From a bacterium (GTDB taxonomy: Bacteria; JAGOBX01): 64,000 bases of DNA. Every line of letters begins with the position of its first letter. Within the stretch, counting starts at the first letter, position 1. Below are positions 1 through 64,000 of this stretch, one piece after another. The DNA lies in contig JAKPEO010000007.1 in assembly GCA_029551925.1 (NCBI GenBank), positions 1 to 64,000 on the forward strand, read 5' to 3'. Below the pieces are notes generated by a model that saw only the letters and a program-made list of their open reading frames with translations, was not told the origin of the DNA and searched no databases. The position numbers and the translations under genes were made by a program.

Positions 1-262
1 CAGATTTGCTCAAAATCTTTATTTTTTTTATAAATTTTTATTCCGTTTTTTGAGAAACATTTTTTCTAATTTTATTGCTGATTGTATTGATTTTATTAGT
101 GTTTTATATGCCTTTTGTTTAATTATTATGAAATATGCAGGCTAAAAAGTCTCAATATTATTTATTAACAATAGGCACGAATATAAAAATCACATTTATT
201 ATTCGTTTGTTAAAAATATTTAGAAGTTTGTTCGCATCGTTCAATTTTCAGCCGCTGAATAA
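1..262. other. left-edge stretch with no supported gene
   Basis: This very AT-rich stretch lies downstream of the minus-strand aminotransferase gene. Minus-strand frames hold only short open segments broken by stops (for example a 28-codon piece just after the aminotransferase stop and a roughly 36-codon Lys/Ile-rich piece further on). No start with a ribosome binding site and no recognisable motif was seen. It could be plain spacer or the decayed start of a lost gene; the window edge prevents a decision. Confidence 0.4.
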
Positions 263-1366
263 TTATAATATTTTTTTTAATGTTTCGCAGATGTATTTAA
301 CTTCTGAATTTTTTAATTCTGGAAACATCGGTAATGAAAATACTTCACTAGCGATTTTTTCTGCTATCGGAAAATCGCCTTTTTTATAACCGAATTTTTT
401 ATAGCAGGGCTGCAAATGAATTGGTATATTATAGTGGATATTACAGTAAATATTGTATTTTTTTAATTCTTCTATTATTGCATCTCTGTTTTTATGACGA
501 GCGACATATAAATGATATATGTGTTCGCGTTGCTCTTTTATTTTTGGCAATATCAGATCAGTGTCTTTCAAATATTCATTATATAATTGCGCTATCTCTT
601 GTCTGCGTTTATTCCAATTGTCTAAATATTTGAGTTTTACATTTAGCACAGCGGATTGAATGCCGTCTATTCTGTGATTATAACCGTGCATAATATGATA
701 ATATTTCGAACTTCTTCCGTGATCTCTGAGCATTTTCAAAATTTCATATAATTTTTCGTCGTTAGTAATCATTATTCCTGCATCTCCAAATGCTCCTAAA
801 TTTTTGCCCGGATAAAAACTAAATGCTCCGATTTTGCCGAATGTTCCGACTTTTTGATTTTTAAATTTCGCGCCATGCGCTTGCGCGCAATCTTCAATCA
901 CTGTTAAATTATATTTTTTTGCGAGTTTCATAATTTTATCTATATCGCACGGTTGACCATATAAATGTACAGGAATAATCGCTTTTGTTTTTTTGGTGAT
1001 TGCTTGTTCTATTTTATTTGCATCTATATTATAAGTTATTTCATCAACATCAACAAATACTGGTTTTAATCGCGATGATACAATTGCAGAAGCAGTAGCA
1101 ATAAATGTCAGCGGAGTGGTGATTACTTCGTCGCTTTCTTTGAAATTGAGTGCTTCTAATGCTAAAAATAATGCTGATGTGCCTGAACTGCAGCCGACCC
1201 CATATTTTACGCCGCAATATTCAGCGAATTTTTTTTCTAATTCCGATGTTTCAGGTCCTAATATAAAAGATTGTTTTTCCAATACTTTGTTAATTGCAGA
1301 TTTTATTTCTTTTTTTAATTTTTGATATTGACGATTTATGTCAATTGTGTTAATTATAGTTTTCAT
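263..1366 (-). CDS. DegT/DnrJ/EryC1/StrS sugar aminotransferase (WbpE-like)
   Basis: A PLP-dependent aminotransferase of nucleotide sugars, 367 residues, the usual family length. Seen: an N-terminal substrate loop, the SSGTSAL phosphate-binding segment near residue 60, the IEDCAQAHGA motif near 157-166 whose Asp contacts the PLP ring, and FYPGKNLGA with probable Schiff-base lysine K188. The family transfers an amino group from glutamate to a keto-sugar nucleotide. Since wbpB-, wbpI- and wbpD-like genes lie at 20742-23386, it may make the 3-amino group of UDP-diacetamido-glucuronate, but it sits 19 kb from them, so that is inference. It follows the FGE-like gene by 15 bases in the same direction. 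Other 3- or 4-aminotransferases (perosamine, QuiNAc4N) cannot be excluded. Confidence 0.85.
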   Translation of the reverse strand: MKTIINTIDINRQYQKLKKEIKSAINKVLEKQSFILGPETSELEKKFAEYCGVKYGVGCSSGTSALFLALEALNFKESDEVITTPLTFIATASAIVSSRLKPVFVDVDEITYNIDANKIEQAITKKTKAIIPVHLYGQPCDIDKIMKLAKKYNLTVIEDCAQAHGAKFKNQKVGTFGKIGAFSFYPGKNLGAFGDAGIMITNDEKLYEILKMLRDHGRSSKYYHIMHGYNHRIDGIQSAVLNVKLKYLDNWNKRRQEIAQLYNEYLKDTDLILPKIKEQREHIYHLYVARHKNRDAIIEELKKYNIYCNIHYNIPIHLQPCYKKFGYKKGDFPIAEKIASEVFSLPMFPELKNSEVKYICETLKKIL

Positions 1367-1381
1367 AAAATTTTCGTTCCT

Positions 1382-2431
1382 CTATTTTTTTAATCTATAT
1401 ACGCAGCGAAATCCGATGCCTGTTTGTCCAGTACCGTCAGCCGCATAATAATATGTTGTTGTTAATTTTGATTTTCCGTCAAATATCGAACCGCCTTTGA
1501 CTATTATGCCAAATTTGTAATTGTTCGTATTCTCTTGCCTGAAAGTATTTATATTATCAATATTATTTGCAGGCACAATTTTCACTAATTCCGCCACTGT
1601 TGTTTTTGTCCATTCTGAGATATTGCCAGCCATAAACACCACGCCGCAAGGACTTATATCTTTATATTTTTTACCTTCGACTTCATCAAAAATAAAATCG
1701 CTGTTGTCAGAATAGTTAGTATAATTATTTTTAAATTCATTACCCCAAGGATAGATATATTTTTCTTTTGCGTTCGCATTCCAACTTGCGGCTTTTTCCC
1801 ATTCAAATACGGTAGGCAAATCTTTGTTTTTGCGTTTAGCATATTCGAGCGCTTCTGAATACGCTATGCCGCTTACCGGTTTTTTTTCGTCGCCTTGTTT
1901 AAATTTGAAATTTGTAAATACTTTTTTAAATTCTTCGTTAGTTACTTCGTATTTGTCTATATAAAAAGCATCGACAAATATATTTTTTTGAAAATCGTCT
2001 TTGCCAAATACGAAATTTCCAGCGCTTATTAATACCATATTTGTAGTGTCAAATTCTGGCTGCTGTTGAATCTGGATATTAGAAGAAATAGGTTCAGGTG
2101 TCGTTGTTATCTCAACCGGTGGTTTTATTATTTCTTGCGCAGGCGATTGGATTACAGTTAATTTCGGCAGCTCAATAATGCTTGTATCTGTTTTGGGAAT
2201 TTGTATATCTGTTTCTTGGGTATCGCTGCTATTTTCTGCTAAATTATTATTTTCTAAATCTGACTTAATTATTACTGGCGCCGGCGCAGGTTCGGTTATA
2301 TTTTCTTTTTTTTCAGTATTATTTTTAAAGATAAAAAAATGGCTTTCTTCTGCGCCGCCTAAATAAATTAATAATATTCCGCTTATCAACCCAAAAATTA
2401 TTAGCGTGTATCTTATTATTTTTTTTTTCAT
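1382..2431 (-). CDS. membrane-anchored FGE/sulfatase-modifying-factor domain protein
   Basis: 349 residues. An N-terminal membrane segment (about 6-25) is followed by a low-complexity Pro/Thr/Ile linker (about 40-125) and a formylglycine-generating-enzyme fold (about 130-349). Family signs seen: MVLISAGNFVFG at the domain start, DKYEVTNEEFKK, LPTVFEWEKAA, YPWGNEF, AGNISEWT, VKGGSIFDG and the terminal GIGFRCVYR. Most bacterial members are not true sulfatase activators but extracytoplasmic binding or scaffold proteins, and no sulfatase gene is nearby, so a catalytic role is doubtful. It lies 3 bases from the LMW phosphatase gene upstream. The domain assignment is firm, the function unknown. Confidence 0.8.
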   Translation of the reverse strand: MKKKIIRYTLIIFGLISGILLIYLGGAEESHFFIFKNNTEKKENITEPAPAPVIIKSDLENNNLAENSSDTQETDIQIPKTDTSIIELPKLTVIQSPAQEIIKPPVEITTTPEPISSNIQIQQQPEFDTTNMVLISAGNFVFGKDDFQKNIFVDAFYIDKYEVTNEEFKKVFTNFKFKQGDEKKPVSGIAYSEALEYAKRKNKDLPTVFEWEKAASWNANAKEKYIYPWGNEFKNNYTNYSDNSDFIFDEVEGKKYKDISPCGVVFMAGNISEWTKTTVAELVKIVPANNIDNINTFRQENTNNYKFGIIVKGGSIFDGKSKLTTTYYYAADGTGQTGIGFRCVYRLKK

Positions 2432-2434
2432 TAT

Positions 2435-2896
2435 TTAAAGTTTTTGCGCTTTTATAAGTTCAACAAGTTTTTTGACGCATTTATAAATTTCCTCGCGACA
2501 GCAGCGATATTCATTGACATCGCTCATAAAAGGATCTCTAACATCATCGTCGCGATTTTCTAAATAAAATTTTAATGTTGTTATTTTTTCTCGGAATTCC
2601 GGATAATATCTCTTTAATTGCTCGGCAATACTCTGCGTGAGCGCTATTATTTTATACGCTTCATTTAAAATAATAGTGTTTATTTTTTTTGATTTATGAT
2701 CTGTTATGTCTATATCTAATTCTTGCATTACTTTTATTGAATTTTCCGATGCCGGCATTTCATTAAAACAATGTATTCCCGCGCTTTCCGCTTCATAATC
2801 TTTTATATTGTCTTTTTCTAATTCATAATTTAATAATGCTTCAGCCATCGGACTGCGGCAAGTATTGCCTGAACATATAAATAAAATTTTTTTCAT
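2435..2896 (-). CDS. low-molecular-weight protein tyrosine/arginine phosphatase
   Basis: A 153-residue cytoplasmic phosphatase. The signature loop is C8-SGNTC-R14-SPMAEALL near the N-terminus, and the general-acid region is DVRDPF near residue 117. The nucleophile is Cys8. Thr12 occupies the place taken by Thr11 in Bacillus YwlE, a protein-arginine phosphatase; many tyrosine-specific members have Ile there (CLGNICRS). This makes an arginine phosphatase possible, but no McsB-type arginine kinase is in the window. The 5' end overlaps the stop of rsmI by 4 bases, suggesting translational coupling. Confident of the family, unsure of substrate. Confidence 0.88.
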   Translation of the reverse strand: MKKILFICSGNTCRSPMAEALLNYELEKDNIKDYEAESAGIHCFNEMPASENSIKVMQELDIDITDHKSKKINTIILNEAYKIIALTQSIAEQLKRYYPEFREKITTLKFYLENRDDDVRDPFMSDVNEYRCCREEIYKCVKKLVELIKAQKL

Positions 2897-3729
2897 ATTT
2901 TTCTGTTTTTTATAAAATAATCATATAAAATATTTTTTTTTATTCCAAAGATATCTGATATTATTTTTAAAATTTCTGTTTTTTCTAAATTTTTATTAAA
3001 CAAATAATTATATAATTTTTCTATTTTTTGGTCAATAACAAAATTATTTTTGTCATTTTGGCGATTGTCTATTACCACTACAATTTCGCCTTTAAATATA
3101 ATGTTTTTGTTTTTTAATATTTCTGCGATTGTTCCGCGAATGAATTCTTCATATAATTTAGTTAATTCTCTGCATATAGCAATTTGTCTATCTCCGAAAA
3201 TATCAAGAGCAATATGCAGAGTATCAGTCAATCTATTAGCCGCTTCAAAAAAAATTATTGTTGTGTCTAATTTTGCATATTGTTCAAATAATTCTCTTGT
3301 TTTTTTATGATTATTAGACAAAAAACCAATAAATAAAAAAATATCAGTATTTAATCCAGAAGCGGATAATGCGGTAGTCAATGCCGATGCACCAGGAATA
3401 GGAATAACTTTGACTTTTTCTGCGATTAATTCTTTGATTAGATAATAGCCTGGATCTGAAATTAACGGCGTGCCTGCGTCTGTTACTAATCCGTAAATTT
3501 TTCCGTTTTTTATACTGGTTATTATATTTTTTGTGATTTTGTGTTTGGTGTGTTCATTATAACATATCAATTTTTTTTTGATATTATAATGATTTAATAA
3601 ATTCAATGTTTTTCGCGTGTCTTCGCATAATAATTCATCGACTATTTCCAGTGTTTCTAATGCTCGAAGCGTTATATCTTTTAAGTTCCCAATAGGCGTA
3701 GCAATTACATAAAATTTTAAGTTATTCAT
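2893..3729 (-). CDS. rsmI: 16S rRNA C1402 2'-O-methyltransferase RsmI
   Basis: A tetrapyrrole-methylase-fold enzyme of 278 residues that methylates the ribose of C1402 in 16S rRNA using SAM. Seen: YVIATPIGNLKDITLRA at the N-terminus, CEDTRKTLNLL, LVTDAGTPLISDPG and IPGASALTTALSASG, all diagnostic of RsmI. The C-terminal part is Lys/Asn-rich and less conserved. The start ATG is followed directly by the conserved core. It is the first gene after a strong hairpin at 3758-3800 that separates it from the pyrimidine phosphorylase gene upstream, so it may have its own promoter, though none was clear. Confidence 0.95.
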   Translation of the reverse strand: MNNLKFYVIATPIGNLKDITLRALETLEIVDELLCEDTRKTLNLLNHYNIKKKLICYNEHTKHKITKNIITSIKNGKIYGLVTDAGTPLISDPGYYLIKELIAEKVKVIPIPGASALTTALSASGLNTDIFLFIGFLSNNHKKTRELFEQYAKLDTTIIFFEAANRLTDTLHIALDIFGDRQIAICRELTKLYEEFIRGTIAEILKNKNIIFKGEIVVVIDNRQNDKNNFVIDQKIEKLYNYLFNKNLEKTEILKIISDIFGIKKNILYDYFIKNRKI

Positions 3730-3757
3730 TTTTTTTAATTTGTGGATTTTATAAAAG

Positions 3758-3800
3758 TTTTTGTATCCGCAAGATTAAAAAAAATCTGCGGATACAAAAA
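3758..3800 (-). terminator. long hairpin between pyrimidine phosphorylase and rsmI
   Basis: An 18-bp stem with one bulged A: the arm at 3758-3776 (TTTTTGTATCCGCA then GATT) pairs with 3783-3800. The arms carry A and T runs, so either strand could act as an intrinsic terminator; for the minus-strand phosphorylase mRNA the stem is followed by CTTTTATAAAA. Its CCGCA...TGCGG core resembles the hairpin at 24960-24998, so it may instead be a dispersed repeat doing this job. Confidence 0.55.
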
Positions 3801-3811
3801 TTTAAAAATTA

Positions 3812-5149
3812 TCAGCGCGCTATATTCAATTTTTCAACTTTGTTTATATCAACTAATGAATATACTAATGGCGGTACTTGCGGCTTTTCTTTGCTGAAAG
3901 TATAACTATTCAAAAATTTCGCCCTTGCATCAGCCCATCGGCGTTTATCGTTTACATAAAAATCCGCTAATTTTTCGCCTTTTTTCACATAATCGCCTAC
4001 TTTTTTCTTTAACATTGCGCCAACTGCGTAATCTATTTTTGATTCTTTTGTCTCTCTGCCTGCGCCTAACATCAATGTCGATATTCCTACGCCCATTGCG
4101 TCTATGTCTGCAATATATCCTTCTTCCTGACTTTCTACTGCTATTATTTCGCGCGCTTGCGGGAATATTGAATAATCGTCTATTACTCTGCCGTCGCCGT
4201 TTTGCGCTTCAATCATCTTTCTATATATTTCTAATGCGCTGCCGTCCGCTATTACTTTTTCTACTTTTTTTTGCGCTTCGTCAAAATCTTTTGCTTGACC
4301 GCCTAACATTACCATATAAGCAGATTCGATTTTTACTAATTTTACTATATCAGCAGGTCCGCGGCCCTTTAATATTTCTATTGATTGAATTATTTCCAGA
4401 GCATTGCCTACCGCTTCGCCGAGCGGCTGGTTCATATCTGTTATTAATGCCAGCATTTTTTTGCCTAAATTTTCGCCGATTTCTATCATTGACTTTGCGA
4501 GCGCTACTGAATCTTCGTATTTTTGCATAAATGCGCCTTTACCAGTCTTAACATCTAATAATAGCGCATCCATACCTTCTGCTAATTTTTTACTCATTAT
4601 ACTCGCTGAAATTAAATCTAATGAATCTACTGTCGCAGTAACATCGCGGAGCGCATACATTTTTTTGTCAGCAGGCACAATATCGTCTGTCTGCCCCATA
4701 ATCAATACTCCGACTGTTTTTAATATTTCGATAATTCGTTCTTTGGTTAGTTCTACTGAAAAACCGGGGATAGATTCTAATTTGTCTAATGTTCCGCCGG
4801 TATGTCCTAATCCGCGCCCGGACATCATTGGAACAGGGATTCCGCACGCTGCTACTATCGGCGCTAATGATAATGACACGCCGTCGCCCACGCCGCCTGT
4901 GCTGTGTTTATCAACCTTAATTTTTTTGATTTCAGATAATTCTATTTTTTTTCCTGATTCTAACATACATACAGTTAATACTGCTCGTTCGCGCGGATCC
5001 ATTTTTCTAAACCAAGTAGCCATTAGAAATGCAGCCATCTGATAGTCAGTTATTTCGCCTTTGACAAAACCGTTTACAATAAATTTTATCTCGTCGTCTG
5101 TTAATGTTCCGCCATTTCGTTTTTTTAATATTACATCATACGCAGTCAT
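3812..5149 (-). CDS. pyrimidine-nucleoside (thymidine) phosphorylase
   Basis: 445 residues, the usual length of DeoA/Pdp. It splits thymidine/uridine with phosphate into base and (deoxy)ribose-1-phosphate for salvage. Seen: an N-terminal helical domain (VILKKRNGGTLTDDEI), the phosphate-binding KHSTGGVGDGVSL, MSGRGLGHTGGTLDKL, DVTATVDSLDLI, LLLDVKTGKGAFM and a C-terminal domain with DYVKKGEKLADF. The Lys in VDKHSTGG and the Arg/Ser/Lys set in the central domain are present, so it should be active. I cannot tell DeoA from Pdp specificity. It is followed by the hairpin at 3758-3800 and lies 24 bases from tsaE upstream. Confidence 0.93.
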   Translation of the reverse strand: MTAYDVILKKRNGGTLTDDEIKFIVNGFVKGEITDYQMAAFLMATWFRKMDPRERAVLTVCMLESGKKIELSEIKKIKVDKHSTGGVGDGVSLSLAPIVAACGIPVPMMSGRGLGHTGGTLDKLESIPGFSVELTKERIIEILKTVGVLIMGQTDDIVPADKKMYALRDVTATVDSLDLISASIMSKKLAEGMDALLLDVKTGKGAFMQKYEDSVALAKSMIEIGENLGKKMLALITDMNQPLGEAVGNALEIIQSIEILKGRGPADIVKLVKIESAYMVMLGGQAKDFDEAQKKVEKVIADGSALEIYRKMIEAQNGDGRVIDDYSIFPQAREIIAVESQEEGYIADIDAMGVGISTLMLGAGRETKESKIDYAVGAMLKKKVGDYVKKGEKLADFYVNDKRRWADARAKFLNSYTFSKEKPQVPPLVYSLVDINKVEKLNIAR

Positions 5150-5173
5150 AATTTTTTCCCCCTTTGAAAAAAT

Positions 5174-5617
5174 TTATTTAATTTTTTTTATTTCATAATT
5201 TCTTTTTTTTATATCTGATTGCGAATATTCTATTGTTATTATAACTAAATTTGATTTTGGCAATTGTTCGTAAATTTTGTCAGCCCATTCTATTACATTT
5301 AGATAATTAGGATTTTCTAAATAATCGTAATATCCGATAAATTCCAATTCTTCAATATTGCCAATTCTATACACATCAAAATGATTGAAAAAAAAATTAT
5401 TTGAGATTTTATATTGATTTAATATTGTGAATGTCGGGCTGCAAATAGTATTATTTACGCCAATAAAATTAGCAGTTTTTGAAGTTAAGTATGTTTTGCC
5501 AGTGCCTAATTCGCCGATTAGCGCAATTGTAAAATTTGGCTTTAAATAATCTTTTATTTCCGAAATTATTTTGTCGGTTTCTTCTATTGAAATATTTTTT
5601 AATATCATAACCTTCAC
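5174..5617 (-). CDS. tsaE: TsaE, t6A-synthesis ATPase
   Basis: A 147-residue P-loop ATPase that works with TsaB, TsaC and TsaD to make N6-threonylcarbamoyl-adenosine in ANN-decoding tRNAs. Seen: Walker A GELGTGKT near residue 36, SPTFTILNQY, and FNHFDVYRIGNIEELEFIGYYDYL, which carries the conserved Asp-Tyr-Arg segment, then VIEWADKI. Length is typical. The start overlaps the stop of the M50 protease gene by 4 bases. The partner tsaB is in the same window at 62953-63666, on the other strand. Confidence 0.93.
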   Translation of the reverse strand: MKVMILKNISIEETDKIISEIKDYLKPNFTIALIGELGTGKTYLTSKTANFIGVNNTICSPTFTILNQYKISNNFFFNHFDVYRIGNIEELEFIGYYDYLENPNYLNVIEWADKIYEQLPKSNLVIITIEYSQSDIKKRNYEIKKIK

Positions 5618-6252
5618 AATAATAAATGTAATATCATTAATGTTTGTATTGGCAAAATTTGTGAAATCGCAAAATTTAATAGATTTATGATGATGCTTGC
5701 TCCGCCGAGATTTAGAAAAATCAATAAAATGAATATTCCAATAAATTGCGTGCGATATATGAAATCTTCATATTCTGACGGTAAGAAATAAATTGGTATT
5801 TTTGATCCGTCAAGCGGTGGTATGGGCAATAAATTAAAAAACGCCAGCAAAAAATTATAGATTATGGTTATTATACATATTTTATAAATGAGTAAATTTA
5901 CAATATTGAAATAAAGCAAGAGATTTATCAATAATCCAGCAATTAATGCTAATGTGATATTTATTAGCGGACCTGCCGCGCTGACTATTGTAATACCTAA
6001 TCTGCGATTGTAAAATCTTAATGGATTAATAGGCACGGGTTTGGCACCGCCGAAGAATTTACCAAAAGAAAAAAAGAATAATAGCGGCATTATTATAGAC
6101 CACCATAAATCAATATGCGGTATTGGATTTAATGTGATTCTTCCTTCGTCTTTTGCTGTAGGGTCTCCGCATAAATATGCGGAATAAGCATGCGCTACTT
6201 CGTGTAAAATAATTGAAAATGCAAAAATTACTAAATTTAGAATAAAATCCAT
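5614..6252 (-). CDS. M50 (site-2 type) membrane zinc metalloprotease
   Basis: A 212-residue multi-pass protein of the short peptidase M50 family (YwhC/Rip3-like without CBS domains). Zinc site: HEVAH in the first membrane helix (about residues 18-22); the third ligand is the Asp in NLLPIPPLDGSK in the last third. At least five hydrophobic segments are visible. Proteins of this type cut within membranes, but substrates of the short forms are mostly unknown. It sits between the AMMECR1 gene (10 bases) and tsaE (4-base overlap), so it is probably co-transcribed with both. Confidence 0.9.
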   Translation of the reverse strand: MDFILNLVIFAFSIILHEVAHAYSAYLCGDPTAKDEGRITLNPIPHIDLWWSIIMPLLFFFSFGKFFGGAKPVPINPLRFYNRRLGITIVSAAGPLINITLALIAGLLINLLLYFNIVNLLIYKICIITIIYNFLLAFFNLLPIPPLDGSKIPIYFLPSEYEDFIYRTQFIGIFILLIFLNLGGASIIINLLNFAISQILPIQTLMILHLLL

Positions 6253-6261
6253 ATATTTTTG

Positions 6262-6801
6262 TTATTTAATGATTTCTGATTCTAACACTTCAAATTGCGC
6301 GTTTGGCAAACGCCATAAATTCGGGTCGCCGCTTGCTTTTAAAGAAAGATGCGTTAGCGTTGTCTCTAAATCCCAGCCCTGTTCGACCGCCACTTGCGGC
6401 AAAAATACCGCTTGATAATGCCCGCATTTTAATAATATTCCGTGTTTGCCGATTATTATATCTTTATAAGAAGCCACTGGTTTAGGCGCTGATAATACGC
6501 TTATCTCTATTTCTAAATCTGGATATTCGGATTTTGTTAGTTTATTAAAACGCGGGTCTTCAAATGCGGCATTATATGCGTTTTCTATTACAGTTTGATA
6601 TAATGGTTTATACGGTAGAATATAGCCGATGCATCCGCGTAAATTATCATGTAGATGAAGAGTAACAAATGCTCCGCGTTTTTCCAATAACTCTTTATCT
6701 TCTGGCAGTTCTTTTAGTTGAAACTCTTTGCCTGTCTCTAAATATGTAGTTATACTCTTTTTAGCTAAATCTAATAAATATTCTTTTTGTTTGTCATTCA
6801 T
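6262..6801 (-). CDS. AMMECR1-domain protein
   Basis: 179 residues, essentially one AMMECR1 domain. Seen: the conserved GAFVTLHLHDNLRGCIGYI near residues 44-62 (the family block LRGCIG), FEDPRFNKL, and EIEISVLSAPKPV. In archaea and bacteria this domain is often found beside MEMO1 and a radical SAM gene; neither is here, so it stands alone. Its biochemical role is not established. The preceding 127 bases (6802-6928) contain only AT-rich spacer. Confidence 0.9.
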   Translation of the reverse strand: MNDKQKEYLLDLAKKSITTYLETGKEFQLKELPEDKELLEKRGAFVTLHLHDNLRGCIGYILPYKPLYQTVIENAYNAAFEDPRFNKLTKSEYPDLEIEISVLSAPKPVASYKDIIIGKHGILLKCGHYQAVFLPQVAVEQGWDLETTLTHLSLKASGDPNLWRLPNAQFEVLESEIIK

Positions 6802-6928
6802 TTTTTTTTATTTTTTCTCCTACATTTGTTTAAAGTATTATTATACAAAAAAAGGATAAAAAAATCAATTTAAAAACCGCCGCATCAAAATTTAATTTGA
6901 TAATTTAGAATATAAAAATTAAATAGCG

Positions 6929-8614
6929 TTATTTATATTTTATCATTTTTTTGTGGTCGAACGCTTCGCGAATACCTTCGCCAATAAATACTGTTAACAA
7001 CATAGTTATAAAAAGAGTAATCGCTGGAAATAATATCAGCCACCAAGCGTCTTTATGGATCTGCGCTTGTCCTAATAACTCACCCCAACTCGGAGTCGGC
7101 GCAGGTAGACCATAGCCCAAATAATCAAGTGCTGATAATACAGATATTGCAGCCATCAAACTAAATGGCAGAAACGAAATTATTGGAGTTAGCGAATTCG
7201 GCAGTATATGCCGAAAAATTGTTTTATACCAAGGTAGCCCAATAGCGCGTGCCGCTTCGATATATTGAAATTGTTTTATTTTCAAAAATTCTGCGCGGAT
7301 ATAATATGATATGCCTATCCAATTAAAAATTGCATAGCAAATTAATAATAATAAAAATCCCTTGCCAAAAATATCTCCCAGTAAAATAATAACATATAAA
7401 AATGGTATGGCTGCCCAGATTTCTATAAGCCGCTGAAAAGTAATATCTATAATTCCGCCGGCATAGCCTTGTATCGCGCCTATGATGAAACCAAAAGACA
7501 TCGCTGAAAAAACCAATATTAATCCGAAAGTCAAAGATAATCTAAACGCATAAATCAATCGCGCGAGTATATCTCTACCAGCTTCATCTAATCCGAATAA
7601 ATGGCGCGCTGTCGGCTTAAAAGGAAACTTCATTTTTTCTTTGTATAATTCGATTTCGTATTCGTCTAAATTTCCGTTTTTTTCATTAATCGCATTAGTC
7701 AAGATTTTTTCTGTTTCAATAATGTTATTTTTAAATTTGTCTGTTATTTTCGTTATTAATGTTTCAGTGTCTTGTAATTTTGAATTTTTCAAAACATCAA
7801 TAAAATTAATTGGCATATTATTATTTTCAGAGTATCCGATAAATCTAAAAAAATCTTGCGATTGCGCAATAATATCAAGATTTTTTGATATTTTGATTTT
7901 AGGCGTTATAAAAAAATTACTTTCATCTTCGTTGATTCTAATATTTATACCGCGGCTGCTTATTCTGCCGCCGTCAAACGAAGTGAATCTAATATTAATA
8001 GTTTTTCCTGATTTTGTTTGCCCTAAAAATTTTAATGGCTGCGATTTTTCTTGATTATAACGGCTTTTTATGATTTGACTAATAGTATCGGCAGTAGAAG
8101 ATTCAAAAATGTATGTTATAGATTTTCCTGCTAATTCTTCGTTATTTTCTATCTCAAAAATTTCGCTTATATTGTATCTGCACGAATTTATTTTATTTTC
8201 GTTATTTACATAGATTATTCCTGTCAGCATATTTTTTTTTCTGACGCTGATAGTCATTTCATTTTTCAAACCGTGTTCTACTTTTTCAATTTCATTTGGA
8301 CTAAATGGTATTATCGGAAAAATCATATAATTTTTTTTGTTTTCCGTGAATATCGGATGTTCATTGAGTTTTTTATAATTCGCTTCTGTTAATTCGCCGT
8401 CCGCTAAAAAATCGCGTTCTGAATAAAATTTAAAAATCGGAAAATAAAATTTATTATTGAATTTTATTATTAGCGGGTTATCGTTTGCTATAAATTCTGC
8501 GAATAAACTAATAAAATATAAAGTTGCCAAAATTATAAGAGAATAATACGAGCGTTTGATATTTTTGAATTTTTGTATTCTTTTCTTGGCGATTGGCGAA
8601 AATCTAAATTTCAT
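6929..8614 (-). CDS. YejE/OppC-type ABC permease with embedded PAS-like domains
   Basis: 561 residues, about 200 longer than usual YejE. Residues 1-110 are YejE-like: basic N-terminus, membrane helix about 23-43, then AEFIANDNPLI and FYFPIF. Residues 330-561 are the binding-protein-dependent permease domain (GLDEAGRDILARL, and an EAA-type loop EAARAIGLPWYKTIFRHILP), with about five more helices. Between them, 122-228 reads as a PAS domain (GIIYVNNENKI, EELAGKSI, KSGKTINIRF) and 234-300 as a second, weaker one (IAQSQDFFRFIGYSE). In OppC-type topology this loop is outside the cytoplasmic membrane. YejBEF takes up peptides including murein peptides in some bacteria; the overlap with ldcA fits that. 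Its partner permease, ATPase and binding protein are not in the window. Confidence 0.85.
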   Translation of the reverse strand: MKFRFSPIAKKRIQKFKNIKRSYYSLIILATLYFISLFAEFIANDNPLIIKFNNKFYFPIFKFYSERDFLADGELTEANYKKLNEHPIFTENKKNYMIFPIIPFSPNEIEKVEHGLKNEMTISVRKKNMLTGIIYVNNENKINSCRYNISEIFEIENNEELAGKSITYIFESSTADTISQIIKSRYNQEKSQPLKFLGQTKSGKTINIRFTSFDGGRISSRGINIRINEDESNFFITPKIKISKNLDIIAQSQDFFRFIGYSENNNMPINFIDVLKNSKLQDTETLITKITDKFKNNIIETEKILTNAINEKNGNLDEYEIELYKEKMKFPFKPTARHLFGLDEAGRDILARLIYAFRLSLTFGLILVFSAMSFGFIIGAIQGYAGGIIDITFQRLIEIWAAIPFLYVIILLGDIFGKGFLLLLICYAIFNWIGISYYIRAEFLKIKQFQYIEAARAIGLPWYKTIFRHILPNSLTPIISFLPFSLMAAISVLSALDYLGYGLPAPTPSWGELLGQAQIHKDAWWLILFPAITLFITMLLTVFIGEGIREAFDHKKMIKYK

Positions 8615-9528
8615 TTTGCGTTTGGATTAAATTTAATTTCTGATATTGCAAAATTTATTTCGGCATTATAGCCGATAGGTATTATTTTTCTTTTTTTTCT
8701 ATGACCGAAATGCGGAAAATTAATAATTGGAAAATTATAATCTCCTAATATTTCTAACAATGCTGTTTTAATAGAAATCGTTCCTTTGTTTTTTTCTGAT
8801 GCTTTGCAATTATTAAAATCAACAAACAAACACTTTGTATTTTTAAAAAAATCAGCGTTTTTTAGATGAGTAATCATTCTGTCAATTTTATACGGCTCTT
8901 CATTTATATCTTCTAAAAATAGAATATTGTTATTTTCAAATACTTTACTGAAACGAGTGCCAGCCAATCCGCATAAAACTGATAAGCAACCGGCAATCGC
9001 TATGCCATTAATTTTTTTTATTTTTGTCTGTTTGATAATTTTGCATTTTTCAAAAGAATAAGAAAATGTTTGACGATTGATTGCGCGATAAAATAATTTT
9101 ATTTGTTCTGCGCTGATACTTTCATAAAAATCAGAAACCAACATATACCCATAAAACATCGGAATTTTAGTTTGGGAATATGCAGCGATAAGCAGCGCAG
9201 TTAAATCGCTGTAGCCCATAATCGAGATTTTAGTTTTTAAAAATTTAGAATAGTCTAAATTCTCAATAAATCTTGCAGAACCATAGCCGCCTTTTATTGC
9301 CATTAACATATCTACATTTGCATCTATCAGATATTTTATATCCGCTAATTTCTGTTCGACTGTCCCCGCAAATAATCCGCGCTTTTTGAAAATATTGGGC
9401 GCCGCGATTATTTCGATATTTTTAATTTTGCTTTTAAAATTATAGATTGCTTTTTGAAATTTGTTTTTATCAATATAATCTGCCGGCGCAAATAATCCTA
9501 TTTTAAAATTATTTTTGTTTGTCTGCAT
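8611..9528 (-). CDS. ldcA: L,D-carboxypeptidase, peptidase family S66 (LdcA-like)
   Basis: 305 residues, normal for S66. The family removes the terminal D-Ala from murein tetrapeptide in the cytoplasm during wall recycling. Seen: FAPADYIDK at the start, AIKGGYGSARFIENLDY, then IMGYSDLTALLIAAY holding the nucleophile Ser, a LEDINEEPYKIDRM block with the catalytic Glu, and FPHFGHRKKRKIIPIG with the catalytic His. The 3' end overlaps the YejE-like permease start by 4 bases, coupling recycling with probable peptide import. Microcin-immunity MccF is a related alternative. Confidence 0.9.
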   Translation of the reverse strand: MQTNKNNFKIGLFAPADYIDKNKFQKAIYNFKSKIKNIEIIAAPNIFKKRGLFAGTVEQKLADIKYLIDANVDMLMAIKGGYGSARFIENLDYSKFLKTKISIMGYSDLTALLIAAYSQTKIPMFYGYMLVSDFYESISAEQIKLFYRAINRQTFSYSFEKCKIIKQTKIKKINGIAIAGCLSVLCGLAGTRFSKVFENNNILFLEDINEEPYKIDRMITHLKNADFFKNTKCLFVDFNNCKASEKNKGTISIKTALLEILGDYNFPIINFPHFGHRKKRKIIPIGYNAEINFAISEIKFNPNAK

Positions 9529-9644
9529 AGTTTTTAGCGCGTTATGATTTTTATATTATTACATCAGCAGCGATATTATTTATGATTAGTAATTTATAAA
9601 CTTGCGCATTATGCCGCTGATGCAATAAATAATCAAAATATAAT

Positions 9645-11303
9645 TTACACAAATTTAATTAAACTTTCATCGTAAATATCCGGCTTTTTATAGCCCAATA
9701 AGTTTATGCAAACTGCGCTCGCATTAGTCAATCCCGGAGTTTTGATATTATCATTAATTACATATTCGCCTTTGTAGAGCGGGTCATAGATAATAAAAGG
9801 CACTGGATTTAATGTATGTGCTGTTTTCGCTTTTGGCTCGCCTGTTGATTTGTTTATAGATATATTGCCTTTTTTGTCTAATTCATACATTTCATCAGCG
9901 TTTCCGTGGTCTGCTGTTATTATTGCTATTCCTTTTACTTCGTCAACTGCTTTTAAAATTCTTGCTAAACATAAATCGACTGTCTCAACCGCAATTTCAG
10001 CAGCTTGATAAACGCCAGTATGTCCCACCATATCGCCGTTTGCAAAATTTAATCTGATAAAATCCCATTCTTTGCTTAATATCGCTTTTATTACAGCGTC
10101 GGTTATTTCAGCTGCCTTCATCCAAGGTCTTTGTTCAAAAGGCAAAATATCAGATGTTATTTCAACATATTCTTCTAATTTATCATCGAATTTTCCTGTG
10201 CGATTGCCGTTCCAAAAATAAGTCACATGTCCAAATTTTTGAGTCTCGCTAATAGCATATTGCTTGATGCCATTACGCGCAAATAATTCGCCTATTGTTT
10301 GGTCAATAGCCGGGGGCGAAACTAAATAAGTTTTTGGGATATGCGCATCTCCGTCGTATTCCATCATACCTGCATACATAACTTTCGGTCTTTTGCCTCT
10401 GTCAAATTTATCAAAATCGTCCATTTCAAACGCTTTGCTTATTTCTATTGCGCGATCTCCGCGAAAATTAAAAAATATAAATGAATCGCCGTCTGTGACT
10501 TTGCCTAATGGTTCGCCGGCGTCATTTACTATTACAAATGCGGGCAGATCCTGATCTATTACTCCGTTTATCTCTTTTCTATATGTTTCTATTGCTTCGC
10601 GCGCGCTGCGAAATTTTCTGGCATTTCCGTGAATATGCGTGTCCCAGCCCAATTTTACCATATTCCAATCAGCTTCATAGCGGTCCATTGTTATTTTCAT
10701 TCTTCCGCCGCCTGATGCGATTCTGCAATTTACATTATATTTGCTGTTTGTTTCTTTTATGAATTCTTCAAACGGGTCAACATATTCTAACGCTGAAGTT
10801 TCGCCGACATCGCGGCCGTCTAATAAAATATGCACGCATATATCTTTTATTCCTAATTCAGCGGCTTTGATTATCATTGCTTTTAAATGAGAAATATTAC
10901 TGTGGACATTGCCGTCTGAAAATAGCCCTAAAAAATGTAATTTTGAATTGTTTGCTTTGCAATTATTTATGAGGTTGTTCCATACTTCGCCTCTAAATAA
11001 ACTGCCGCTTTCAATTGATTTATTGACTAATTTCGCGCCTTGCGCAAATACTCGCCCCGCACCGAACGCATTATGCCCTACTTCTGAGTTGCCCATATCT
11101 GTATCATCAGGCAAGCCGACCGCTGTGCCGTGCGCTTTTATTCTTGTGTATAACGCTGTTTTTTTTAATTTGTCCAATGTCGGTGTTAATGCGCTTTTTA
11201 CCGCATTTCCTTCGATTTTATCAGTATCGCCTATACCGTCCATTACAATAAAAACTAATGGTCCTGGTCGTTTGACAAAATTTGATAGTTTTTCCAATTT
11301 CAT
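9645..11303 (-). CDS. gpmI: 2,3-bisphosphoglycerate-independent phosphoglycerate mutase
   Basis: 552 residues, somewhat longer than the usual 510. It interconverts 3- and 2-phosphoglycerate in glycolysis using two Mn ions. Seen: FIVMDGIGDTD (metal Asp), DDTDMGNSEVGHNAFGAGR with the phospho-serine, LLDGRDVGETSA, GRMKITMDRYEADW, FFNFRGDRAIEIS, NFANGDMVGHTGVY and ITADHGNADEMYE. All metal and phosphate ligands appear intact. The start ATG is preceded at a good distance by a G-rich ribosome binding site (AAAGGGGGCTG). It follows the PilZ gene by 47 bases on the same strand. Confidence 0.96.
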   Translation of the reverse strand: MKLEKLSNFVKRPGPLVFIVMDGIGDTDKIEGNAVKSALTPTLDKLKKTALYTRIKAHGTAVGLPDDTDMGNSEVGHNAFGAGRVFAQGAKLVNKSIESGSLFRGEVWNNLINNCKANNSKLHFLGLFSDGNVHSNISHLKAMIIKAAELGIKDICVHILLDGRDVGETSALEYVDPFEEFIKETNSKYNVNCRIASGGGRMKITMDRYEADWNMVKLGWDTHIHGNARKFRSAREAIETYRKEINGVIDQDLPAFVIVNDAGEPLGKVTDGDSFIFFNFRGDRAIEISKAFEMDDFDKFDRGKRPKVMYAGMMEYDGDAHIPKTYLVSPPAIDQTIGELFARNGIKQYAISETQKFGHVTYFWNGNRTGKFDDKLEEYVEITSDILPFEQRPWMKAAEITDAVIKAILSKEWDFIRLNFANGDMVGHTGVYQAAEIAVETVDLCLARILKAVDEVKGIAIITADHGNADEMYELDKKGNISINKSTGEPKAKTAHTLNPVPFIIYDPLYKGEYVINDNIKTPGLTNASAVCINLLGYKKPDIYDESLIKFV

Positions 11304-11350
11304 ATAATTCAGCCCCCTTTTTTGTTTGTGATTTATTTTAAAGTTGTTGA

Positions 11351-12046
11351 TTAAATATTCGCTTCGTCGCCTAATACCTTTTTTAAATGCTTTTTCCAGT
11401 TATCTGAAAACTGCAAATATATTATAAAATTTCTAATTTGCGTCTCTTGATTAATTTTGAATCTTCTAAATTTCAGCCCTAAAAATATTCGGTCTTTTAT
11501 TTTTTGAGACCAGACAACTTCTGTTTCTAATGAAGTAATTGGTATTGTCTCTTTATTTTTATTCATTACATTGAGATTTAGATTTAAAATTTCTTTTTGC
11601 TGGTGCATTTTTGTGGTTTCAATATTCATTCCGCCAAAAGATAAATCAATCAATTTCGCTTTGTGCTGAATATGCGGAGTATTCAATGTCGTATATATTA
11701 TCGGTATTTCAGGTGTCGGTATGCGCAAATACTTGCGTTTATCATTTTTTTCAACTTTTGTCGGCCCTGTAATTTTATAAATTATATTATTATTTTTATC
11801 ATTAAAAAATTCTATGACTTTGGCATTATAACTGCACAACATTGTGCCAGCCATAAATTTTATGTTTAGCGCTTCGTCTTTATTTAGATTTGTTGGAATA
11901 TTGGCAACGCTCGGCTGAGATATATACAATTCGTTCAGTTCGCTGTCGTAATCTTTTACTATTGAAATATATCTGCCTTTATTAGGTCCGTCAGATATTG
12001 TGATATTCAGAATTTTTCCGAATGTTAAGTGTTTGGCATAATTCAT
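11351..12046 (-). CDS. YcgR-type PilZ c-di-GMP-binding protein
   Basis: 231 residues: an N-terminal YcgR-N-like beta domain (about 1-95) and a C-terminal PilZ domain (about 100-215). Both c-di-GMP motifs are intact: R104-KYL-R108 and D134-L-S136-F-G138-G139. YcgR proteins bind c-di-GMP and act on flagellar motors or other targets. Its start overlaps the stop of the coiled-coil gene by 4 bases, and the FtsZ-like gene lies just before that, so the three probably form one transcript. The pairing suggests c-di-GMP control of that pair, which is inference. Confidence 0.88.
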   Translation of the reverse strand: MNYAKHLTFGKILNITISDGPNKGRYISIVKDYDSELNELYISQPSVANIPTNLNKDEALNIKFMAGTMLCSYNAKVIEFFNDKNNNIIYKITGPTKVEKNDKRKYLRIPTPEIPIIYTTLNTPHIQHKAKLIDLSFGGMNIETTKMHQQKEILNLNLNVMNKNKETIPITSLETEVVWSQKIKDRIFLGLKFRRFKINQETQIRNFIIYLQFSDNWKKHLKKVLGDEANI

Positions 12047-12366
12047 TTTTGTTCAATTGCTGTAATCTTTATTCCTAATGTTTCTAAAACTTTTGATAAT
12101 GCAGAATTAGTTGACTGTATTGTTTCTTCTGGCGGATTTAATAATTTTTCAAGCTCGCTAATGCGTTCTTTATATGCTTTTTCTTTTTCTTTTGAGTGTT
12201 TTAGCGCTTCTTTTAAATCATTAGTTAATTCAGCGATTTTTTTGTTTTGGTCATTTATTATTTTTTGTTTTTCTATTAATTCTTGTTCTAACTTTTGCTT
12301 TTCATTATTTAATACTGTCTTTTCCATTTCTAATCGCGAGATAAAATCTTGTTCGTAATTGCCCAT
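12043..12366 (-). CDS. small coiled-coil protein next to FtsZ-like gene
   Basis: 107 residues, soluble. Residues 5-95 form an almost unbroken heptad pattern rich in Glu, Lys and Leu (MEKTVLNNEKQKLEQELIE), followed by a short tail with an NPPEE break. No family is recognised. Size and coiled-coil character recall division accessory proteins such as ZapA or ZapB, and it lies 35 bases after the FtsZ-like gene and overlaps the PilZ gene by 4 bases. A role in crosslinking filaments is a guess from context. Confidence 0.7.
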   Translation of the reverse strand: MGNYEQDFISRLEMEKTVLNNEKQKLEQELIEKQKIINDQNKKIAELTNDLKEALKHSKEKEKAYKERISELEKLLNPPEETIQSTNSALSKVLETLGIKITAIEQK

Positions 12367-12401
12367 TATTCTTATTCCTCCTGATATTACTCAATAAATT
12401 T

Positions 12402-13364
12402 CTAATAAGTCAAATCTGATTGCAAACCGCCTATTAATACAGTTATTTTTATTTTCTCATCCCATTCTGGAATAATTGTGCTTCCGAATATTATATTAGC
12501 ATCGGGATCAGCTTCATTGGTAATATAAGAAGCGGCTTTTTCTGTTTCGTATAATGTTAAGTTTTCGTTGCCTGTGATATTAACTAATATTCGTTTTGCG
12601 CCTTTTATATTGCCGATTTCTAATAGCGGCGAATGTAGCGCTTGCTTTGCCGCGTCAAGCGCGCGATTCTCGCCTTGACCATAACCTATACCGATTAATG
12701 TCGGGCCAGCATCTTTTAATATAGTCTTTATATCTTCTAAATCTACATGTATTAATCCTGCAACTAATCCGGTTTGCGTTAATAAATCTGTTATAGCTTG
12801 CACCGCGTCTTTTGCTACATCGTCAGCCATTGCAAACGCTTCTAAAAAGCCGGTATTAGCATCGCTATTTTTTAATAATAATTCATTTGATATTACAATG
12901 ATGGAATCAGCATGTTCTAAAACTTTTTTTAAACCTTCAATCGCTTGTTCCTTGCGCTTTCTGCCTTCAAACTTAAAAGGCAGAGTCACAACAGATATTG
13001 TTAAAACATCTAAATTTTTTGAAATAGCGGCTATTTCAGGAGTAGCGCCTGTGCCAGTGCCGCCGCCTAATCCAGTAGTGATTAACGCAATGTCAGCGCC
13101 TTCTAATACTTTTCCTATTTCGTCACGACTTTCTGTCACTGCGCGTCTGCCTATTTCAGGATCGCCGCCAGCTCCTAATCCGCGCGTGATTTTTTCGCCG
13201 ATTTGTATTGTTTGGCAATTTTGCATACGCATAAGCTGCTGTAAATCAGTATTAACAGCATAAAATTCTATACCTTTTAATCCGCAATCTATCATTCTTT
13301 TAATGCAATTATTTCCCCCTCCACCTATGCCCATTATTACTATCCTTGCCAAATTCTCTGCCAT
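12402..13364 (-). CDS. FtsZ-family tubulin GTPase lacking a C-terminal tail
   Basis: 320 residues. The core is plainly FtsZ: G-box MGIGGGGNN (11-19), VNTDLQQL, TRGLGAGGDPEIG, tubulin signature GLGGGTGTGATP (98-109), LPFKFEGRKR and the C-terminal NITGNENLTLYE. Two departures: the T7 catalytic loop reads H206-V-D208-L-E-D211 where FtsZ has N-x-D-x-x-D, preceded by about 3 extra residues (TQTGLVAGL); and the protein stops right after the core, with no linker and no C-terminal peptide for FtsA/ZipA binding. A ribosome binding site (AAAGAGGTTGG) precedes the ATG. It could be the cell's only FtsZ or a second tubulin; the window cannot tell. Confidence 0.9.
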   Translation of the reverse strand: MAENLARIVIMGIGGGGNNCIKRMIDCGLKGIEFYAVNTDLQQLMRMQNCQTIQIGEKITRGLGAGGDPEIGRRAVTESRDEIGKVLEGADIALITTGLGGGTGTGATPEIAAISKNLDVLTISVVTLPFKFEGRKRKEQAIEGLKKVLEHADSIIVISNELLLKNSDANTGFLEAFAMADDVAKDAVQAITDLLTQTGLVAGLIHVDLEDIKTILKDAGPTLIGIGYGQGENRALDAAKQALHSPLLEIGNIKGAKRILVNITGNENLTLYETEKAASYITNEADPDANIIFGSTIIPEWDEKIKITVLIGGLQSDLTY

Positions 13365-13439
13365 ATTATTCCAACCTCTTTGTTAATTTTTATTCAAACT
13401 TTTTATTATAATATTTCTAAAAAAAAAATAAAGATTATT

Positions 13440-14156
13440 TTATTTTTTAATTTCTTTGCGTTTTTCTAATTCTTTTTGCCTTTTTAATTTTAACATTATT
13501 ACTTTGCTTACATTATTTCGCAATTTTATTATATCTATTTCATTGCCTTTATAAATATGATATAAATAATCATTTTGAATTAATAAATTTAGATTGTCTA
13601 TTAAATTTTTTAAAACTTTGTTACTAATGCTTAAAATTTTGCTTTCGTCAGCTTGCCCTTGAACATCAGCGAAAATTTTTGTATATATGTCAATGGTTGC
13701 TTCTGCTAAAACAATCAATAAAACTTTTTCGATTTTTTTCCCTTGATTTTCATTTTCAGCGCCAGCGCTTCCGTCTCGCGCTATTTTGTTATTGCTTTCG
13801 ATAATAAGTTCTGTTATTTTTTCTGATTGTTCTTCTATAGGTAATTCATTATTTTGTAAAATATTAATTGCCTCTTTTTTCTTTTCAAAAATTTCAGTGT
13901 TTAATCCGTGCAATTTTTGATATTGAGCGGCTTTTTCAGCTGAATGCTTTAATAATAATTTTTGGTTCGGCTGAAGTTCATCATCTATATTAATCGCTAA
14001 TTCATTATGATTTACCGGAACATTGTTTTTTAAATAATCAAAAAGTTCGTCTTGCGTTTTAAAAGTATAAGTTATATTGGTATTGCCGGATTTTTCGATT
14101 AATAAAAATCCGTCATTATTTTTTTTTTTGTTATTTAAAGTTAAAAATAATTCCAC
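13440..14156 (-). CDS. unknown soluble protein upstream of FtsZ-like gene
   Basis: 238 residues, no signal peptide or membrane helix. I do not recognise a family. The first 60 residues look like a small beta domain (FLTLNNKKK, GFLLIEKSG, YTFKTQDELFDYL); the rest is mostly helical with a charged stretch and a Lys/Arg-rich C-terminus. An HSAEKAAQYQKLHG and a KITELIIESNNKIARDGSAG segment recall helical regulator or HD-GYP-associated proteins, but not enough for a call. It is 75 bases upstream of the FtsZ-like gene and 32 bases after the ACT gene, on the same strand. Unbroken length and normal codon use support it as real. Confidence 0.7.
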   Translation of the reverse strand: MELFLTLNNKKKNNDGFLLIEKSGNTNITYTFKTQDELFDYLKNNVPVNHNELAINIDDELQPNQKLLLKHSAEKAAQYQKLHGLNTEIFEKKKEAINILQNNELPIEEQSEKITELIIESNNKIARDGSAGAENENQGKKIEKVLLIVLAEATIDIYTKIFADVQGQADESKILSISNKVLKNLIDNLNLLIQNDYLYHIYKGNEIDIIKLRNNVSKVIMLKLKRQKELEKRKEIKK

Positions 14157-14188
14157 GACTTAACCTTACCATTCAAATCAATAGATTT

Positions 14189-14608
14189 TTAATCAATTTT
14201 ACATTGTTTTAATAATTCGTATGATTTTTTTACATTAGATGTGCGTATTACTAACGACCCGTTTTTTTGTTTGGGATTTGCAGAACAATAAATATATTCG
14301 ATGTTTTGTTTTTTTGCTGATAGATAACTCGCGATTTTTTCGAGAGCGCCTGGTTTATTTGGCAAATCTAATAATAATACTTCGCGTTCAATTACTATCG
14401 CGCCAGTAGATTCTAATAAATGTATTGCCTTATCTGTTTTATCAACTATCATTCTTAAAACTGTATGGTCTATTGTGTCTGATACTGTTAACGCTAAAAT
14501 ATTGATGCTGTTTTTTGCTAAATCACCGCACACTTTTGCCAGCACGCCAGGTTTGTTTTCTAAAAATATCGCTAATTGCTTTGTGATTTGAATCATTTTT
14601 ATACTCAC
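14189..14608 (-). CDS. tandem ACT-domain protein
   Basis: 139 residues consisting of two ACT domains, about 5-70 and 74-139. Seen: ITKQLAIFLENKPGVLAKVCGDLAKNS... style first ACT, with NKPGVLA ligand loop, then LLLDLPNKPGALEKIASYL as the second. Stand-alone ACT proteins bind amino acids and regulate metabolic enzymes or act as sensors; no enzyme domain is attached. The gene is 34 bases after the exported coiled-coil gene. Which amino acid it binds cannot be read from the sequence. Confidence 0.88.
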   Translation of the reverse strand: MSIKMIQITKQLAIFLENKPGVLAKVCGDLAKNSINILALTVSDTIDHTVLRMIVDKTDKAIHLLESTGAIVIEREVLLLDLPNKPGALEKIASYLSAKKQNIEYIYCSANPKQKNGSLVIRTSNVKKSYELLKQCKID

Positions 14609-14642
14609 CTTCTTTAAAAAAAAATTTTATTTTATTTTTTCG

Positions 14643-15944
14643 TTACTTTACTAATTCGCGTAATCTGTCATATAACTTGTTTAATTCGATTTTTTGTGAA
14701 TCTATAAGTTTATTTTTTTCTAATATCACATTTTTTAATGTTTCAATATCTTTTTGCTGTTTTGTTAATGTTATTATCAATTCATTTCGCTCGCTCTTTA
14801 CTTTTTCTAATTCGATATTTTGCAAATCGCGCTCTTTTGACATTTTAGAATAAAAATCTTTATAGACATTTAATTTTTCAAGCTCGTTTTGCAATTCTGA
14901 ATTTTTTTGCTTTAAATCCGCTATCATAGTGTCTGATTTTAATATAGTATTCTGCAAGTCTTTTATGCGCGTCTCTAACGCCTGTTTCTCTATAATTTGC
15001 TGATTAATATCAGAATTTAATTTGTTGATTTCGTTTCTGTGTTCGCGGATGCGTTCTGCTTGCTGTTTTGTCGTATTTTTTAAAAAATCAATATCCGCTT
15101 CGCGCTGCGCTATTGTCTTTTTGCTTTCCGCTATCTCATTTTTTAATAATTGAATATTATCATTTAATTTGTTGGTTTCTATTAATTGTTGTTCCTTATC
15201 TTTATTCAATTGCTTTACGCGCTCTGATAAAAATAAATTTTCTTTTTGCAATAATGAATTAACAGATGTCAGCGTATCGTTTCTTTCAGATAATTTCACT
15301 ATTTCTTTTTGCATACTGTTTATTCTTTCGGTTAATTCCGATATGTTCTTTTTAGATGTTTCTAAATTATCAGTAAGTTTTTTTCTTTCTAATTCTAATG
15401 CTTCTATGTATTTTTCACGCTCGTATAAATTATTTCTTATTGCGATTAATGAATTATTTAATTTTTCTACTTCGCGTTTTTTATTTTCTAATTCTATTTC
15501 AGAATGACTGTATGCATTTAAAGCGTCTAACATTTTTACGTTTATTGCTTTTAATTCTTCAATTCCTTTTTTTTTGGTCTCTGTTAAATCCGCTATTAAT
15601 CGCTCTCTATCATTTTGTAATTGTTCAATTTGTTTTTGTAAATCCGGTATCTGCTTATTTATTTCTATTAGTTTTATTTTTTCTTCTTCTAATGCTTTTA
15701 TCTTTTGATTTAATTCTGATATGTTATTATTCAAACCGTCTATCTTTTTGTTTAATTCTGAAATTTGCAATTCATAATTGTTTTTTAATTCCTGAAAATT
15801 ACTAAAAAATTTATCGAAAAATTGGATAGATTCATTTTTTATTGTTGTAATGTTTATCGTCGTATCATTTGCAGATAGCGGAAGAATAAAAAAAATGTTA
15901 ATAATAAAAATTATAAAAAAATTTTTGATTGTAGATAAATTCAA
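14643..15944 (-). CDS. exported or membrane-anchored long coiled-coil protein
   Basis: About 433 residues from a TTG start. A hydrophobic N-terminal segment (IKNFFIIFIINIFFILP, then SAND) acts as signal peptide or anchor; nearly all the rest (from about 40) is one continuous coiled coil of Glu/Lys/Leu/Asn heptads (SELNQKIKALEEEKIKLI). No globular domain is visible. An in-frame ATG at 15977 would add 11 residues, but a GGGAGG ribosome binding site seven bases before the TTG at 15942-15944 favours the shorter form. It could be a periplasmic spacer or wall-associated filament. No family recognised. Confidence 0.75.
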   Translation of the reverse strand: MNLSTIKNFFIIFIINIFFILPLSANDTTINITTIKNESIQFFDKFFSNFQELKNNYELQISELNKKIDGLNNNISELNQKIKALEEEKIKLIEINKQIPDLQKQIEQLQNDRERLIADLTETKKKGIEELKAINVKMLDALNAYSHSEIELENKKREVEKLNNSLIAIRNNLYEREKYIEALELERKKLTDNLETSKKNISELTERINSMQKEIVKLSERNDTLTSVNSLLQKENLFLSERVKQLNKDKEQQLIETNKLNDNIQLLKNEIAESKKTIAQREADIDFLKNTTKQQAERIREHRNEINKLNSDINQQIIEKQALETRIKDLQNTILKSDTMIADLKQKNSELQNELEKLNVYKDFYSKMSKERDLQNIELEKVKSERNELIITLTKQQKDIETLKNVILEKNKLIDSQKIELNKLYDRLRELVK

Positions 15945-15951
15945 GAGCGCG

Positions 15952-15957
15952 CCTCCC
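15952..15957 (-). promoter_or_regulatory. Shine-Dalgarno GGGAGG deciding a TTG start
   Basis: On the minus strand GGGAGG is followed by seven bases and TTG, an ideal spacing in an otherwise AT-rich leader. It lies inside the longer reading frame that starts with ATG at 15977, so it argues for initiation at 15944. Confidence 0.65.
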
Positions 15958-16024
15958 GAAAAAAAATAATATTTCATTTTATAATAATTATTTCAAAAAA
16001 ACAATTATTTTTTAATTTTTAAAT

Positions 16025-16108
16025 TGCCGAAGGCGGGACTCGAACCCACAAGGATTTGCATCCATACGGACCTGAACCGTACGTGTCTACCAATTTCACC
16101 ACTTCGGC
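16025..16108 (-). tRNA. tRNA-Leu, anticodon CAG
   Basis: An 84-base class II tRNA. Acceptor stem GCCGAAG pairs with CTTCGGC; discriminator A at 16025; D-stem GTG/CAC with GG in the loop; anticodon stem TACGG/CCGTA with loop TTCAGGT, anticodon CAG (complement of 16072-16074), reading CUG; a long variable arm (GGAT/ATCC); T-loop TTCGAGT closed by GTGGG/CCCGC. No CCA is encoded, so it must be added enzymatically. Confidence 0.97.
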
Positions 16109-16128
16109 AATAAAAAATATTTTTTCAG

Positions 16129-16157
16129 ATTTTACTTGACTATTAATATAAAATCAA
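16129..16157 (-). promoter_or_regulatory. promoter of tRNA-Leu
   Basis: On the minus strand, -35 TTGATT (16152-16157), a 17-base spacer and -10 TAAAAT (16129-16134) precede the tRNA by about 20 bases. It overlaps the plus-strand promoter at 16136-16164, so that each -10 lies at the other's -35. Confidence 0.65.
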
Positions 16158-16163
16158 GTAAAA
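16130..16163. repeat. 10-bp inverted repeat inside overlapping divergent promoters
   Basis: TTTTACTTGA (16130-16139) and its perfect complement TCAAGTAAAA (16154-16163) flank a 14-base AT spacer. The symmetry arises because both strands carry a TTGA(C/T)T box and a TAAAA(T/A) box. It may be only the result of two overlapping promoters or also an operator. Confidence 0.8.
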
Positions 16164-16164
16164 A
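16136..16164 (+). promoter_or_regulatory. promoter of the metal-type permease operon
   Basis: -35 TTGACT (16136-16141), 17-base spacer, -10 TAAAAA (16159-16164). The start codon at 16179 is only about eight bases beyond the expected transcription start, and no Shine-Dalgarno is visible, so the mRNA would be nearly leaderless. Confidence 0.5.
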
Positions 16165-16178
16165 TTGCGATTATTAAT

Positions 16179-17123
16179 ATGGCAAATTTTTATTTGATAT
16201 TTACGAGTATAATTCTTGAGGGCTTTCCTTTTATAATTATTGGCGCTATTATTTCTGCATTAATGGAAGTTTTTTTATCTGAGAATTTTGTTAAAAAATA
16301 CGCCGGCAAAAATAATTTTAAAACTATTTTTTTATTTAGCGCCGCAGGTTTTTTGTTTCCTATCTGCGAATGCGGTATTGTTCCAGTAATCATTAGATTA
16401 AGAAAAAAAGGCGTGCCGACAGGTCCTATGATAGGCTATTTATTAAGCGCTCCGGCATTTCAGCCGATTGTGTTGTTTTCAACTTATGCGGCTTTTAATA
16501 ATCGTTTTGATATTGCGTTTTTACGTATTTTTGTGTCGCTCATTATCGCTGTAATAATAGCGTCTTTAATGAAAAATGAAAACTCTGAAAAAGATAAAAG
16601 TATTATTGATAACAAAAATCACGATTGTCATTGCGAGTGTGAACATCACGAATACAATAATCCATCAAATCACAATCATCAAAATTGCGATAAAACACAT
16701 TTTCATAATAAAAATAAATTCTATGTTTTTTTAAATACTTTTCTTAATGACGCTGTATTGATACTTGTATATCTTACTATCGGCGCAAGTATATCTGCGC
16801 TGGTATCTTATTATAATCCGATAAATTTGTATAAATCGCATTCGTATTTTAGTTTTATAGAAATAATAATTTTAATATTTTTTGCATTTGTTTTGTCTAT
16901 ATGTTCAGAAGCTGATGCGTTTATTGCCTATTCGTTTTCGCATTTTTCGCTGTCCGCAAAACTCGCATTTATGTGGTTTGGTCCTATGATGGATATAAAG
17001 TTATTAGTTATGTATCTGCGTGTATTTAATAAAAAATTTGTATTTAAAGTTGTTTCGCTTTGTTTTGTTTTAGTTTTTTTGTTTGCTCTGATTTTTCAAA
17101 TTCTCTTTAATTTATATCATTAA
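16179..17123 (+). CDS. ArsP/UPF0718-type permease with His/Cys-rich loop
   Basis: 314 residues with about eight membrane helices in two halves. The first half has the family motifs FPICECGIVPV (60-70) and GVPTGPMIGYLLSAPAFQP; the second has LSICSEADAFIAYSF and MWFGPMMDIK. The loop between the halves (about 147-178) is packed with His and Cys (HDCHCECEHH), typical of metal binding. Family members are predicted efflux permeases; ArsP exports methylated arsenic, and the YcgR-YcgQ type pair in Bacillus is thought to be linked to zinc. The partner gene follows after 5 bases, supporting the two-subunit type. Substrate is unproven. Confidence 0.88.
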   Translation: MANFYLIFTSIILEGFPFIIIGAIISALMEVFLSENFVKKYAGKNNFKTIFLFSAAGFLFPICECGIVPVIIRLRKKGVPTGPMIGYLLSAPAFQPIVLFSTYAAFNNRFDIAFLRIFVSLIIAVIIASLMKNENSEKDKSIIDNKNHDCHCECEHHEYNNPSNHNHQNCDKTHFHNKNKFYVFLNTFLNDAVLILVYLTIGASISALVSYYNPINLYKSHSYFSFIEIIILIFFAFVLSICSEADAFIAYSFSHFSLSAKLAFMWFGPMMDIKLLVMYLRVFNKKFVFKVVSLCFVLVFLFALIFQILFNLYH

Positions 17124-17128
17124 AAATT

Positions 17129-17908
17129 ATGAATGTCATTAAATTTATATCATTATTAATTTTAAATATTTCGATTTCGTCAGTTTATTTTTCTAATAAA
17201 TTAGTTAAATATATTCATCCTAAATATAATGTCTATGTTTTAACTGCTATTATCATTACAGGACTATTATTGATATTAATTTTCGCCGCACTTTTTAAAA
17301 ATAGAAAATACGTATTCAAATTCGATTTTGGAGTGATTTTGTTATTTCCTGCATTTTTATTGATTTTTGATAAGCCAATGCTTCAAACATCAAAATTAGT
17401 TGATACCAAATTTAAAGGAACAGTAAATTTCAAACAATTTGAAGAATCAAAAAAATCTTTTGGCGTAAGAAAAAAAGAATTGCTTTCAGATTTGCAATTA
17501 AATCAAGATAGCGAAACTTACAAAAAATTAAATATTATAGAAATTTATAATTTATTCAATTTATTAAAATCTAAAAAAGAAATTGAAAAATTTGAAATGA
17601 AAATAGAAACTATTGGGCAACTTTATAGGCAATATGGAAAAGATTCGATTGATTTATATGAAAACGAATTTATGATTATTAGATTAATTATGATATGCTG
17701 TGCAGCAGATATGATGCCATTAGGAATAATAGTGGAAAACAAACAAAAATATGATTATAATAGATATGATGATTGGCTTAAAATTCGTGGAAAATTGACT
17801 TTTATCGCCAATCCCAAAGGCAAAGGATATATCGCTTATATTGAAGACGATTATATTGAAAAAATAGAAGCGCCTGACCCGGAATGGCTGTATCCGAGTT
17901 TTCCGTAA
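17129..17908 (+). CDS. TIGR03943/DUF1980 (YcgQ-like) permease partner
   Basis: 259 residues. Three N-terminal hydrophobic segments (about 5-22, 33-55, 68-85) are followed by an extracytoplasmic part with a C-terminal beta domain (about 190-259: FMIIRLIMICCAADMMPLGII, WLKIRGKLTFI). The CCAADMMPLG block is typical of the YcgQ/TIGR03943 family, which is encoded beside UPF0718 permeases and is taken to form a complex with them. The helical insert of about 90 residues before this block is charged and less conserved. Convergent with the LysM gene that follows. Confidence 0.85.
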   Translation: MNVIKFISLLILNISISSVYFSNKLVKYIHPKYNVYVLTAIIITGLLLILIFAALFKNRKYVFKFDFGVILLFPAFLLIFDKPMLQTSKLVDTKFKGTVNFKQFEESKKSFGVRKKELLSDLQLNQDSETYKKLNIIEIYNLFNLLKSKKEIEKFEMKIETIGQLYRQYGKDSIDLYENEFMIIRLIMICCAADMMPLGIIVENKQKYDYNRYDDWLKIRGKLTFIANPKGKGYIAYIEDDYIEKIEAPDPEWLYPSFP

Positions 17909-17944
17909 TTTTTTTATGCGCTTGCGGTAATTTCTAAAAAAACA

Positions 17945-18733
17945 TCAATCTAAATAAACAATCGGGTCAACTGCAATCGGTGCGCCATTTTCAGTTACTC
18001 GTATTTCAAAGTGCACAATAGGTTTGTCAAAACCGGATTCAGATGATATTCCAGCAATACCTATAACTTCATTTTTTTTGACTTGTTGGTCAATATTTAT
18101 TTTATTTTCTTTTAGATATGTATATACTGTCAAATATTTTTCTGTGTGTTTAATGATAATTGTATTTCCATAACCTTTAAGCGGCGCAGAATATATAACA
18201 ACACCGTCTGCTGATGCTTTGACTGGAGCGCTGTCTTCAACTTCAATTGTAATACCGCGCGTTAAGGTTGAAAAATGCGCGATAATTTTTCCATATACCG
18301 GCCAGTCAAAATTAAAATCTTTCGGTTTATTTTTCTTTATTAGAGTATTATCTATATTAGCGTTTTGTTTAGCGTAAGGTTCTTTATTTTTTTTACTTGG
18401 CGCGGCAGAAGCTGGCTGCTGCGGTTGCTGCACTGCAATTGCTTTGTTGCTTTCATCGTTTTTGTCAGTTTTTACAATTTCAGAAATTTGAGTTTTTTTC
18501 TTTTTTACAGGAGGAATATAAAGAATATTGCCGGCATAAATTTTTGCGGGATTAGAAATTTTATTGATTTTGGCAAGTTCGTCAACTGACACATTATATT
18601 TATCAGCGATTGATTTAAGCGTATCGCCCGGTTTGATTTTATAATTAATACCGCCGCGCGATACAGCGCAATTATGCAATATTGTGAAAGCGATAAAAAT
18701 AGCAATTAAAAAACGCAATTTGTTTAACATCAA
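17945..18733 (-). CDS. LysM/LytM lipoprotein with degenerate M23 site (NlpD-like)
   Basis: 262 residues. Lipoprotein signal with lipobox ILHNC, lipidated Cys22; LysM domain about 30-74 (YKIKPGDTLKSIADKYNVS); Gln/Pro/Lys-rich linker; LytM domain about 143-262. In active M23 enzymes the zinc is held by H-x(3)-D and H-x-H; here those positions read T158...T162 and I239-V-H241, and Y-x-H is YTY. This loss matches NlpD/EnvC, which do not cut wall but activate amidases at division. The gene lies 6 bases after acyP. Amidase activation is inference from the family. Confidence 0.88.
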   Translation of the reverse strand: MMLNKLRFLIAIFIAFTILHNCAVSRGGINYKIKPGDTLKSIADKYNVSVDELAKINKISNPAKIYAGNILYIPPVKKKKTQISEIVKTDKNDESNKAIAVQQPQQPASAAPSKKNKEPYAKQNANIDNTLIKKNKPKDFNFDWPVYGKIIAHFSTLTRGITIEVEDSAPVKASADGVVIYSAPLKGYGNTIIIKHTEKYLTVYTYLKENKINIDQQVKKNEVIGIAGISSESGFDKPIVHFEIRVTENGAPIAVDPIVYLD

Positions 18734-18739
18734 AAGTTA

Positions 18740-19021
18740 TTAATATCTAATTGTAAATTTTTCAAATTTCATAATATTCGGCAAATCTATAATATCAACT
18801 TTTCTAACGCAGCCGAAATCAGGCCCTTCTTTTGCTTTTTCAATTAAAAATTCTACATTTTCTGGGACTCCTGTAATTTCTGCGCTTACAGTGCCGTCCG
18901 GTTCGTTTTTTACCCAGCCGGTAATTTTGTATTGTCTTGCTAAATTAGAAAAAAAATATCTGAACCCCACTCCTTGCACTCTGCCGTAAAATCGTAAAGA
19001 TTTACTAACTAAATTTTCCAT
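18740..19021 (-). CDS. acyP: acylphosphatase
   Basis: 93 residues, the normal size. It hydrolyses acyl phosphates such as acetyl- or carbamoyl-phosphate. Seen: FYGRVQGVGFRYFFSNLA with the phosphate-binding loop and catalytic Arg, then ITGWVKNEPDGTVSAEI with the catalytic Asn (GWVKN). Located 26 bases after the metY-type gene and 6 before the LysM/LytM gene, all on the minus strand. Confidence 0.95.
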   Translation of the reverse strand: MENLVSKSLRFYGRVQGVGFRYFFSNLARQYKITGWVKNEPDGTVSAEITGVPENVEFLIEKAKEGPDFGCVRKVDIIDLPNIMKFEKFTIRY

Positions 19022-19047
19022 AAATAAAATTTATACCTAAATAAAAT

Positions 19048-20331
19048 TTATATTTTTTCTAATGCTTGCGATATATCTGCGATTATATCATCGATATTTT
19101 CTATTCCAATTGATAATCTTACTAAATCTGGAGTAATACCGCCTTTTAATTGGTCAGCATCCGATAATTGTGAATGCGTAGTAGTAGCAGGATGAATCGC
19201 TAATGATTTAGCATCTCCGACATTTGCTAAATGCGAGAATAATTTGAGATTTTCAATAAATTTTTGGCCTGCTGTTTTGCCGCCTTTAATACCAAATACC
19301 ACCATCCCGCCGAAACCTTTTTTTAAATATTTTGAAGCAATCGGATAAGTCGGATCACAAGGCAGCCCCGGATAGCGTACCCATTCGACATTATTATTAT
19401 TATTCAAAAATTTTGCGACTGCTAATGCGTTTTGAGAATGGCGTTCCATTCGAAGCGCTAATGTTTCCAAGCCCTGCAAAAATATCCAGGCATTATCGGG
19501 GGAAATACATCCGCCTAAATTGCGAAGCGGCACTAATCGCATTCTCAAAATAAATGCCAGACTGCTTAATTCTCCTAAATCATAAGCATAACGCAAACCG
19601 TGATAACTTGCATCGGGCTCTGTAAATAACTTGAATTTTTTATCTTGCCAATTGAATTTCCCTGAATCAACAACTATTCCGCCGATAGCAGTCCCGTGAC
19701 CGCCTATCCATTTTGTCAATGAATGCACAACAATATCAGCGCCGTATTCTATTGGTTTTAATAAATATGGAGTAGTGAATGTCGAATCTACAATAAGCGG
19801 TAAATTATGTTCTTTTGCAATTTTTGATATTTCAGAAATGTCGGCAACATCAAGTGCAGGATTTCCGATTGTTTCTATAAATATTGCGCGCGTTTTCTCA
19901 GTTATTGCATTTTTGATTTGATCGAATTTTCGTGAATCTACAAATTTTGCCGTTATCCCAAATTGCGGTAATATATCGTGAAACATTGCATATGTGCCGC
20001 CGTATAGATTTGAAGCGGAAATAAATTCATCACCTACTGAACATATATTTATTATTGTGTAGTATATTGCGGTTGTGCCTGATGACAATGCTAATGCGCC
20101 TGCGCCGCCTTCTAATGCCGTCATTCGCTGTTCTAATACATCTTGTGTCGGATTGCCCAATCGTGTATAAATATACCCCAATTCCTTTAATGCAAATAAA
20201 TTTGCTGCATGCTCTGAATTTTTAAATAAATACGAACTCGTGCGATAAATCGGCACAGCTCGCGATAGCGTGTCCGCATCTATTTTTTGACCGCTATGTA
20301 TTGCTAATGTCTCAAATTTAAAATTTTTCAT
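19048..20331 (-). CDS. metY: O-acetylhomoserine sulfhydrylase (MetY-type PLP enzyme)
   Basis: 427 residues, matching MetY rather than the roughly 390 of MetB/MetC. It should join sulfide to O-acetylhomoserine to make homocysteine. Seen: LAIHSGQKIDADTLSRAVPIYRTSSY at the start region, YTRLGNPTQDVLEQRMTALE, the PLP Lys in VVHSLTKWIGGHGTAIGG, and NVGDAKSLAIHPATTTHSQL near the end, a characteristic block. An AAGGAG site precedes the ATG. Together with ahcY at 23542 it covers homocysteine making and recycling. No SAM riboswitch is visible upstream. Confidence 0.93.
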   Translation of the reverse strand: MKNFKFETLAIHSGQKIDADTLSRAVPIYRTSSYLFKNSEHAANLFALKELGYIYTRLGNPTQDVLEQRMTALEGGAGALALSSGTTAIYYTIINICSVGDEFISASNLYGGTYAMFHDILPQFGITAKFVDSRKFDQIKNAITEKTRAIFIETIGNPALDVADISEISKIAKEHNLPLIVDSTFTTPYLLKPIEYGADIVVHSLTKWIGGHGTAIGGIVVDSGKFNWQDKKFKLFTEPDASYHGLRYAYDLGELSSLAFILRMRLVPLRNLGGCISPDNAWIFLQGLETLALRMERHSQNALAVAKFLNNNNNVEWVRYPGLPCDPTYPIASKYLKKGFGGMVVFGIKGGKTAGQKFIENLKLFSHLANVGDAKSLAIHPATTTHSQLSDADQLKGGITPDLVRLSIGIENIDDIIADISQALEKI

Positions 20332-20370
20332 TTATTCCGCTCCTTTTGTTAAAAATAATCTAATTATTTT

Positions 20371-20398
20371 ATTTTAATATTTTTTTTAACAAAATCAA
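20371..20398 (-). promoter_or_regulatory. probable promoter of metY
   Basis: Minus strand -35 TTGATT (20393-20398), 16-base spacer, -10 TAAAAT (20371-20376), about 40 bases before the start codon. The surroundings are so AT-rich that chance matches are possible. Confidence 0.4.
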
Positions 20399-20626
20399 TT
20401 TAAAAAAATTTTTTTTGACTTGTGAGCGCGATTGTAAATTGTTCCAAAAAAATTGCGCGTAATTGTAATCGCAAATTTTAATTTGCGCGCTGTATTTTAC
20501 GATACTATAAAATTAATTTTGTCAGCCGAGATGACTGACATACAAGATTGATATAAAATCTGGGATTATAAAACTTACATTTGTGTTTGACAATAATTTC
20601 GCCTACGAAATTGCGAAGCAATTGAC

Positions 20627-20661
20627 AAAATAATAGTCGCAGGTATAAATCTGCGGAATAA
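20627..20661 (+). repeat. dispersed repeat, copy A
   Basis: This 35-base block matches 46299-46333 at 29 of 35 positions in the same orientation (shared AAAATAATAGT and AGGTxTAAAxCTGCxGAATAA), in a second gene-free spacer 26 kb away. It also shares TAAATCTGCGGA with the hairpin at 24960-24998. Confidence 0.65.
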
Positions 20662-20688
20662 TTTTTTTTTGATTTAAGCGTTATTGAC

Positions 20689-20718
20689 TATTTGCGTATT
20701 TGCGCAAATACGCAAATA
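20689..20718. repeat. perfect 30-bp palindrome
   Basis: TATTTGCGTATTTGC followed directly by its reverse complement, no loop. It lies 24 bases beyond the stop of the wbpB-like gene. The same 15-base half-site, with four more bases, forms the 38-bp palindrome at 39028-39065. Confidence 0.9.
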
Positions 20719-20741
20719 CGCTAAACAGCAATCAATTGTAG

Positions 20742-21650
20742 TTATTCGATTTTGTTAGGTTTAAAATTACGAATATTATACACTAAATTAATAGATTTTC
20801 GGCAATCCGCTATACCGAACCCGCATCCTGATAAAATGTATCTATATATTTCAGTATGTAAATCTGTAAAGCCGTCTGAAAATTCCAATATTTCGTCATC
20901 TATTGTAATTAGCCGAAAAGTAGATTTAGAACAATCTTTTGGCAGATCTTGATAATCGATAGATAATTCCCATTCGACAGACGCATTTTCTAATTCTAAA
21001 ATACCGCTTGCTTTTTTGTCAGTCATATTATAAACATTATAATATTTACAATCGCCAAATATCCAGATCAGCATATCAAAAAAATGTATTCCAATATTTG
21101 TCACGATTCCGCCGGATTTCTCTAATTTACCTTTCCAAGAATAATGATACCAATTGCCGCGTGGAGTAATATATTTTAATTTTATTTTATATTTTTTTTC
21201 TTTTTTTTGATTTTCGATCTTTTCTTTTAATGCGATAATAGCAGGATGACAGCGTAATTGTAATATGCAATAAACTTTTTGATTATATTTTTGTTCTAAT
21301 TCTTCTAACGCATCTAAATTCCAAGGATTTAAAACTAACGGTTTTTCGCATATAGCATCAGCGCCGATCCTCATAGAAAATCTTATATGCGCATCGTGTA
21401 AATAATTCGGAGTGCATATAGAAATATAATCAATGTTTATTCCTTTTGCTTTTAATTTTTCAAGATGCCTATCAAATCTTTCAAATTCCGTAAAAAAATC
21501 AGCGTTAAAAAAATATTTATCGAGAATTCCAACAGAATCATTTATATCTAATGCGGCAACTAAATTATTGCCTGTTTCTTTTATAGCGTTTAAATGTCTC
21601 GGCGCAATATATCCGCCGACTCCCATAATCGCAAAATTTTTATTTGCCAT
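20742..21650 (-). CDS. wbpB: UDP-GlcNAcA 3-dehydrogenase (WbpB/WlbA, Gfo/Idh/MocA family)
   Basis: 302 residues. N-terminal Rossmann fold (FAIMGVGGYIAPRHLNAI), then ISICTPNYLHDAHI, the catalytic motif CEKPLVLNPWNLD, and the QLRCHPAI and GGIVTNIGIHFFDMLIWIFG blocks that are typical of WbpB/WlbA. It oxidises the 3-OH of UDP-GlcNAcA with NAD on the path to UDP-ManNAc3NAcA. It is 3 bases after the wbpI-like gene, which follows the wbpD-like gene, so three steps of the path share an operon. The product would feed O-antigen, capsule or glycoprotein assembly. Confidence 0.88.
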   Translation of the reverse strand: MANKNFAIMGVGGYIAPRHLNAIKETGNNLVAALDINDSVGILDKYFFNADFFTEFERFDRHLEKLKAKGINIDYISICTPNYLHDAHIRFSMRIGADAICEKPLVLNPWNLDALEELEQKYNQKVYCILQLRCHPAIIALKEKIENQKKEKKYKIKLKYITPRGNWYHYSWKGKLEKSGGIVTNIGIHFFDMLIWIFGDCKYYNVYNMTDKKASGILELENASVEWELSIDYQDLPKDCSKSTFRLITIDDEILEFSDGFTDLHTEIYRYILSGCGFGIADCRKSINLVYNIRNFKPNKIE

Positions 21651-21653
21651 TTT

Positions 21654-22766
21654 TTATTTTTCTCCATTTAATAAAATTTTTACAATGCGTTCAGATACTT
21701 TATTTCGCCAATTATCATTATTTTTTGCGGTTTTATATTTGCCGTTTAAAATGTCTGTTACAAATTTTAAAATTAAATCTTTATTTAACGACACTAATTC
21801 ATTTGTGCCGAAATCAATCGTGCATCTGCGTTCTGTTGTGTCGCGCATTGTCAAACACGGAATATTCATATAACTTGTTTCTATTTGTATGCTGCCTGAA
21901 TCAGTTAATACAAATTTTGAATCTTTTATTAAATTGATGAAATTAGAATAATCTAATGGTTCTGTTAAAAAAATATTTTCAATTTCGAATAACTCTGATA
22001 ATTTTTTGTTTTTTTTAGAAAATGATTTTAAATTTTTTAAAGTGCGCGGATGTATAGGAAACACTAATTTTGTTTTTTGCTGTACTGCCTTTAAAATATC
22101 GACTATTAACGATAAGTTTTCAATATTATCCACATTTGAAGGACGATGCAGAGTAACGACAGCATAATCATTCTTTTTTAAATTGAATTTTGTTTTTATA
22201 AAAGATTCTGTATTTTTTTTGAGGATATAATCAACGGCGTCTATCATAATATCGCCTACGCAAAATATTTTATTACGCGGTATCCCTTCATTTATTAAAT
22301 TTTGATTGCCGGTTTCATCAAGCGTAAATAAATAATCTGAAATAGCGTCAGTCAATACTCTATTAATTTCTTCTGGCATTTTTCTATCAAAACTTCGGCA
22401 GCCGGCTTCAATATGCGCTACTTTTATGCCTAATTTTACAGCGTCTAATGCGCAAGCAATAGTAGAGTTTACATCGCCCGCCACAACGACAATATCAGGT
22501 TTTTCTGATAATAATATTTTTTCAAATTCTATCATTATTCTGCCAGTTTGTTCGCCGTGCCCGCCGCTGCCGACATTTAGAAAATAATCCGGTTTTTTCA
22601 TTCCTAAATCGTCAAAAAAATTTTGAGACATATTAGCGTCATAATGCTGACCTGTATGAACAAGTTTATAAATCACGGCATTGGAATATTGATCTAATTC
22701 TAATTGCAATTGATGAATTTTCATAAAATTTGGCCGAGCGCCGACAACATTAATAATTTTTTTCAT
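21654..22766 (-). CDS. wbpI: UDP-N-acetylglucosamine(uronate) 2-epimerase, WbpI/WecB family
   Basis: 370 residues of the non-hydrolysing UDP-GlcNAc 2-epimerase fold. Seen: VVGARPNFMKIHQL, VHTGQHYDANMSQNFFDDLG, VVAGDVNSTIACALDA, HIEAGCRSFDRKMPEEINRVLTD split over the centre, VTLHRPSNVD and LTDSGSIQIETSYMNIPCLTMRDTTERRCT. The GCRSFDRKMPEE and MRDTTERR forms fit both WecB and WbpI; neighbours wbpB and wbpD favour WbpI, the epimerase that turns UDP-GlcNAc3NAcA into the manno form. Start ATG follows closely after the wbpD-like gene (41 bases). Confidence 0.88.
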   Translation of the reverse strand: MKKIINVVGARPNFMKIHQLQLELDQYSNAVIYKLVHTGQHYDANMSQNFFDDLGMKKPDYFLNVGSGGHGEQTGRIMIEFEKILLSEKPDIVVVAGDVNSTIACALDAVKLGIKVAHIEAGCRSFDRKMPEEINRVLTDAISDYLFTLDETGNQNLINEGIPRNKIFCVGDIMIDAVDYILKKNTESFIKTKFNLKKNDYAVVTLHRPSNVDNIENLSLIVDILKAVQQKTKLVFPIHPRTLKNLKSFSKKNKKLSELFEIENIFLTEPLDYSNFINLIKDSKFVLTDSGSIQIETSYMNIPCLTMRDTTERRCTIDFGTNELVSLNKDLILKFVTDILNGKYKTAKNNDNWRNKVSERIVKILLNGEK

Positions 22767-22807
22767 AACTCGCTTTTTTTCAGGATAAATAACAAAACAA
22801 ATAAAAA

Positions 22808-23386
22808 TTATTCAAGACAATTCATCTTATTATTTATTATTTTATATTTTTTATTACACGCTTCGCAATAATAATTTTCAGCGTCTGTATTATGTAATTT
22901 TTCGCCGCATTTGCAAATCCATCCTTTTTGTTTGGCTGGATTGCCATATACTAATGCGAAAGCCGAAACATCTTTTGTGACTACGCTTCCAGCGCCGATA
23001 AAAGCATATTCTTCAATAGTAACGCCGCAAACAATAGTAGCATTAGCTCCGATAGACGCGCCTTTTTTAACTAATGTTTTTCTATAAAATTTCATATCGT
23101 TTCTATTTACTTCGCAACGCGGATTGAATACATTTGTAAATACCATACTCGGTCCGCAAAATACATTATCTTCTAATATCACGCCGTCATATACCGAAAC
23201 ATTATTCTGGATTTTGACATTATTGCCGATTATTACTTTGCCGCTGATAAATACATTTTGTCCGATTTTGCAATTTTCGCCGATAACGGCGCCGGAAGAA
23301 ATATGGCAAAAATGCCAAATTTGCGTATTTTTTCCAATATTAGCGCCGTCGTCAATAACGCTTGTTGGATGCGCATAGTAATCCAT
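22808..23386 (-). CDS. wbpD: WbpD-like sugar 3-N-acetyltransferase with C-terminal zinc ribbon
   Basis: 192 residues. Left-handed beta-helix with hexapeptide repeats (about 5-155: [20 protein letters not shown]), the [11 protein letters not shown] loop with the active-site region typical of Wbp[14 protein letters not shown], and a C-terminal CKCGEKL...CEAC four-Cys zinc ribbon, which many WbpD orthologues also carry. It acetylates the 3-amino group of UDP-GlcNAc3NA from acetyl-CoA. It is the first gene of the minus-strand wbp cluster, with a promoter at 23432-23458. Confidence 0.9.
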
Positions 23387-23431
23387 AAAGTTTTATATCC
23401 TTAATTTTTATTTTAAATTTAAAGTAAAAAG

Positions 23432-23458
23432 ATTATAATCCGCAAGCAAAAAAATCAA
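23432..23458 (-). promoter_or_regulatory. probable promoter of the wbpDIB operon
   Basis: Minus strand -10 TATAAT (23432-23437) with -35 TTGATT (23453-23458), spacer 15, slightly short. It is back to back with the ahcY promoter. Confidence 0.45.
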
Positions 23459-23466
23459 TAAAAAAC

Positions 23467-23495
23467 TTGTTTTATTTTATAAAGTAAAATATAAT
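23467..23495 (+). promoter_or_regulatory. promoter of ahcY
   Basis: -35 TTGTTT (23467-23472), 17-base spacer, -10 TATAAT (23490-23495). The -10 continues as TATAATTTTTAGT, the same 13 bases as at the promoter before 29375. AAGGAG lies eight bases before the ATG. Confidence 0.6.
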
Positions 23496-23541
23496 TTTTA
23501 GTCAAAAAAAATTAATTAAAAATAATTAAGGAGCAAAAAAA

Positions 23542-24948
23542 ATGGCAGGTAATGATTATAAGATTAAAGATATAAAATTAGCGGATTGGGGCCGCAAAGA
23601 AATCACAATCGCAGAAAAAGAAATGCCAGGATTAATGGCTGTTCGTGAAAAATATGCTAAAAATAAACCATTAAAAGGCGCGAGAATCACTGGTTCGCTG
23701 CATATGACCATACAGACAGCGGTTTTAATTGAGACATTAAAAGAATTAGGAGCAGAAGTGCGTTGGGCGTCTTGTAATATATATTCTACTCAAGATCATG
23801 CAGCAGCCGCGATAGCAAAAGCAGGAATACCGGTTTTTGCGTGGAAAGGCGAAACTTTGGCTGATTATTGGGATTGCACTTTGCGGGCATTGACATTTAA
23901 AGGCGGTAAAGGACCGAATTTAATTGTTGACGACGGCGGCGATGCGACATTAATGATACACTTGGGCTATAAAGCAGAAAAAGATCCGTCTGTTTTGAAA
24001 ATAAACAAAGATGACGGCGAAGATTTGGTGGAATTAAAAAAAATATTGCAAAAAGTATTAAAAAGCGAACCAAATAGATGGTCTAAAATGATAAAAGAAA
24101 TACGCGGAGTTTCAGAAGAAACAACAACCGGCGTGCATAGATTATATCAAATGCTCGAGAAAAAAGAATTATTATTTCCGGCGATAAATGTCAATGATTC
24201 GGTGACAAAATCAAAATTTGATAATTTATACGGCTGCCGCGAATCATTAGCTGACGGAATAAAACGCGCAACTGATGTAATGGTGGCAGGCAAGGTATGC
24301 GTAGTCTGCGGCTATGGAGATGTAGGCAAGGGCTCGGCTCAATCATTAAGCGCTTTTGGTGCGCGCGTGATAGTTACAGAAATAGATCCAATTTGCGCAT
24401 TACAAGCGGCAATGGCTGGCTATGAAGTAGCGAGCGTAGAAGACACATTAGGTGAAGCGGATATTTATGTTACAGCGACAGGCAATTGCGATGTTATCAC
24501 ATTAGAACATATGCAAAAAATGAAGGATCAAGCGATAGTATGCAATATTGGACATTTTGATAATGAAATACAAGTTGACAGATTAAAAAAAGCAAAAGGC
24601 GTGAAAAAGGTAAATATCAAGCCGCAGGTTGACAAATATATTTTTCCAGACGGTCATGAAATTTATTTATTAGCTGACGGCAGATTAGTGAATTTGGGCT
24701 GCGCTACCGGTCATCCTTCGTTTGTTATGTCCAATTCATTTACTAATCAAACATTAGCGCAACTTGATTTATGGAAAAACAAACACGAAATAGGAGTATA
24801 TACTCTTCCTAAAAAACTTGATGAAGAAGTGGCGCGTTTGCATTTAGAAAAAATAGGAGTAAGATTAACAAAACTTACTAAAAAGCAAGCGGATTATATA
24901 GGCGTATCAGTAGATGGTCCGTATAAACCAGATCATTATAGATATTAA
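23542..24948 (+). CDS. ahcY: adenosylhomocysteinase
   Basis: 468 residues, tetrameric NAD enzyme that splits S-adenosylhomocysteine into adenosine and homocysteine. Seen: [25 protein letters not shown] spread over the substrate domain, [43 protein letters not shown] with catalytic Lys, the NAD fold [24 protein letters not shown] and the C-terminal PYKPDHYRY. Complete and intact. It opens the plus-strand block and has its own promoter. With metY at 19048 it closes the homocysteine side of the methyl cycle. Confidence 0.97.
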
Positions 24949-24959
24949 AAAATAAATTG

Positions 24960-24998
24960 ATTTTCCGCAGATTTATGAAATGCAAATCTGCGGAAAAT
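24960..24998. repeat. perfect 15-bp stem hairpin after ahcY
   Basis: ATTTTCCGCAGATTT (24960-24974), a 9-base loop, then AAATCTGCGGAAAAT (24984-24998). It lies 12 bases after the ahcY stop and 19 before the thioesterase start. No run of T follows, so simple termination on the plus strand is doubtful; it may stabilise the ahcY mRNA end. Its CCGCAGATTT arm recurs at 3758-3800 and in part at 20644-20655. Confidence 0.75.
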
Positions 24999-25016
24999 TA
25001 AAATGGTGATTATCTA

Positions 25017-25469
25017 ATGGAATTAGATAATAATAAAATCAACAGCGCAAAACGACATTGCGTGCGCCATAGAATTTACTATTCTGATACTGATTGCGGG
25101 AAAGTAGTATATTACGCTAATTATCTAAAATATTTTGAAATAGGTCGAACTGAATTATTACGAAGCGTCGGAATAGAATTAGAGCGCTATCATCAGCAAG
25201 ACATTATATTTGTCGTTGTGCGCGTTGAAATTGACTATAAATCATCAGCGCATTATAATGATGATTTGAAAATATATTCAGCAATAGTAGATTATAATAA
25301 AAAATTTTTTACTGTGTATAATGAAATTTTTAATCAAGCAGATAAATTATTAGTTAAAGGTTTTACGAAATGCGCGTGCGTCTGCGCAAAAACCGGGAAA
25401 ATAATCAACACGCCAGAAGAAATTCAAAACGCATTCAGGAAATTGACAGATATTGAATCATCAAATTAA
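25017..25469 (+). CDS. YbgC-type acyl-CoA thioesterase (hotdog fold)
   Basis: 150 residues. The 4-hydroxybenzoyl-CoA thioesterase / YbgC signature YYSDTDCGKVVYYANYLKYFEIGRT is present in the first third (shown here in family terms; catalytic Asp is in SDTD), then RVEIDYKSSAHYNDDL. In proteobacteria YbgC belongs to the tol-pal cluster; here no tol genes are nearby. The gene follows the hairpin after ahcY and overlaps the deacetylase gene by 17 bases. Acyl-CoA specificity unknown. Confidence 0.9.
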   Translation: MELDNNKINSAKRHCVRHRIYYSDTDCGKVVYYANYLKYFEIGRTELLRSVGIELERYHQQDIIFVVVRVEIDYKSSAHYNDDLKIYSAIVDYNKKFFTVYNEIFNQADKLLVKGFTKCACVCAKTGKIINTPEEIQNAFRKLTDIESSN

Positions 25470-26409
25470 TATATTAGAAAAACAAATAACACAAATAGCG
25501 TATTCCGAATATACGGACAATATTAGGTTTTCAAAGATTAATGATATAATTCTTAATTTTATTAAAGAGCATTATTTTTATAAAACTAAAAGCATCTACG
25601 CAAAATTTCCGATACATTATCATATAATACCTTATTATTTCAGGAAAATATTGATGAATTTTTATTATAGATTACAATGCGAAAATTATGATGAGTTATT
25701 AATAGAAAACAATATTGGCAATTTTTGCGATAAATATTTGCTCGCGCGGGAAACAGAAAAAAATGTATATATTACATTTGATATTGATACATTGCAGGGC
25801 TACAAGAAAATAGATTATTTTTTGAATTATTTATTAAACCGCAAAAAAGAAAATTTTAAAATTATAGTGTTTTTACCAGTTTGCGCATTTAGATATTCCG
25901 AAGGACATTTATTAGATTTGCTTAAAAGCGGAATAGAAATAGCATGTCATGGTTATGACCATAGCGGAAAAATGCAATTTGATAATGAAATTAAAATATC
26001 AGAAAAACTCAAAAAAATCAAGGAATTTTCAATAAAATTCAAAGTTACAAAATTTCGCGCGCCGGCATTTATATTGACGCAGAATTTATACGATAAAATA
26101 AAATTAGATTTTCAAGAAGATTGGAGCGTTCGCGATGCATATGTGAAAAGCGGACATTTATTTGGTTGTTTTTATTCTGGAATTTTATATGATGATAATT
26201 TTATTTTACGGATATTAAATACATTGCCTGATTGCGATTATGTAAAAACGAAATTTGACGATAAAATGATATTAAAATTAATGTTTGACAAATTGCGGTA
26301 TTTAGAAGAAAATAATTTTTCGTCGATATTATTATTTCATCTGGAATCGCAGTTTTCCGTTAATGCCAGAAATTTTGAAATATTCAAGCAAATAATAACT
26401 TATTTTTGA
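25453..26409 (+). CDS. polysaccharide-deacetylase-like (NodB/CE4 fold) protein
   Basis: 318 residues from a TTG start inside the end of the thioesterase gene; no better start is visible before the conserved part. The first 100 residues are unassigned. From about 105, YITFDIDTLQGYKKIDYFL matches the NodB TFDxD motif, HGYDHSGK matches the H-S/T-x-x-H motif, and KFRAPAF the R-x-x-P motif. CE4 enzymes remove N-acetyl groups from sugar polymers. The spacing is compatible with an active enzyme. No signal peptide was seen, so the substrate may be cytoplasmic or lipid-linked. Target unknown. Confidence 0.75.
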   Translation: MNHQINILEKQITQIAYSEYTDNIRFSKINDIILNFIKEHYFYKTKSIYAKFPIHYHIIPYYFRKILMNFYYRLQCENYDELLIENNIGNFCDKYLLARETEKNVYITFDIDTLQGYKKIDYFLNYLLNRKKENFKIIVFLPVCAFRYSEGHLLDLLKSGIEIACHGYDHSGKMQFDNEIKISEKLKKIKEFSIKFKVTKFRAPAFILTQNLYDKIKLDFQEDWSVRDAYVKSGHLFGCFYSGILYDDNFILRILNTLPDCDYVKTKFDDKMILKLMFDKLRYLEENNFSSILLFHLESQFSVNARNFEIFKQIITYF

Positions 26410-26431
26410 TTATAAAAAAAGGAGTAAAAAA

Positions 26432-27535
26432 ATGGAGAAGATAAAATGGCTGAAATTTGAGATTTTAGAAAATTTTATGAAAGAAGTATTGATAAAATTA
26501 GGCGCAAGCGAAGAAGATGCTGCAATTTGCGCAGATGTATTAATTGCAGCGGATAAACGCGGGATAGATTCTCACGGGATTGCTCGATTTAAAAATGTGT
26601 ATTATGACAGAATAAAAGAAGGCATACAATTTCCAAATGCGCAGATAGAAATAATCAAAGATGCAGAGGCAACGGCTGTGATAGACGCGCATCACGGAAT
26701 GGGTCATTCTGCCGCGAAAAAATCTATGGATATAGCAATTGCCAAAGCAAAGAAATATGGAATTGGAATGACAGCCGTAAAAAATTCCACGCATTACGGT
26801 ATCGCGGGCTATTATGTAATTCAAGCGATTAATAATGATATGATAGGAATAACAGGCACAAATGCAAGACCATCAGTCGCTCCGACTTTCGGCGTGGAAA
26901 ATATGCTCGGCACTAATCCGCTGACTTTTGGGATCCCGACAGATGAAGAATTTCCATTTGTATTGGATTGTGCGACATCATTAGCGCAGCGCGGAAAAAT
27001 AGAGACAAGCGCGCGATTAAATAAAAATATTCCAGATGGTTGGGTGATAGATGAAAACGGCAATACGCGTAATGATCCAAAACAAATTCTAAAAGATTTA
27101 ACGCTCGGCAAAGCGGCATTAACGCCGCTCGGCGGGATAGGAGAAGAAGGCGCGGGCTACAAGGGCTACGGTTATGCTACTGTTGTTGAAATTTTATCTG
27201 CCGCATTACAAAACGGAAAATATTTAAAAGCGTTAAATGATACTTTTAAAGACGGCAAAAAAGTGCCATACGGCATAGGGCATTTTTTTATAGCAATAAA
27301 TATCGAAAATTTTATAGAACCCGTGTTGTTTAAAAAAATCGCAGGCAGTATTTTACGCGAATTGCGAAATTCAAAAAAAATGCCGGGACAATCAAAAATT
27401 TATACGGCTGGCGAAAAAGAATATTTAATATGGCTTGAAAGAAAAGATAAAGGCGCGCCGTTAACAGAAGAAACTTTAAAGGAATTGCAGATGATATGCA
27501 AAGAATTGAATATTACGAATTATGATTTTTCTTGA
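26432..27535 (+). CDS. Ldh2/YlbC-family malate/L-lactate-type dehydrogenase
   Basis: 367 residues of the NAD(P)-dependent 2-oxoacid reductase family unrelated to classic LDH/MDH. Seen: EEDAAICADVLIAADKRGIDSHGIARF at the start region, the catalytic His in DSHG, MTAVKNSTHYGIAGYY, GTNARPSVAPTFG, LGTNPLTFGIP and LDCATSLAQRGKIE. AAAGGAG precedes the ATG. Family members act on malate, lactate, ureidoglycolate, pyrroline carboxylates or other 2-oxo acids; the neighbours do not decide. A short plain-stop region leads to the next promoter, which overlaps its stop codon. Confidence 0.9.
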   Translation: MEKIKWLKFEILENFMKEVLIKLGASEEDAAICADVLIAADKRGIDSHGIARFKNVYYDRIKEGIQFPNAQIEIIKDAEATAVIDAHHGMGHSAAKKSMDIAIAKAKKYGIGMTAVKNSTHYGIAGYYVIQAINNDMIGITGTNARPSVAPTFGVENMLGTNPLTFGIPTDEEFPFVLDCATSLAQRGKIETSARLNKNIPDGWVIDENGNTRNDPKQILKDLTLGKAALTPLGGIGEEGAGYKGYGYATVVEILSAALQNGKYLKALNDTFKDGKKVPYGIGHFFIAINIENFIEPVLFKKIAGSILRELRNSKKMPGQSKIYTAGEKEYLIWLERKDKGAPLTEETLKELQMICKELNITNYDFS

Positions 27536-27560
27536 CTTTAATTATTTTTATTATTAGAAT
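27532..27560 (+). promoter_or_regulatory. promoter of the RNA methyltransferase gene
   Basis: -35 TTGACT (27532-27537) overlaps the stop codon of the dehydrogenase gene; 17-base spacer; -10 TAGAAT (27555-27560); start codon at 27592. Confidence 0.55.
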
Positions 27561-27591
27561 ATAAAAAATTTTTATTGAGAGTTAGTAATTT

Positions 27592-28383
27592 ATGGACTTT
27601 AAAGAATTGCCGCAAAAAATCGAGACAGAAATATTTAAACTGCATAAAAAACGCTATAGAAAAGAAACATATAAATATATAATCGAAGGAATAATATGCA
27701 TAAATGAGTTATTAAATGCTGGAATTGAACCGTTTTATGTAGTGTGTTCAGACGAATTTATCAATTCTGAAAAAAGCGTTGATATTCTTTCAAAATTGAA
27801 AAAAATAAAGGTTCCTATTTATACTATTTCTACTAAGACATTTGAAAAAATGGTTGATACTGTTTCGCCGCAAGGAATATTTTGCGTAGCGCCGATGAAG
27901 TTTATACCAATGGAAACAGCGTTAAAAAAGCAGGATAGTAAAATTTTGATATTGGATAGAATGTCTGACCCGGGGAATTTAGGCACGATAATTAGAAGCG
28001 CCGCGGCATTTAATTTTTCAGGCATTTTTATTTTGTCTAACAGCGTAGAATTGTATAATATGAAAGTAATACGCAGCGCGTTGGGTTCTCATTTGCATAT
28101 ACCGATACTGTATGATATTGAAGCAAATTTTGTTTTAGATACATTAAAAGAAAAAGAATTTAAAATATTTGCGGCAGTGCCGTCAGACGGCGAACCGTAT
28201 TATTCTGTTTTGAATAAAAAAGACAAAATTGCCATTATAATAGGCAATGAACATCACGGGATAGATCCGGAAATTTTAAAAAACGATTATATCAAAAAAA
28301 TTAGGATTCCATTAAATCCGAAAATAGAATCGTTGAACGCGGCAGTTTCCGCGTCAGTAATTATGGCATTTTTGCAATTATAA
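27592..28383 (+). CDS. SpoU/TrmH-family RNA 2'-O-methyltransferase
   Basis: 263 residues: an N-terminal substrate-binding domain (about 1-100, RYRKETYKYIIEGI) and a C-terminal SPOUT knot. Knot motifs seen: ILDRMSDPGNLGTIIRSAAAF (motif 1 with Asn and Arg), IIIGNEHHGIDPEIL (motif 2) and IRIPLNPKIESLNAAVSASV (motif 3). Such enzymes methylate ribose in rRNA or tRNA using SAM (RlmB, TrmH, TsnR types); which site is modified cannot be read here. Followed after 5 bases by the HhH protein gene. Confidence 0.92.
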   Translation: MDFKELPQKIETEIFKLHKKRYRKETYKYIIEGIICINELLNAGIEPFYVVCSDEFINSEKSVDILSKLKKIKVPIYTISTKTFEKMVDTVSPQGIFCVAPMKFIPMETALKKQDSKILILDRMSDPGNLGTIIRSAAAFNFSGIFILSNSVELYNMKVIRSALGSHLHIPILYDIEANFVLDTLKEKEFKIFAAVPSDGEPYYSVLNKKDKIAIIIGNEHHGIDPEILKNDYIKKIRIPLNPKIESLNAAVSASVIMAFLQL

Positions 28384-28388
28384 ATGTT

Positions 28389-29330
28389 ATGAAATTTTTT
28401 AAATATAAGATTTTAGTCATAGGTTTAATTATTGTAATCATTGTTAATTTATATTTGATTTTTAATTTTGAGAAATTACGGGAAAAAATATTAGCAGACC
28501 AGCCAAATCTTCCGCCGCCCAGAAAAATTCAAAATATTAAAAATGACCATTTGCCGTTGGTTGAATTAAACGAAAAAGAAAAACAAGAATTTATTGAATC
28601 AATGAAATTAGATTTGAATACAGCGGTAATTGACGAATTAGTAAAAATTAGTGGAATAGGTCCGGGCACTGCGAAAAAAATAATAAAATATCGAAAGGAA
28701 AACGGGCCATTTAAAAGTATTGAAGATTTGCTGAATGTTCCAGGTATTGGCGAAACCAAATTTAATTCGTTTAAAGAATATATTACAGTTCGGAAGAGTG
28801 CGACTGAACTTGAAGAAACCGAAAAAAAAGAACAAGAAGAAAAAAAAATAACAGCACCGCCGCCGCCGAACCAGAAAAAAATTAAAATGGTGTATTCAGA
28901 TAAAGTTGATATAAATTCAGCGGATTTAGAAGAATTAATGAGCGTTGAAGGTATTGGAAAAAATATGGCACAGCGTATAATAGATTATCGTGAAATAAAT
29001 AATGGCTTTAAAACAATTGAAGAATTATCTAATGTAAAAGGTATTAGTTCTGCGCGAGTAGAAAAATTAAAGCCGCATCTTGAATTAAAGCCGTATAAGA
29101 AAAAAATATGGAAGCCGTCTGATATTGCTAATATAGAGCCGATGAATTTGAATACTTGTAATTATCTTGAATTGCGGCAATTGCCTTATATTTCAGTAGA
29201 AATAGCAAATGCTATTTTGGAATTTCGTAAAAAGCACGGAAAATTTAATTCTGTGAATGACCTTAGAAAAATCAAAGAAATAGATTATACAACATTCACT
29301 CACATAAAAAAAATGTTTTTTGTTTACTAA
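28389..29330 (+). CDS. membrane-anchored ComEA-like protein with three HhH repeats
   Basis: 313 residues. N-terminal membrane helix (about 7-27), then three helix-hairpin-helix units near 75-135 (LDLNTAVIDELVKISGIGPGTAKKI), 175-230 (DINSADLEELMSVEGIGKNMAQRI) and 250-310 (MNLNTCNYLELRQLPYISVEIANAI), with a Pro/Lys linker between the first two. ComEA binds double-stranded DNA at the outer face of the membrane during uptake. The third unit lacks the Gly-Ile-Gly turn and may not bind DNA. No other competence gene is nearby. A DNA uptake role is plausible but unproven. Confidence 0.82.
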   Translation: MKFFKYKILVIGLIIVIIVNLYLIFNFEKLREKILADQPNLPPPRKIQNIKNDHLPLVELNEKEKQEFIESMKLDLNTAVIDELVKISGIGPGTAKKIIKYRKENGPFKSIEDLLNVPGIGETKFNSFKEYITVRKSATELEETEKKEQEEKKITAPPPPNQKKIKMVYSDKVDINSADLEELMSVEGIGKNMAQRIIDYREINNGFKTIEELSNVKGISSARVEKLKPHLELKPYKKKIWKPSDIANIEPMNLNTCNYLELRQLPYISVEIANAILEFRKKHGKFNSVNDLRKIKEIDYTTFTHIKKMFFVY

Positions 29331-29336
29331 AAAATA

Positions 29337-29366
29337 TTGACAAATGAATGTAAGATAAAGTATAAT
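29337..29366 (+). promoter_or_regulatory. promoter of the 29375/HDOD operon, nearly leaderless
   Basis: -35 TTGACA (29337-29342), 18-base spacer, -10 TATAAT (29361-29366). The ATG at 29375 is eight bases after the -10, so transcription would start on or next to the start codon. Confidence 0.65.
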
Positions 29367-29374
29367 TTTTAGTA

Positions 29375-29740
29375 ATGCAAGAAAAAGTAATAAAACGCGA
29401 AGTTTTTTTTGATGCTTTAAAGCCGGGAATGAAATTAATCACGCCGATATTAGATGACAACGGCAGAGTGTTAGTGCCGAAAGACACGATTTTGACTGAT
29501 AAAATAATTGAAAAAACCAGAGAATTTTTTGATGGTTTTAATGATACTAATCGTTATTGGATTGAAGAAAAAATTTATATTCGCTCACAAGAAGAAGAAA
29601 AATACGAACTATTAAAACAGCGAATAGCCGATAGATTTAAGCCGTATCAAAATAATCATTTCTATCAATTTTTAGAAAATTTTAGTTTAAAGGCATTTGA
29701 TTATTTAATAAAAAAATGCCCGGAATTATATGAAAAATAA
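29375..29740 (+). CDS. small protein like the N-terminal part of HD-GYP regulators
   Basis: 121 residues. The first 50 (VFFDALKPGMKLITPILDDNGRVLVPKDTILTDK in the family pattern, split by turns) match the short beta domain that commonly precedes HD-GYP phosphodiesterase domains. The rest is helical and unassigned. No HD domain follows; instead the next gene, overlapping by 11 bases, encodes an HDOD protein. The two may act as one split regulator. The promoter indicates that the mRNA has little or no leader. Confidence in the gene is good, in the role low. Confidence 0.7.
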   Translation: MQEKVIKREVFFDALKPGMKLITPILDDNGRVLVPKDTILTDKIIEKTREFFDGFNDTNRYWIEEKIYIRSQEEEKYELLKQRIADRFKPYQNNHFYQFLENFSLKAFDYLIKKCPELYEK

Positions 29741-30593
29741 GATATTTGAAAACACTACAAAAAATATAATAGAAAACTTTGAAAAAAAAAATACGCTTTC
29801 TGCTGTTCGAGAAATTAGAGAAAAATTCAATACTTTGAATATCAAAGAAATTCATAATTGGCTGCAGACGAATTATCCTGAATTTGTCGATAAAACAAAA
29901 GAAATATTCAACAATTTAATATATCAGCCGAAGACAGCTATTCATAATATTGACGAAGCGATTGCGATATTAGGTAAATATAAAGTTTTAGAAACTGTAA
30001 TTTTATATAAAATCCTAAAAGATACTTTTTTAAAAGAAGATTCGCATATTCGCAAGCAATTTTATCATAATATAGCGACTGCTATAATGGCACATTATAC
30101 TGTGCCGATTTTTTATAAAACTATTGATTCTAATTTTGAAATTTTTATTTGCGGTTTTTATCATAATTTTGGCAAGATGCTGCTGTTGAATTTTGAAAAA
30201 GGAATGTATTTGAATATTTTTGACGAATCAATAACAGAAAATCTAAATTTTTATGAAGTAGAAAACAAAGTATTTGCTCGTTCTTTGCAAATACTTCTTA
30301 TTATTCGGATTTTAAAGTATCTTGAATATCCTGAAAAAATGCAGAATATTATTGAATTTTATCGTTCGCCTAATTTAGGAAAATATCAAAAAGAATCCAG
30401 TATTTTGCATATTTCTGATATTTTAGTATCGTCTCTTTGTATTGGCGAGACCGGAGATAATAAACTTCCTGAATTTAATAAAACAGTGATGAATTATTTG
30501 CATTTAACGCCTGATTTGATGAAGGAAGTATTCAAATTAATTATTCCGCGATTTGTTGACATTCCAAAATTTACAAAAATAATTTTATTTTAA
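29730..30593 (+). CDS. HDOD-domain signalling protein
   Basis: 287 residues. The HDOD-type core (about 70-230) shows NIDEAIAILGKYKVLETVILYK, RKQFYHNIATAIMA and FICGFYHNFGKMLLLNFE; the last has the degenerate HD-like motif of the family. HDOD proteins lack the full metal site of HD hydrolases and act as signalling adaptors for motility, c-di-GMP or stress. It overlaps the preceding small gene by 11 bases. Followed 30 bases later by bioB, unrelated in role. The N-terminal 60 residues are helical and unassigned. Confidence 0.8.
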   Translation: MKNKIFENTTKNIIENFEKKNTLSAVREIREKFNTLNIKEIHNWLQTNYPEFVDKTKEIFNNLIYQPKTAIHNIDEAIAILGKYKVLETVILYKILKDTFLKEDSHIRKQFYHNIATAIMAHYTVPIFYKTIDSNFEIFICGFYHNFGKMLLLNFEKGMYLNIFDESITENLNFYEVENKVFARSLQILLIIRILKYLEYPEKMQNIIEFYRSPNLGKYQKESSILHISDILVSSLCIGETGDNKLPEFNKTVMNYLHLTPDLMKEVFKLIIPRFVDIPKFTKIILF

Positions 30594-30623
30594 TTTTTGA
30601 AAATAATTATTTACTGCTTGAAT

Positions 30624-31532
30624 ATGACTAAAAAAAAGATTCGTGAATTATTGAAATGTGATATATTTGAACTTATCAAAGAATCGCGAAAAATTTATTT
30701 AGAAAAATGTCAAAATAAATTTGAAATATGCTCGATAGTAAATGCTAAATCCGGCAGATGCTCGGAAGACTGTAAGTTTTGCGCGCAATCTGGACATTAT
30801 AAGACAGCTGCGCAGTCTTTTGATTTAATTAGCGAAAATGAAGTTTTGAAATGCGCGGAAATTGCTGAAAAAAATAAAGCCGAACGTTTTGGAATTGTAA
30901 CAAGCGGTCGGGGGCTTAATGATAAACAGATTTTAAAAATTTCTAAAATGTTAGAAAAAATAAATATTGAAAAAAATATCAAACCGTGCGCATCGCTTGG
31001 AGAATTAACAGAAAAGCAGTTATTGATATTAAAAGAAAGCGGGCTGACGAGATTCCATCACAATATTGAAACATCAGAAAAATTTTATTCAAATATTGTG
31101 ACAACGCATAGTTTTAAAGATAGAATTGCAATGATTGAAAGATTAAAAAAAATTGGTTTTGAAGTTTGTTCAGGCGGCATAATAGGGCTCGGCGAAAGTA
31201 TTGAAGATAGAATTGAAATGGCGCTGACTTTAAAAAAACTTGAAGTTGACGCTGTGCCGATTAATATATTGATGCCAATAAAAGGTACGCCATTAGAAAA
31301 TGTTAAAAGAATATCTGTTTTTGAAATAATCAAAACAATAGCGCTGTTTAGAATTATATTGGAAGATAAAATGATAAAACTTGCCGCTGGCAGAGAGACA
31401 CTCGGTGATTTTCAAGGGCTGTCATTTTTAGCAGGCGCTAATGGTTTTATTATTGGCGGGTATTTGACTATTGCAGGCAGAAGCGTTGAAGACGATTGGA
31501 AATTACTTGAAAATTTAACAAAGTTTTTTTGA
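30624..31532 (+). CDS. bioB: biotin synthase
   Basis: About 302 residues from this ATG. A radical SAM enzyme inserting sulfur into dethiobiotin. Seen: CSIVNAKSGRCSEDCKFCAQS, with the CxxxCxxC iron-sulfur motif in SGRCSEDCKFC, RFGIVTSGRGL, HHNIETSEKFYSNIVTTH with a conserved Asn/Glu block, CSGGIIGLGES, PINILMPIKGTPLEN, and KLAAGRETLGDFQ. A TTG at 30597 would add nine unconserved residues (MKIIIYCLN), so the ATG is preferred; neither has a clear ribosome binding site. No other biotin genes are in the window, so this is either a scattered pathway or salvage from dethiobiotin. Confidence 0.92.
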   Translation: MTKKKIRELLKCDIFELIKESRKIYLEKCQNKFEICSIVNAKSGRCSEDCKFCAQSGHYKTAAQSFDLISENEVLKCAEIAEKNKAERFGIVTSGRGLNDKQILKISKMLEKINIEKNIKPCASLGELTEKQLLILKESGLTRFHHNIETSEKFYSNIVTTHSFKDRIAMIERLKKIGFEVCSGGIIGLGESIEDRIEMALTLKKLEVDAVPINILMPIKGTPLENVKRISVFEIIKTIALFRIILEDKMIKLAAGRETLGDFQGLSFLAGANGFIIGGYLTIAGRSVEDDWKLLENLTKFF

Positions 31533-31661
31533 CTATTTAATGATAATCATTTTTTTTTTGCTTGTGTATATCAGCGAGCGGAAAATTTTATCAGCTGCTG
31601 AACCGCAAGCCAGTAAACGTAAAACTGAAAAATAAATCCATCAAAATTATTATGAAATCTT

Positions 31662-31697
31662 ATTTGAACTTTTTGGGCGATGCCCAAATGCTCAAAT
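31662..31697. repeat. two-part inverted repeat before the HD gene
   Basis: Inner TTGGGC/GCCCAA closed by a 3-base loop and outer ATTTGA/TCAAAT. It lies 20-60 bases upstream of a very strong promoter (31720-31748). Possible terminator for bioB without a T run, or an operator; the GC-rich inner stem stands out here. Confidence 0.5.
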
Positions 31698-31719
31698 TGA
31701 AAAAATGCCAAGAAAAAAA

Positions 31720-31748
31720 TTGACAAATAAAAATGGTGAAAGTATAAT
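31720..31748 (+). promoter_or_regulatory. consensus sigma70-type promoter of the HD hydrolase gene
   Basis: A perfect -35 TTGACA (31720-31725), 17-base spacer and perfect -10 TATAAT (31743-31748), the best promoter in the window. The start codon is about 50 bases downstream. Confidence 0.75.
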
Positions 31749-31798
31749 AGTAATTTTGAAATTATTATTATAATTTTTTGTGGGAATATTTTTATTTT

Positions 31799-33199
31799 AT
31801 GACATTAATGAAGTTTGATCCGCGTAGTAAATCGGATATAATACGAGATCCGATACACGGATATATAAGGTTTACATTAGGCGACGGCGAATCAGATGCC
31901 GGCGAAAATGATTTAATAGATACTAAATGGATGCAGCGATTGAAGCGTATATTTCAGTTGCAGACCGCGTGGCTGGTATATCCTGGCGCGGTGCATACGC
32001 GCTTTTTGCATTCATTAGGAGTAATGCATTTAGCAGGAAAATTTGCTAAAAAATTATATTATCATTTTAAAGAAGTTTATCCGAACGAGTCAATACCAGA
32101 TGTTGAAGCAGTTGTAGAAACTTGTAGGATTGCCGGATTATTGCACGATATAGGACACGGACCATTTGGTCACACATTAGATCAAGTATATACCTATAAA
32201 AAATTCAAAGTTACGCACGAAGATATTGGCAGAAAAATAATTATGACAGAATTAGCGGATATAATAAAAAATATTCGCCGATCGCCGGAAGGAAAATTTG
32301 AAACTGCTCTCGATCCTGAATTAATTTGTAATTTTATTAAGCCGATTGGCGAATATAAAAATTTATGGGAAAAGATATTTTCAAAAATAATTTACGGATT
32401 ATACAGCGTGGATAAACTTGATTATTTAATACGAGACGCGTATTATTGCGGCGTGCGCGAATACGGATTGCTCGATATTGATAGATTATTAGAGACGACC
32501 TCTGTATTTGAAGACGGTTTGGTATTACATAAAAGTTCTGCCGCAGCATTAAAGGCATTCTTAATTGCTAGGCTTTTTATGTATGAAAATGTATATTATC
32601 ACAAAACAGTAAGGTCAATTGATATATCATTTTCTGAAATATTAGAGCCGGCATTTGATGAATTAGAATTAGGCAATCCATTAGATAATCTCAAAAAATT
32701 TTATAAATTAGACGATTTTTATATGCATTCGTGCATAACTTCTTGGGCGGATACTGAAAAAGGACGCAAACAGCAAATAGGCATAGAATGGCAAAATTTA
32801 TTAAATCGAAAATTGCGTTGGAAGATAGCGTATCAAAAAGATATTAATGCGTTGTCAGTTGATAATATATTTTTCAAAGTGCCTGATAAAGAAACAATAA
32901 GAAATATGATAAATTCACAACTAAATGAGCCGATAGACATAAGAGTGGATACTCCGATACTAGATGTCAGACCGGAGAATCCGTTTTCTACCAAAGAGCG
33001 GAAAAACGCTGTAGCCATATTTGATCCGATATTGAAGAAAATAGATAAAAATGGTTTGAGTAAATTAAGTAAAAATATACCGGTGAAATTTATATCGTTC
33101 AGAATATTTTCTGAATTGAAAGATACTCGTAAAATATACGACTGTGCAAAAAATTTATTTGAACAAACAGATTTTGATTTACAAGAATCGAGTTTTTAA
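31799..33199 (+). CDS. HD-superfamily phosphohydrolase (dGTPase/SAMHD1-like)
   Basis: About 466 residues. Seen: the IRDPIHGYIRF opening typical of this family, HTRFLHSLGVMHLAGKFA with the first His, the HD motif AGLLHDIGHGPFGHTLDQV, THEDIGRKI, and YSVDKLDYLIRDAYYCGV with the last metal Asp. The H...HD...D set is complete. Relatives include dNTP triphosphohydrolases and YdhJ-type enzymes. The rest of the protein (about 300-466) is less conserved. Starts at ATG 31799 or ATG 31808 are possible; a GTG at 31778 is in frame but would add unconserved residues. Expressed from a consensus promoter. Confidence 0.88.
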   Translation: MTLMKFDPRSKSDIIRDPIHGYIRFTLGDGESDAGENDLIDTKWMQRLKRIFQLQTAWLVYPGAVHTRFLHSLGVMHLAGKFAKKLYYHFKEVYPNESIPDVEAVVETCRIAGLLHDIGHGPFGHTLDQVYTYKKFKVTHEDIGRKIIMTELADIIKNIRRSPEGKFETALDPELICNFIKPIGEYKNLWEKIFSKIIYGLYSVDKLDYLIRDAYYCGVREYGLLDIDRLLETTSVFEDGLVLHKSSAAALKAFLIARLFMYENVYYHKTVRSIDISFSEILEPAFDELELGNPLDNLKKFYKLDDFYMHSCITSWADTEKGRKQQIGIEWQNLLNRKLRWKIAYQKDINALSVDNIFFKVPDKETIRNMINSQLNEPIDIRVDTPILDVRPENPFSTKERKNAVAIFDPILKKIDKNGLSKLSKNIPVKFISFRIFSELKDTRKIYDCAKNLFEQTDFDLQESSF

Positions 33200-33206
33200 G
33201 TATAAT
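33178..33206 (+). promoter_or_regulatory. promoter of the 33237-38280 operon
   Basis: -35 TTTACA (33178-33183) lies inside the end of the HD gene; 17-base spacer; -10 TATAAT (33201-33206). A GGGAG ribosome site follows before the ATG at 33237. Confidence 0.55.
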
Positions 33207-33236
33207 ATTTAATTTTATAAGGGAGTGTTTTGAAAA

Positions 33237-33668
33237 ATGAGAGTTTTAAGTGAAATTAATAAAGAAAAAGAAGAAAGTAAAAAACAGAGAATCGCGAAAG
33301 AGAAGATTTATCAAAAACTCAAAGAAATTGATGTTATTTTAAGAGTTAAGCCGATGAATTCGTTTGAGAAAGTATATATTTCACTTGCGATACAGAAAAT
33401 AATAGAAGAATTAGCAATAAATTATTCGCTTGGGAAAGTAGAATATAAAGATGAAAATGATATTTTTGAAATTGATATAATTAATCCTCAACTTACCACT
33501 ACGGATTTAAAGAATATTTTGTATAGAGAAAAACAGAATCACAGGATTTATTCATTATTTCAAGCGTTGAAAGAAATGGATGATTTTCAGGTTACAAATA
33601 ATCCTGCTGGCTCTGGAATATTAATAAAAGTTTTTAAAAAAATAAATAAAGATAAAGAATTATCTTAA
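33237..33668 (+). CDS. unknown small cytoplasmic protein at the head of the TPR/PASTA operon
   Basis: 143 residues. The first 35 are a highly charged helix (EINKEKEESKKQRIAKEK); then RVKPMNSFEKVYISLAIQ and two short alpha-beta stretches with a terminal GSGILIKVFKK. The PMNSFEK segment weakly recalls the R3H nucleic-acid-binding motif (PMNxxER) but the diagnostic Arg and His are missing, so I make no call. GGGAG precedes the ATG. It heads a run of six closely spaced genes to 38280. Confidence 0.7.
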   Translation: MRVLSEINKEKEESKKQRIAKEKIYQKLKEIDVILRVKPMNSFEKVYISLAIQKIIEELAINYSLGKVEYKDENDIFEIDIINPQLTTTDLKNILYREKQNHRIYSLFQALKEMDDFQVTNNPAGSGILIKVFKKINKDKELS

Positions 33669-33695
33669 ATCTAAATTTTGTAAAATATAAAACAA

Positions 33696-35411
33696 ATGGC
33701 AGAAAAAGAATTTACAAATATAACAGATTTATTAAAACAAACCGCAGAGACAGTTCAGCAGAAACAAGAAGCAAAAGCTGCGGAAGAAGAAACGCAGATA
33801 AACGACATATTTACTGATTTTGATTTTGATGAAAGTCAGACGAGCGAAGACGATTTTGTTTTAGAAGATGTAATTCCATTTGAAGAAGCGGTATTATTGC
33901 AGAAAAAAAAGCAAGAGGTTCCGCGTTGGATAATAGTAACCGGCTTGACACTTGCTACAGTAATAATGATAGTGATCGGTTATATATATGGTATTCGGCC
34001 ATTATTTTTTAATTTGTATTTTAAGAGTGCAATAGAAGCGTTGAAAAAAGACAATATACCGCAAGTAAATCGCGCATTAGCGAAAGTATTATTTTTCAAT
34101 CCAGATCAGGAAAAAATTTATACAGCATTTGCATTAGAATGTTGGAAAATGGGTAAATTCAAAGAAGCGGCAAATTATTTAGAGATAGTAAAACAAATAA
34201 AACCGTATTATTTTCCGATGCTTAATTTATATGCAAAGGTTAATATTTCGCTTGGCGATTACGAAGCGGCGCGTGCATATTGTGAACAGATGGATAGATT
34301 AAACGGCGTGACCGCTGAAAGTCTATATAATCGCGGCGAGATATATTTATTAAAAAACGATTTGCATAATGCTGTTGAAGCATTTGAAAGATCGAAAATG
34401 TATAATCCGGAAGATCCAGCCGCTTATTTAAAATTGCGCAGATTATATTTGCAGTTGAATGAATTTGAAAAAGCATTGAAAGTGCAGAGCCAATTGCAGA
34501 GTTTAAAAAACGCTCCGCCGCTTGATGCCGAAGCGTATGCGGCATACGGACAGATATTTATTGCTAAAAAAGATTATGTCCGTGCAGAGCGCTTTTATTT
34601 AAAGAGTATCGAAGAAAATCCAAATCAGCCGGAATTATATTTGCAGCTTGCTCGAATTTATAAATTGCAAAATCGCATTGATAAAGTTATGCAAAATTAT
34701 GAAAAATATTTGGAATTGCGACCTAATGACGCGTATATTTTATCTGATTTAGGCTATATGTTTTATAAAAAACGCGATATTAAAAATGCTACATTAAGAT
34801 TACAGAAATCATTAGAACTTGCGCCGCATATACCAGAAACTCATTATTATATAGCGAAATTGTATGCTTATATTTTTAAAAATTATGATTTTGCGATAAA
34901 TGAATATTTAAAATCGCAAGAATTAGGGCTTAATAATAATGAAATTAATTTTCATTTAGCGTATTCATTTTATTATTCCGACGAATATAAAAAAGCTTTG
35001 GATAAATTGCTTGAATTTTATAATGGAGATTTATCGAATATTCAACTTGATACGAGCATAGTTGATTATAATCTTGCAAATATGTATATTTTTAATAATC
35101 GTTATAATGAAGCGGTGAATAAATATAATGCCGTATTAGCCAGCAAAGAATGGGACGATAAAGAAAAAATAATATTATACAACAATATCGGACTTGGTTA
35201 TGAATTGGCAAATAATAGCGATTCAGCAATTTCATATTATTGGAAAGCAATAGAATTAAAAGAGCATAATTTAGATAAGAACAACCAAGATTTTTTGATA
35301 GGCGTGTCATTAAAGCCGAAAAAGAATTTTAATAGAATTTTATCGAATAATCCTAATATTACTAATTTAAAAGATTATTTAGAGTGGGATTTAAAAAATA
35401 TAGAAAACTAA
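33696..35411 (+). CDS. membrane-anchored TPR protein
   Basis: 571 residues: an acidic cytoplasmic segment (1-70, rich in Glu, Asp and Gln), one membrane helix (about 76-98), then about ten tetratricopeptide repeats (110-530; for example YIKPYYFPMLNLYAKVNISLG type spacing and AAYGQIFIAKKDYVRAERFY). The repeats would be outside the membrane, given the N-in orientation suggested by the charged start. TPR arrays hold protein complexes together. Its neighbours, the PASTA protein and STAS protein, suggest a role in envelope growth or signalling; unproven. Confidence 0.85.
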   Translation: MAEKEFTNITDLLKQTAETVQQKQEAKAAEEETQINDIFTDFDFDESQTSEDDFVLEDVIPFEEAVLLQKKKQEVPRWIIVTGLTLATVIMIVIGYIYGIRPLFFNLYFKSAIEALKKDNIPQVNRALAKVLFFNPDQEKIYTAFALECWKMGKFKEAANYLEIVKQIKPYYFPMLNLYAKVNISLGDYEAARAYCEQMDRLNGVTAESLYNRGEIYLLKNDLHNAVEAFERSKMYNPEDPAAYLKLRRLYLQLNEFEKALKVQSQLQSLKNAPPLDAEAYAAYGQIFIAKKDYVRAERFYLKSIEENPNQPELYLQLARIYKLQNRIDKVMQNYEKYLELRPNDAYILSDLGYMFYKKRDIKNATLRLQKSLELAPHIPETHYYIAKLYAYIFKNYDFAINEYLKSQELGLNNNEINFHLAYSFYYSDEYKKALDKLLEFYNGDLSNIQLDTSIVDYNLANMYIFNNRYNEAVNKYNAVLASKEWDDKEKIILYNNIGLGYELANNSDSAISYYWKAIELKEHNLDKNNQDFLIGVSLKPKKNFNRILSNNPNITNLKDYLEWDLKNIEN

Positions 35412-35434
35412 TAGCGAGGTAGTTAGTTAGATTT

Positions 35435-36430
35435 ATGGCAGTTCAAAAAAAAGCCGGACTTTTTTATCTGATATTTAGAATATTGCGAAATTATCTAATT
35501 TTTTTAGCGATTGTCTTTGTATTTTTTTATTTTATGCTGATACGCGGAATGCGCGCTGATGAAGTAGAACTTACTTCATTTGTAAATATGCATATTTCAG
35601 AAGTGCAGAAGATAGTCAGAAAGACGGATTTAGAATTAAATATTGTAAGGCAGTATTCTAATAAAGTCGAAAAAGACAAAGTGATTTCGCAATGGCCGCA
35701 AGCTGGGATGCGTATAAAAAATACTGGGCAGCGGAAAATAACATTATATGTTAGCGACGGTCCTGAAATAGTAACTATGCCAAATGTTGCTAATATTCAA
35801 TATACGGAAGCGTTGAATATATTGCGCGATTTGCAGATGCGCCATATTAATTTGACTTTGAATGTCAGAGAGCCGGTGAGAGTTTTTAATGCTACTGTGC
35901 CAGAAGGCTATGTGATTTCTCAAACGCCAGCACCAGGCGAAACTATTTCGTCTAATTCTACGATTACGCTTGTAATAAGCAGTGGCAAAGAAACTGTATT
36001 GACCGAGCTGCCGAATTTGATTGGAATGAATATTCAGGAAGCGGAAAGAAAAGTTAATGATTTGCGGTTAATTTGCGAAACTGCGCCGTTGTATAATATT
36101 CATAGACCGCCAAATGTTGTGTTGAAACAAGAACCGAATGCCGGCGAAAAAATGCAAGAATATGCGCGAGTAAAATTATTTTATAATTCCATCACAACCG
36201 AGCAATTACAAGCGCTTCCAAAAACTGTGAATTATACTTATACTACTCCGAATTATGTCGGTGCGCGGCGCGTTAGTATCGTATTAGAAGATGAAGTAAA
36301 TGAAAAAATAATTTATAATAATATTGAGCCAGCAGGAAAAAGTTTATTATTAAAATTAAGTTATCAAGGCTCGGCAAAATTAAAAGTTTATATAGATGGA
36401 AGATTAGAAGAAATTAAAGAAATACAATAG
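35435..36430 (+). CDS. PASTA-domain membrane protein without kinase
   Basis: 331 residues. Short basic cytoplasmic end, membrane helix (about 18-36), then three PASTA repeats at about 45-113 (ending KITLYVSDGPE), 115-188 (MPNVANIQYTEAL ... ITLVISSGKE) and 192-260 (LPNLIGMNIQEAERKV), and a tail of about 70 residues with a beta-rich end. PASTA domains bind muropeptides or beta-lactams in Stk kinases and PBPs. Here neither a kinase nor a transpeptidase domain is attached. GAGGT lies 19 bases before the ATG. It may be a wall sensor or scaffold with the TPR protein. Confidence 0.88.
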   Translation: MAVQKKAGLFYLIFRILRNYLIFLAIVFVFFYFMLIRGMRADEVELTSFVNMHISEVQKIVRKTDLELNIVRQYSNKVEKDKVISQWPQAGMRIKNTGQRKITLYVSDGPEIVTMPNVANIQYTEALNILRDLQMRHINLTLNVREPVRVFNATVPEGYVISQTPAPGETISSNSTITLVISSGKETVLTELPNLIGMNIQEAERKVNDLRLICETAPLYNIHRPPNVVLKQEPNAGEKMQEYARVKLFYNSITTEQLQALPKTVNYTYTTPNYVGARRVSIVLEDEVNEKIIYNNIEPAGKSLLLKLSYQGSAKLKVYIDGRLEEIKEIQ

Positions 36431-36442
36431 AGGTGATTTTTT

Positions 36443-36787
36443 ATGGCTGTTGAAAAGAAAATTATAGATGATAATATATTGATTATAAAATTACCTGCGC
36501 GATTAGGTATTGGTTTTAAAGATGAAGAATTTAATGAAATAAAACAATTAATTACAGAAACTGACAAAAAAATAATTTTGAATTTAGAAAATACAAAAGC
36601 TATTGATAGTTCGTCGATAGGCATAATTTTAAAAAAATATGTTGACTATAAAAATATTAATCGCGAGCGTGATATTGTTATTTGCTGCGTGAAAAATATA
36701 GTAAAAAGATCATTGGATATAATTCCGATAGATAAATATATTTCTGTATTCGAGACAGAAGAAGAAGCAATAAATTATTTTAAATAA
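36443..36787 (+). CDS. STAS-domain anti-anti-sigma-like protein
   Basis: 114 residues, one STAS domain. The phosphorylation loop reads AIDSSSIGIIL near 50-60, equivalent to DSSGLG in SpoIIAA and RsbV, so the acceptor Ser is present. Such proteins are phosphorylated by an RsbW-type kinase and dephosphorylated by a PP2C such as the one at 61772; no RsbW kinase or sigma factor is in the window. Good ribosome site (GAGGTG) before the ATG. Followed 20 bases later by the nucleoside-kinase-like gene. Confidence 0.9.
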   Translation: MAVEKKIIDDNILIIKLPARLGIGFKDEEFNEIKQLITETDKKIILNLENTKAIDSSSIGIILKKYVDYKNINRERDIVICCVKNIVKRSLDIIPIDKYISVFETEEEAINYFK

Positions 36788-36806
36788 AAAGGGGCGTGAT
36801 TTTATT

Positions 36807-37406
36807 ATGGCGATAAAACATATAATAATCGAAGGACTGCCGGCAACCGGAAAATCAGAGGTCTCGAATTTTTTAAAAATATATTTTCCCAATAATTTTA
36901 GATATTTACCGGAATTAACAACTGAAATAGTAAAAAAACATAATTTGAATATTTTAAAAGATAGAAATAAATTGACTGATGTTTTAGCGGCGGAAATAAA
37001 AATTCGTCAAAATGAAATAGAAAAACTCAAAAAAGACTTTAAAAAGAAAAATATTGAAAATGCTGTTATATTGGAAGAATCGCATATGGGTGTGCATTGG
37101 TCGTATTCTAAACATTTGAATGACATATATTTTTTAGAAAAATACGAGACAGAAATAAAAAAATGTCTGGTGTTTCCGGATTTTTTTATTAGATTATTAA
37201 TACCTTTTGAATTATCGTATAAGCGTCAGATAGCGCGCGATACTCCTAATTTAGAAGTAGGCGCAGAACTCATAAAAAAAATGTATGATTATTTGGTAGA
37301 GTGGCATAAGAATAATCACAATAAACCAATACATATAATTGATGCGGATAGATCACCTGAAAAAGTTTTGTTGGATGTTATGAATTTATTGGAATTGAAA
37401 TATTAA
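36807..37406 (+). CDS. P-loop kinase, thymidylate/deoxynucleoside-kinase-like
   Basis: 199 residues. Walker A GLPATGKSE near residue 10, an LEESHMG segment near 90 at the place of the substrate-site acidic residues, and YKRQIARDTPN near 140 resembling the Arg-rich lid. The overall layout fits the dTMP kinase / deoxynucleoside kinase group, but the DRY/H motif of true Tmk is not seen, so the substrate is uncertain. It lies between the STAS gene and the Hpt gene with gaps of 20 and 5 bases. Why a kinase sits in this operon is unclear. Confidence 0.65.
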   Translation: MAIKHIIIEGLPATGKSEVSNFLKIYFPNNFRYLPELTTEIVKKHNLNILKDRNKLTDVLAAEIKIRQNEIEKLKKDFKKKNIENAVILEESHMGVHWSYSKHLNDIYFLEKYETEIKKCLVFPDFFIRLLIPFELSYKRQIARDTPNLEVGAELIKKMYDYLVEWHKNNHNKPIHIIDADRSPEKVLLDVMNLLELKY

Positions 37407-37410
37407 TTTT

Positions 37411-38280
37411 ATGACAAAAAAATTTATTAATATAGATAATGATTATTTAGAATTAATCGAAGAATACATTAAAGAAGTCAGCGACCAACTTCAAAAATTA
37501 GAAGATATAGTATTAGCCGGCAGGACAAATGTTGACTATTTATTGATAAAACGAATAGCGCATAATATTAAGGGCAGCGCCGGCTCATACGGTATTCATA
37601 TAGTATCTGATTTATTTCAATTTTTTGAGGAAAAAATAAAAAAACTAGAAACTCAAAATCAGCAGAAATTAAGCGATGATTTGATTGATTATTTATTGAA
37701 ATATTTAGATTTTTCAGAGATTATATTTAAACGAATAGAAGTTAAGAACTATGAAATTACCGATATTATTGAAAAAATTGAAAGTTTGAATTTGCTGTCA
37801 GATGAGATTCCTGATTTTTCTGTTGAGAAAAAAAAAGAAAAAGACAATGAAATATCTGCGTCAAAAAAAGAAGAAGCCGCAAAAGATATTTCAAATGTTA
37901 AAGATGCAAATACTGCTGAAAAAATAAAAATATTATTAATAACAGATTCAGCGCTGGTATTTAAAATTTTTTCTACTGCTCTTGAGGAATATAAAGATTC
38001 TCTTATTATGAGCGAGAGTATTCCCAAAGCGTTATTATATATGATAAAATTCAAGCCGGATATCATAATTGTTAATTATGTTGATGATTATTTTTCAGGC
38101 ACGGGCTTGGCGGCAATGTTGAAATTATCATTTGCATTTCAAAATACAAAAATAATAGTGATTACTTCAAAAAATGACGATGCTTTGATAAAAGGCGCTA
38201 AATATGCGGATTACATCATACAAAAAGACGCGAAAATGTATGAAAAAATTCTTGAAATATTAAAACACTTTAAAAAATGA
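37411..38280 (+). CDS. Hpt domain fused to a pseudo-receiver
   Basis: 289 residues. Hpt domain (about 8-125) with the phosphorylatable H51 in RIAHNIKGSAGSYG; charged linker (about 130-170); receiver fold (172-289). In the receiver, D179 of the acidic pocket, T252 and K272 are kept, but the phospho-acceptor position (PDIIIVN) is N222, so it should not be phosphorylated at that site. It may take phosphate on the Hpt and use the receiver for binding. Last gene of the operon; it ends in a convergent hairpin (38266-38298). Confidence 0.82.
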   Translation: MTKKFINIDNDYLELIEEYIKEVSDQLQKLEDIVLAGRTNVDYLLIKRIAHNIKGSAGSYGIHIVSDLFQFFEEKIKKLETQNQQKLSDDLIDYLLKYLDFSEIIFKRIEVKNYEITDIIEKIESLNLLSDEIPDFSVEKKKEKDNEISASKKEEAAKDISNVKDANTAEKIKILLITDSALVFKIFSTALEEYKDSLIMSESIPKALLYMIKFKPDIIIVNYVDDYFSGTGLAAMLKLSFAFQNTKIIVITSKNDDALIKGAKYADYIIQKDAKMYEKILEILKHFKK

Positions 38281-38298
38281 TTTTTTAATATTAAAGTG
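38266..38298. terminator. convergent bidirectional hairpin
   Basis: CACTTTAA (38266-38273) pairs with TTAAAGTG (38291-38298), and the inside holds a run of A followed by a run of T, so the hairpin can grow. It sits across the ends of the Hpt gene (plus) and tcdA (minus), which are only 10 bases apart, and may serve both. Confidence 0.5.
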
Positions 38299-39013
38299 CG
38301 TTAATAAACAATTTAAAAAAATAATCTACGCAATAAGCGCCAAATGTATTGGTGATATGAGCAATAGAGCCATTAATTATTTTTGACGGTTCGGCAGTCG
38401 GTGGATAAATTCCTTTTTTTTGGCGTTCGGGTGAATACACTACAAAAATATTTTTGTTAATTTCAATTTGTTTGCGTAATTTTTTTTTTAGAACTGCGCT
38501 TAATCTACAATTAACAGTATTTTCAATATAATCGCATCTGATTTTTGTAATATCAGTTTTTCCAGCAGCGCCCATCGACGAAATAAACGGAATGTTATTT
38601 TTTAATAAATAGATTATCAAATCCGCTTTGGCTTTTAATGAATCAATAGCGTCAATAGCAAAATCAAATTTATAATTAGGTAAATAATTATTTATGAATT
38701 CATCATCTATCCGATTATTTAATTTTATAATTTTGATTTTGGGATTGATAGACAGCAACCGTTTTTCAACAATATCAACTTTGAATTTTTCTATGTCATT
38801 GATTGTATATAAAATTTGGCGATTGAGATTGGATAATTGCACTTTATCAAAATCGCAGATAATTAAATTTTTAATGCCGCTGCGGCATAATAGTTCAGTG
38901 GTTATTCCGCCAACTCCGCCTAATCCGAAAATTGCAATTGTTAATTTTGATAATTTTTCTAAATTATGATTATTTAATAGTATTTCCAATCGCGAGAATA
39001 TTGAATTTTCCAT
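38291..39013 (-). CDS. tcdA: tRNA threonylcarbamoyladenosine dehydratase TcdA (CsdL), E1-like
   Basis: About 241 residues. MoeB/E1-type adenylation fold: FSRLEILLN opening, IAIFGLGGVGGITTELLCRSGI with the ATP loop, ICDFDKVQLSNLNRQ with the Asp and Arg-finger region, and FAIDAIDSLKAKADLI. The enzyme cyclises t6A37 of tRNA to ct6A using ATP. An upstream in-frame ATG at 39070 would add 19 residues, but these would be encoded by a perfect palindrome (39028-39065), so the ATG at 39013 (MENSIFSRLE) is preferred. The window also holds tsaB and tsaE of the t6A pathway. Confidence 0.9.
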   Translation of the reverse strand: MENSIFSRLEILLNNHNLEKLSKLTIAIFGLGGVGGITTELLCRSGIKNLIICDFDKVQLSNLNRQILYTINDIEKFKVDIVEKRLLSINPKIKIIKLNNRIDDEFINNYLPNYKFDFAIDAIDSLKAKADLIIYLLKNNIPFISSMGAAGKTDITKIRCDYIENTVNCRLSAVLKKKLRKQIEINKNIFVVYSPERQKKGIYPPTAEPSKIINGSIAHITNTFGAYCVDYFFKLFINAL

Positions 39014-39027
39014 ATGTCTTGTATTGG

Positions 39028-39065
39028 TATTTGCGTATTTGCGCAATTGCGCAAATACGCAAATA
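39028..39065. repeat. perfect 38-bp palindrome
   Basis: TATTTGCGTATTTGCGCAA followed directly by its reverse complement. It ends 15 bases before the preferred tcdA start codon, in the promoter or leader region. The first 15 bases are identical to the half-site of the palindrome at 20689-20718. Confidence 0.9.
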
Positions 39066-39145
39066 ACCATTATTTTGACTAGCGCATAATTTTAGAAATT
39101 ATAAGTTTTTCAAATAAAAATTATAGAACTAAATTATGAAAAAAA

Positions 39146-40507
39146 TTAAAAGCGCGCCCAGAATTTTTTAGATAATTCAAGCGCTTCTGCGCATAACTGA
39201 GCTTCGTTTAATGTTGTTAATTTTTTATTTTGCATTAATATCTTGCCATTACATATTGTAGTATCGACAGTCGCTTCAAATATGCCAAACAAGAAATGTC
39301 CTAAAAATGTATTTTCGTCAAAAGGTGTAAATGGAATATAATCAATTAAAATAATATCAGCAGCCGCGCCGACTGATAATTCTCCAACTTTAACGCCATA
39401 GAAAAATTTATTAGCAATTTTCGCGTTGTTGTTTAATAATAATTGAGGCGCTTCGCAAAAAGCTACTTGCGGATTGCGTAAATTTATCCGATGTAATAAA
39501 TATGCCGTTCTAACTTCTTCCTGCATTCTTGAAGTCATACCATCAGTGCCCATACCGACTAATACTTTGCGTTTTAACATTTCTAATATATTCGCTACGC
39601 CGACCGCATTGTTCATATTTGATTGCGGATTGTGTATTGCATTTGTTCCGGTTTTTGCCAATAAGTCCATTTCTTTGGTAGAAATGTGAATACAATGAGG
39701 CAATATTGTTTTTTCTTTTAATACTCCGTTTTTATACCATCTTTCGATTACTCCGCATTTGTATTTTTTCTTTGAATCTTGAACATCTGAAATATCTTCG
39801 GCTGTATGCACATGAAAACCACTGTTAAGTTCCTCAACATATTTCAAACATTTACTAAGAGTTTTTGCTGAAATTGTCATTGACGCGTGTAAACCAAATA
39901 ATCCAGAAATCATCGGATTTTTTTCAGCATCGCATTTTTTTATGAAATTTGCGTTTTCTTCGATTCCTTCGTCTGCAATTTTTGCGCCGTCGCGGTCTGA
40001 TGTTTCATAACATAGATTAGCGCGGATACCGGCTTTTTTACACGCTTTGGCGATTGTTTCTAAACTTCCGGTTATCGCGTTTGGGCTCGCGTGATGATCT
40101 ATTATTGTAGTTGTCCCGTGTTTGATGCAATCTATTAGCGGCAGAATAGCGCTGTAATAAACATCTTGCATATTTAATTTTTTATCTAATCGCCACCATA
40201 AATTTTTTAAAATTTCAGGAAAATTTTTTGACGGAGCCGCTTTGCCCAAGCCCCTTGCAAATGTGCTGTATAAATGCATATGAGTATTTATAAAGCCCGG
40301 CATTACTAATTTGTTTTGAGCATTTATCAATTTTGCTTTTGGATATTTCTTTTTTAAATCCGCCGCTTTGCCAATTGCTTTTATTTTTTCACCTTCTACT
40401 AATACCGCTCCATTATGAATAATTTTATTTTTTTCGCCTAATGTTACAACTATCCCATTTGATATTAACATTTGTTGTAAATCTTTTTTTTGTTCTTGTT
40501 TTACCAT
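39146..40507 (-). CDS. SsnA-like / SAH-MTA deaminase family amidohydrolase
   Basis: 453 residues. Metal-dependent hydrolase with the barrel motifs: LVMPGFINTHMHLYS (HxH), CIKHGTTTIIDHH, FGLHASMTIS, SGFHVHTAEDI, and VGMGTDGMTS (final Asp). A small beta domain wraps both ends (IVVTLGEKNKIIHNGAVLVEG). Best match in memory is SsnA, with the related MtaD deaminases of S-adenosylhomocysteine or methylthioadenosine next. Given ahcY and metY-type genes nearby, adenosine-type deamination is possible but not shown. AGGAGG lies 11 bases before the ATG. Confidence 0.85.
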   Translation of the reverse strand: MVKQEQKKDLQQMLISNGIVVTLGEKNKIIHNGAVLVEGEKIKAIGKAADLKKKYPKAKLINAQNKLVMPGFINTHMHLYSTFARGLGKAAPSKNFPEILKNLWWRLDKKLNMQDVYYSAILPLIDCIKHGTTTIIDHHASPNAITGSLETIAKACKKAGIRANLCYETSDRDGAKIADEGIEENANFIKKCDAEKNPMISGLFGLHASMTISAKTLSKCLKYVEELNSGFHVHTAEDISDVQDSKKKYKCGVIERWYKNGVLKEKTILPHCIHISTKEMDLLAKTGTNAIHNPQSNMNNAVGVANILEMLKRKVLVGMGTDGMTSRMQEEVRTAYLLHRINLRNPQVAFCEAPQLLLNNNAKIANKFFYGVKVGELSVGAAADIILIDYIPFTPFDENTFLGHFLFGIFEATVDTTICNGKILMQNKKLTTLNEAQLCAEALELSKKFWARF

Positions 40508-40547
40508 AATTTCTATAACCTCCTAAAAAAATCCATAAAATAATAAT

Positions 40548-40574
40548 ATTCTAATATTTCTGTGATTTTGTCAA
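40548..40574 (-). promoter_or_regulatory. possible promoter of the SsnA-like gene
   Basis: Minus strand -35 TTGACA (40569-40574) and -10 TAGAAT (40548-40553) with a short 15-base spacer, about 40 bases before the start codon. Confidence 0.4.
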
Positions 40575-40627
40575 TAAAATTATTGAAAATATTGAAAAAA
40601 ATTAGAATTGGGTGCGTTTGGGCGCTA

Positions 40628-40649
40628 GTAAATTGTTCAAAAAAAATTA
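40628..40649 (+). repeat. short dispersed repeat matching 20434-20455
   Basis: GTAAATTGTTC followed by an A run and ATT matches the spacer at 20434-20455 at 20 of 22 positions. It sits in a 250-base gene-free stretch (40508-40757) that otherwise shows only the possible promoter above. Confidence 0.4.
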
Positions 40650-40757
40650 AAGGATATTATCTGCAAAAAGAAAAGCGTGATTGCACCGCCAATGTATAAA
40701 AAAATTGAAAATTTTGGCTGGGCGCTTATTATTAGATTTTTACAAAGAAGAAGAATG

Positions 40758-42017
40758 TTAATTAATAGCAATACTTTTGTTTACTTTGTCAAAAAAGCAT
40801 ATATAATCAAAATCATAAAATGCTTGTGTTGATAAAGGTTTATATGACGGATTTTTATCAGAATATGTGCGTGTTTTAAATTCTGAAAAATCAGTATTTT
40901 TTATCATTTCATCAGTTGCCAAAATAAAATTTGGGATATGCCAATCTAAAAATAATTTTTCAAAAGTAGATATTTCAGGAGCGGTTTCTACATAAGTTTC
41001 GCAATAGCCAATCGCGCTGCCGCACATGCAATATTTAGTTTTGAAAATATCTGAAATATATGCGCCGGCTGGATACCATTCGCAATTTTTGCCGCCTATA
41101 GGCATATATACTTTTCCTTTTTGAAGATGAGCATTATGCGCAAACAAAAATAATTTAGTTGTAGCACAACGTTCATATTCTTTATTAAAGATATAGTTGA
41201 CATTTTCTGATATAAGATAATCGCGATACCCCAGTAGAAATTCATAGCCGGCATTTTGCGCTATTGCCGTATGATAATATATATGTTCATTTAGAATATT
41301 AGCCAGATGCAGTATTTCAGAATACTGATTTTTATCGCTTTTAGCGATAAAATCAAATTTTTTTTGTTTAAATTCAGATATGATATTTTTTACTTCAACT
41401 TGCAATTTTAATGCTTGCTCTGTATAGCCGAACGCTTTTGTTGGATCAGTTAAAGCCGCATAACTCTCCCAAACTTCTTCGCTATTTATATATTCAGAAA
41501 TTTTATCTTTGTATTTTTTATAAATTTTCGCGTCATATTTTTTTAAATAATCGAATATTTGTTTTATCATAAAATGTGGCGCAGCCGGTCCGTAATTTTT
41601 ACCGGGAATATCAAATCCATAAAAATTTAATTTTTTAAAATTTTCTTTTTTTGAATTATAGTCTTTTAACCATTCGATTAATTCTTGATTTGCTTTTAAT
41701 CTCCCGAAACCGTTATTTATGCCTATATCCATTATTTCTTGATATGTTGAATCTATATTGTTGTGAATATAGTCATTTATTATTTTAGAATGCGGAAAAC
41801 TGCATTCCATCGCAACAGCGGTAAATCCGTAATTTTCAACAAGTATTTGAAAAATTTTATTTCTAATTTGTAAAATTTCTTCTGCGCTGTGCAGTGTCTC
41901 GCCGAAAGCAAAAATAGAAATATTAGGAATAACCGCGGCAAATTTATTATTAAATACTTTGCTGAGATTATCAAAATTAAAAACTATCGCGTTTTTTTTT
42001 AATTGTCCATAGTGCAT
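40758..42017 (-). CDS. erythromycin-esterase-like protein
   Basis: 419 residues, the usual size. Seen: FAFGETLHSAEEILQIRNKIF near 33-53 with the GExxH motif of the EreA/succinoglycan-biosynthesis (Ere) family, FTAVAMECSFPHSKIIND with the second catalytic Glu, NFYGFDIPG, and FLFAHNAHLQKGKVYMPIGG with catalytic His residues. The Ere fold hydrolyses macrolide lactones in a few members, but most have unknown substrates, so this should not be read as proven resistance. It is 2 bases after rnfC on the same strand. Confidence 0.85.
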   Translation of the reverse strand: MHYGQLKKNAIVFNFDNLSKVFNNKFAAVIPNISIFAFGETLHSAEEILQIRNKIFQILVENYGFTAVAMECSFPHSKIINDYIHNNIDSTYQEIMDIGINNGFGRLKANQELIEWLKDYNSKKENFKKLNFYGFDIPGKNYGPAAPHFMIKQIFDYLKKYDAKIYKKYKDKISEYINSEEVWESYAALTDPTKAFGYTEQALKLQVEVKNIISEFKQKKFDFIAKSDKNQYSEILHLANILNEHIYYHTAIAQNAGYEFLLGYRDYLISENVNYIFNKEYERCATTKLFLFAHNAHLQKGKVYMPIGGKNCEWYPAGAYISDIFKTKYCMCGSAIGYCETYVETAPEISTFEKLFLDWHIPNFILATDEMIKNTDFSEFKTRTYSDKNPSYKPLSTQAFYDFDYICFFDKVNKSIAIN

Positions 42018-42019
42018 TT

Positions 42020-43312
42020 TTATCTTCTGACTTTTAATTTGTATTTGCGGATTTTTTGCAGAATTTTTTTATTAGCTGGACAGACATACACGCAAGAACC
42101 GCATTCAATACAATCAACTATATTTAATTTAATTAATTGCTCAATATCATTTGCATCGCACATTTTATTAATTTCAGAAGGTAGTAGATTCATAGGACAG
42201 CCGCGAATACAATTTCCGCATCGCAAACACGGCTCTTCTTCTGAATATCCTACTTCTTCGTCAGTCAGCGCTAATATTCCGGATACTCCTTTAATTACCG
42301 GAACATCGTCAGTAAACTGCGCAACACCCATCATCGGTCCGCCCATTATCAGCCGCCGCGCAGAACTAATACCGCCGCAGTATTTAATTATTTCAGACCA
42401 TAAAATACCTATACGGCACCGCAGATTTTTTGGAGATTTTATACCCGCACCGGATACCGTGACTATTCGTTCGATTAATGGTTTATTATATACGGTTGCT
42501 TCATATATAGCATATACAGTGCCAACATTAACTACTATTACGCCGACATCCATCGGCAATTTAGCAGGAGGCACTTTTCTGTTAGTTATTGCGTCAATTA
42601 GTTGCTTTTCCGCGCCTTGCGGATATTTTAATTTTAGTAATTCCGCTTGCAATTTTCCCTGCCCGTATTTTTTAAATATTTCAAATGCATCTTTTTTGTT
42701 TGCTTCAATACCTATAACAATATTGTCTATATTCATTAAATATTTTAAAATTTCAGCGCCTTCAATAATTTCATTGCAATGTTCTAACATTAATCTGTAA
42801 TCCGCTGTCAAATACGGCTCGCATTCAACAGCATTAATAATAATAGTATCGATTTTTTTATCGCTCGGCGGATTTAATTTTATATGAGTGGGAAAAGTCG
42901 CGCCACCTAATCCTACTATACCAGCGTCAGATATTTTTTGTTTGATTAATATTCTGTCGAGATTGCGCCAGTTAGTTTTTGATAATGGTTCAAAATTTTG
43001 ATTGCTTGTTTCGTTTTTTTTTACTATTATTGCCAGACCATAGCCATATACAGGATGATTATAATTTTTTATTTCTTCTACTATTCCGTCAATAGATGCA
43101 TGTATATTAGCAGAAAAATCAGTATCTGCTTCTGCTATTAATTGTCCGATTTTTACTTTATCATTGACTTTAACTATTGGTTTTGCAGGCCTGCCTAAAT
43201 GTTGCGATACAGGTATTACAACACGTTCAGGTATTGGCATATTCTCTATTTTTTGCGCTGCCGATAATTGCTTTTTATCTTCTGGATGAATGCCGCCTTT
43301 AAATGTCTTCAT
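42020..43312 (-). CDS. rnfC: RnfC subunit of the Rnf electron-transport complex
   Basis: 430 residues. N-terminal barrel-sandwich region (FKGGIHPEDKKQLSA, HLGRPAKPIVKVNDKVKIGQLI), the NADH/FMN Rossmann-like part (GIVGLGGATFPTHIKL, INAVECEPYLTADYRLM), SLBB-like region, and two 4Fe-4S motifs, CLRCGNCIRGCP (near 367) and CIECGSCVYVCP (near 406). Rnf couples ferredoxin:NAD oxidoreduction to ion transport. None of rnfA, B, D, E or G is next to it; flanking genes are flgE and the Ere-like gene. So the complex may be encoded elsewhere or this may be a lone RnfC-like oxidoreductase. Confidence 0.92.
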   Translation of the reverse strand: MKTFKGGIHPEDKKQLSAAQKIENMPIPERVVIPVSQHLGRPAKPIVKVNDKVKIGQLIAEADTDFSANIHASIDGIVEEIKNYNHPVYGYGLAIIVKKNETSNQNFEPLSKTNWRNLDRILIKQKISDAGIVGLGGATFPTHIKLNPPSDKKIDTIIINAVECEPYLTADYRLMLEHCNEIIEGAEILKYLMNIDNIVIGIEANKKDAFEIFKKYGQGKLQAELLKLKYPQGAEKQLIDAITNRKVPPAKLPMDVGVIVVNVGTVYAIYEATVYNKPLIERIVTVSGAGIKSPKNLRCRIGILWSEIIKYCGGISSARRLIMGGPMMGVAQFTDDVPVIKGVSGILALTDEEVGYSEEEPCLRCGNCIRGCPMNLLPSEINKMCDANDIEQLIKLNIVDCIECGSCVYVCPANKKILQKIRKYKLKVRR

Positions 43313-43329
43313 TTTTTTTATTCAAATTA

Positions 43330-45942
43330 CTATCGTTTCATATTAATTGCGTTTTGCAGCATTTCATCAGCCGTATGTATTCCTTTGGCATCTAATTGAA
43401 ATGCTCGTTGAAATACAATCATATTGGCAAATTCAGTAGCCAAATCTACATTTGATGCTTCAATATGATATGCTTCTATTATGCCTGCTTTATTTAAATA
43501 TCCGGGCGGCAAGATTTTCGCTTCGCCGGAGTTTGGATTAGATTGATAATAACTTTCGTCCGCTCTATATAATGCCGCAGGATTAGTAAAAACCGCTAAT
43601 CCGATTTTTGCAATGTCACGCGTTTGAGAATTTGAATAATATCCGGCAATTGTGCCGTCGCGATAAACTTCAACTTTGGTTAAATATCCTTCTTGATTAC
43701 CGTCTGATTCGCCGGTTAGTGCATGACCATAACCATTTTGCTGAATTATATTTTCAAAGTTTAATTTTAATGTCAGCGGATTTAATGTTGTTTGTATGCC
43801 GAATGATAATTCAGGGAATCTCAAACCGCCAATAACTTTACCATTGCCGTCAAATGTGACTATTCCCTGCGTTTGTTCGATTATATTGTAACTTACTTCA
43901 ATTAAATCGCCGGGATTGCCAAATGCGTCGGGTATTCCGTCTAAATTCAAATCTTTTGGAAATATCACATTTCCGCCTAATTCATATTTTGATGAATCAA
44001 TAATTTGTCCATTGACTTTTATTACTAATGACGCTAAATTTGGCGTTTGCGCTAATGTCAGCGGCAAGCCGATAGAATTGCCTAAATCATCGCTTGAAAT
44101 TGTAAATTTTTCAGATACATTAATCGGCTCGATTTTACGAGAATAATCTACGATTAATTTTTCGTTAGTATCAATTATTGGACTTATTAAATTGTCGTTT
44201 TCATCCCGTTTTGCTTTTAAAATATTGCCGTTAATATCAAAATCCGCTAAAGTCAATGAGCGAGTTTGACCATTTAAAGTATTTAATACTGTCAATGTTA
44301 TATTTTGCTCTGTGTCAGGAGTATAAGTCAAAATTATATCTTCTGGTTTGCCAGAACCATAATATTCGTCTTTTACGCCGCCCGCTAATTCTTTTGATAA
44401 TGCGGATAATTTATATCTGATTGTTACATCTACGCCCGGCGCAAAATACGGACTGTCGCTTTTTCCGTCGTTATTCCAATCAGCAGGCAGTATCATATTT
44501 CCTACTACTCTATAACTTTCGCGTGGCAGCGCTGATTGCTGACCATTAACGAATATTTCAATTGAATCAGGGTCAACATTTTTATCTAAAATAAATGTTT
44601 GCATACATTCAGGATACGCGAAATCTTTTTCTACAGAATTGCCTAATTTATCAGTATAACTCACAGATATTTTTTCTGTTGGTTGGAATATTGCGGTAGT
44701 AACAATTTTGTTTTTTTCAAATACATAATATTGCGAGGCGTCTATCGTGCGAGATACGCCATTATTTGTCGCTGTGATAGTTATCGGATAACGCACATCA
44801 ATATCAGTATTCAGCGCAAATGTTTGAGCATTGCCAGTGCCTTTAAATTCTTCGACATTAATCAAATCAGCGCGCCACTGCCATTGATTTTCCGCTAATT
44901 TCGTGAATGTTACGGCTAATGAATGGTTACCGCCGAATTCGTCATAAACTGTATTTATCGAAGTAAATTGGTCTTTTAATTTTTGGCCGGAATTATTTAT
45001 TGTAAATTTTATTGTTGAGTTTATGTCTTCATTTATTTTTATCGCTATACCGGGTATTAAATCACTAACTGCATTTCCGTCCGCTTGCGTGTTTATTGTA
45101 TTTGCAGGATAAACGCGCTCATAACTTTTTGACGGGTCATCGCCGATAAATCGAACAATCGCAGAACCGTCATTTGAAATTGAAACAGTGAATACTCCTT
45201 TGTTTTGCTCGATAGCATTACCTGTAATGCTAATCTTATCAGAAAAATCGGAAACTATATTTTCATTAATTCCATCTATATAAGAAAAGCCAGTAAGCGA
45301 TGATTTATTGTATTCTGAAATTTGAGCAATTGAATTTATTGCGCCTGAAATAGTAGCGTAAGTTGATGCTTGCGCAGGCATAAAAAAATACGGTTCGCTA
45401 ATTTGGATATTTGTCAGACTGCCGTCAGTAGTTATTTCGCCAGTCAGCGGGTCAGCCATCCAGCCCTGCACAATTGCGCCGTCAGCAGGATTGACTAATT
45501 TTAATGGCGTAGTGACTTTCGGCTCGCCTAAATAATATTTTAATTCGCCGTTATCGCCAATTACAGCTGTTATATCTGACGCACTGTTGCCACCAGCGTC
45601 AAATCTAAAACGACCTAAACGTGAATAAACATTTTCGCCGTCTTTATTTAAAACAAAAAAACCTTCGCCATGTATATACAAATCAGTAGCGATATTAGAA
45701 GTAATAGCAGAGCCCTGCTTCATTATTGTGCGAATGTCAGCTTGCTGTACGCCTAATCCCTTTTGCAGAGGATTTATATTGACTTGCGCAATATTATAAG
45801 TGCGCTGCAGTAATTCTTTGAATGTAACATCGCTTTTTTTGAATGCCTCGGTGTTGATATTAGCGATATTATAGCCAATAATATCAACGCCGCGCTGCAT
45901 ACTAATTAATCCGCTTTCTGATATATATAAAGCATTTATCAT
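43330..45942 (-). CDS. flgE: flagellar hook protein FlgE
   Basis: 870 residues, about twice the length of enterobacterial FlgE. N-terminal rod/hook domain: ALYISESGLISMQRGVDIIGYNIANINTEAFKKS in family layout, with the FlgG/FlgE-type GFFVLNKDG loop near 110; C-terminal LDLATEFANMIVFQRAFQLDAKGIHTADEMLQNAINMKR-type domain, which closes the D0 helix pair. The long middle (about 160-720) holds the variable outer domains and repeated beta segments (VRYPITITATNNGVS, ISVSYTDKLGNS). Long hook proteins are known in Campylobacter and relatives. No other flagellar gene is in the window. GGAG precedes the ATG; a possible flagellar promoter was not convincing. Confidence 0.9.
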   Translation of the reverse strand: MINALYISESGLISMQRGVDIIGYNIANINTEAFKKSDVTFKELLQRTYNIAQVNINPLQKGLGVQQADIRTIMKQGSAITSNIATDLYIHGEGFFVLNKDGENVYSRLGRFRFDAGGNSASDITAVIGDNGELKYYLGEPKVTTPLKLVNPADGAIVQGWMADPLTGEITTDGSLTNIQISEPYFFMPAQASTYATISGAINSIAQISEYNKSSLTGFSYIDGINENIVSDFSDKISITGNAIEQNKGVFTVSISNDGSAIVRFIGDDPSKSYERVYPANTINTQADGNAVSDLIPGIAIKINEDINSTIKFTINNSGQKLKDQFTSINTVYDEFGGNHSLAVTFTKLAENQWQWRADLINVEEFKGTGNAQTFALNTDIDVRYPITITATNNGVSRTIDASQYYVFEKNKIVTTAIFQPTEKISVSYTDKLGNSVEKDFAYPECMQTFILDKNVDPDSIEIFVNGQQSALPRESYRVVGNMILPADWNNDGKSDSPYFAPGVDVTIRYKLSALSKELAGGVKDEYYGSGKPEDIILTYTPDTEQNITLTVLNTLNGQTRSLTLADFDINGNILKAKRDENDNLISPIIDTNEKLIVDYSRKIEPINVSEKFTISSDDLGNSIGLPLTLAQTPNLASLVIKVNGQIIDSSKYELGGNVIFPKDLNLDGIPDAFGNPGDLIEVSYNIIEQTQGIVTFDGNGKVIGGLRFPELSFGIQTTLNPLTLKLNFENIIQQNGYGHALTGESDGNQEGYLTKVEVYRDGTIAGYYSNSQTRDIAKIGLAVFTNPAALYRADESYYQSNPNSGEAKILPPGYLNKAGIIEAYHIEASNVDLATEFANMIVFQRAFQLDAKGIHTADEMLQNAINMKR

Positions 45943-46298
45943 CTTTAATTAAACTCCGTAAAATTATATAAAAAATATTCAATACCTTATACGCTTTATC
46001 GACTTTTTTATATTTCGACAAATTGTAAAAAAAACTTTAGATTTTTTTGATTTTATTTTTTATCTGGTTGATTATTAATTAGTTCAAGTTATTACTTACT
46101 TTGTAAAAAAAATGAAGCCAATGTTATTTATTATTAAAATTTTGTATTTTTTTATTCAAATTCGAAAATTTTGTTTGAGTGCGCTTTTAAAAAAATCCTA
46201 ATATTTTTTTTATAGACGAATGAAAATGAATATTGATTTTAATTATACGGCAGGTATCTTGTCTAATAAATACGTTTGTGCAACTGCTAAACAACTGT

Positions 46299-46333
46299 AA
46301 AATAATAGTGTTAGGTGTAAACCTGCAGAATAA
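46299..46333 (+). repeat. dispersed repeat, copy B
   Basis: 29 of 35 bases identical to 20627-20661, same orientation. Similarity continues loosely about 12 bases further left (CAACTGTAAAA versus CAATTGACAAAA). Confidence 0.65.
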
Positions 46334-46734
46334 AGATAAAAATAAAAATAAAAAATTAACTTCTATTGGTGTATGGTGATAATAAATTTATTTTACTACA
46401 AAGTTGGTTGAAAAGAGGTGAAGAGGTGACGCCTGTCCCCAGTTGAAGACTCGGGAGAATAATAATTTATATCAACTCAAAAACTGGATGAACGCTAATA
46501 TTTTTTATTCTATTTATTCAAAATATCCTGTGGTTGATGTTAACATAATATTTTTAATATAAATTTACATCTATAAAATAATTAACCCCTGAAAGTATTT
46601 TTTTTTTATTTATATAAATCTTTGCTGCTTTTTTGCAATAATGTTTTTTTATCGCTAATATTGCTTAATTATTAATTTTCGGAATGATTTATAACTGCGT
46701 TGATTTTTTGTTATTTTAAAATTTGAAAAATCAC

Positions 46735-46763
46735 TTGATTAATTTTTTTGTTTTTGATATAAT
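46735..46763 (+). promoter_or_regulatory. promoter of the LapA-like/SPOR/ruvA operon
   Basis: -35 TTGATT (46735-46740), 17-base spacer, -10 TATAAT (46758-46763). CGAGGA lies before the ATG at 46827. Confidence 0.6.
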
Positions 46764-46826
46764 AATTTTTTTATAAATTACAGACTGTTTTAAAGACGAT
46801 AAAGTTAGATACAAACGAGGAAAATT

Positions 46827-47105
46827 ATGCTGATAAGATTATTTTTTTTGATAGTATTGGTTTTTTGCATATTTTTTTTAATGAGCGGTTTTGTGCCTGA
46901 AGTTTTTTTTAGTAAACTCAAATTGACTTTCAGATTGGATAATTTGATAATGTTTGTATTAGCAATATTGTCAAGTATTATTCTGCTAATTGGCGGATTA
47001 ATAGAAATTCGCAGTTTGAAAAGTAAATTAAGAAAAATAGAAGCGGAATATTCGGATTTAAAGGAAAAATACGAAGAATTGCAGGATAAAATTGACGAGA
47101 ATTAA
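46827..47105 (+). CDS. LapA-like (DUF1049) small membrane protein
   Basis: 92 residues: two membrane helices (about 3-22 and 38-60) and a C-terminal charged coiled coil (LRKIEAEYSDLKEKYEELQ). This layout matches the LapA/YrvD family; in E. coli LapA works with LapB in regulating lipopolysaccharide synthesis, and YrvD-type genes are common beside recombination genes. No LapB is next to it, although TPR proteins are. Followed by the SPOR gene after 5 bases. Confidence 0.7.
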   Translation: MLIRLFFLIVLVFCIFFLMSGFVPEVFFSKLKLTFRLDNLIMFVLAILSSIILLIGGLIEIRSLKSKLRKIEAEYSDLKEKYEELQDKIDEN

Positions 47106-47110
47106 AAAAA

Positions 47111-48037
47111 ATGAAATTTAAAATTGTATTGATAATTTTGATAATTTATTGTTTGCAATTAACTGCGTTTGCAAATAGAAAAAGCGCGGTAGATTTATTT
47201 AAAGAAGCGGAAAATATGCAAGATTTTGAGATTGCTGAACGAAATTATAAAACTATAATTAGCGAATATCCTACGAGTATTTATGCTGCGCAAGCGATAT
47301 ATAAATTGGCTGATATGAATTTTTTAAGGAATAATTTTATTGAAGCAGCTGAATATTATTTGAAAATAATCAGAGAATATAATAGCGAAGAAATTTATGC
47401 TAATAGCTTATTTAATTATGCGCTGTCGCTTTATATGTTGGGTAAGTTGGATGAATCGGAAAAAATTTTAAAGGAATATTTATCTAAATTTCCAAAAGAC
47501 GATGACCGAAAATACGAAATTTATATAAAATTAGGAGACATAAATTATAATCGCGGCAATATAGCGCAGGCATTAGAGCAATATCAAAATAGTTTGCTGT
47601 TTTTTGAAAAAAATAAATTAAAAAGTTGGGCGTATTATCAAATAGGAAATTGTTATAATTATGCCAAACAAATAAATGAAGCATTTATTGCGTATATGAC
47701 AGTAGTAAAATTTTTTCCTAATTCTGTTGAATATTATCAAGCGCTGGAAGCGATTGAAAAATTAAAAACTAATAATAAATTAGTTGACTATAAAATATGG
47801 CAGGAAAACAATCCTACTTATAAATTTTTTATACAAGTTGGAGCATTTAAAAATAAAGCGAATGCTGAAAAATTATTGAATGATTATTCTAAAAAAAAGG
47901 AATTTAATCAAAAAATAATAAGAATATTGCAAGATGGCGATTTGTATAAAGTGCGTATAGGCAATTTTTTCAGTTATGAAGAAGCGCAAAAATTTAAAAG
48001 AGAAAATAAATTAAGCGGATTTATATTGACAGAATGA
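47111..48037 (+). CDS. exported TPR protein with C-terminal SPOR domain
   Basis: 308 residues. Signal peptide (about 1-21, LIIYCLQLTAFA); TPR repeats (about 25-205, YbgF/BamD-like: AENMQDFEIAERNYKTII, SIYAAQAIYKLADM); SPOR domain (about 230-308: YKFFIQVGAFKNKANAEKLLNDY, DGDLYKVRIGNFFSYEEAQKF). SPOR binds denuded septal peptidoglycan, so it should gather at division sites. The stop overlaps the ruvA start by 4 bases, an odd but clear coupling of wall and DNA-repair genes. The protein is periplasmic. Confidence 0.88.
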   Translation: MKFKIVLIILIIYCLQLTAFANRKSAVDLFKEAENMQDFEIAERNYKTIISEYPTSIYAAQAIYKLADMNFLRNNFIEAAEYYLKIIREYNSEEIYANSLFNYALSLYMLGKLDESEKILKEYLSKFPKDDDRKYEIYIKLGDINYNRGNIAQALEQYQNSLLFFEKNKLKSWAYYQIGNCYNYAKQINEAFIAYMTVVKFFPNSVEYYQALEAIEKLKTNNKLVDYKIWQENNPTYKFFIQVGAFKNKANAEKLLNDYSKKKEFNQKIIRILQDGDLYKVRIGNFFSYEEAQKFKRENKLSGFILTE

Positions 48038-48771
48038 TAAACAAAATAAGCGGAATAATAGATGAGATAATAAGCGATGGCTATATCAGCGTTAATTGTA
48101 ATGGCATATCTTATATAATCGCTGTGCCCGGCGGATTATTTTCAAAGGTGCGACTTACTAAAAAAATTGGCGATAAAATTGAATTATATACCATATATTA
48201 TATTGAAAATAGCGTAGGCGGTTCGGCGCTTACTCCCAAATTAATTGGATTTGGCTCCGCGATAGAGCGTGAATTTTTTGAAAAATATATAACAGTTAAG
48301 GGATTAGGCATTAAAAGCGCATTGAAGTCATTAGTAATATCAGTGCGCAAATTAGCGATAGCAATAGAAAATAGCGATATAGCGGTTATAAAAAAATTGC
48401 CAGGTATCGGCGGCAGAACATCAGAAAAAATAATTGCAGAACTAAAAGGTAAATTAGCGAAATACGCGCTGTTAAAAGAAGAACAAATTACTATGCAGTC
48501 ACCAGCAGTAGATGGCGTAGAACTTTCGGAAGATAAATTAAGTAAAAAACAAAAAGAAATAGATTATACAAAATTAGAAATGGAAATATCAGAAGAAAAA
48601 GAATCGATATTTGAAATAGAAGAAGAGGCAAGCCAGATTTTGAGAGATTTGGGATATACAAGCAAAGAAATAAATGAAATATTTGACAAGATAAAAATCC
48701 AAAATATAAAATTTACTGATACGGAAGAATTATTGCAGATTATTTTTAAAGTGTTTAAATCTAAAAGATAA
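48034..48771 (+). CDS. ruvA: Holliday junction helicase subunit RuvA
   Basis: 245 residues, about 45 longer than usual. Domain I (1-64) has MINKISGIIDEI and the beta-barrel YIIAVPGG; domain II (65-145) has two HhH motifs (ITVKGLGIKSAL, KKLPGIGGRTSEKIIAELKGKL); domain III (about 195-245) has EASQILRDLGYTSKEI for RuvB binding. The extra length is a Glu/Lys-rich linker between II and III (about 150-195). RuvA tetramers hold four-way junctions for RuvB; no ruvB or ruvC is adjacent. Starts inside the SPOR gene's stop (ATGA overlap). Confidence 0.94.
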   Translation: MINKISGIIDEIISDGYISVNCNGISYIIAVPGGLFSKVRLTKKIGDKIELYTIYYIENSVGGSALTPKLIGFGSAIEREFFEKYITVKGLGIKSALKSLVISVRKLAIAIENSDIAVIKKLPGIGGRTSEKIIAELKGKLAKYALLKEEQITMQSPAVDGVELSEDKLSKKQKEIDYTKLEMEISEEKESIFEIEEEASQILRDLGYTSKEINEIFDKIKIQNIKFTDTEELLQIIFKVFKSKR

Positions 48772-48844
48772 AATAAAAAAATATTGTAATAAAAAACTAA
48801 CAAATTGAAAAAAAAAGAAATAGTAGAAAAAATAACAATTGTGC

Positions 48845-48874
48845 TTGACAAAGTGTGCCGTAGTGCGGTAAAAT
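48845..48874 (+). promoter_or_regulatory. promoter of the slt gene
   Basis: -35 TTGACA (48845-48850), 18-base spacer of unusually high GC (AAGTGTGCCGTAGTGCGG), -10 TAAAAT (48869-48874). The GTG start at 48903 follows. Confidence 0.6.
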
Positions 48875-48902
48875 AGAAAAAAAAGGAAAAATAGGAACAG
48901 AG

Positions 48903-51308
48903 GTGAGAGATGGGGTAAAAAAAGGAAAAACAATAAAAAAATACGCCGACCTATTTTTGATAAGTTTAATAATCCTTTCTGTTTTTTTTGCAGATTATTC
49001 TTTTGCTAATTTTGATAATTATAGAGAAACATCTAAACGCCAAGCTGCTGAAAGTAGATTTCAAACATTCCTATTTGATTTGCAGTTTAATGAACCGTCA
49101 AAATTATTAGTTGTTGCAAATTCATTGTGTGGGAAATATTATTTTAATGAAGATATTGCAAAAAAAATATATTTTATAAAAGCAATGCTGTTGAAAAAAC
49201 TAAATCGAACAGATGAAATGTTGGAAGCGTTGAATGACGCTGTAAAATATCAAGATGTTTTTACAGATTATGCTTTATTCGAATTAGCGAATTATTATTT
49301 TTCTAAAAAAAATTATGATGAAAGTTATAGATATGCTTTGAAATTATTAGATGCAAATGCGGATTCATTATTAATACCCGATGCTTTGATTTTATGTGCG
49401 CGCATACAAAATATAAAAAAGAATTTAAAAAATTCCGATAGTTTTTTAGATTTATTGCCGCGCAAATTAAATTTGCCGAAACTTACATTTAATGCAGCGG
49501 AAATTTATTTTTCAAATGGCAGTTATAAAAAATCTCTTAATTATTATAAAGAAACATTAATTTTGAATCACAACAACGCATATAAAAATCAAGCGACAAA
49601 TAAGATAGTAGAAATATTTACAAAAGATTTAGCGAATTTGAATTTTAGAGAAAAATTAGAAAACATTATTGAATTGACAAGAGAAACATATATAGGCAAT
49701 AAAGAAGCGCTGCAATTATTAAATACGCTTCCAAATTGCGCTGAAAAATACTATTATTCCGGCGTAGCGGAATTTAATAATAATAATTTTGACCAAGCGG
49801 CTAAAAATTTTAAAGTAGTAATGGATAATTATAGAAATTCAAAATATTGGCCGCGCGCAATTTATTACAGATACGCGTCTGGTTTGAATTTAGGTTTTGA
49901 CGCAATTTCAGAGCGCGGGCTCAAAGAATTTATCCGCGAGTTTCCGTATGACGATGTGACAGACAATGCTTATTATACATTAGCGGAATATTATTTAAAG
50001 AAAAATCGCAAAAGCGAGGCGCTTGAATTATTGAAAAAAATCAGGACTTCATATCCAAACAATGATTCGTATTTTTCTGCATTATGGTTAGAAGCTGATA
50101 TTTATCGAAAAAATAAAGAATACACAAAATCAATAGATGTATTGTCGTTATTAATAAAAATGCTTTCAGAGCAATTAAGCGACAGAGACGAATTAGTAAA
50201 GGCGTATTATTGGCGCGGTAAAAATTACGAAGCGTCTGGAATGCTGTCTAATGCTGCTCGCGATTTTAACGAAGTGATTATTCGTCATCCGATGAGTTTT
50301 TACGCTTATCGTTCAGCCACGAAATTAAAGATGATTTACGCTAAATTAACAGATGCTTTAAATCGCGAAAGTTTTAGAAATTATGCTAATTACAATAAAG
50401 AAGACGGCGAAATAATAAGAATGATAGAGCGAATATTAAAAGGCAATAGAGAGCAAGAAAACAATAGATTTTCGCAATTTAATGAATTTCGTGAATTTGA
50501 TTTTCGCGATGTAGAAACCGAACAATTTCCTAATGATAAATACAAAAATAGTTTTTATAAATTTTATGTGCTGCGGATGTTGAGATTATACGATGAAGCG
50601 ATAAGGGAATTAGAATTTGTAATGCAAGTAAAAGAAAACAATCCGAAATACATATATACCTTAGCGAATATTTATACAGAAGCGGATAATATTCGCAAAG
50701 CGATAGAAGTAGTAGAGCAGATGATAAATAAATTCGGCGAAAAGTTCAGTTTAACTTCAATGCCTCGCAGATTAAAAACAATATTATATCCGCAATTTTA
50801 TTCTGATATTGTGACATTCAATTCAGCGCGTAATGATGTAGATCCTTATTTAGTGTTTTCAATAATTCGTGAAGAAAGCAGATTTCGGACATTTGCAGTT
50901 TCGCGAGCAGGCGCTCAAGGATTAATGCAAATTATGCCAGCAACCGGCCGGTGGATAGCAAATAAAATGGGTATACCGTATTATCGTCACGCGGATTTAA
51001 ATATTCCGCATATAAATGTAAAGATGGGCGCTTGGTATTTTTCGTATTTGACAAAACGCAATAAAAATAATTTAATATTAAGTTTAGCTGCGTATAATGG
51101 CGGGCAAGCGAATGTTGATAAATGGCTGAAAGAAATTAATGTTGACGATATTGACGAATTTGTCGAAAAGATTCCTTTCAGAGAAACGCGAAATTATGTA
51201 AAAAAAGTTATGACGAGTTATAATATTTACAAACAAATTTATGATAACGGCTATAATATAGAATTAACATCAATAGAAACAGCATTTTCAAACGAGCGAT
51301 TAAAATAA
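48903..51308 (+). CDS. slt: soluble lytic murein transglycosylase (Slt70-like)
   Basis: 801 residues from a GTG start. Signal peptide (about 14-36, LFLISLIILSVFFADYSFA); helical superhelix of TPR-like repeats (about 45-620); C-terminal SLT domain (about 645-780) with catalytic Glu in IIREESRFRTFAVS, AGAQGLMQIMPATGRWIA and LAAYNGGQANVDKWL. It cuts the glycan strand between MurNAc and GlcNAc with 1,6-anhydro formation in the periplasm. The ring-like N-terminal half is longer than in E. coli Slt70. An ATG at 48910 is out of frame and stops at once, so the GTG is used. Confidence 0.9.
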   Translation: MRDGVKKGKTIKKYADLFLISLIILSVFFADYSFANFDNYRETSKRQAAESRFQTFLFDLQFNEPSKLLVVANSLCGKYYFNEDIAKKIYFIKAMLLKKLNRTDEMLEALNDAVKYQDVFTDYALFELANYYFSKKNYDESYRYALKLLDANADSLLIPDALILCARIQNIKKNLKNSDSFLDLLPRKLNLPKLTFNAAEIYFSNGSYKKSLNYYKETLILNHNNAYKNQATNKIVEIFTKDLANLNFREKLENIIELTRETYIGNKEALQLLNTLPNCAEKYYYSGVAEFNNNNFDQAAKNFKVVMDNYRNSKYWPRAIYYRYASGLNLGFDAISERGLKEFIREFPYDDVTDNAYYTLAEYYLKKNRKSEALELLKKIRTSYPNNDSYFSALWLEADIYRKNKEYTKSIDVLSLLIKMLSEQLSDRDELVKAYYWRGKNYEASGMLSNAARDFNEVIIRHPMSFYAYRSATKLKMIYAKLTDALNRESFRNYANYNKEDGEIIRMIERILKGNREQENNRFSQFNEFREFDFRDVETEQFPNDKYKNSFYKFYVLRMLRLYDEAIRELEFVMQVKENNPKYIYTLANIYTEADNIRKAIEVVEQMINKFGEKFSLTSMPRRLKTILYPQFYSDIVTFNSARNDVDPYLVFSIIREESRFRTFAVSRAGAQGLMQIMPATGRWIANKMGIPYYRHADLNIPHINVKMGAWYFSYLTKRNKNNLILSLAAYNGGQANVDKWLKEINVDDIDEFVEKIPFRETRNYVKKVMTSYNIYKQIYDNGYNIELTSIETAFSNERLK

Positions 51309-51314
51309 ATTTTT

Positions 51315-51725
51315 ATGACGAAAATTAATAATAAAAAATGCTATATTACTTACTGCTGCAAAGATAAAAAAACAGACAGCGGATTATTAGCGGCGATAGA
51401 CAGATATTTATCAGACCGTATAAAATATGTTTATAATTTAGCCAAACAAGATAATGCTGAATTTTTTATATTATCTGGAAAATTTGGACTGATTAGCGCT
51501 TATGAAAAAATAGAATATTATGATAAATTATTAGGGCTCGATGAAATCCAAAAAATATCTGAAAAAATCGCAGAGCAATTAAAATTAGCGGAAGCGCAGA
51601 ATGTTATTTTTTTTCATTTTGACATAAAAAAAGATCCTAATATCCAGCGTTATTATGATGCTCTTAAATTAGCTTGTCAAAAAGCTGAAATTAATTTTAT
51701 AAGCAAAGAGATAGATATTGAATAA
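51315..51725 (+). CDS. DUF6884-like protein
   Basis: 136 residues, soluble. CYITYCCKDKKTDSG at the N-terminus, then FFILSGKFGLISAYEKIEYYDKLLGLDE; the SGKFGLI...YD pattern is that of DUF6884 (YaaA-related) proteins, whose function is not known to me; some sit in defence or nucleic-acid contexts. Here it lies 7 bases after slt and overlaps the GT-C gene by 8 bases, with no defence neighbours. Confident that it is a gene, moderately sure of the family. Confidence 0.65.
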   Translation: MTKINNKKCYITYCCKDKKTDSGLLAAIDRYLSDRIKYVYNLAKQDNAEFFILSGKFGLISAYEKIEYYDKLLGLDEIQKISEKIAEQLKLAEAQNVIFFHFDIKKDPNIQRYYDALKLACQKAEINFISKEIDIE

Positions 51726-53280
51726 AATAAAAGTAGTTTATTTAATTTTATTTTGCGCGATAATTATCTATTATGGTTTTGCTTTGAATAATCATATCGG
51801 TTTGTCCGGCGACGATGCGGGATATATCATCTGGGCGAAATCAATATTACAAGGCGGCGGATTAGATTATATAAACGAGCCGCAGCCGCGTAACAGCGGT
51901 TATAAATTATATGTTTTACCGATATTAATAGCGCCGATCGTCTATTTTACAGATAATTTATTTTTCATTAAATTTATACCTTTAATTTTTTCAGCGCTGG
52001 CTGTATTAGTTTTTTTATATTTCGCTTGTGAATATTTAAACGATAGAAAATTGATCGTATTTAGCGTTTTGTTATTTATATATAACGGGTTATTTTTCGA
52101 TTATTCTAATCAAATAATGGCTGAAAATATCTTTATATTTTTTAGTTTGATTTCTGTTATTTTCGCTGAAAAATATTTGGAAAGTGATAAATTGTTAAAT
52201 CGCTATTTTTTTCTGACTGCGATATTTTCGGTTTTGGCATATCTTACTCGGACAGCAGGTGCGGCATTGATTATCGCCATTATATTTTATTTTTTTATAA
52301 AATTTGAGATAAAAAAAACTTTGTGTCTTATAATCGCTTTTATTGTTTTATTAGCGCTGATATATTATCCGGACTTGCGGAAAAAAAATCAATCTGAAAC
52401 ATATATTAATATTATCAAGATGAAGAGCCAGTATTCGCCTGAAAGCGGCGCGCGTTCCGCTGCTGATATTTTAAAAGATTCGGCGCGTAAAACAGCAGTT
52501 TATTCGCTGCGGCTGATACCAGATACTTTTTTTTATCCGTATTTCAAAAATATCAAGCCGTCATTTCACAAAAAAAAATTTGCAATACAAGCATTAACTG
52601 GCGCTATTTTATCAGGCATTATATTAATTGGTTTTTTATCAAAAACGCAAATTTATAAAATAATGCAATTGCGAAAAAATATTATTGCAAATATAAATTT
52701 ATTTGATGTTTATGTTTTTATTACTATTCTGATGCTTTTGGTGTGGCAGATTTATAGTTCGCGGTATTTATTGCCTATTTTGCAATTTCTAATAATCTAT
52801 TTTGTTTTAGGATTAGATAAAATTACAAATAATAATATTCGATATTTTAAAATAATCATTTCGCTATTAATAATTTTGGGATTTTGCGGGCAGATGTATC
52901 TGATTTATAATAATCGCAATTTTAAATTGCCAAAGGAATGGGCTGATTATTATGCGGCGCTTGATTATATAATGCAAACAGAGAACGGTGGCGATTTAAA
53001 AAATATCAATGTTACTTGTCGCAAACCATTATCTTATCATTTAAAATCCGGTTATAAAATAAAAACAATCGGCTATCCGCTGACAAAAGATTTAAACGCG
53101 ATAGATGATTTTATGATGAAAAATAATATAAATTATATAGTGCGCGATAATTTTGCTATTAGCGGGCCGCATACCGCTGAGATTTATTTAGATAATTATT
53201 TAGAACATTATTCGGAAAGATTAAAATTGGTATTTGCTTCAGATGATAATAATACAAGATTGTATAAGTTAGTCAGATAA
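51718..53280 (+). CDS. GT-C (family 39/83 type) membrane glycosyltransferase
   Basis: 520 residues, about ten membrane helices, from a TTG start overlapping the previous gene by 8 bases. The first extracytoplasmic loop has LSGDDAGYIIWAKSI, whose acidic pair is the catalytic signature of GT-C enzymes (PMT, ArnT). Helices fill about 5-400 and a soluble domain (about 410-520) ends the protein. Such enzymes move sugar from lipid-linked donors onto protein or lipid A at the outer face of the inner membrane. Donor and acceptor are unknown. Confidence 0.85.
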   Translation: MNKIKVVYLILFCAIIIYYGFALNNHIGLSGDDAGYIIWAKSILQGGGLDYINEPQPRNSGYKLYVLPILIAPIVYFTDNLFFIKFIPLIFSALAVLVFLYFACEYLNDRKLIVFSVLLFIYNGLFFDYSNQIMAENIFIFFSLISVIFAEKYLESDKLLNRYFFLTAIFSVLAYLTRTAGAALIIAIIFYFFIKFEIKKTLCLIIAFIVLLALIYYPDLRKKNQSETYINIIKMKSQYSPESGARSAADILKDSARKTAVYSLRLIPDTFFYPYFKNIKPSFHKKKFAIQALTGAILSGIILIGFLSKTQIYKIMQLRKNIIANINLFDVYVFITILMLLVWQIYSSRYLLPILQFLIIYFVLGLDKITNNNIRYFKIIISLLIILGFCGQMYLIYNNRNFKLPKEWADYYAALDYIMQTENGGDLKNINVTCRKPLSYHLKSGYKIKTIGYPLTKDLNAIDDFMMKNNINYIVRDNFAISGPHTAEIYLDNYLEHYSERLKLVFASDDNNTRLYKLVR

Positions 53281-53518
53281 TTTTATAACAAGAGTATCTG
53301 CTGCTGGTCAAATATACAAGGAGGAAAATTTATCCAAATCGCATAATCTCTGAACAAAGAGTTTTATAAAATACTGGAAACACAATATTATCCAAAACCA
53401 AAGAAACCGAAAAATAAAAATGCGTTAGATAATTTGATGATTTATTTTTTTTACAAAATTTTTATTTTTTCAGACTAATACTAAATAGAAATAAAAACGA
53501 ATAGAAATTTTTTATTAT
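53281..53518. other. convergent spacer with a possible gene remnant
   Basis: Between the GT-C gene (plus) and the DUF2156 gene (minus). An AAGGAGG stands at about 53320 with no useful start after it. From 53347 to 53478 a plus-strand frame of 43 codons stays open with a peptide-like make-up (NKEFYKILETQYYPKPKKP), but it lacks ATG, GTG or TTG before its content. It may be the tail of a broken gene. No homology could be recognised. Confidence 0.3.
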
Positions 53519-54403
53519 TTAGATTCTTAAAAGTTTATAAGTATACGCTAAAAATTCTGGCTGATAGGATTTTTTCGCTTGACGCAGTCCTTCTATGCCC
53601 ATATCTTGTTCGCGATTAATATATTCGCATTTATCTTCTAAATATTTTGCTGTTTCCCAATTAATCAATTGTCCGCAGCCCTTTAATTCATTATCGAATT
53701 TTTCATAATGCACTGTATAAGTATTGTCATTTTGTCTGCTGAATAGTGAAAATGCAATTATATTGTTATCTAATTTTATTAATAATCCATCGACATTCAA
53801 CTTATTATAATTTTTAAAAATTTCAGCAAGCGCTGATTTTTCGTGATTAAAGCCCCATTCTTCGCAATTTTTTTGCGCGCACCATTTTTCCGCTAATTCA
53901 AAACACATATCAGCATCGTCTTTGGTCATTTTTAAAATTTGATAATTCGGATAATTCCTTAAAAATTGCGAAACCAAATTTTTTTTCTTTTGCAGTTTTT
54001 TTCCGCGCAGTTCAACTAATTTTTTTGTTATATAAATATAATCGGCATTATTTTCATCAAGTTCGATCTTAAAATATTTTTCAATTTCTGTTTTATTTTT
54101 TTCAACAAAATCAATATCAACTAACGCAAAATTTCCGGATTTCCCATCATTTTTAAAGTTGTCAGACAAACGCAGTATCAAATCAAATGATACGCAGCAA
54201 GAACACGGCATTAAAATCAAATCGTCAGCAGCATTATAAATAACCGGTGTATTATCAAAAAATAGCCACTGCGTATTAAACACATTGCGCCAACTAAAAA
54301 TATTCACAAAATTAAAATCGCATAATATTCTATTGCATTTTATCAAATATTGTTCAAGAATATTTTTATCTTGTAATTCTACTTTTTTTAGTTTTTCTAT
54401 CAT
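53519..54403 (-). CDS. DUF2156 (LPG synthetase C-terminal type) acyltransferase
   Basis: 294 residues. Two GNAT-like halves as in the DUF2156 family: FNFVNIFSWRNVFN in the first, then YQILKMTKDDADMCFELAEKWC, GFNHEKSALAEIF, LIKLDNNIIAFSLFSRQN, TYTVHYEKFDNELKGCGQLINW, YINREQDMGIEGLRQAKKSYQPE. The stand-alone soluble form resembles the C-terminal domain of lysyl-phosphatidylglycerol synthetase, but without the membrane part it may modify other targets. The last gene of the minus-strand block starting at 60980. Confidence 0.85.
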   Translation of the reverse strand: MIEKLKKVELQDKNILEQYLIKCNRILCDFNFVNIFSWRNVFNTQWLFFDNTPVIYNAADDLILMPCSCCVSFDLILRLSDNFKNDGKSGNFALVDIDFVEKNKTEIEKYFKIELDENNADYIYITKKLVELRGKKLQKKKNLVSQFLRNYPNYQILKMTKDDADMCFELAEKWCAQKNCEEWGFNHEKSALAEIFKNYNKLNVDGLLIKLDNNIIAFSLFSRQNDNTYTVHYEKFDNELKGCGQLINWETAKYLEDKCEYINREQDMGIEGLRQAKKSYQPEFLAYTYKLLRI

Positions 54404-54410
54404 AATTATC

Positions 54411-54839
54411 TCACTTGATTTTTGTAATATTTAATTTTAACGGTGTATAATCTTTCATAATTTCAAAGCCGAATTGATAATAAAATTCTGCAGCGTTCGG
54501 CTCGGCTATCAGCGAAATCCAATTTATATTTTTGCTTCTTAAATGATTAATTAGTAATTCTATAATCTTTTTGCCTATTCCTTTTCCTCTGTATTTTTCC
54601 AATACTCCGACATCTTGAATATACGCATCGCTCGCGCCGTCAGATAAACATCTGCCGATGCCTATTAATTTATTATTATTATCAAAGGCTGCGGCGAAAC
54701 AAAAGGAATTTTGCACTATTGCTTGTAATATATCTAAATTAAACGGCTCGCTGTCAGCCCACCAATTCAGCGCTCGATAAAATTCATATAATTCAGTTAA
54801 ATTCACATTGTGTGTCAGAACAACTTTATATTCAACCAT
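54411..54839 (-). CDS. GNAT N-acetyltransferase
   Basis: 142 residues, one GNAT domain. The acetyl-CoA loop reads YRGKGIGKKIIELLINHL, preceded by IQDVGVLEKYRG (beta4), and followed by FYYQFGFEI (motif B). Substrate cannot be told; many of these small enzymes acetylate small amines or protein N-termini. It lies 7 bases before the DUF2156 gene and 17 after the BI-1 gene, all minus strand. Confidence 0.9.
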   Translation of the reverse strand: MVEYKVVLTHNVNLTELYEFYRALNWWADSEPFNLDILQAIVQNSFCFAAAFDNNNKLIGIGRCLSDGASDAYIQDVGVLEKYRGKGIGKKIIELLINHLRSKNINWISLIAEPNAAEFYYQFGFEIMKDYTPLKLNITKIK

Positions 54840-54856
54840 TTAGTTTTTTTTTATGA

Positions 54857-55606
54857 TTAGCGTCTATCGTTTAATTTTGATAATAATCTTAAAATTTCAA
54901 TATACAGCCAAATCAATGTTACTAATAATCCGAACGAACAATACCATTCCATATATTTAGGCGAACGATTTTCTACACTGCGATATATTACTTCAAAATC
55001 AATTAAAAGATTCAACGCCGCAACTACAACAACTACTACGCTGAATATTATTCCTAATAACGAAGAAGAATAAACCAAAGGAACAGATATTTTAAAAAAA
55101 CTTAATATCATCGCGACAAAATAGAATAATGCTATTGCGCCCGTTGCTGCGGCTACGCCAATAACAAATTTTTGCGTGACTTTTATTATGCCGGTTTTAT
55201 ATATTAAAAGCATTAAAAACAATACGCCGAATGTCAATACTACAGCCTGCATAACAATTCCGGGATAACGCAATTCAAAAAATGCCGATACTACGCCAAT
55301 CAATAGCCCTTCGCATACAGCATACAGAGGCGCGGTATAAGATGAAATATTCGGTTTAAATATTGTAATCAGCGCAAATACAAATGCGCCGATTGCTCCG
55401 CCAATCATAAAAAGCATTAGATTCGCAGTAGCGCCTGAAAATACTCGCTGCCAAGTTGCAGCCGCGCAAATAATAACCAATGCTAATAAAATTAAGGTCT
55501 TATTGATTGTCCCTTGAAAAGACATAATTTCAGCGCCGTAATTCTGCCAGACATTGCTTTTTTCAATTCGCGAAAATACTGGATTTGAATTATTAAATAA
55601 TCCCAT
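54857..55606 (-). CDS. Bax inhibitor-1/YccA-family membrane protein
   Basis: 249 residues with seven membrane helices from about 35 to 245. This matches the YccA/BI-1 group with a soluble start (MGLFNNSNPVFSRI, as in many Bax1-I homologues), VICAAATWQRVFSG, LYAVCEGLLIGVVSAFFE and LLIDFEVIYRSVENRSPKYMEWYCSFGLLVTLIWLY split at the end; the two Asp/Glu of the last helices (the pH-sensitive Ca leak site in YetJ) are plausible. Relatives act as Ca channels or FtsH regulators. It follows the histidine kinase by 27 bases. Confidence 0.9.
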   Translation of the reverse strand: MGLFNNSNPVFSRIEKSNVWQNYGAEIMSFQGTINKTLILLALVIICAAATWQRVFSGATANLMLFMIGGAIGAFVFALITIFKPNISSYTAPLYAVCEGLLIGVVSAFFELRYPGIVMQAVVLTFGVLFLMLLIYKTGIIKVTQKFVIGVAAATGAIALFYFVAMILSFFKISVPLVYSSSLLGIIFSVVVVVVAALNLLIDFEVIYRSVENRSPKYMEWYCSFGLLVTLIWLYIEILRLLSKLNDRR

Positions 55607-55633
55607 AAAAATATCACTCCTAAATTTATTTAT

Positions 55634-58198
55634 TTATTTATTTTGTTGGTCATTTATTATGGTTTCTATAACTGCTACACTTACAGGTTTTAATAGCCAT
55701 CTATTAAAATATTTATCTATTGCTTGCTGCTCAAACTCATCTGTTTCAGAAGTGCCTGTCATTGCTATTATATTATTTTTATAATTCATAGTTTCTCGTA
55801 AAACTTTCGCTAATTCAAAACCCGACATCCCGCCAGCCATATGTATATCAGTAAATATCAAATCAACATCAGTCGTAGTTTTAAGCGCTTCAAGCAATTG
55901 TTCTCCGCAAGGAAATATAGTAAATTCAACAATATCTTTAAATTTATCAAAAATATTTTTTAGTAATCTGCGGGTGATATTATCATCTTCGCTAATAAAA
56001 ATTTTTATTTTTTTTTGCTGCGCAGTAGCAGGTTTTGTATCTTTAATTAATTTGCATTCCACCCCAAATTCTTTTGCTTTTTCAATATAAATCGTTTTTA
56101 ATTGTTTTATATAAGATTTTAACATTTCTATTTTTTCAGATAATTTAGCGGAATAATCTGGCTGCTTGACTATCTCTTTAATAGCGTCTAATTCTAATTC
56201 CATTGATATTTCATTTACTGATTTTAAATTTATAAAACCAGAGATACCTTTTAACGAATGCGCTTCCATTTTAAAATTAGCAAAGTCGCAGCTGTCATAA
56301 TATTTTTTTAGATTGACAAATCGTTCATCTACGGTCTCTAAAAATTCGCCGACTATTTTGAATATTTCAACATCTTCGAGCCACATAGCATTTTCGAGTT
56401 CTTTTAATACATCATCTTTTTCAAAATATTTTTTTTCTGAATCTTTTGATAATTCTTGAGGCACGGCTGTTTTTGCTGCTGGTTCATTTAATTCGGTTTT
56501 TTCAGTTGGCTCTGTTTTTATTTCTTTTGTCTTTTGTTCTATTGCCGGCGTGGATTTATCCGTCTTTTCAAATTTTAATTTACCTGCATTTTTTAATACT
56601 TCTAATTTATCTAATAAATCCTGCAATTTAAAAGGCTTTCGAATGTATTCGTCAAACCCGAACATTAAAACTTCATCGCGCGTGCAGTTTTTAGCAGTCA
56701 CAGCGATAACAACTAAATTTTTTAATTTTTCTGTTTCTCTTATTTTTTTTATCGCTTCAATACCGTCCATTTCAGGCATCATCAAATCCATAAAAATCAC
56801 AAAAAAATCTTGGCGCTTGTCTAATAATCTCAATGCTTCTTTGCCGTTTTCCGCTTTAATCACATTAAACCCAATTTTTTTGCATAATACTTCTATTAAT
56901 TTTAAAATCTGCGGATTATCGTCAACAGCTAAAATATTTTTTTTGTCAAATATCTTATTATCGCTCGGTATCGAAGCGGCAGCGCTTCCATTCATTTCAG
57001 TAGAAAATATAGTTGATTTGAATACTTCAAGCGCTGTATCTTCATAGTTTATCGAAGTATTTGTATTTTTAAATAATGTCGGTATTTTAATAGTAAATGT
57101 CGTGCCAACATCAACTTTGCTCTTTACAAATAGATTGCCGCGCATTAATTTTACAAGTTGCAGAGTAATAGCAAGTCCTAATCCAGTACCTTCAATTTTT
57201 TTAGATGTTTCAGTTACTTGTTCAAACGGCTGAAATATTGCAGTTATTTTATCTTCTGGTATTCCTATGCCGGTATCAGTAATTTCAATCTGCCAGACAA
57301 CATTTTTATAATCAAAATTAAAAGACATTGTTATAGAGCCAGTAGGAGTAAATTTTATTGCATTGCCTATTATATTAATCAATATTTGCAAAATACGCTG
57401 AATATCCGCTTCAATAAATTCTGGCATTGTCCGCTGGATATAAATTGTAAATTCAACATTTTTGTCTTTACATCTAAAAGCGAACATATTAAAAATTCTA
57501 TTTGCTAAATCTTTTACTGAAAAATATTCTTTGGATAATTTTAATTTGCTGTCGGACATTTTAGAAAAATCTAAAATGTCATTTATCAGCAGCGCTAATC
57601 TTTTTCCTTCATTATAAATAAAATTGAGTTTTTCATTTAGTTCGGGAGTGTTTTCAGTTTCGGCTATTAATAATTCAGTAAAGCCCAAAATAGAATTTAA
57701 TGGAGTGCGCAATTCGTGAGACATTGCCGCTAAAAATTCTGATTTTTTGCGGTTTTTTTCTTCAGCTTCATCGCGCTCTTTAATTAATTTTTCTGTTTCT
57801 TTACCTATGCTATTTTCAAGAATTTTTATGTAATTAATATGTTCAGTTAATTCTTTTACATATTCTGTAATATCCCAAAAACTGAATATAATAATTTTTT
57901 TATTTTCAAAGTTTTCGATTTTAAAACTAATTTCTAAATATAATTCTATTTCCGTTGATTTGTATGAAAAAGTATTTTTATGTATTTCATTTAGTAGCCG
58001 CAATTTTGAAGTAACAAAATTTTTAAAACTGCGGTCTGTAATCAAAGTAAAAATATTCAAAGCATTTATATTGATGTTATTAGGATTTTCTTCTGGAAAA
58101 AATAATTTTAGAAAAGGTTCATTTGCTTTAATTAAATTGCCGTTAAGCATTACGCCGCACATTGCTGTTAGTTTACAATTTATATAATCATCAATCAT
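55634..58198 (-). CDS. cytoplasmic hybrid histidine kinase PAS-HisKA-HATPase-REC-Hpt-REC
   Basis: 854 residues, no membrane helix. PAS (about 5-115, GVMLNGNLIKANEPFLK); coiled linker; HisKA with H161 in AAMSHELRTPLNS; HATPase (N box GNAIKFT, G1 DTGIGIPED, G2 GTGLGLAI); REC1 (420-535) with D471 in VIFMDLMMPEMDG; acidic linker; Hpt with H647 in EAHSLKGISG; REC2 (730-850) with D784 in LIFTDIHMAGG. A full phosphorelay with its own internal Hpt. It is next to the Gfo/Idh gene (7 bases) and BI-1 gene; no output gene can be paired with it. Confidence 0.93.
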   Translation of the reverse strand: MIDDYINCKLTAMCGVMLNGNLIKANEPFLKLFFPEENPNNININALNIFTLITDRSFKNFVTSKLRLLNEIHKNTFSYKSTEIELYLEISFKIENFENKKIIIFSFWDITEYVKELTEHINYIKILENSIGKETEKLIKERDEAEEKNRKKSEFLAAMSHELRTPLNSILGFTELLIAETENTPELNEKLNFIYNEGKRLALLINDILDFSKMSDSKLKLSKEYFSVKDLANRIFNMFAFRCKDKNVEFTIYIQRTMPEFIEADIQRILQILINIIGNAIKFTPTGSITMSFNFDYKNVVWQIEITDTGIGIPEDKITAIFQPFEQVTETSKKIEGTGLGLAITLQLVKLMRGNLFVKSKVDVGTTFTIKIPTLFKNTNTSINYEDTALEVFKSTIFSTEMNGSAAASIPSDNKIFDKKNILAVDDNPQILKLIEVLCKKIGFNVIKAENGKEALRLLDKRQDFFVIFMDLMMPEMDGIEAIKKIRETEKLKNLVVIAVTAKNCTRDEVLMFGFDEYIRKPFKLQDLLDKLEVLKNAGKLKFEKTDKSTPAIEQKTKEIKTEPTEKTELNEPAAKTAVPQELSKDSEKKYFEKDDVLKELENAMWLEDVEIFKIVGEFLETVDERFVNLKKYYDSCDFANFKMEAHSLKGISGFINLKSVNEISMELELDAIKEIVKQPDYSAKLSEKIEMLKSYIKQLKTIYIEKAKEFGVECKLIKDTKPATAQQKKIKIFISEDDNITRRLLKNIFDKFKDIVEFTIFPCGEQLLEALKTTTDVDLIFTDIHMAGGMSGFELAKVLRETMNYKNNIIAMTGTSETDEFEQQAIDKYFNRWLLKPVSVAVIETIINDQQNK

Positions 58199-58205
58199 AA
58201 TTTTT

Positions 58206-59270
58206 CTACAATCCCAATCTGCAATGTTTAGGTTTAAAATGTAAATATACTTCTTTTCCAGTTTCTACTGATTCGTAAATAGCGTTTATTAATTCTAATG
58301 ATTTTCTGCCTTCTATTCCGTCAACAGGAATTTTTGTGTTATTAATAATACAATCAACTACATTTTTCAAATATTGATAATGTCCGAAACCGTAGACATT
58401 CGGCGGATTTTCAGCGTATTCTTTCAATATTTTTTCTGTTTTTTCTTTTGGTTCATTTTTTATTAACCAAGTTTTCATTTTATTAACTGCAAAACCGGCA
58501 ATTTCAATTGTGCCGTTTTCTGCTAATACGCTAATCGAACCCTCTAAATCAATAGGTCTCGCGCAAGTTGTAGCTTCGATTATTCCTAATGCGCCGTTAT
58601 TAAATTTTAGCACTACGCCAGCAGTGTCTTCAACTTCTATATTATTCAGACAAGTTGCAGTTTTAGCGATTACGCTTTCTATCGGACCTATTAGCCATTG
58701 CAATAAATCAATATGGTGGCTCGCTTGATTTGTTAATACTCCGCCGTCGTATTTCCAAGTGCCGCGCCATTCATCGCTTTTATAATAATCATTTGTCCGG
58801 CACCAGCGCACGCGCACTGTCGCAAGCGCTATTTTTCCTAATATTCCAGAATCTATTGCTTCTTTTAATTTTTGAACTGGTAAATTATATCTGTTCTGTT
58901 TGACTACAAATAATTTTAAATTATTTTCATAACAAGCGTTGATTAAAGCGTCCGCTTCTTCTAATCGCAGCGCCATCGGTTTTTCTATAACTAAATGTTT
59001 TTTATATTTTTTTGCTATGTCTATTCCTTGCGCAGCGTGCATACCGCTCGGCGTTAAAATATTTACTACTTCAATTTCAGGATGAGCGGTCAGCATATCG
59101 TCATAATTAGTATAATATTTCACATTATATTTTTTTCCGACTTTTTCAGCGCGCTCTGGAATAATATCGCAGACCGCTACAATATTCGCGTTTTCTAAAT
59201 TAGTTAATACTTCTAAATGCCGAGTAGATATTCTGCCGCAGCCAATTAAGCCAAATAATACTTTTTTCAT
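58206..59270 (-). CDS. second Gfo/Idh/MocA oxidoreductase
   Basis: 354 residues. Rossmann fold GLIGCGRISTRHLEVL; VVNILTPSGMHAAQG; catalytic VIEKPMALRLEEAD; KQNRYNLPVQKLKEAI and GGVLTNQASHHIDLLQWLIGP with the catalytic His. It resembles UDP-GlcNAcA 3-dehydrogenases and LmbZ/KijD10-type enzymes more than inositol dehydrogenases. The wbpB-like gene at 20742 is a second relative, so the window has two; either may be the true WbpB. The start overlaps the stop of the zinc-ribbon gene (ATGA). Confidence 0.88.
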   Translation of the reverse strand: MKKVLFGLIGCGRISTRHLEVLTNLENANIVAVCDIIPERAEKVGKKYNVKYYTNYDDMLTAHPEIEVVNILTPSGMHAAQGIDIAKKYKKHLVIEKPMALRLEEADALINACYENNLKLFVVKQNRYNLPVQKLKEAIDSGILGKIALATVRVRWCRTNDYYKSDEWRGTWKYDGGVLTNQASHHIDLLQWLIGPIESVIAKTATCLNNIEVEDTAGVVLKFNNGALGIIEATTCARPIDLEGSISVLAENGTIEIAGFAVNKMKTWLIKNEPKEKTEKILKEYAENPPNVYGFGHYQYLKNVVDCIINNTKIPVDGIEGRKSLELINAIYESVETGKEVYLHFKPKHCRLGL

Positions 59271-59812
59271 TTTTTAGTTTCAAATTTCTCTAATTTTTGA
59301 TTTAAAATATTTTCGACTTTTTCTAATATTTCACTTGCTCGCGAATATTCTTCCATTTTAAAATAATAATCAGCTAATTTTTTCATTACATCTAAATCTT
59401 CTGGATATTTCTGATATAAATAATTCAATAAATAAAAAGTCAGCGCTAAATCACTATCCCAAAATTTATTTATCGCAGCCATTGTTTTTTCATAATCATA
59501 TATATTCAATTTAACATTATCTGTAATGTTTTGTTTTAATTGGTCATTATGAAATTCTTCGATTGTTTTTTGATTTTTGAAATTAGCAATATTTGCAGAT
59601 TTTAATAAACTTACTTCTTTTTTAACTGGATTTACTATCATTAATTTTTGGTCTGTTAATGGTGCGCCGTCAATTATACAAAAATTATATTTTGTTTTTG
59701 TATATATTTTCCCGCAAACGCTGCATTGTCTGGTATCGCTTTTAGTTTCAGCGTTACCAAATTCAATAGTTAATAATAAAAAGCACAACAAAGCAAAAAA
59801 TATTTGTTTCAT
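59267..59812 (-). CDS. exported protein with extracytoplasmic zinc ribbon
   Basis: 181 residues. Signal peptide (about 1-21, LCFLLLTIEFGNA), then a four-ligand ribbon C-SVC-GKIY...FCIIDG (two CxxC-like pairs with a zinc-ribbon shape near 29-50), then a helical, TPR-like tail (about 115-175, KKLADYYFKMEEYSRASEIL). Zinc ribbons outside the cytoplasm are uncommon. No known family. It lies 4 bases after the exported coiled-coil gene and overlaps the Gfo gene. Likely a periplasmic or outer-face protein. Confidence 0.75.
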   Translation of the reverse strand: MKQIFFALLCFLLLTIEFGNAETKSDTRQCSVCGKIYTKTKYNFCIIDGAPLTDQKLMIVNPVKKEVSLLKSANIANFKNQKTIEEFHNDQLKQNITDNVKLNIYDYEKTMAAINKFWDSDLALTFYLLNYLYQKYPEDLDVMKKLADYYFKMEEYSRASEILEKVENILNQKLEKFETKK

Positions 59813-59816
59813 ATAT

Positions 59817-60980
59817 TTAGTTGGTTTTTAATAACAACTTTTTTTTAAGTTCGTTATTTTCTTTTAATAATTTTTCATATTCGATATTTATCCGCATTTG
59901 CAGCGCTTTGTTTTCTTTTTGTAGAGTTTCTATTTCGGTCTGATGACGCTTTAAAAGTTCCATTAAATAACTATTTGTTTTTTGATATTCTCTAATTATA
60001 AAATTAAGTTCAACTAAATTATCTGCTGGCGGGCGCGAATCATCAATAGTAATATTTTTTAAATTGCGTTTTGCAGCGTCATCTAAATTATTATAATAAT
60101 ACTGGGCTATGTCCGCTATCATTTTATTAGTAGCATTTATCTGTATTAGTAATTTTTGGTATTCTTGCATTGTGTTTTTTATTGTAACATCATAGCGCGC
60201 TTCAACATTAGATATAAATTGCTTGATAGTTTCATTTAATTTTGTGATTGTATTAAGCGCAAAATCAAGAGTCTCGCGTAATCTGTCTAATTCTTGATTT
60301 TCATTATATACATTCGGAATATTAATAGCGTTTTTTTGAGAAGTTAATTCTGTCTTTAAAGTATTCAAAGTCCTTTGAGCTTTTACTATGTCATTTTCGT
60401 CAAATACACGCTGCTGCTGTGCAGGCTGTTGTTGCAGAGTTTCCGAAAGTTTTTGCTGCGTATTCAATCTTTCTAAATAAATCTGCGGCGGCTTATAATA
60501 TTCTGACATATACGGATTATAGTCATTTAGATTAATATTAGGATTATTTTCTTCGGCGGTATTGGTGCGCTGGTCTCTTTGGATTCTTGCGGCTGGCACA
60601 GATATTCTATCTGATGTCTTTGCACGCTCTTTTGCTTTCTTGAAATAATCTGCTGCAAAATTAAGCATATTTCTTGGGAAATTATGCGCTTTTGCTAAAT
60701 TGTCGAATGTCGTAAATTTATTGATGTTTTTATCTATTATTAATTGAACATAAAATTTTTGCGCTTCTGCTAATAATTCATTAGGAATTATAACATTATA
60801 CTTTTTATTCAATACGCTTTCTATCTGCCACCAGCCCTGCTCTGGAAATGTTGAATACTGGTCAACTTCGATTTTTATGTATTCCATTATTTTCCCTAAA
60901 TTAGTATTTGCATTGGCGATATTTATCTGAATAAAAAATAATAAACACATTAAAAATAATTTTGAAATTTTTGTTTTCAT
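59817..60980 (-). CDS. exported helical coiled-coil protein of unknown function
   Basis: 387 residues. Signal peptide (about 1-25, LFLMCLLFFIQINIANA). Residues 30-125 are a helical domain with SDRISVPAARI at its end; 130-200 is a disordered Asn/Gln/Pro-rich stretch (QQPAQQQ); 205-387 is mostly coiled coil ending in Lys/Leu heptads (ENKALQMRINIEYEKLLK). No family recognised. It is first of the minus-strand block that ends at 53519, with a promoter at 61026-61053. Probably periplasmic. Confidence 0.72.
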   Translation of the reverse strand: MKTKISKLFLMCLLFFIQINIANANTNLGKIMEYIKIEVDQYSTFPEQGWWQIESVLNKKYNVIIPNELLAEAQKFYVQLIIDKNINKFTTFDNLAKAHNFPRNMLNFAADYFKKAKERAKTSDRISVPAARIQRDQRTNTAEENNPNINLNDYNPYMSEYYKPPQIYLERLNTQQKLSETLQQQPAQQQRVFDENDIVKAQRTLNTLKTELTSQKNAINIPNVYNENQELDRLRETLDFALNTITKLNETIKQFISNVEARYDVTIKNTMQEYQKLLIQINATNKMIADIAQYYYNNLDDAAKRNLKNITIDDSRPPADNLVELNFIIREYQKTNSYLMELLKRHQTEIETLQKENKALQMRINIEYEKLLKENNELKKKLLLKTN

Positions 60981-61025
60981 AATTTTTTACAAGATGAATT
61001 TAAAATTAAAAAAATATAGTAAATT

Positions 61026-61053
61026 ATTTTATTAAAAAAAATACAAAAGTCAA
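61026..61053 (-). promoter_or_regulatory. promoter of the 60980-53519 block
   Basis: Minus strand -35 TTGACT (61048-61053), 16-base spacer, -10 TAAAAT (61026-61031), about 45 bases before the ATG. No ribosome binding site is visible at that start. Confidence 0.5.
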
Positions 61054-61103
61054 GTTAAAAAAAACTTTTATTTTTTTATGTTTCAATATAAAATTTATAA
61101 ATT

Positions 61104-61745
61104 ATGGAACTAAAATCGTATTTTGTTTTATGTAATAGCAATCAATATGGTCCGTTTACCTATGATACTTTAATTTCTTATATTCAAGACGGCTATTTTA
61201 CTGAAAATGATTATCTCTGGGATGATGAAAAAAAAGAATGGCGATTAATGAAATATTATGAAGAATTTAAAGATTTATTTAAATTTAGCGAACATACAAA
61301 ATCATCTGAAAAATCCTCTAAATTAGAAATACCTGAAAATTTAATATTAAAAGGCACAAAAATTTATTATCATAATTATCGCACAGGAGAACTGCAAGAG
61401 CGCGCTTATAAGCGATTAAATATAGAAATTCCAGCAGAACTCAAACCGCTTAATCACGATAAATTCGAGCACATAAAAGTTTTAAATATCAGTGCCGGCG
61501 GAATGGGCGTAGAACTAAATAAAGATTTAAAATTAAATTTAGATGATATTGCAACAACGCGAATTTTTATAAGTTCAATCGCTAAATATATAGAATTAAA
61601 ATCGCAAATTGTCCGATTGCGAAAAATCGTTATGAATAGATTTGATATTGGTTTGAAATTTTTAGATTTATCTACTGACGACGCTAAATATTTTTTAAAT
61701 TTATTATCGTGGAAAGCTGAATATATAGAAAAATCTAAAAAATAA
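61104..61745 (+). CDS. GYF_2-PilZ protein
   Basis: 213 residues. N-terminal GYF_2/DUF4339 domain (about 5-55: YFVLCNSNQYGPFTYDTL, DYLWDDEKKEW), charged linker, C-terminal PilZ domain (about 95-210). PilZ motifs: R-AYK-R in the linker end and N-I-S-A-G-G, both intact, so c-di-GMP binding is likely. GYF_2 domains bind proline-rich peptides or act as adaptors. It is followed 26 bases later by the PP2C phosphatase, which suggests a common signalling unit. Confidence 0.88.
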   Translation: MELKSYFVLCNSNQYGPFTYDTLISYIQDGYFTENDYLWDDEKKEWRLMKYYEEFKDLFKFSEHTKSSEKSSKLEIPENLILKGTKIYYHNYRTGELQERAYKRLNIEIPAELKPLNHDKFEHIKVLNISAGGMGVELNKDLKLNLDDIATTRIFISSIAKYIELKSQIVRLRKIVMNRFDIGLKFLDLSTDDAKYFLNLLSWKAEYIEKSKK

Positions 61746-61771
61746 TTTTTGCGAAAAGGTGTATAGTTAAA

Positions 61772-62956
61772 ATGAATAATTATAAAAAAACAATCACTAT
61801 ATTGGATACCGACCCGGTTAATATCGAAATATTAAAAAAAATTATGATGACAGCGGAAGATGTGGACATACAGCCGTATTTTTTCAAGACTGCGCAAGCT
61901 TTTTATGATTATTTGCAGTTAAACGATATTCCAGATTTATGCTTGATTAATGCGACATTTAATAGCGATGCGAATTGTTTTGGCGTGTGCGCTTATCTTA
62001 AAAAAAATAAAATAACTGCTGATATGCCAATTATTTTTATAATCGACAATTTCGACGAACAAGTGATATGCTCGATATATGAATGTGGCGCCGCTGATTA
62101 TATAAAAATGCCTTATAATAATACTGAAATGCTGATGCGTATTAAAACGCAATTAAAATTGAAGTATTCATTAGAACAATTAAAAACTAAAAATAGAGAA
62201 TTAGAACAAATTAACGAAAAATATAAATACGAACTGCAACTCGCGCATAATGTCCAAAAAAATCTAATGCTTAATACAAAAATCGATTCGCAATATTATA
62301 ATGTCGATTATATTTACAAACCGTATTTTAATATAGGCGGCGATTATATTGATGTAATCAAATTAAATAATGAATTAACTGCTTTTATTATTGGCGATAT
62401 TGCAGGGCACGGGCCCGCCACTTCTTTGAAAATTGCGCTTTTGAAAAGTTTTATTGTCACTCATATATATTTTCATAATTCGCCATCGGAATTTTTGAAA
62501 AATATGAATACTTTTTTGCTTGAAAATTATAAAAAAATTGAGTTTAATTATCTAACTTTTTTTGTCGGCTTCTATAATCATAAAACTAAATTGCTATACT
62601 ATTGCTCTACTGCTCAACCTGCGCCGATTTATTTCAATGCTAAAAATAATACTATCAAAGAACTGCCGGTATTCGGCACGCCGTTAGGATTATTTGATAT
62701 TACGGATTTTAATGAATATCAAATATCTATTAATCCAGATGATAAAATAATAATATATACCGACGGTATGCTTAATATTTTCAGCGATGTTCCTATTACT
62801 TTTGATTTGCTGAAAAATAAATTAATAACAAATGATTTAATAAAAAAATCTGTATCGTCGCTGAAAGCGGAATTTTATAAATTTATCGTGTCAAAAAATG
62901 ATAACTCAGAATTTTTTGATGATGATATTAGTATTTTATTTATAGAGTTTCGATGA
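61772..62956 (+). CDS. pseudo-receiver fused to SpoIIE/RsbU-type PP2C phosphatase
   Basis: 394 residues. Receiver fold (about 6-127), coiled-coil linker (128-165), PP2C (170-394). In the receiver, D12/D14 and K112 (YIKMPYN) are kept, but the acceptor position (PDLCLIN) is N60, so phosphorylation there is not expected. The phosphatase keeps its metal ligands: IGGDYIDV, IIGDIAGHG, YTDGML and DDDISILF. It probably removes phosphate from a STAS anti-anti-sigma, such as that at 36443. GGTG lies before the ATG. tsaB follows with a 4-base overlap. Confidence 0.88.
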   Translation: MNNYKKTITILDTDPVNIEILKKIMMTAEDVDIQPYFFKTAQAFYDYLQLNDIPDLCLINATFNSDANCFGVCAYLKKNKITADMPIIFIIDNFDEQVICSIYECGAADYIKMPYNNTEMLMRIKTQLKLKYSLEQLKTKNRELEQINEKYKYELQLAHNVQKNLMLNTKIDSQYYNVDYIYKPYFNIGGDYIDVIKLNNELTAFIIGDIAGHGPATSLKIALLKSFIVTHIYFHNSPSEFLKNMNTFLLENYKKIEFNYLTFFVGFYNHKTKLLYYCSTAQPAPIYFNAKNNTIKELPVFGTPLGLFDITDFNEYQISINPDDKIIIYTDGMLNIFSDVPITFDLLKNKLITNDLIKKSVSSLKAEFYKFIVSKNDNSEFFDDDISILFIEFR

Positions 62957-63666
62957 CTATGGCAAATATTTTGTTTTTTGATACTTCTTTTGAATCGTGT
63001 AAAATTATAATTTCAAAAAATGGTAAAGTTTGTTTTTATCTTGACGACAGCCGAAATTTACGGCATTCGCAGAAATTATTGGCTGATATTGATTATGCTT
63101 TAAAATCTAATAATTTATCGCTTGATGATATTGATTATATCGCAGCGCCGCTTGGTCCCGGAACATTTACAGGAATACGTATATGTTTGGCGACCGCTAA
63201 ATCTTTTTGTTTTGCGCTTAATAAAAAATTAATTTTATTGAATAATCTCGAAACTTTTATATTTGCATTTGAAAATTATTATCTTGATAATTCTCAAATC
63301 TTCGCTTTTATTAATGCTGGTAATAATATGTTTTATTTTTCTAATTTTTATTATATTCCCACTCAATTTCAAGCAATAACTGAAAATTCATTAATCGAAA
63401 AATCAGAAATATCAAATCTTTTGAATAATAGTAGCAATTTAAAATATATTATCGCTGATTATTCTTTAATTGATTTTTTGAAAAATGATAATTTCAATAA
63501 TTGTAGATTTATTAATAGCATTGATATTTCCGCTGATATGATTAATAAATTGCTAATATCAAAAATTCAAAAAAATGATTTTGCAAATGTTATTAATGCG
63601 CTGCCTATATATATAAAAAAATCAGATGCTGAAACTTTGAAGGATAGAAAAAATAATGGCTGCTAA
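62953..63666 (+). CDS. tsaB: TsaB, t6A-synthesis TsaD partner
   Basis: 237 residues, ASKHA fold. FFDTSFESCKIIIS at the start and AAPLGPGTFTGIRICLATAKSF near 67-88 are the TsaB signature. It forms the TsaD-TsaB-TsaE assembly that threonylcarbamoylates A37 of tRNA; tsaE is at 5174 in this window. The second half is poorly conserved, as usual for TsaB. The start overlaps the phosphatase stop by 4 bases and the end overlaps the next gene by 11. Confidence 0.93.
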   Translation: MTMANILFFDTSFESCKIIISKNGKVCFYLDDSRNLRHSQKLLADIDYALKSNNLSLDDIDYIAAPLGPGTFTGIRICLATAKSFCFALNKKLILLNNLETFIFAFENYYLDNSQIFAFINAGNNMFYFSNFYYIPTQFQAITENSLIEKSEISNLLNNSSNLKYIIADYSLIDFLKNDNFNNCRFINSIDISADMINKLLISKIQKNDFANVINALPIYIKKSDAETLKDRKNNGC

Positions 63667-64000
63667 TAAAAAAAAAAAAATTAATTTTATTAATTTTTTG
63701 ATTTTTTGCGCTGTATTAATTTTTATTATTTTTTTTCTAAAAACTATCTCCCATAAAAATATTGCTATTGAAAAATTTAATGACAATATTACATTTGAAA
63801 ATAATATTGTTTATAATCATCCTGCTACAAGTGCGATAAATTTATGGGCTAATATCTTCGGCATTACTAAAATCTCACCGCCGCAAAGACAAAATCAAGA
63901 TTTTGACACAGCGCAAAAAAATCAAGCGCAAAATAATAATTTAGAAGATTATACGCTTGTCGGTACTATTATAAGCGACGGCGAATATTCATCAGCTGTT
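63656..64000 (+). CDS. probable type II secretion protein GspC (N-terminal part)
   Basis: Open to the right edge, 115 codons seen. One membrane helix (about 10-31, INFLIFCAVLIFIIFFL), a Gln/Asn-rich linker, and a LEDYTLVGTIISDGEYSSAV segment that matches the start of the GspC/PilP HR domain (L-x-G-T...S-x-A). GspC links the inner-membrane platform to the secretin. It starts inside the end of tsaB (11-base overlap). Without the rest, PilP-like or unrelated proteins remain possible. Confidence 0.6.
   Translation, partial: MAANKKKKINFINFLIFCAVLIFIIFFLKTISHKNIAIEKFNDNITFENNIVYNHPATSAINLWANIFGITKISPPQRQNQDFDTAQKNQAQNNNLEDYTLVGTIISDGEYSSAV

Follow-up and report, generated by a model that had tools for sequence, protein, structure and literature searches.

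A PAS Domain in a Predicted Outward-Facing Loop of a YejE-Type Peptide Importer Permease

The product of the gene at 6929–8614 in the window, the 64,000-nucleotide bacterial stretch analysed here, is a YejE-type permease of a YejABEF-type peptide importer, and residues 113–231 of this protein are a PAS domain. Together with a second, PAS-like segment, the domain fills a TM1–TM2 insert that is, by structural superposition and charge pattern, predicted to be extracytoplasmic, on the side where a binding protein docks and near the entrance to the transporter. Most simply, the insert goes back to one insertion event in the ancestor of a single YejE clade, and its most likely role, to judge from its location, the retention of its fold, its fast drift and the precedents of MalF-P2 and DppB, would be that of an accessory domain for docking or capping. 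The features discussed below are as follows.

6929..8614, minus strand: yejE-type permease gene with the PAS insert; open reading frame of 561 amino acids
8291..8614, minus strand: residues 1–108, comprising the positive N-terminus, TM1 (about residues 20–42) and the YejE-type part of the TM1–TM2 loop
7922..8278, minus strand: residues 113–231, PAS1 domain, predicted to be extracytoplasmic (structure model and profile comparison)
7625..7921, minus strand: residues 232–330, PAS2-like domain (structure model only)
6932..7624, minus strand: residues 331–561, permease core, TM2–TM6 and the EAA coupling loop
8611..9528, minus strand: ldcA-like gene (LD-carboxypeptidase family)

The Permease and Its Insert

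Residues 331–555 form a BPD_transp_1 (PF00528) core of the OppC type (95.3 bits, E = 4.9e-27, passing the cut-off of 26.4). Among curated models the reading frame comes closest to PRK15021, which describes the microcin C permease YejE (E = 1.4e-76, with a score below that model's own cut-off of 439), and the YejE N-terminus aligns to residues 1–108. In a tree of the core sequences alone, built by a quick method with SH-aLRT supports, the protein and E. coli YejE belong to a YejE clade (support 100) from which other OppC-type permeases are separate. It thus shares both its core and its YejE-type N-terminal loop with YejE of the known YejABEF systems (E. coli b2179; Agrobacterium YejBEF-YepA), and partner genes for YejA, YejB and YejF are present among relatives.

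What distinguishes the window permease from E. coli YejE is a stretch of about 215 extra residues between TM1 and TM2 (residues 109–330). The motif G-D--G-D, found at residue 126 in E. coli YejE, lies at residue 340 here, and an insert-free relative (L003) passes from the position of residue 108 to that of residue 331 with about 10 residues between them, where the window protein has approximately 222. The initial annotation had described a segment of this size separating a YejE-like N-terminus from the permease core, and these alignments confirm it; they also agree with the DppC superposition described below in placing it in the TM1–TM2 loop. Neither E. coli YejE nor L003 has the segment. A second genus of the same family (G001, JAGOBX010000206.1) carries a homologous insert in the same place (34% identity over 215 amino acids, E = 1e-29), the two proteins being 34–36% identical in the insert and 74% in the core. 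Because homologous inserts occur in this contig and in 17 further named genomes, we regard the insert as genuine; an assembly or frameshift artefact is ruled out by its recurrence in independent genomes.

Residues 113–231 Are a PAS Domain

Modelled with AlphaFold from an alignment of 19 sequences, the insert has a mean pLDDT of 85 and a pTM of 0.61. The best Foldseek matches of the model in the PDB are PAS proteins (best E = 1.6e-5), and nearly all of its structural matches there are PAS; VIA-align superposes it on AHR with a Z of 11.3 over 98 residues (rmsd 2.6), with RpfR, ARNT and FixL close behind. Profile comparison leads to the same family. A PAS1 profile matched PAS domains of sensor proteins at 95%, a set that had been fished with the insert profiles themselves, and the comparison was redone with hhalign on domains collected by family (30 PAS_9 and 30 dCache_1 domains, with column-shuffled controls). 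Against PAS_9, PAS1 then scored 93.2% (E = 3e-7), and shuffled controls reached at most 2.2%; with the window pair alone the figure was 92.7%, and with only the remaining relatives it was 87.4%. Fold and profile thus bear out the PAS pattern first noticed at residues 122–228.

Individual PAS1 sequences, in contrast to PAS_9 domains, score under the Pfam PAS cut-offs, which would explain why annotation overlooks the domain. A PDB sequence search with the insert profile returned no significant match. Run against 386 genomes, a model built from two inserts recovered the two family members and otherwise gave weak matches only; these included sensor proteins, matched in their PAS regions (L037, L039, L040), as well as unrelated proteins (L033, L038). 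With the 19-sequence model, more insert-bearing YejE came up, along with PAS-containing proteins. Weak insert matches to AAA_21, tail_tube and other families, all under cut-off and non-recurrent, were set aside as noise.

Since Cache is the PAS-like domain normally met outside the cytoplasm (PMC4822843, PMC10468136), the insert might be expected to be an extracytoplasmic sensor domain of the Cache/PDC type, with which it shares a PAS-like fold outside the cytoplasm. We consider this highly improbable: against the dCache_1 profile, the Cache family used in our comparison, PAS1 scores 0.1% as opposed to 93.2% for PAS_9, and its model is strand-led and lacks the long N-terminal helix that serves as a criterion for Cache (PMC4822843). 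The rarity of PAS domains outside the cytoplasm, noted at the outset, is supported: according to a 2023 survey, every extracytoplasmic PAS domain that had been studied by experiment has since been reclassified as Cache (PMC10468136), a view that has been disputed (PMC11078701). The window permease offers, its position being given by topology, an extracytoplasmic domain with a match to PAS but none to dCache_1, in a transporter rather than a receptor, and the rule that PAS proper is intracellular becomes testable. A literature search turned up nothing relevant on PAS domains in the loops of ABC permeases, and no paper in the collection searched combines YejE with a PAS domain.

The second PAS domain that had been proposed at residues 234–300 fares less evenly. 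In the AlphaFold model residues 232–330 have three helices and four strands, against five strands in a PAS fold; the order of the elements is PAS-like, and the segment resembles a second PAS that has been truncated; in profile-profile comparison with PAS the same segment reaches only 0.9–4.5%, so that the likeness is one of modelled structure and not of sequence.

Predicted Position on the Importer

Seven lysine or arginine residues and no aspartate or glutamate precede TM1, and the EAA loop and C-terminus are likewise positive. The full-length AlphaFold model (mean pLDDT 78.7, pTM 0.58) superposes on DppC with a Z of 22.6 over 268 residues that span the insert (model residues 10–554). Superposition and charge pattern agree on a DppC-like fold of six transmembrane helices with the N-terminus inside, and the TM1–TM2 region of DppC is periplasmic (PMC12136057); on these grounds the insert is predicted to face outward, as had been proposed for the loop that holds it.

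Distribution and Origin of the Insert

The initial annotation had described the PAS domains in the window permease. The module is unusual, but it is no single odd case: a whole clade of YejE proteins, spread over several phyla, has it. A search for other permeases with the same insert yielded, besides G001, 17 further full-length examples in a scan of genome contigs (Desulfobacterota, Verrucomicrobiota, Kiritimatiellota, Lentisphaerota and Planctomycetota, including Desulfatibacillum and other Desulfobacterales, Verrucomicrobia, Kiritimatiellae and Lentisphaeria) and, in a genome search, three more genomes from another phylum. The nearest relative, L041, was deposited as Candidatus Dependentiae with a genome listed at 3.8 Mb; this seems large for Candidatus Dependentiae, and the name may be wrong.

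In the core tree all insert-bearing YejE form one clade (support 98), and insert-free forms, E. coli YejE among them, lie outside it. By parsimony this tree requires three changes, a number consistent with a single gain and two losses. Both losses fall within gut Kiritimatiellota, whose loops are short or filled with low-complexity repeats. The repeats in the reduced loops of L068, L075, L081 and L082 (IQHSAFSIQHS, HSSLVTRHSS, TTKPPNHQTT) are in frame, and they recur elsewhere in the same frames.

No other part of the protein evolves as fast as the insert. Between the window permease and named relatives outside its family, each insert domain is 3–18% identical (about 10%), compared with 57–64% for the core. 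R185 is the sole invariant insert residue (19 of 19 aligned sequences), and the conserved positions are mostly hydrophobic or structural.

A Possible Accessory Role at the Transporter Entrance

We suspect that a PAS domain and a PAS-like domain were inserted into the outward TM1–TM2 loop of an ancestral YejE, and that they would now stand over the translocation entrance as an accessory domain for docking or capping, where they could touch YejA or other parts of the transporter and help to hand over or retain substrate. Such a role is suggested because the location of the insert, the retention of its fold and its fast drift all fit it. Its work might resemble that of MalF-P2 and of the scoop motif in DppB, which are likewise extracytoplasmic elements of type I importer permeases on the binding-protein side, the likeness being one of functional analogy only. 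MalF-P2 lies between other transmembrane helices than the insert does and has another fold. The scoop differs in that it consists of two helices and belongs to the other permease subunit (PMC12136057); a paper on the MalF-P2 loop appears among the references of PMC7756565. The insert is dispensable for docking in general, since E. coli-type Yej systems and gut Kiritimatiellota work without it and still have YejA. Taken as a whole, the account of an accessory docking or capping domain of one-clade origin, on an importer of wall peptide, seems to us about evenly balanced between right and wrong.

Two other readings of the same evidence deserve consideration. Strong divergence, together with secondary reduction or loss in gut Kiritimatiellota, is what might be seen if the insert served only for structure or packing, stabilising YejE or its assembly with YejB for instance, or had no role that matters. 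Against this reading, R185 is invariant, and the fold persists across several phyla although identity falls to about 10%, suggesting that the fold is under selection; we think the reading unlikely.

The initial annotation had proposed instead that the transporter senses a ligand directly. PAS domains commonly bind ligands, the fold of PAS1 is confidently modelled with ligand-binding PAS proteins (RpfR, FixL) among its top structural matches, and its position at the entrance would suit a true extracytoplasmic sensor, one that gates the importer allosterically on binding the transported peptide or some small ligand. Several observations disfavour the idea: (i) the insert domains have drifted far faster than the core; (ii) with R185 alone invariant, column conservation across the 19 sequences reveals no conserved polar pocket, a result with which a lineage-specific pocket is still compatible; (iii) the window permease has no signalling output domain, and in this, as in lying outside the membrane within a transporter, PAS1 departs from the cytoplasmic PAS_9 domains of sensor kinases whose fold and sequence profile it shares; and (iv) the insert has been reduced or lost in gut Kiritimatiellota that mostly keep YejA and YejB. 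Sensing by PAS1 is therefore rather improbable in our judgement, and its boldest form, in which a true PAS rather than a Cache domain outside the cytoplasm is an importer-built sensor for ligand-gated muropeptide uptake, somewhat more so. Were the sensor reading true, it would break the rule that confines PAS proper to sensing inside the cell; under the accessory docking or capping role that we favour, the insert would be a natural case of a PAS fold reused as a structural or docking part, and would point to an accessory domain in peptide importers, a YejBEF relative of which recycles cell wall in Agrobacterium.

Substrate

The start of yejE overlaps the ldcA-like gene by 4 nucleotides (8611–8614), as had been noted; LdcA matches the muramoyltetrapeptide carboxypeptidase model with an E-value of 4e-41, below the curated cut-off. 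AmpG has no match in the window genome, which is 86% complete, and in Agrobacterium, which is without AmpG, YejBEF-YepA imports muropeptides (PMC9790009). Overlap, missing AmpG match and Agrobacterium precedent together suggest import of wall peptides, and in the window organism the importer probably takes up cell-wall peptides or muropeptides, with LdcA trimming them after import on this view. The link with ldcA was seen in the window only, none of the other loci examined containing ldcA. As regards the whole transporter, the earlier proposal of a wall-peptide connection is plausible; the evidence does not extend to the PAS module as the binder.

Yej Partner Genes

Where contigs allow, insert-bearing yejE genes sit in yejA-yejB-yejE-yejF operons (for example, L042, L048, L052 and L058), and Desulfatibacillum has yejA-yejB-yejE-yejF1-yejF2 together. 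The best matches in the window genome to YejA, YejB, YejE and two YejF-type ATPases lie on five contigs among unrelated neighbours (window 6929–8614, L099, L090, L091 and L092); its YejA starts with an apparent signal peptide.

Nearly all gut Kiritimatiellota with a reduced or lost insert retain YejB beside yejE and encode YejA at another place in the genome. Joint loss of the insert and YejA was considered and not seen, YejA being present in nearly all insert-free lineages; the exceptions are the L060 genome, with no YejA match, and the L080 genome, with a weak match only. In lineages with a reduced insert, YejA diverges faster in comparison with the core, a weak trend in favour of a docking role that is confounded by relatedness. 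In some gut Kiritimatiellota (L068, L075, L076, L081 and L082) the YejE frame runs stop-free into two YejF-type ATPase domains, and a permease-ATPase-ATPase fusion is possible.
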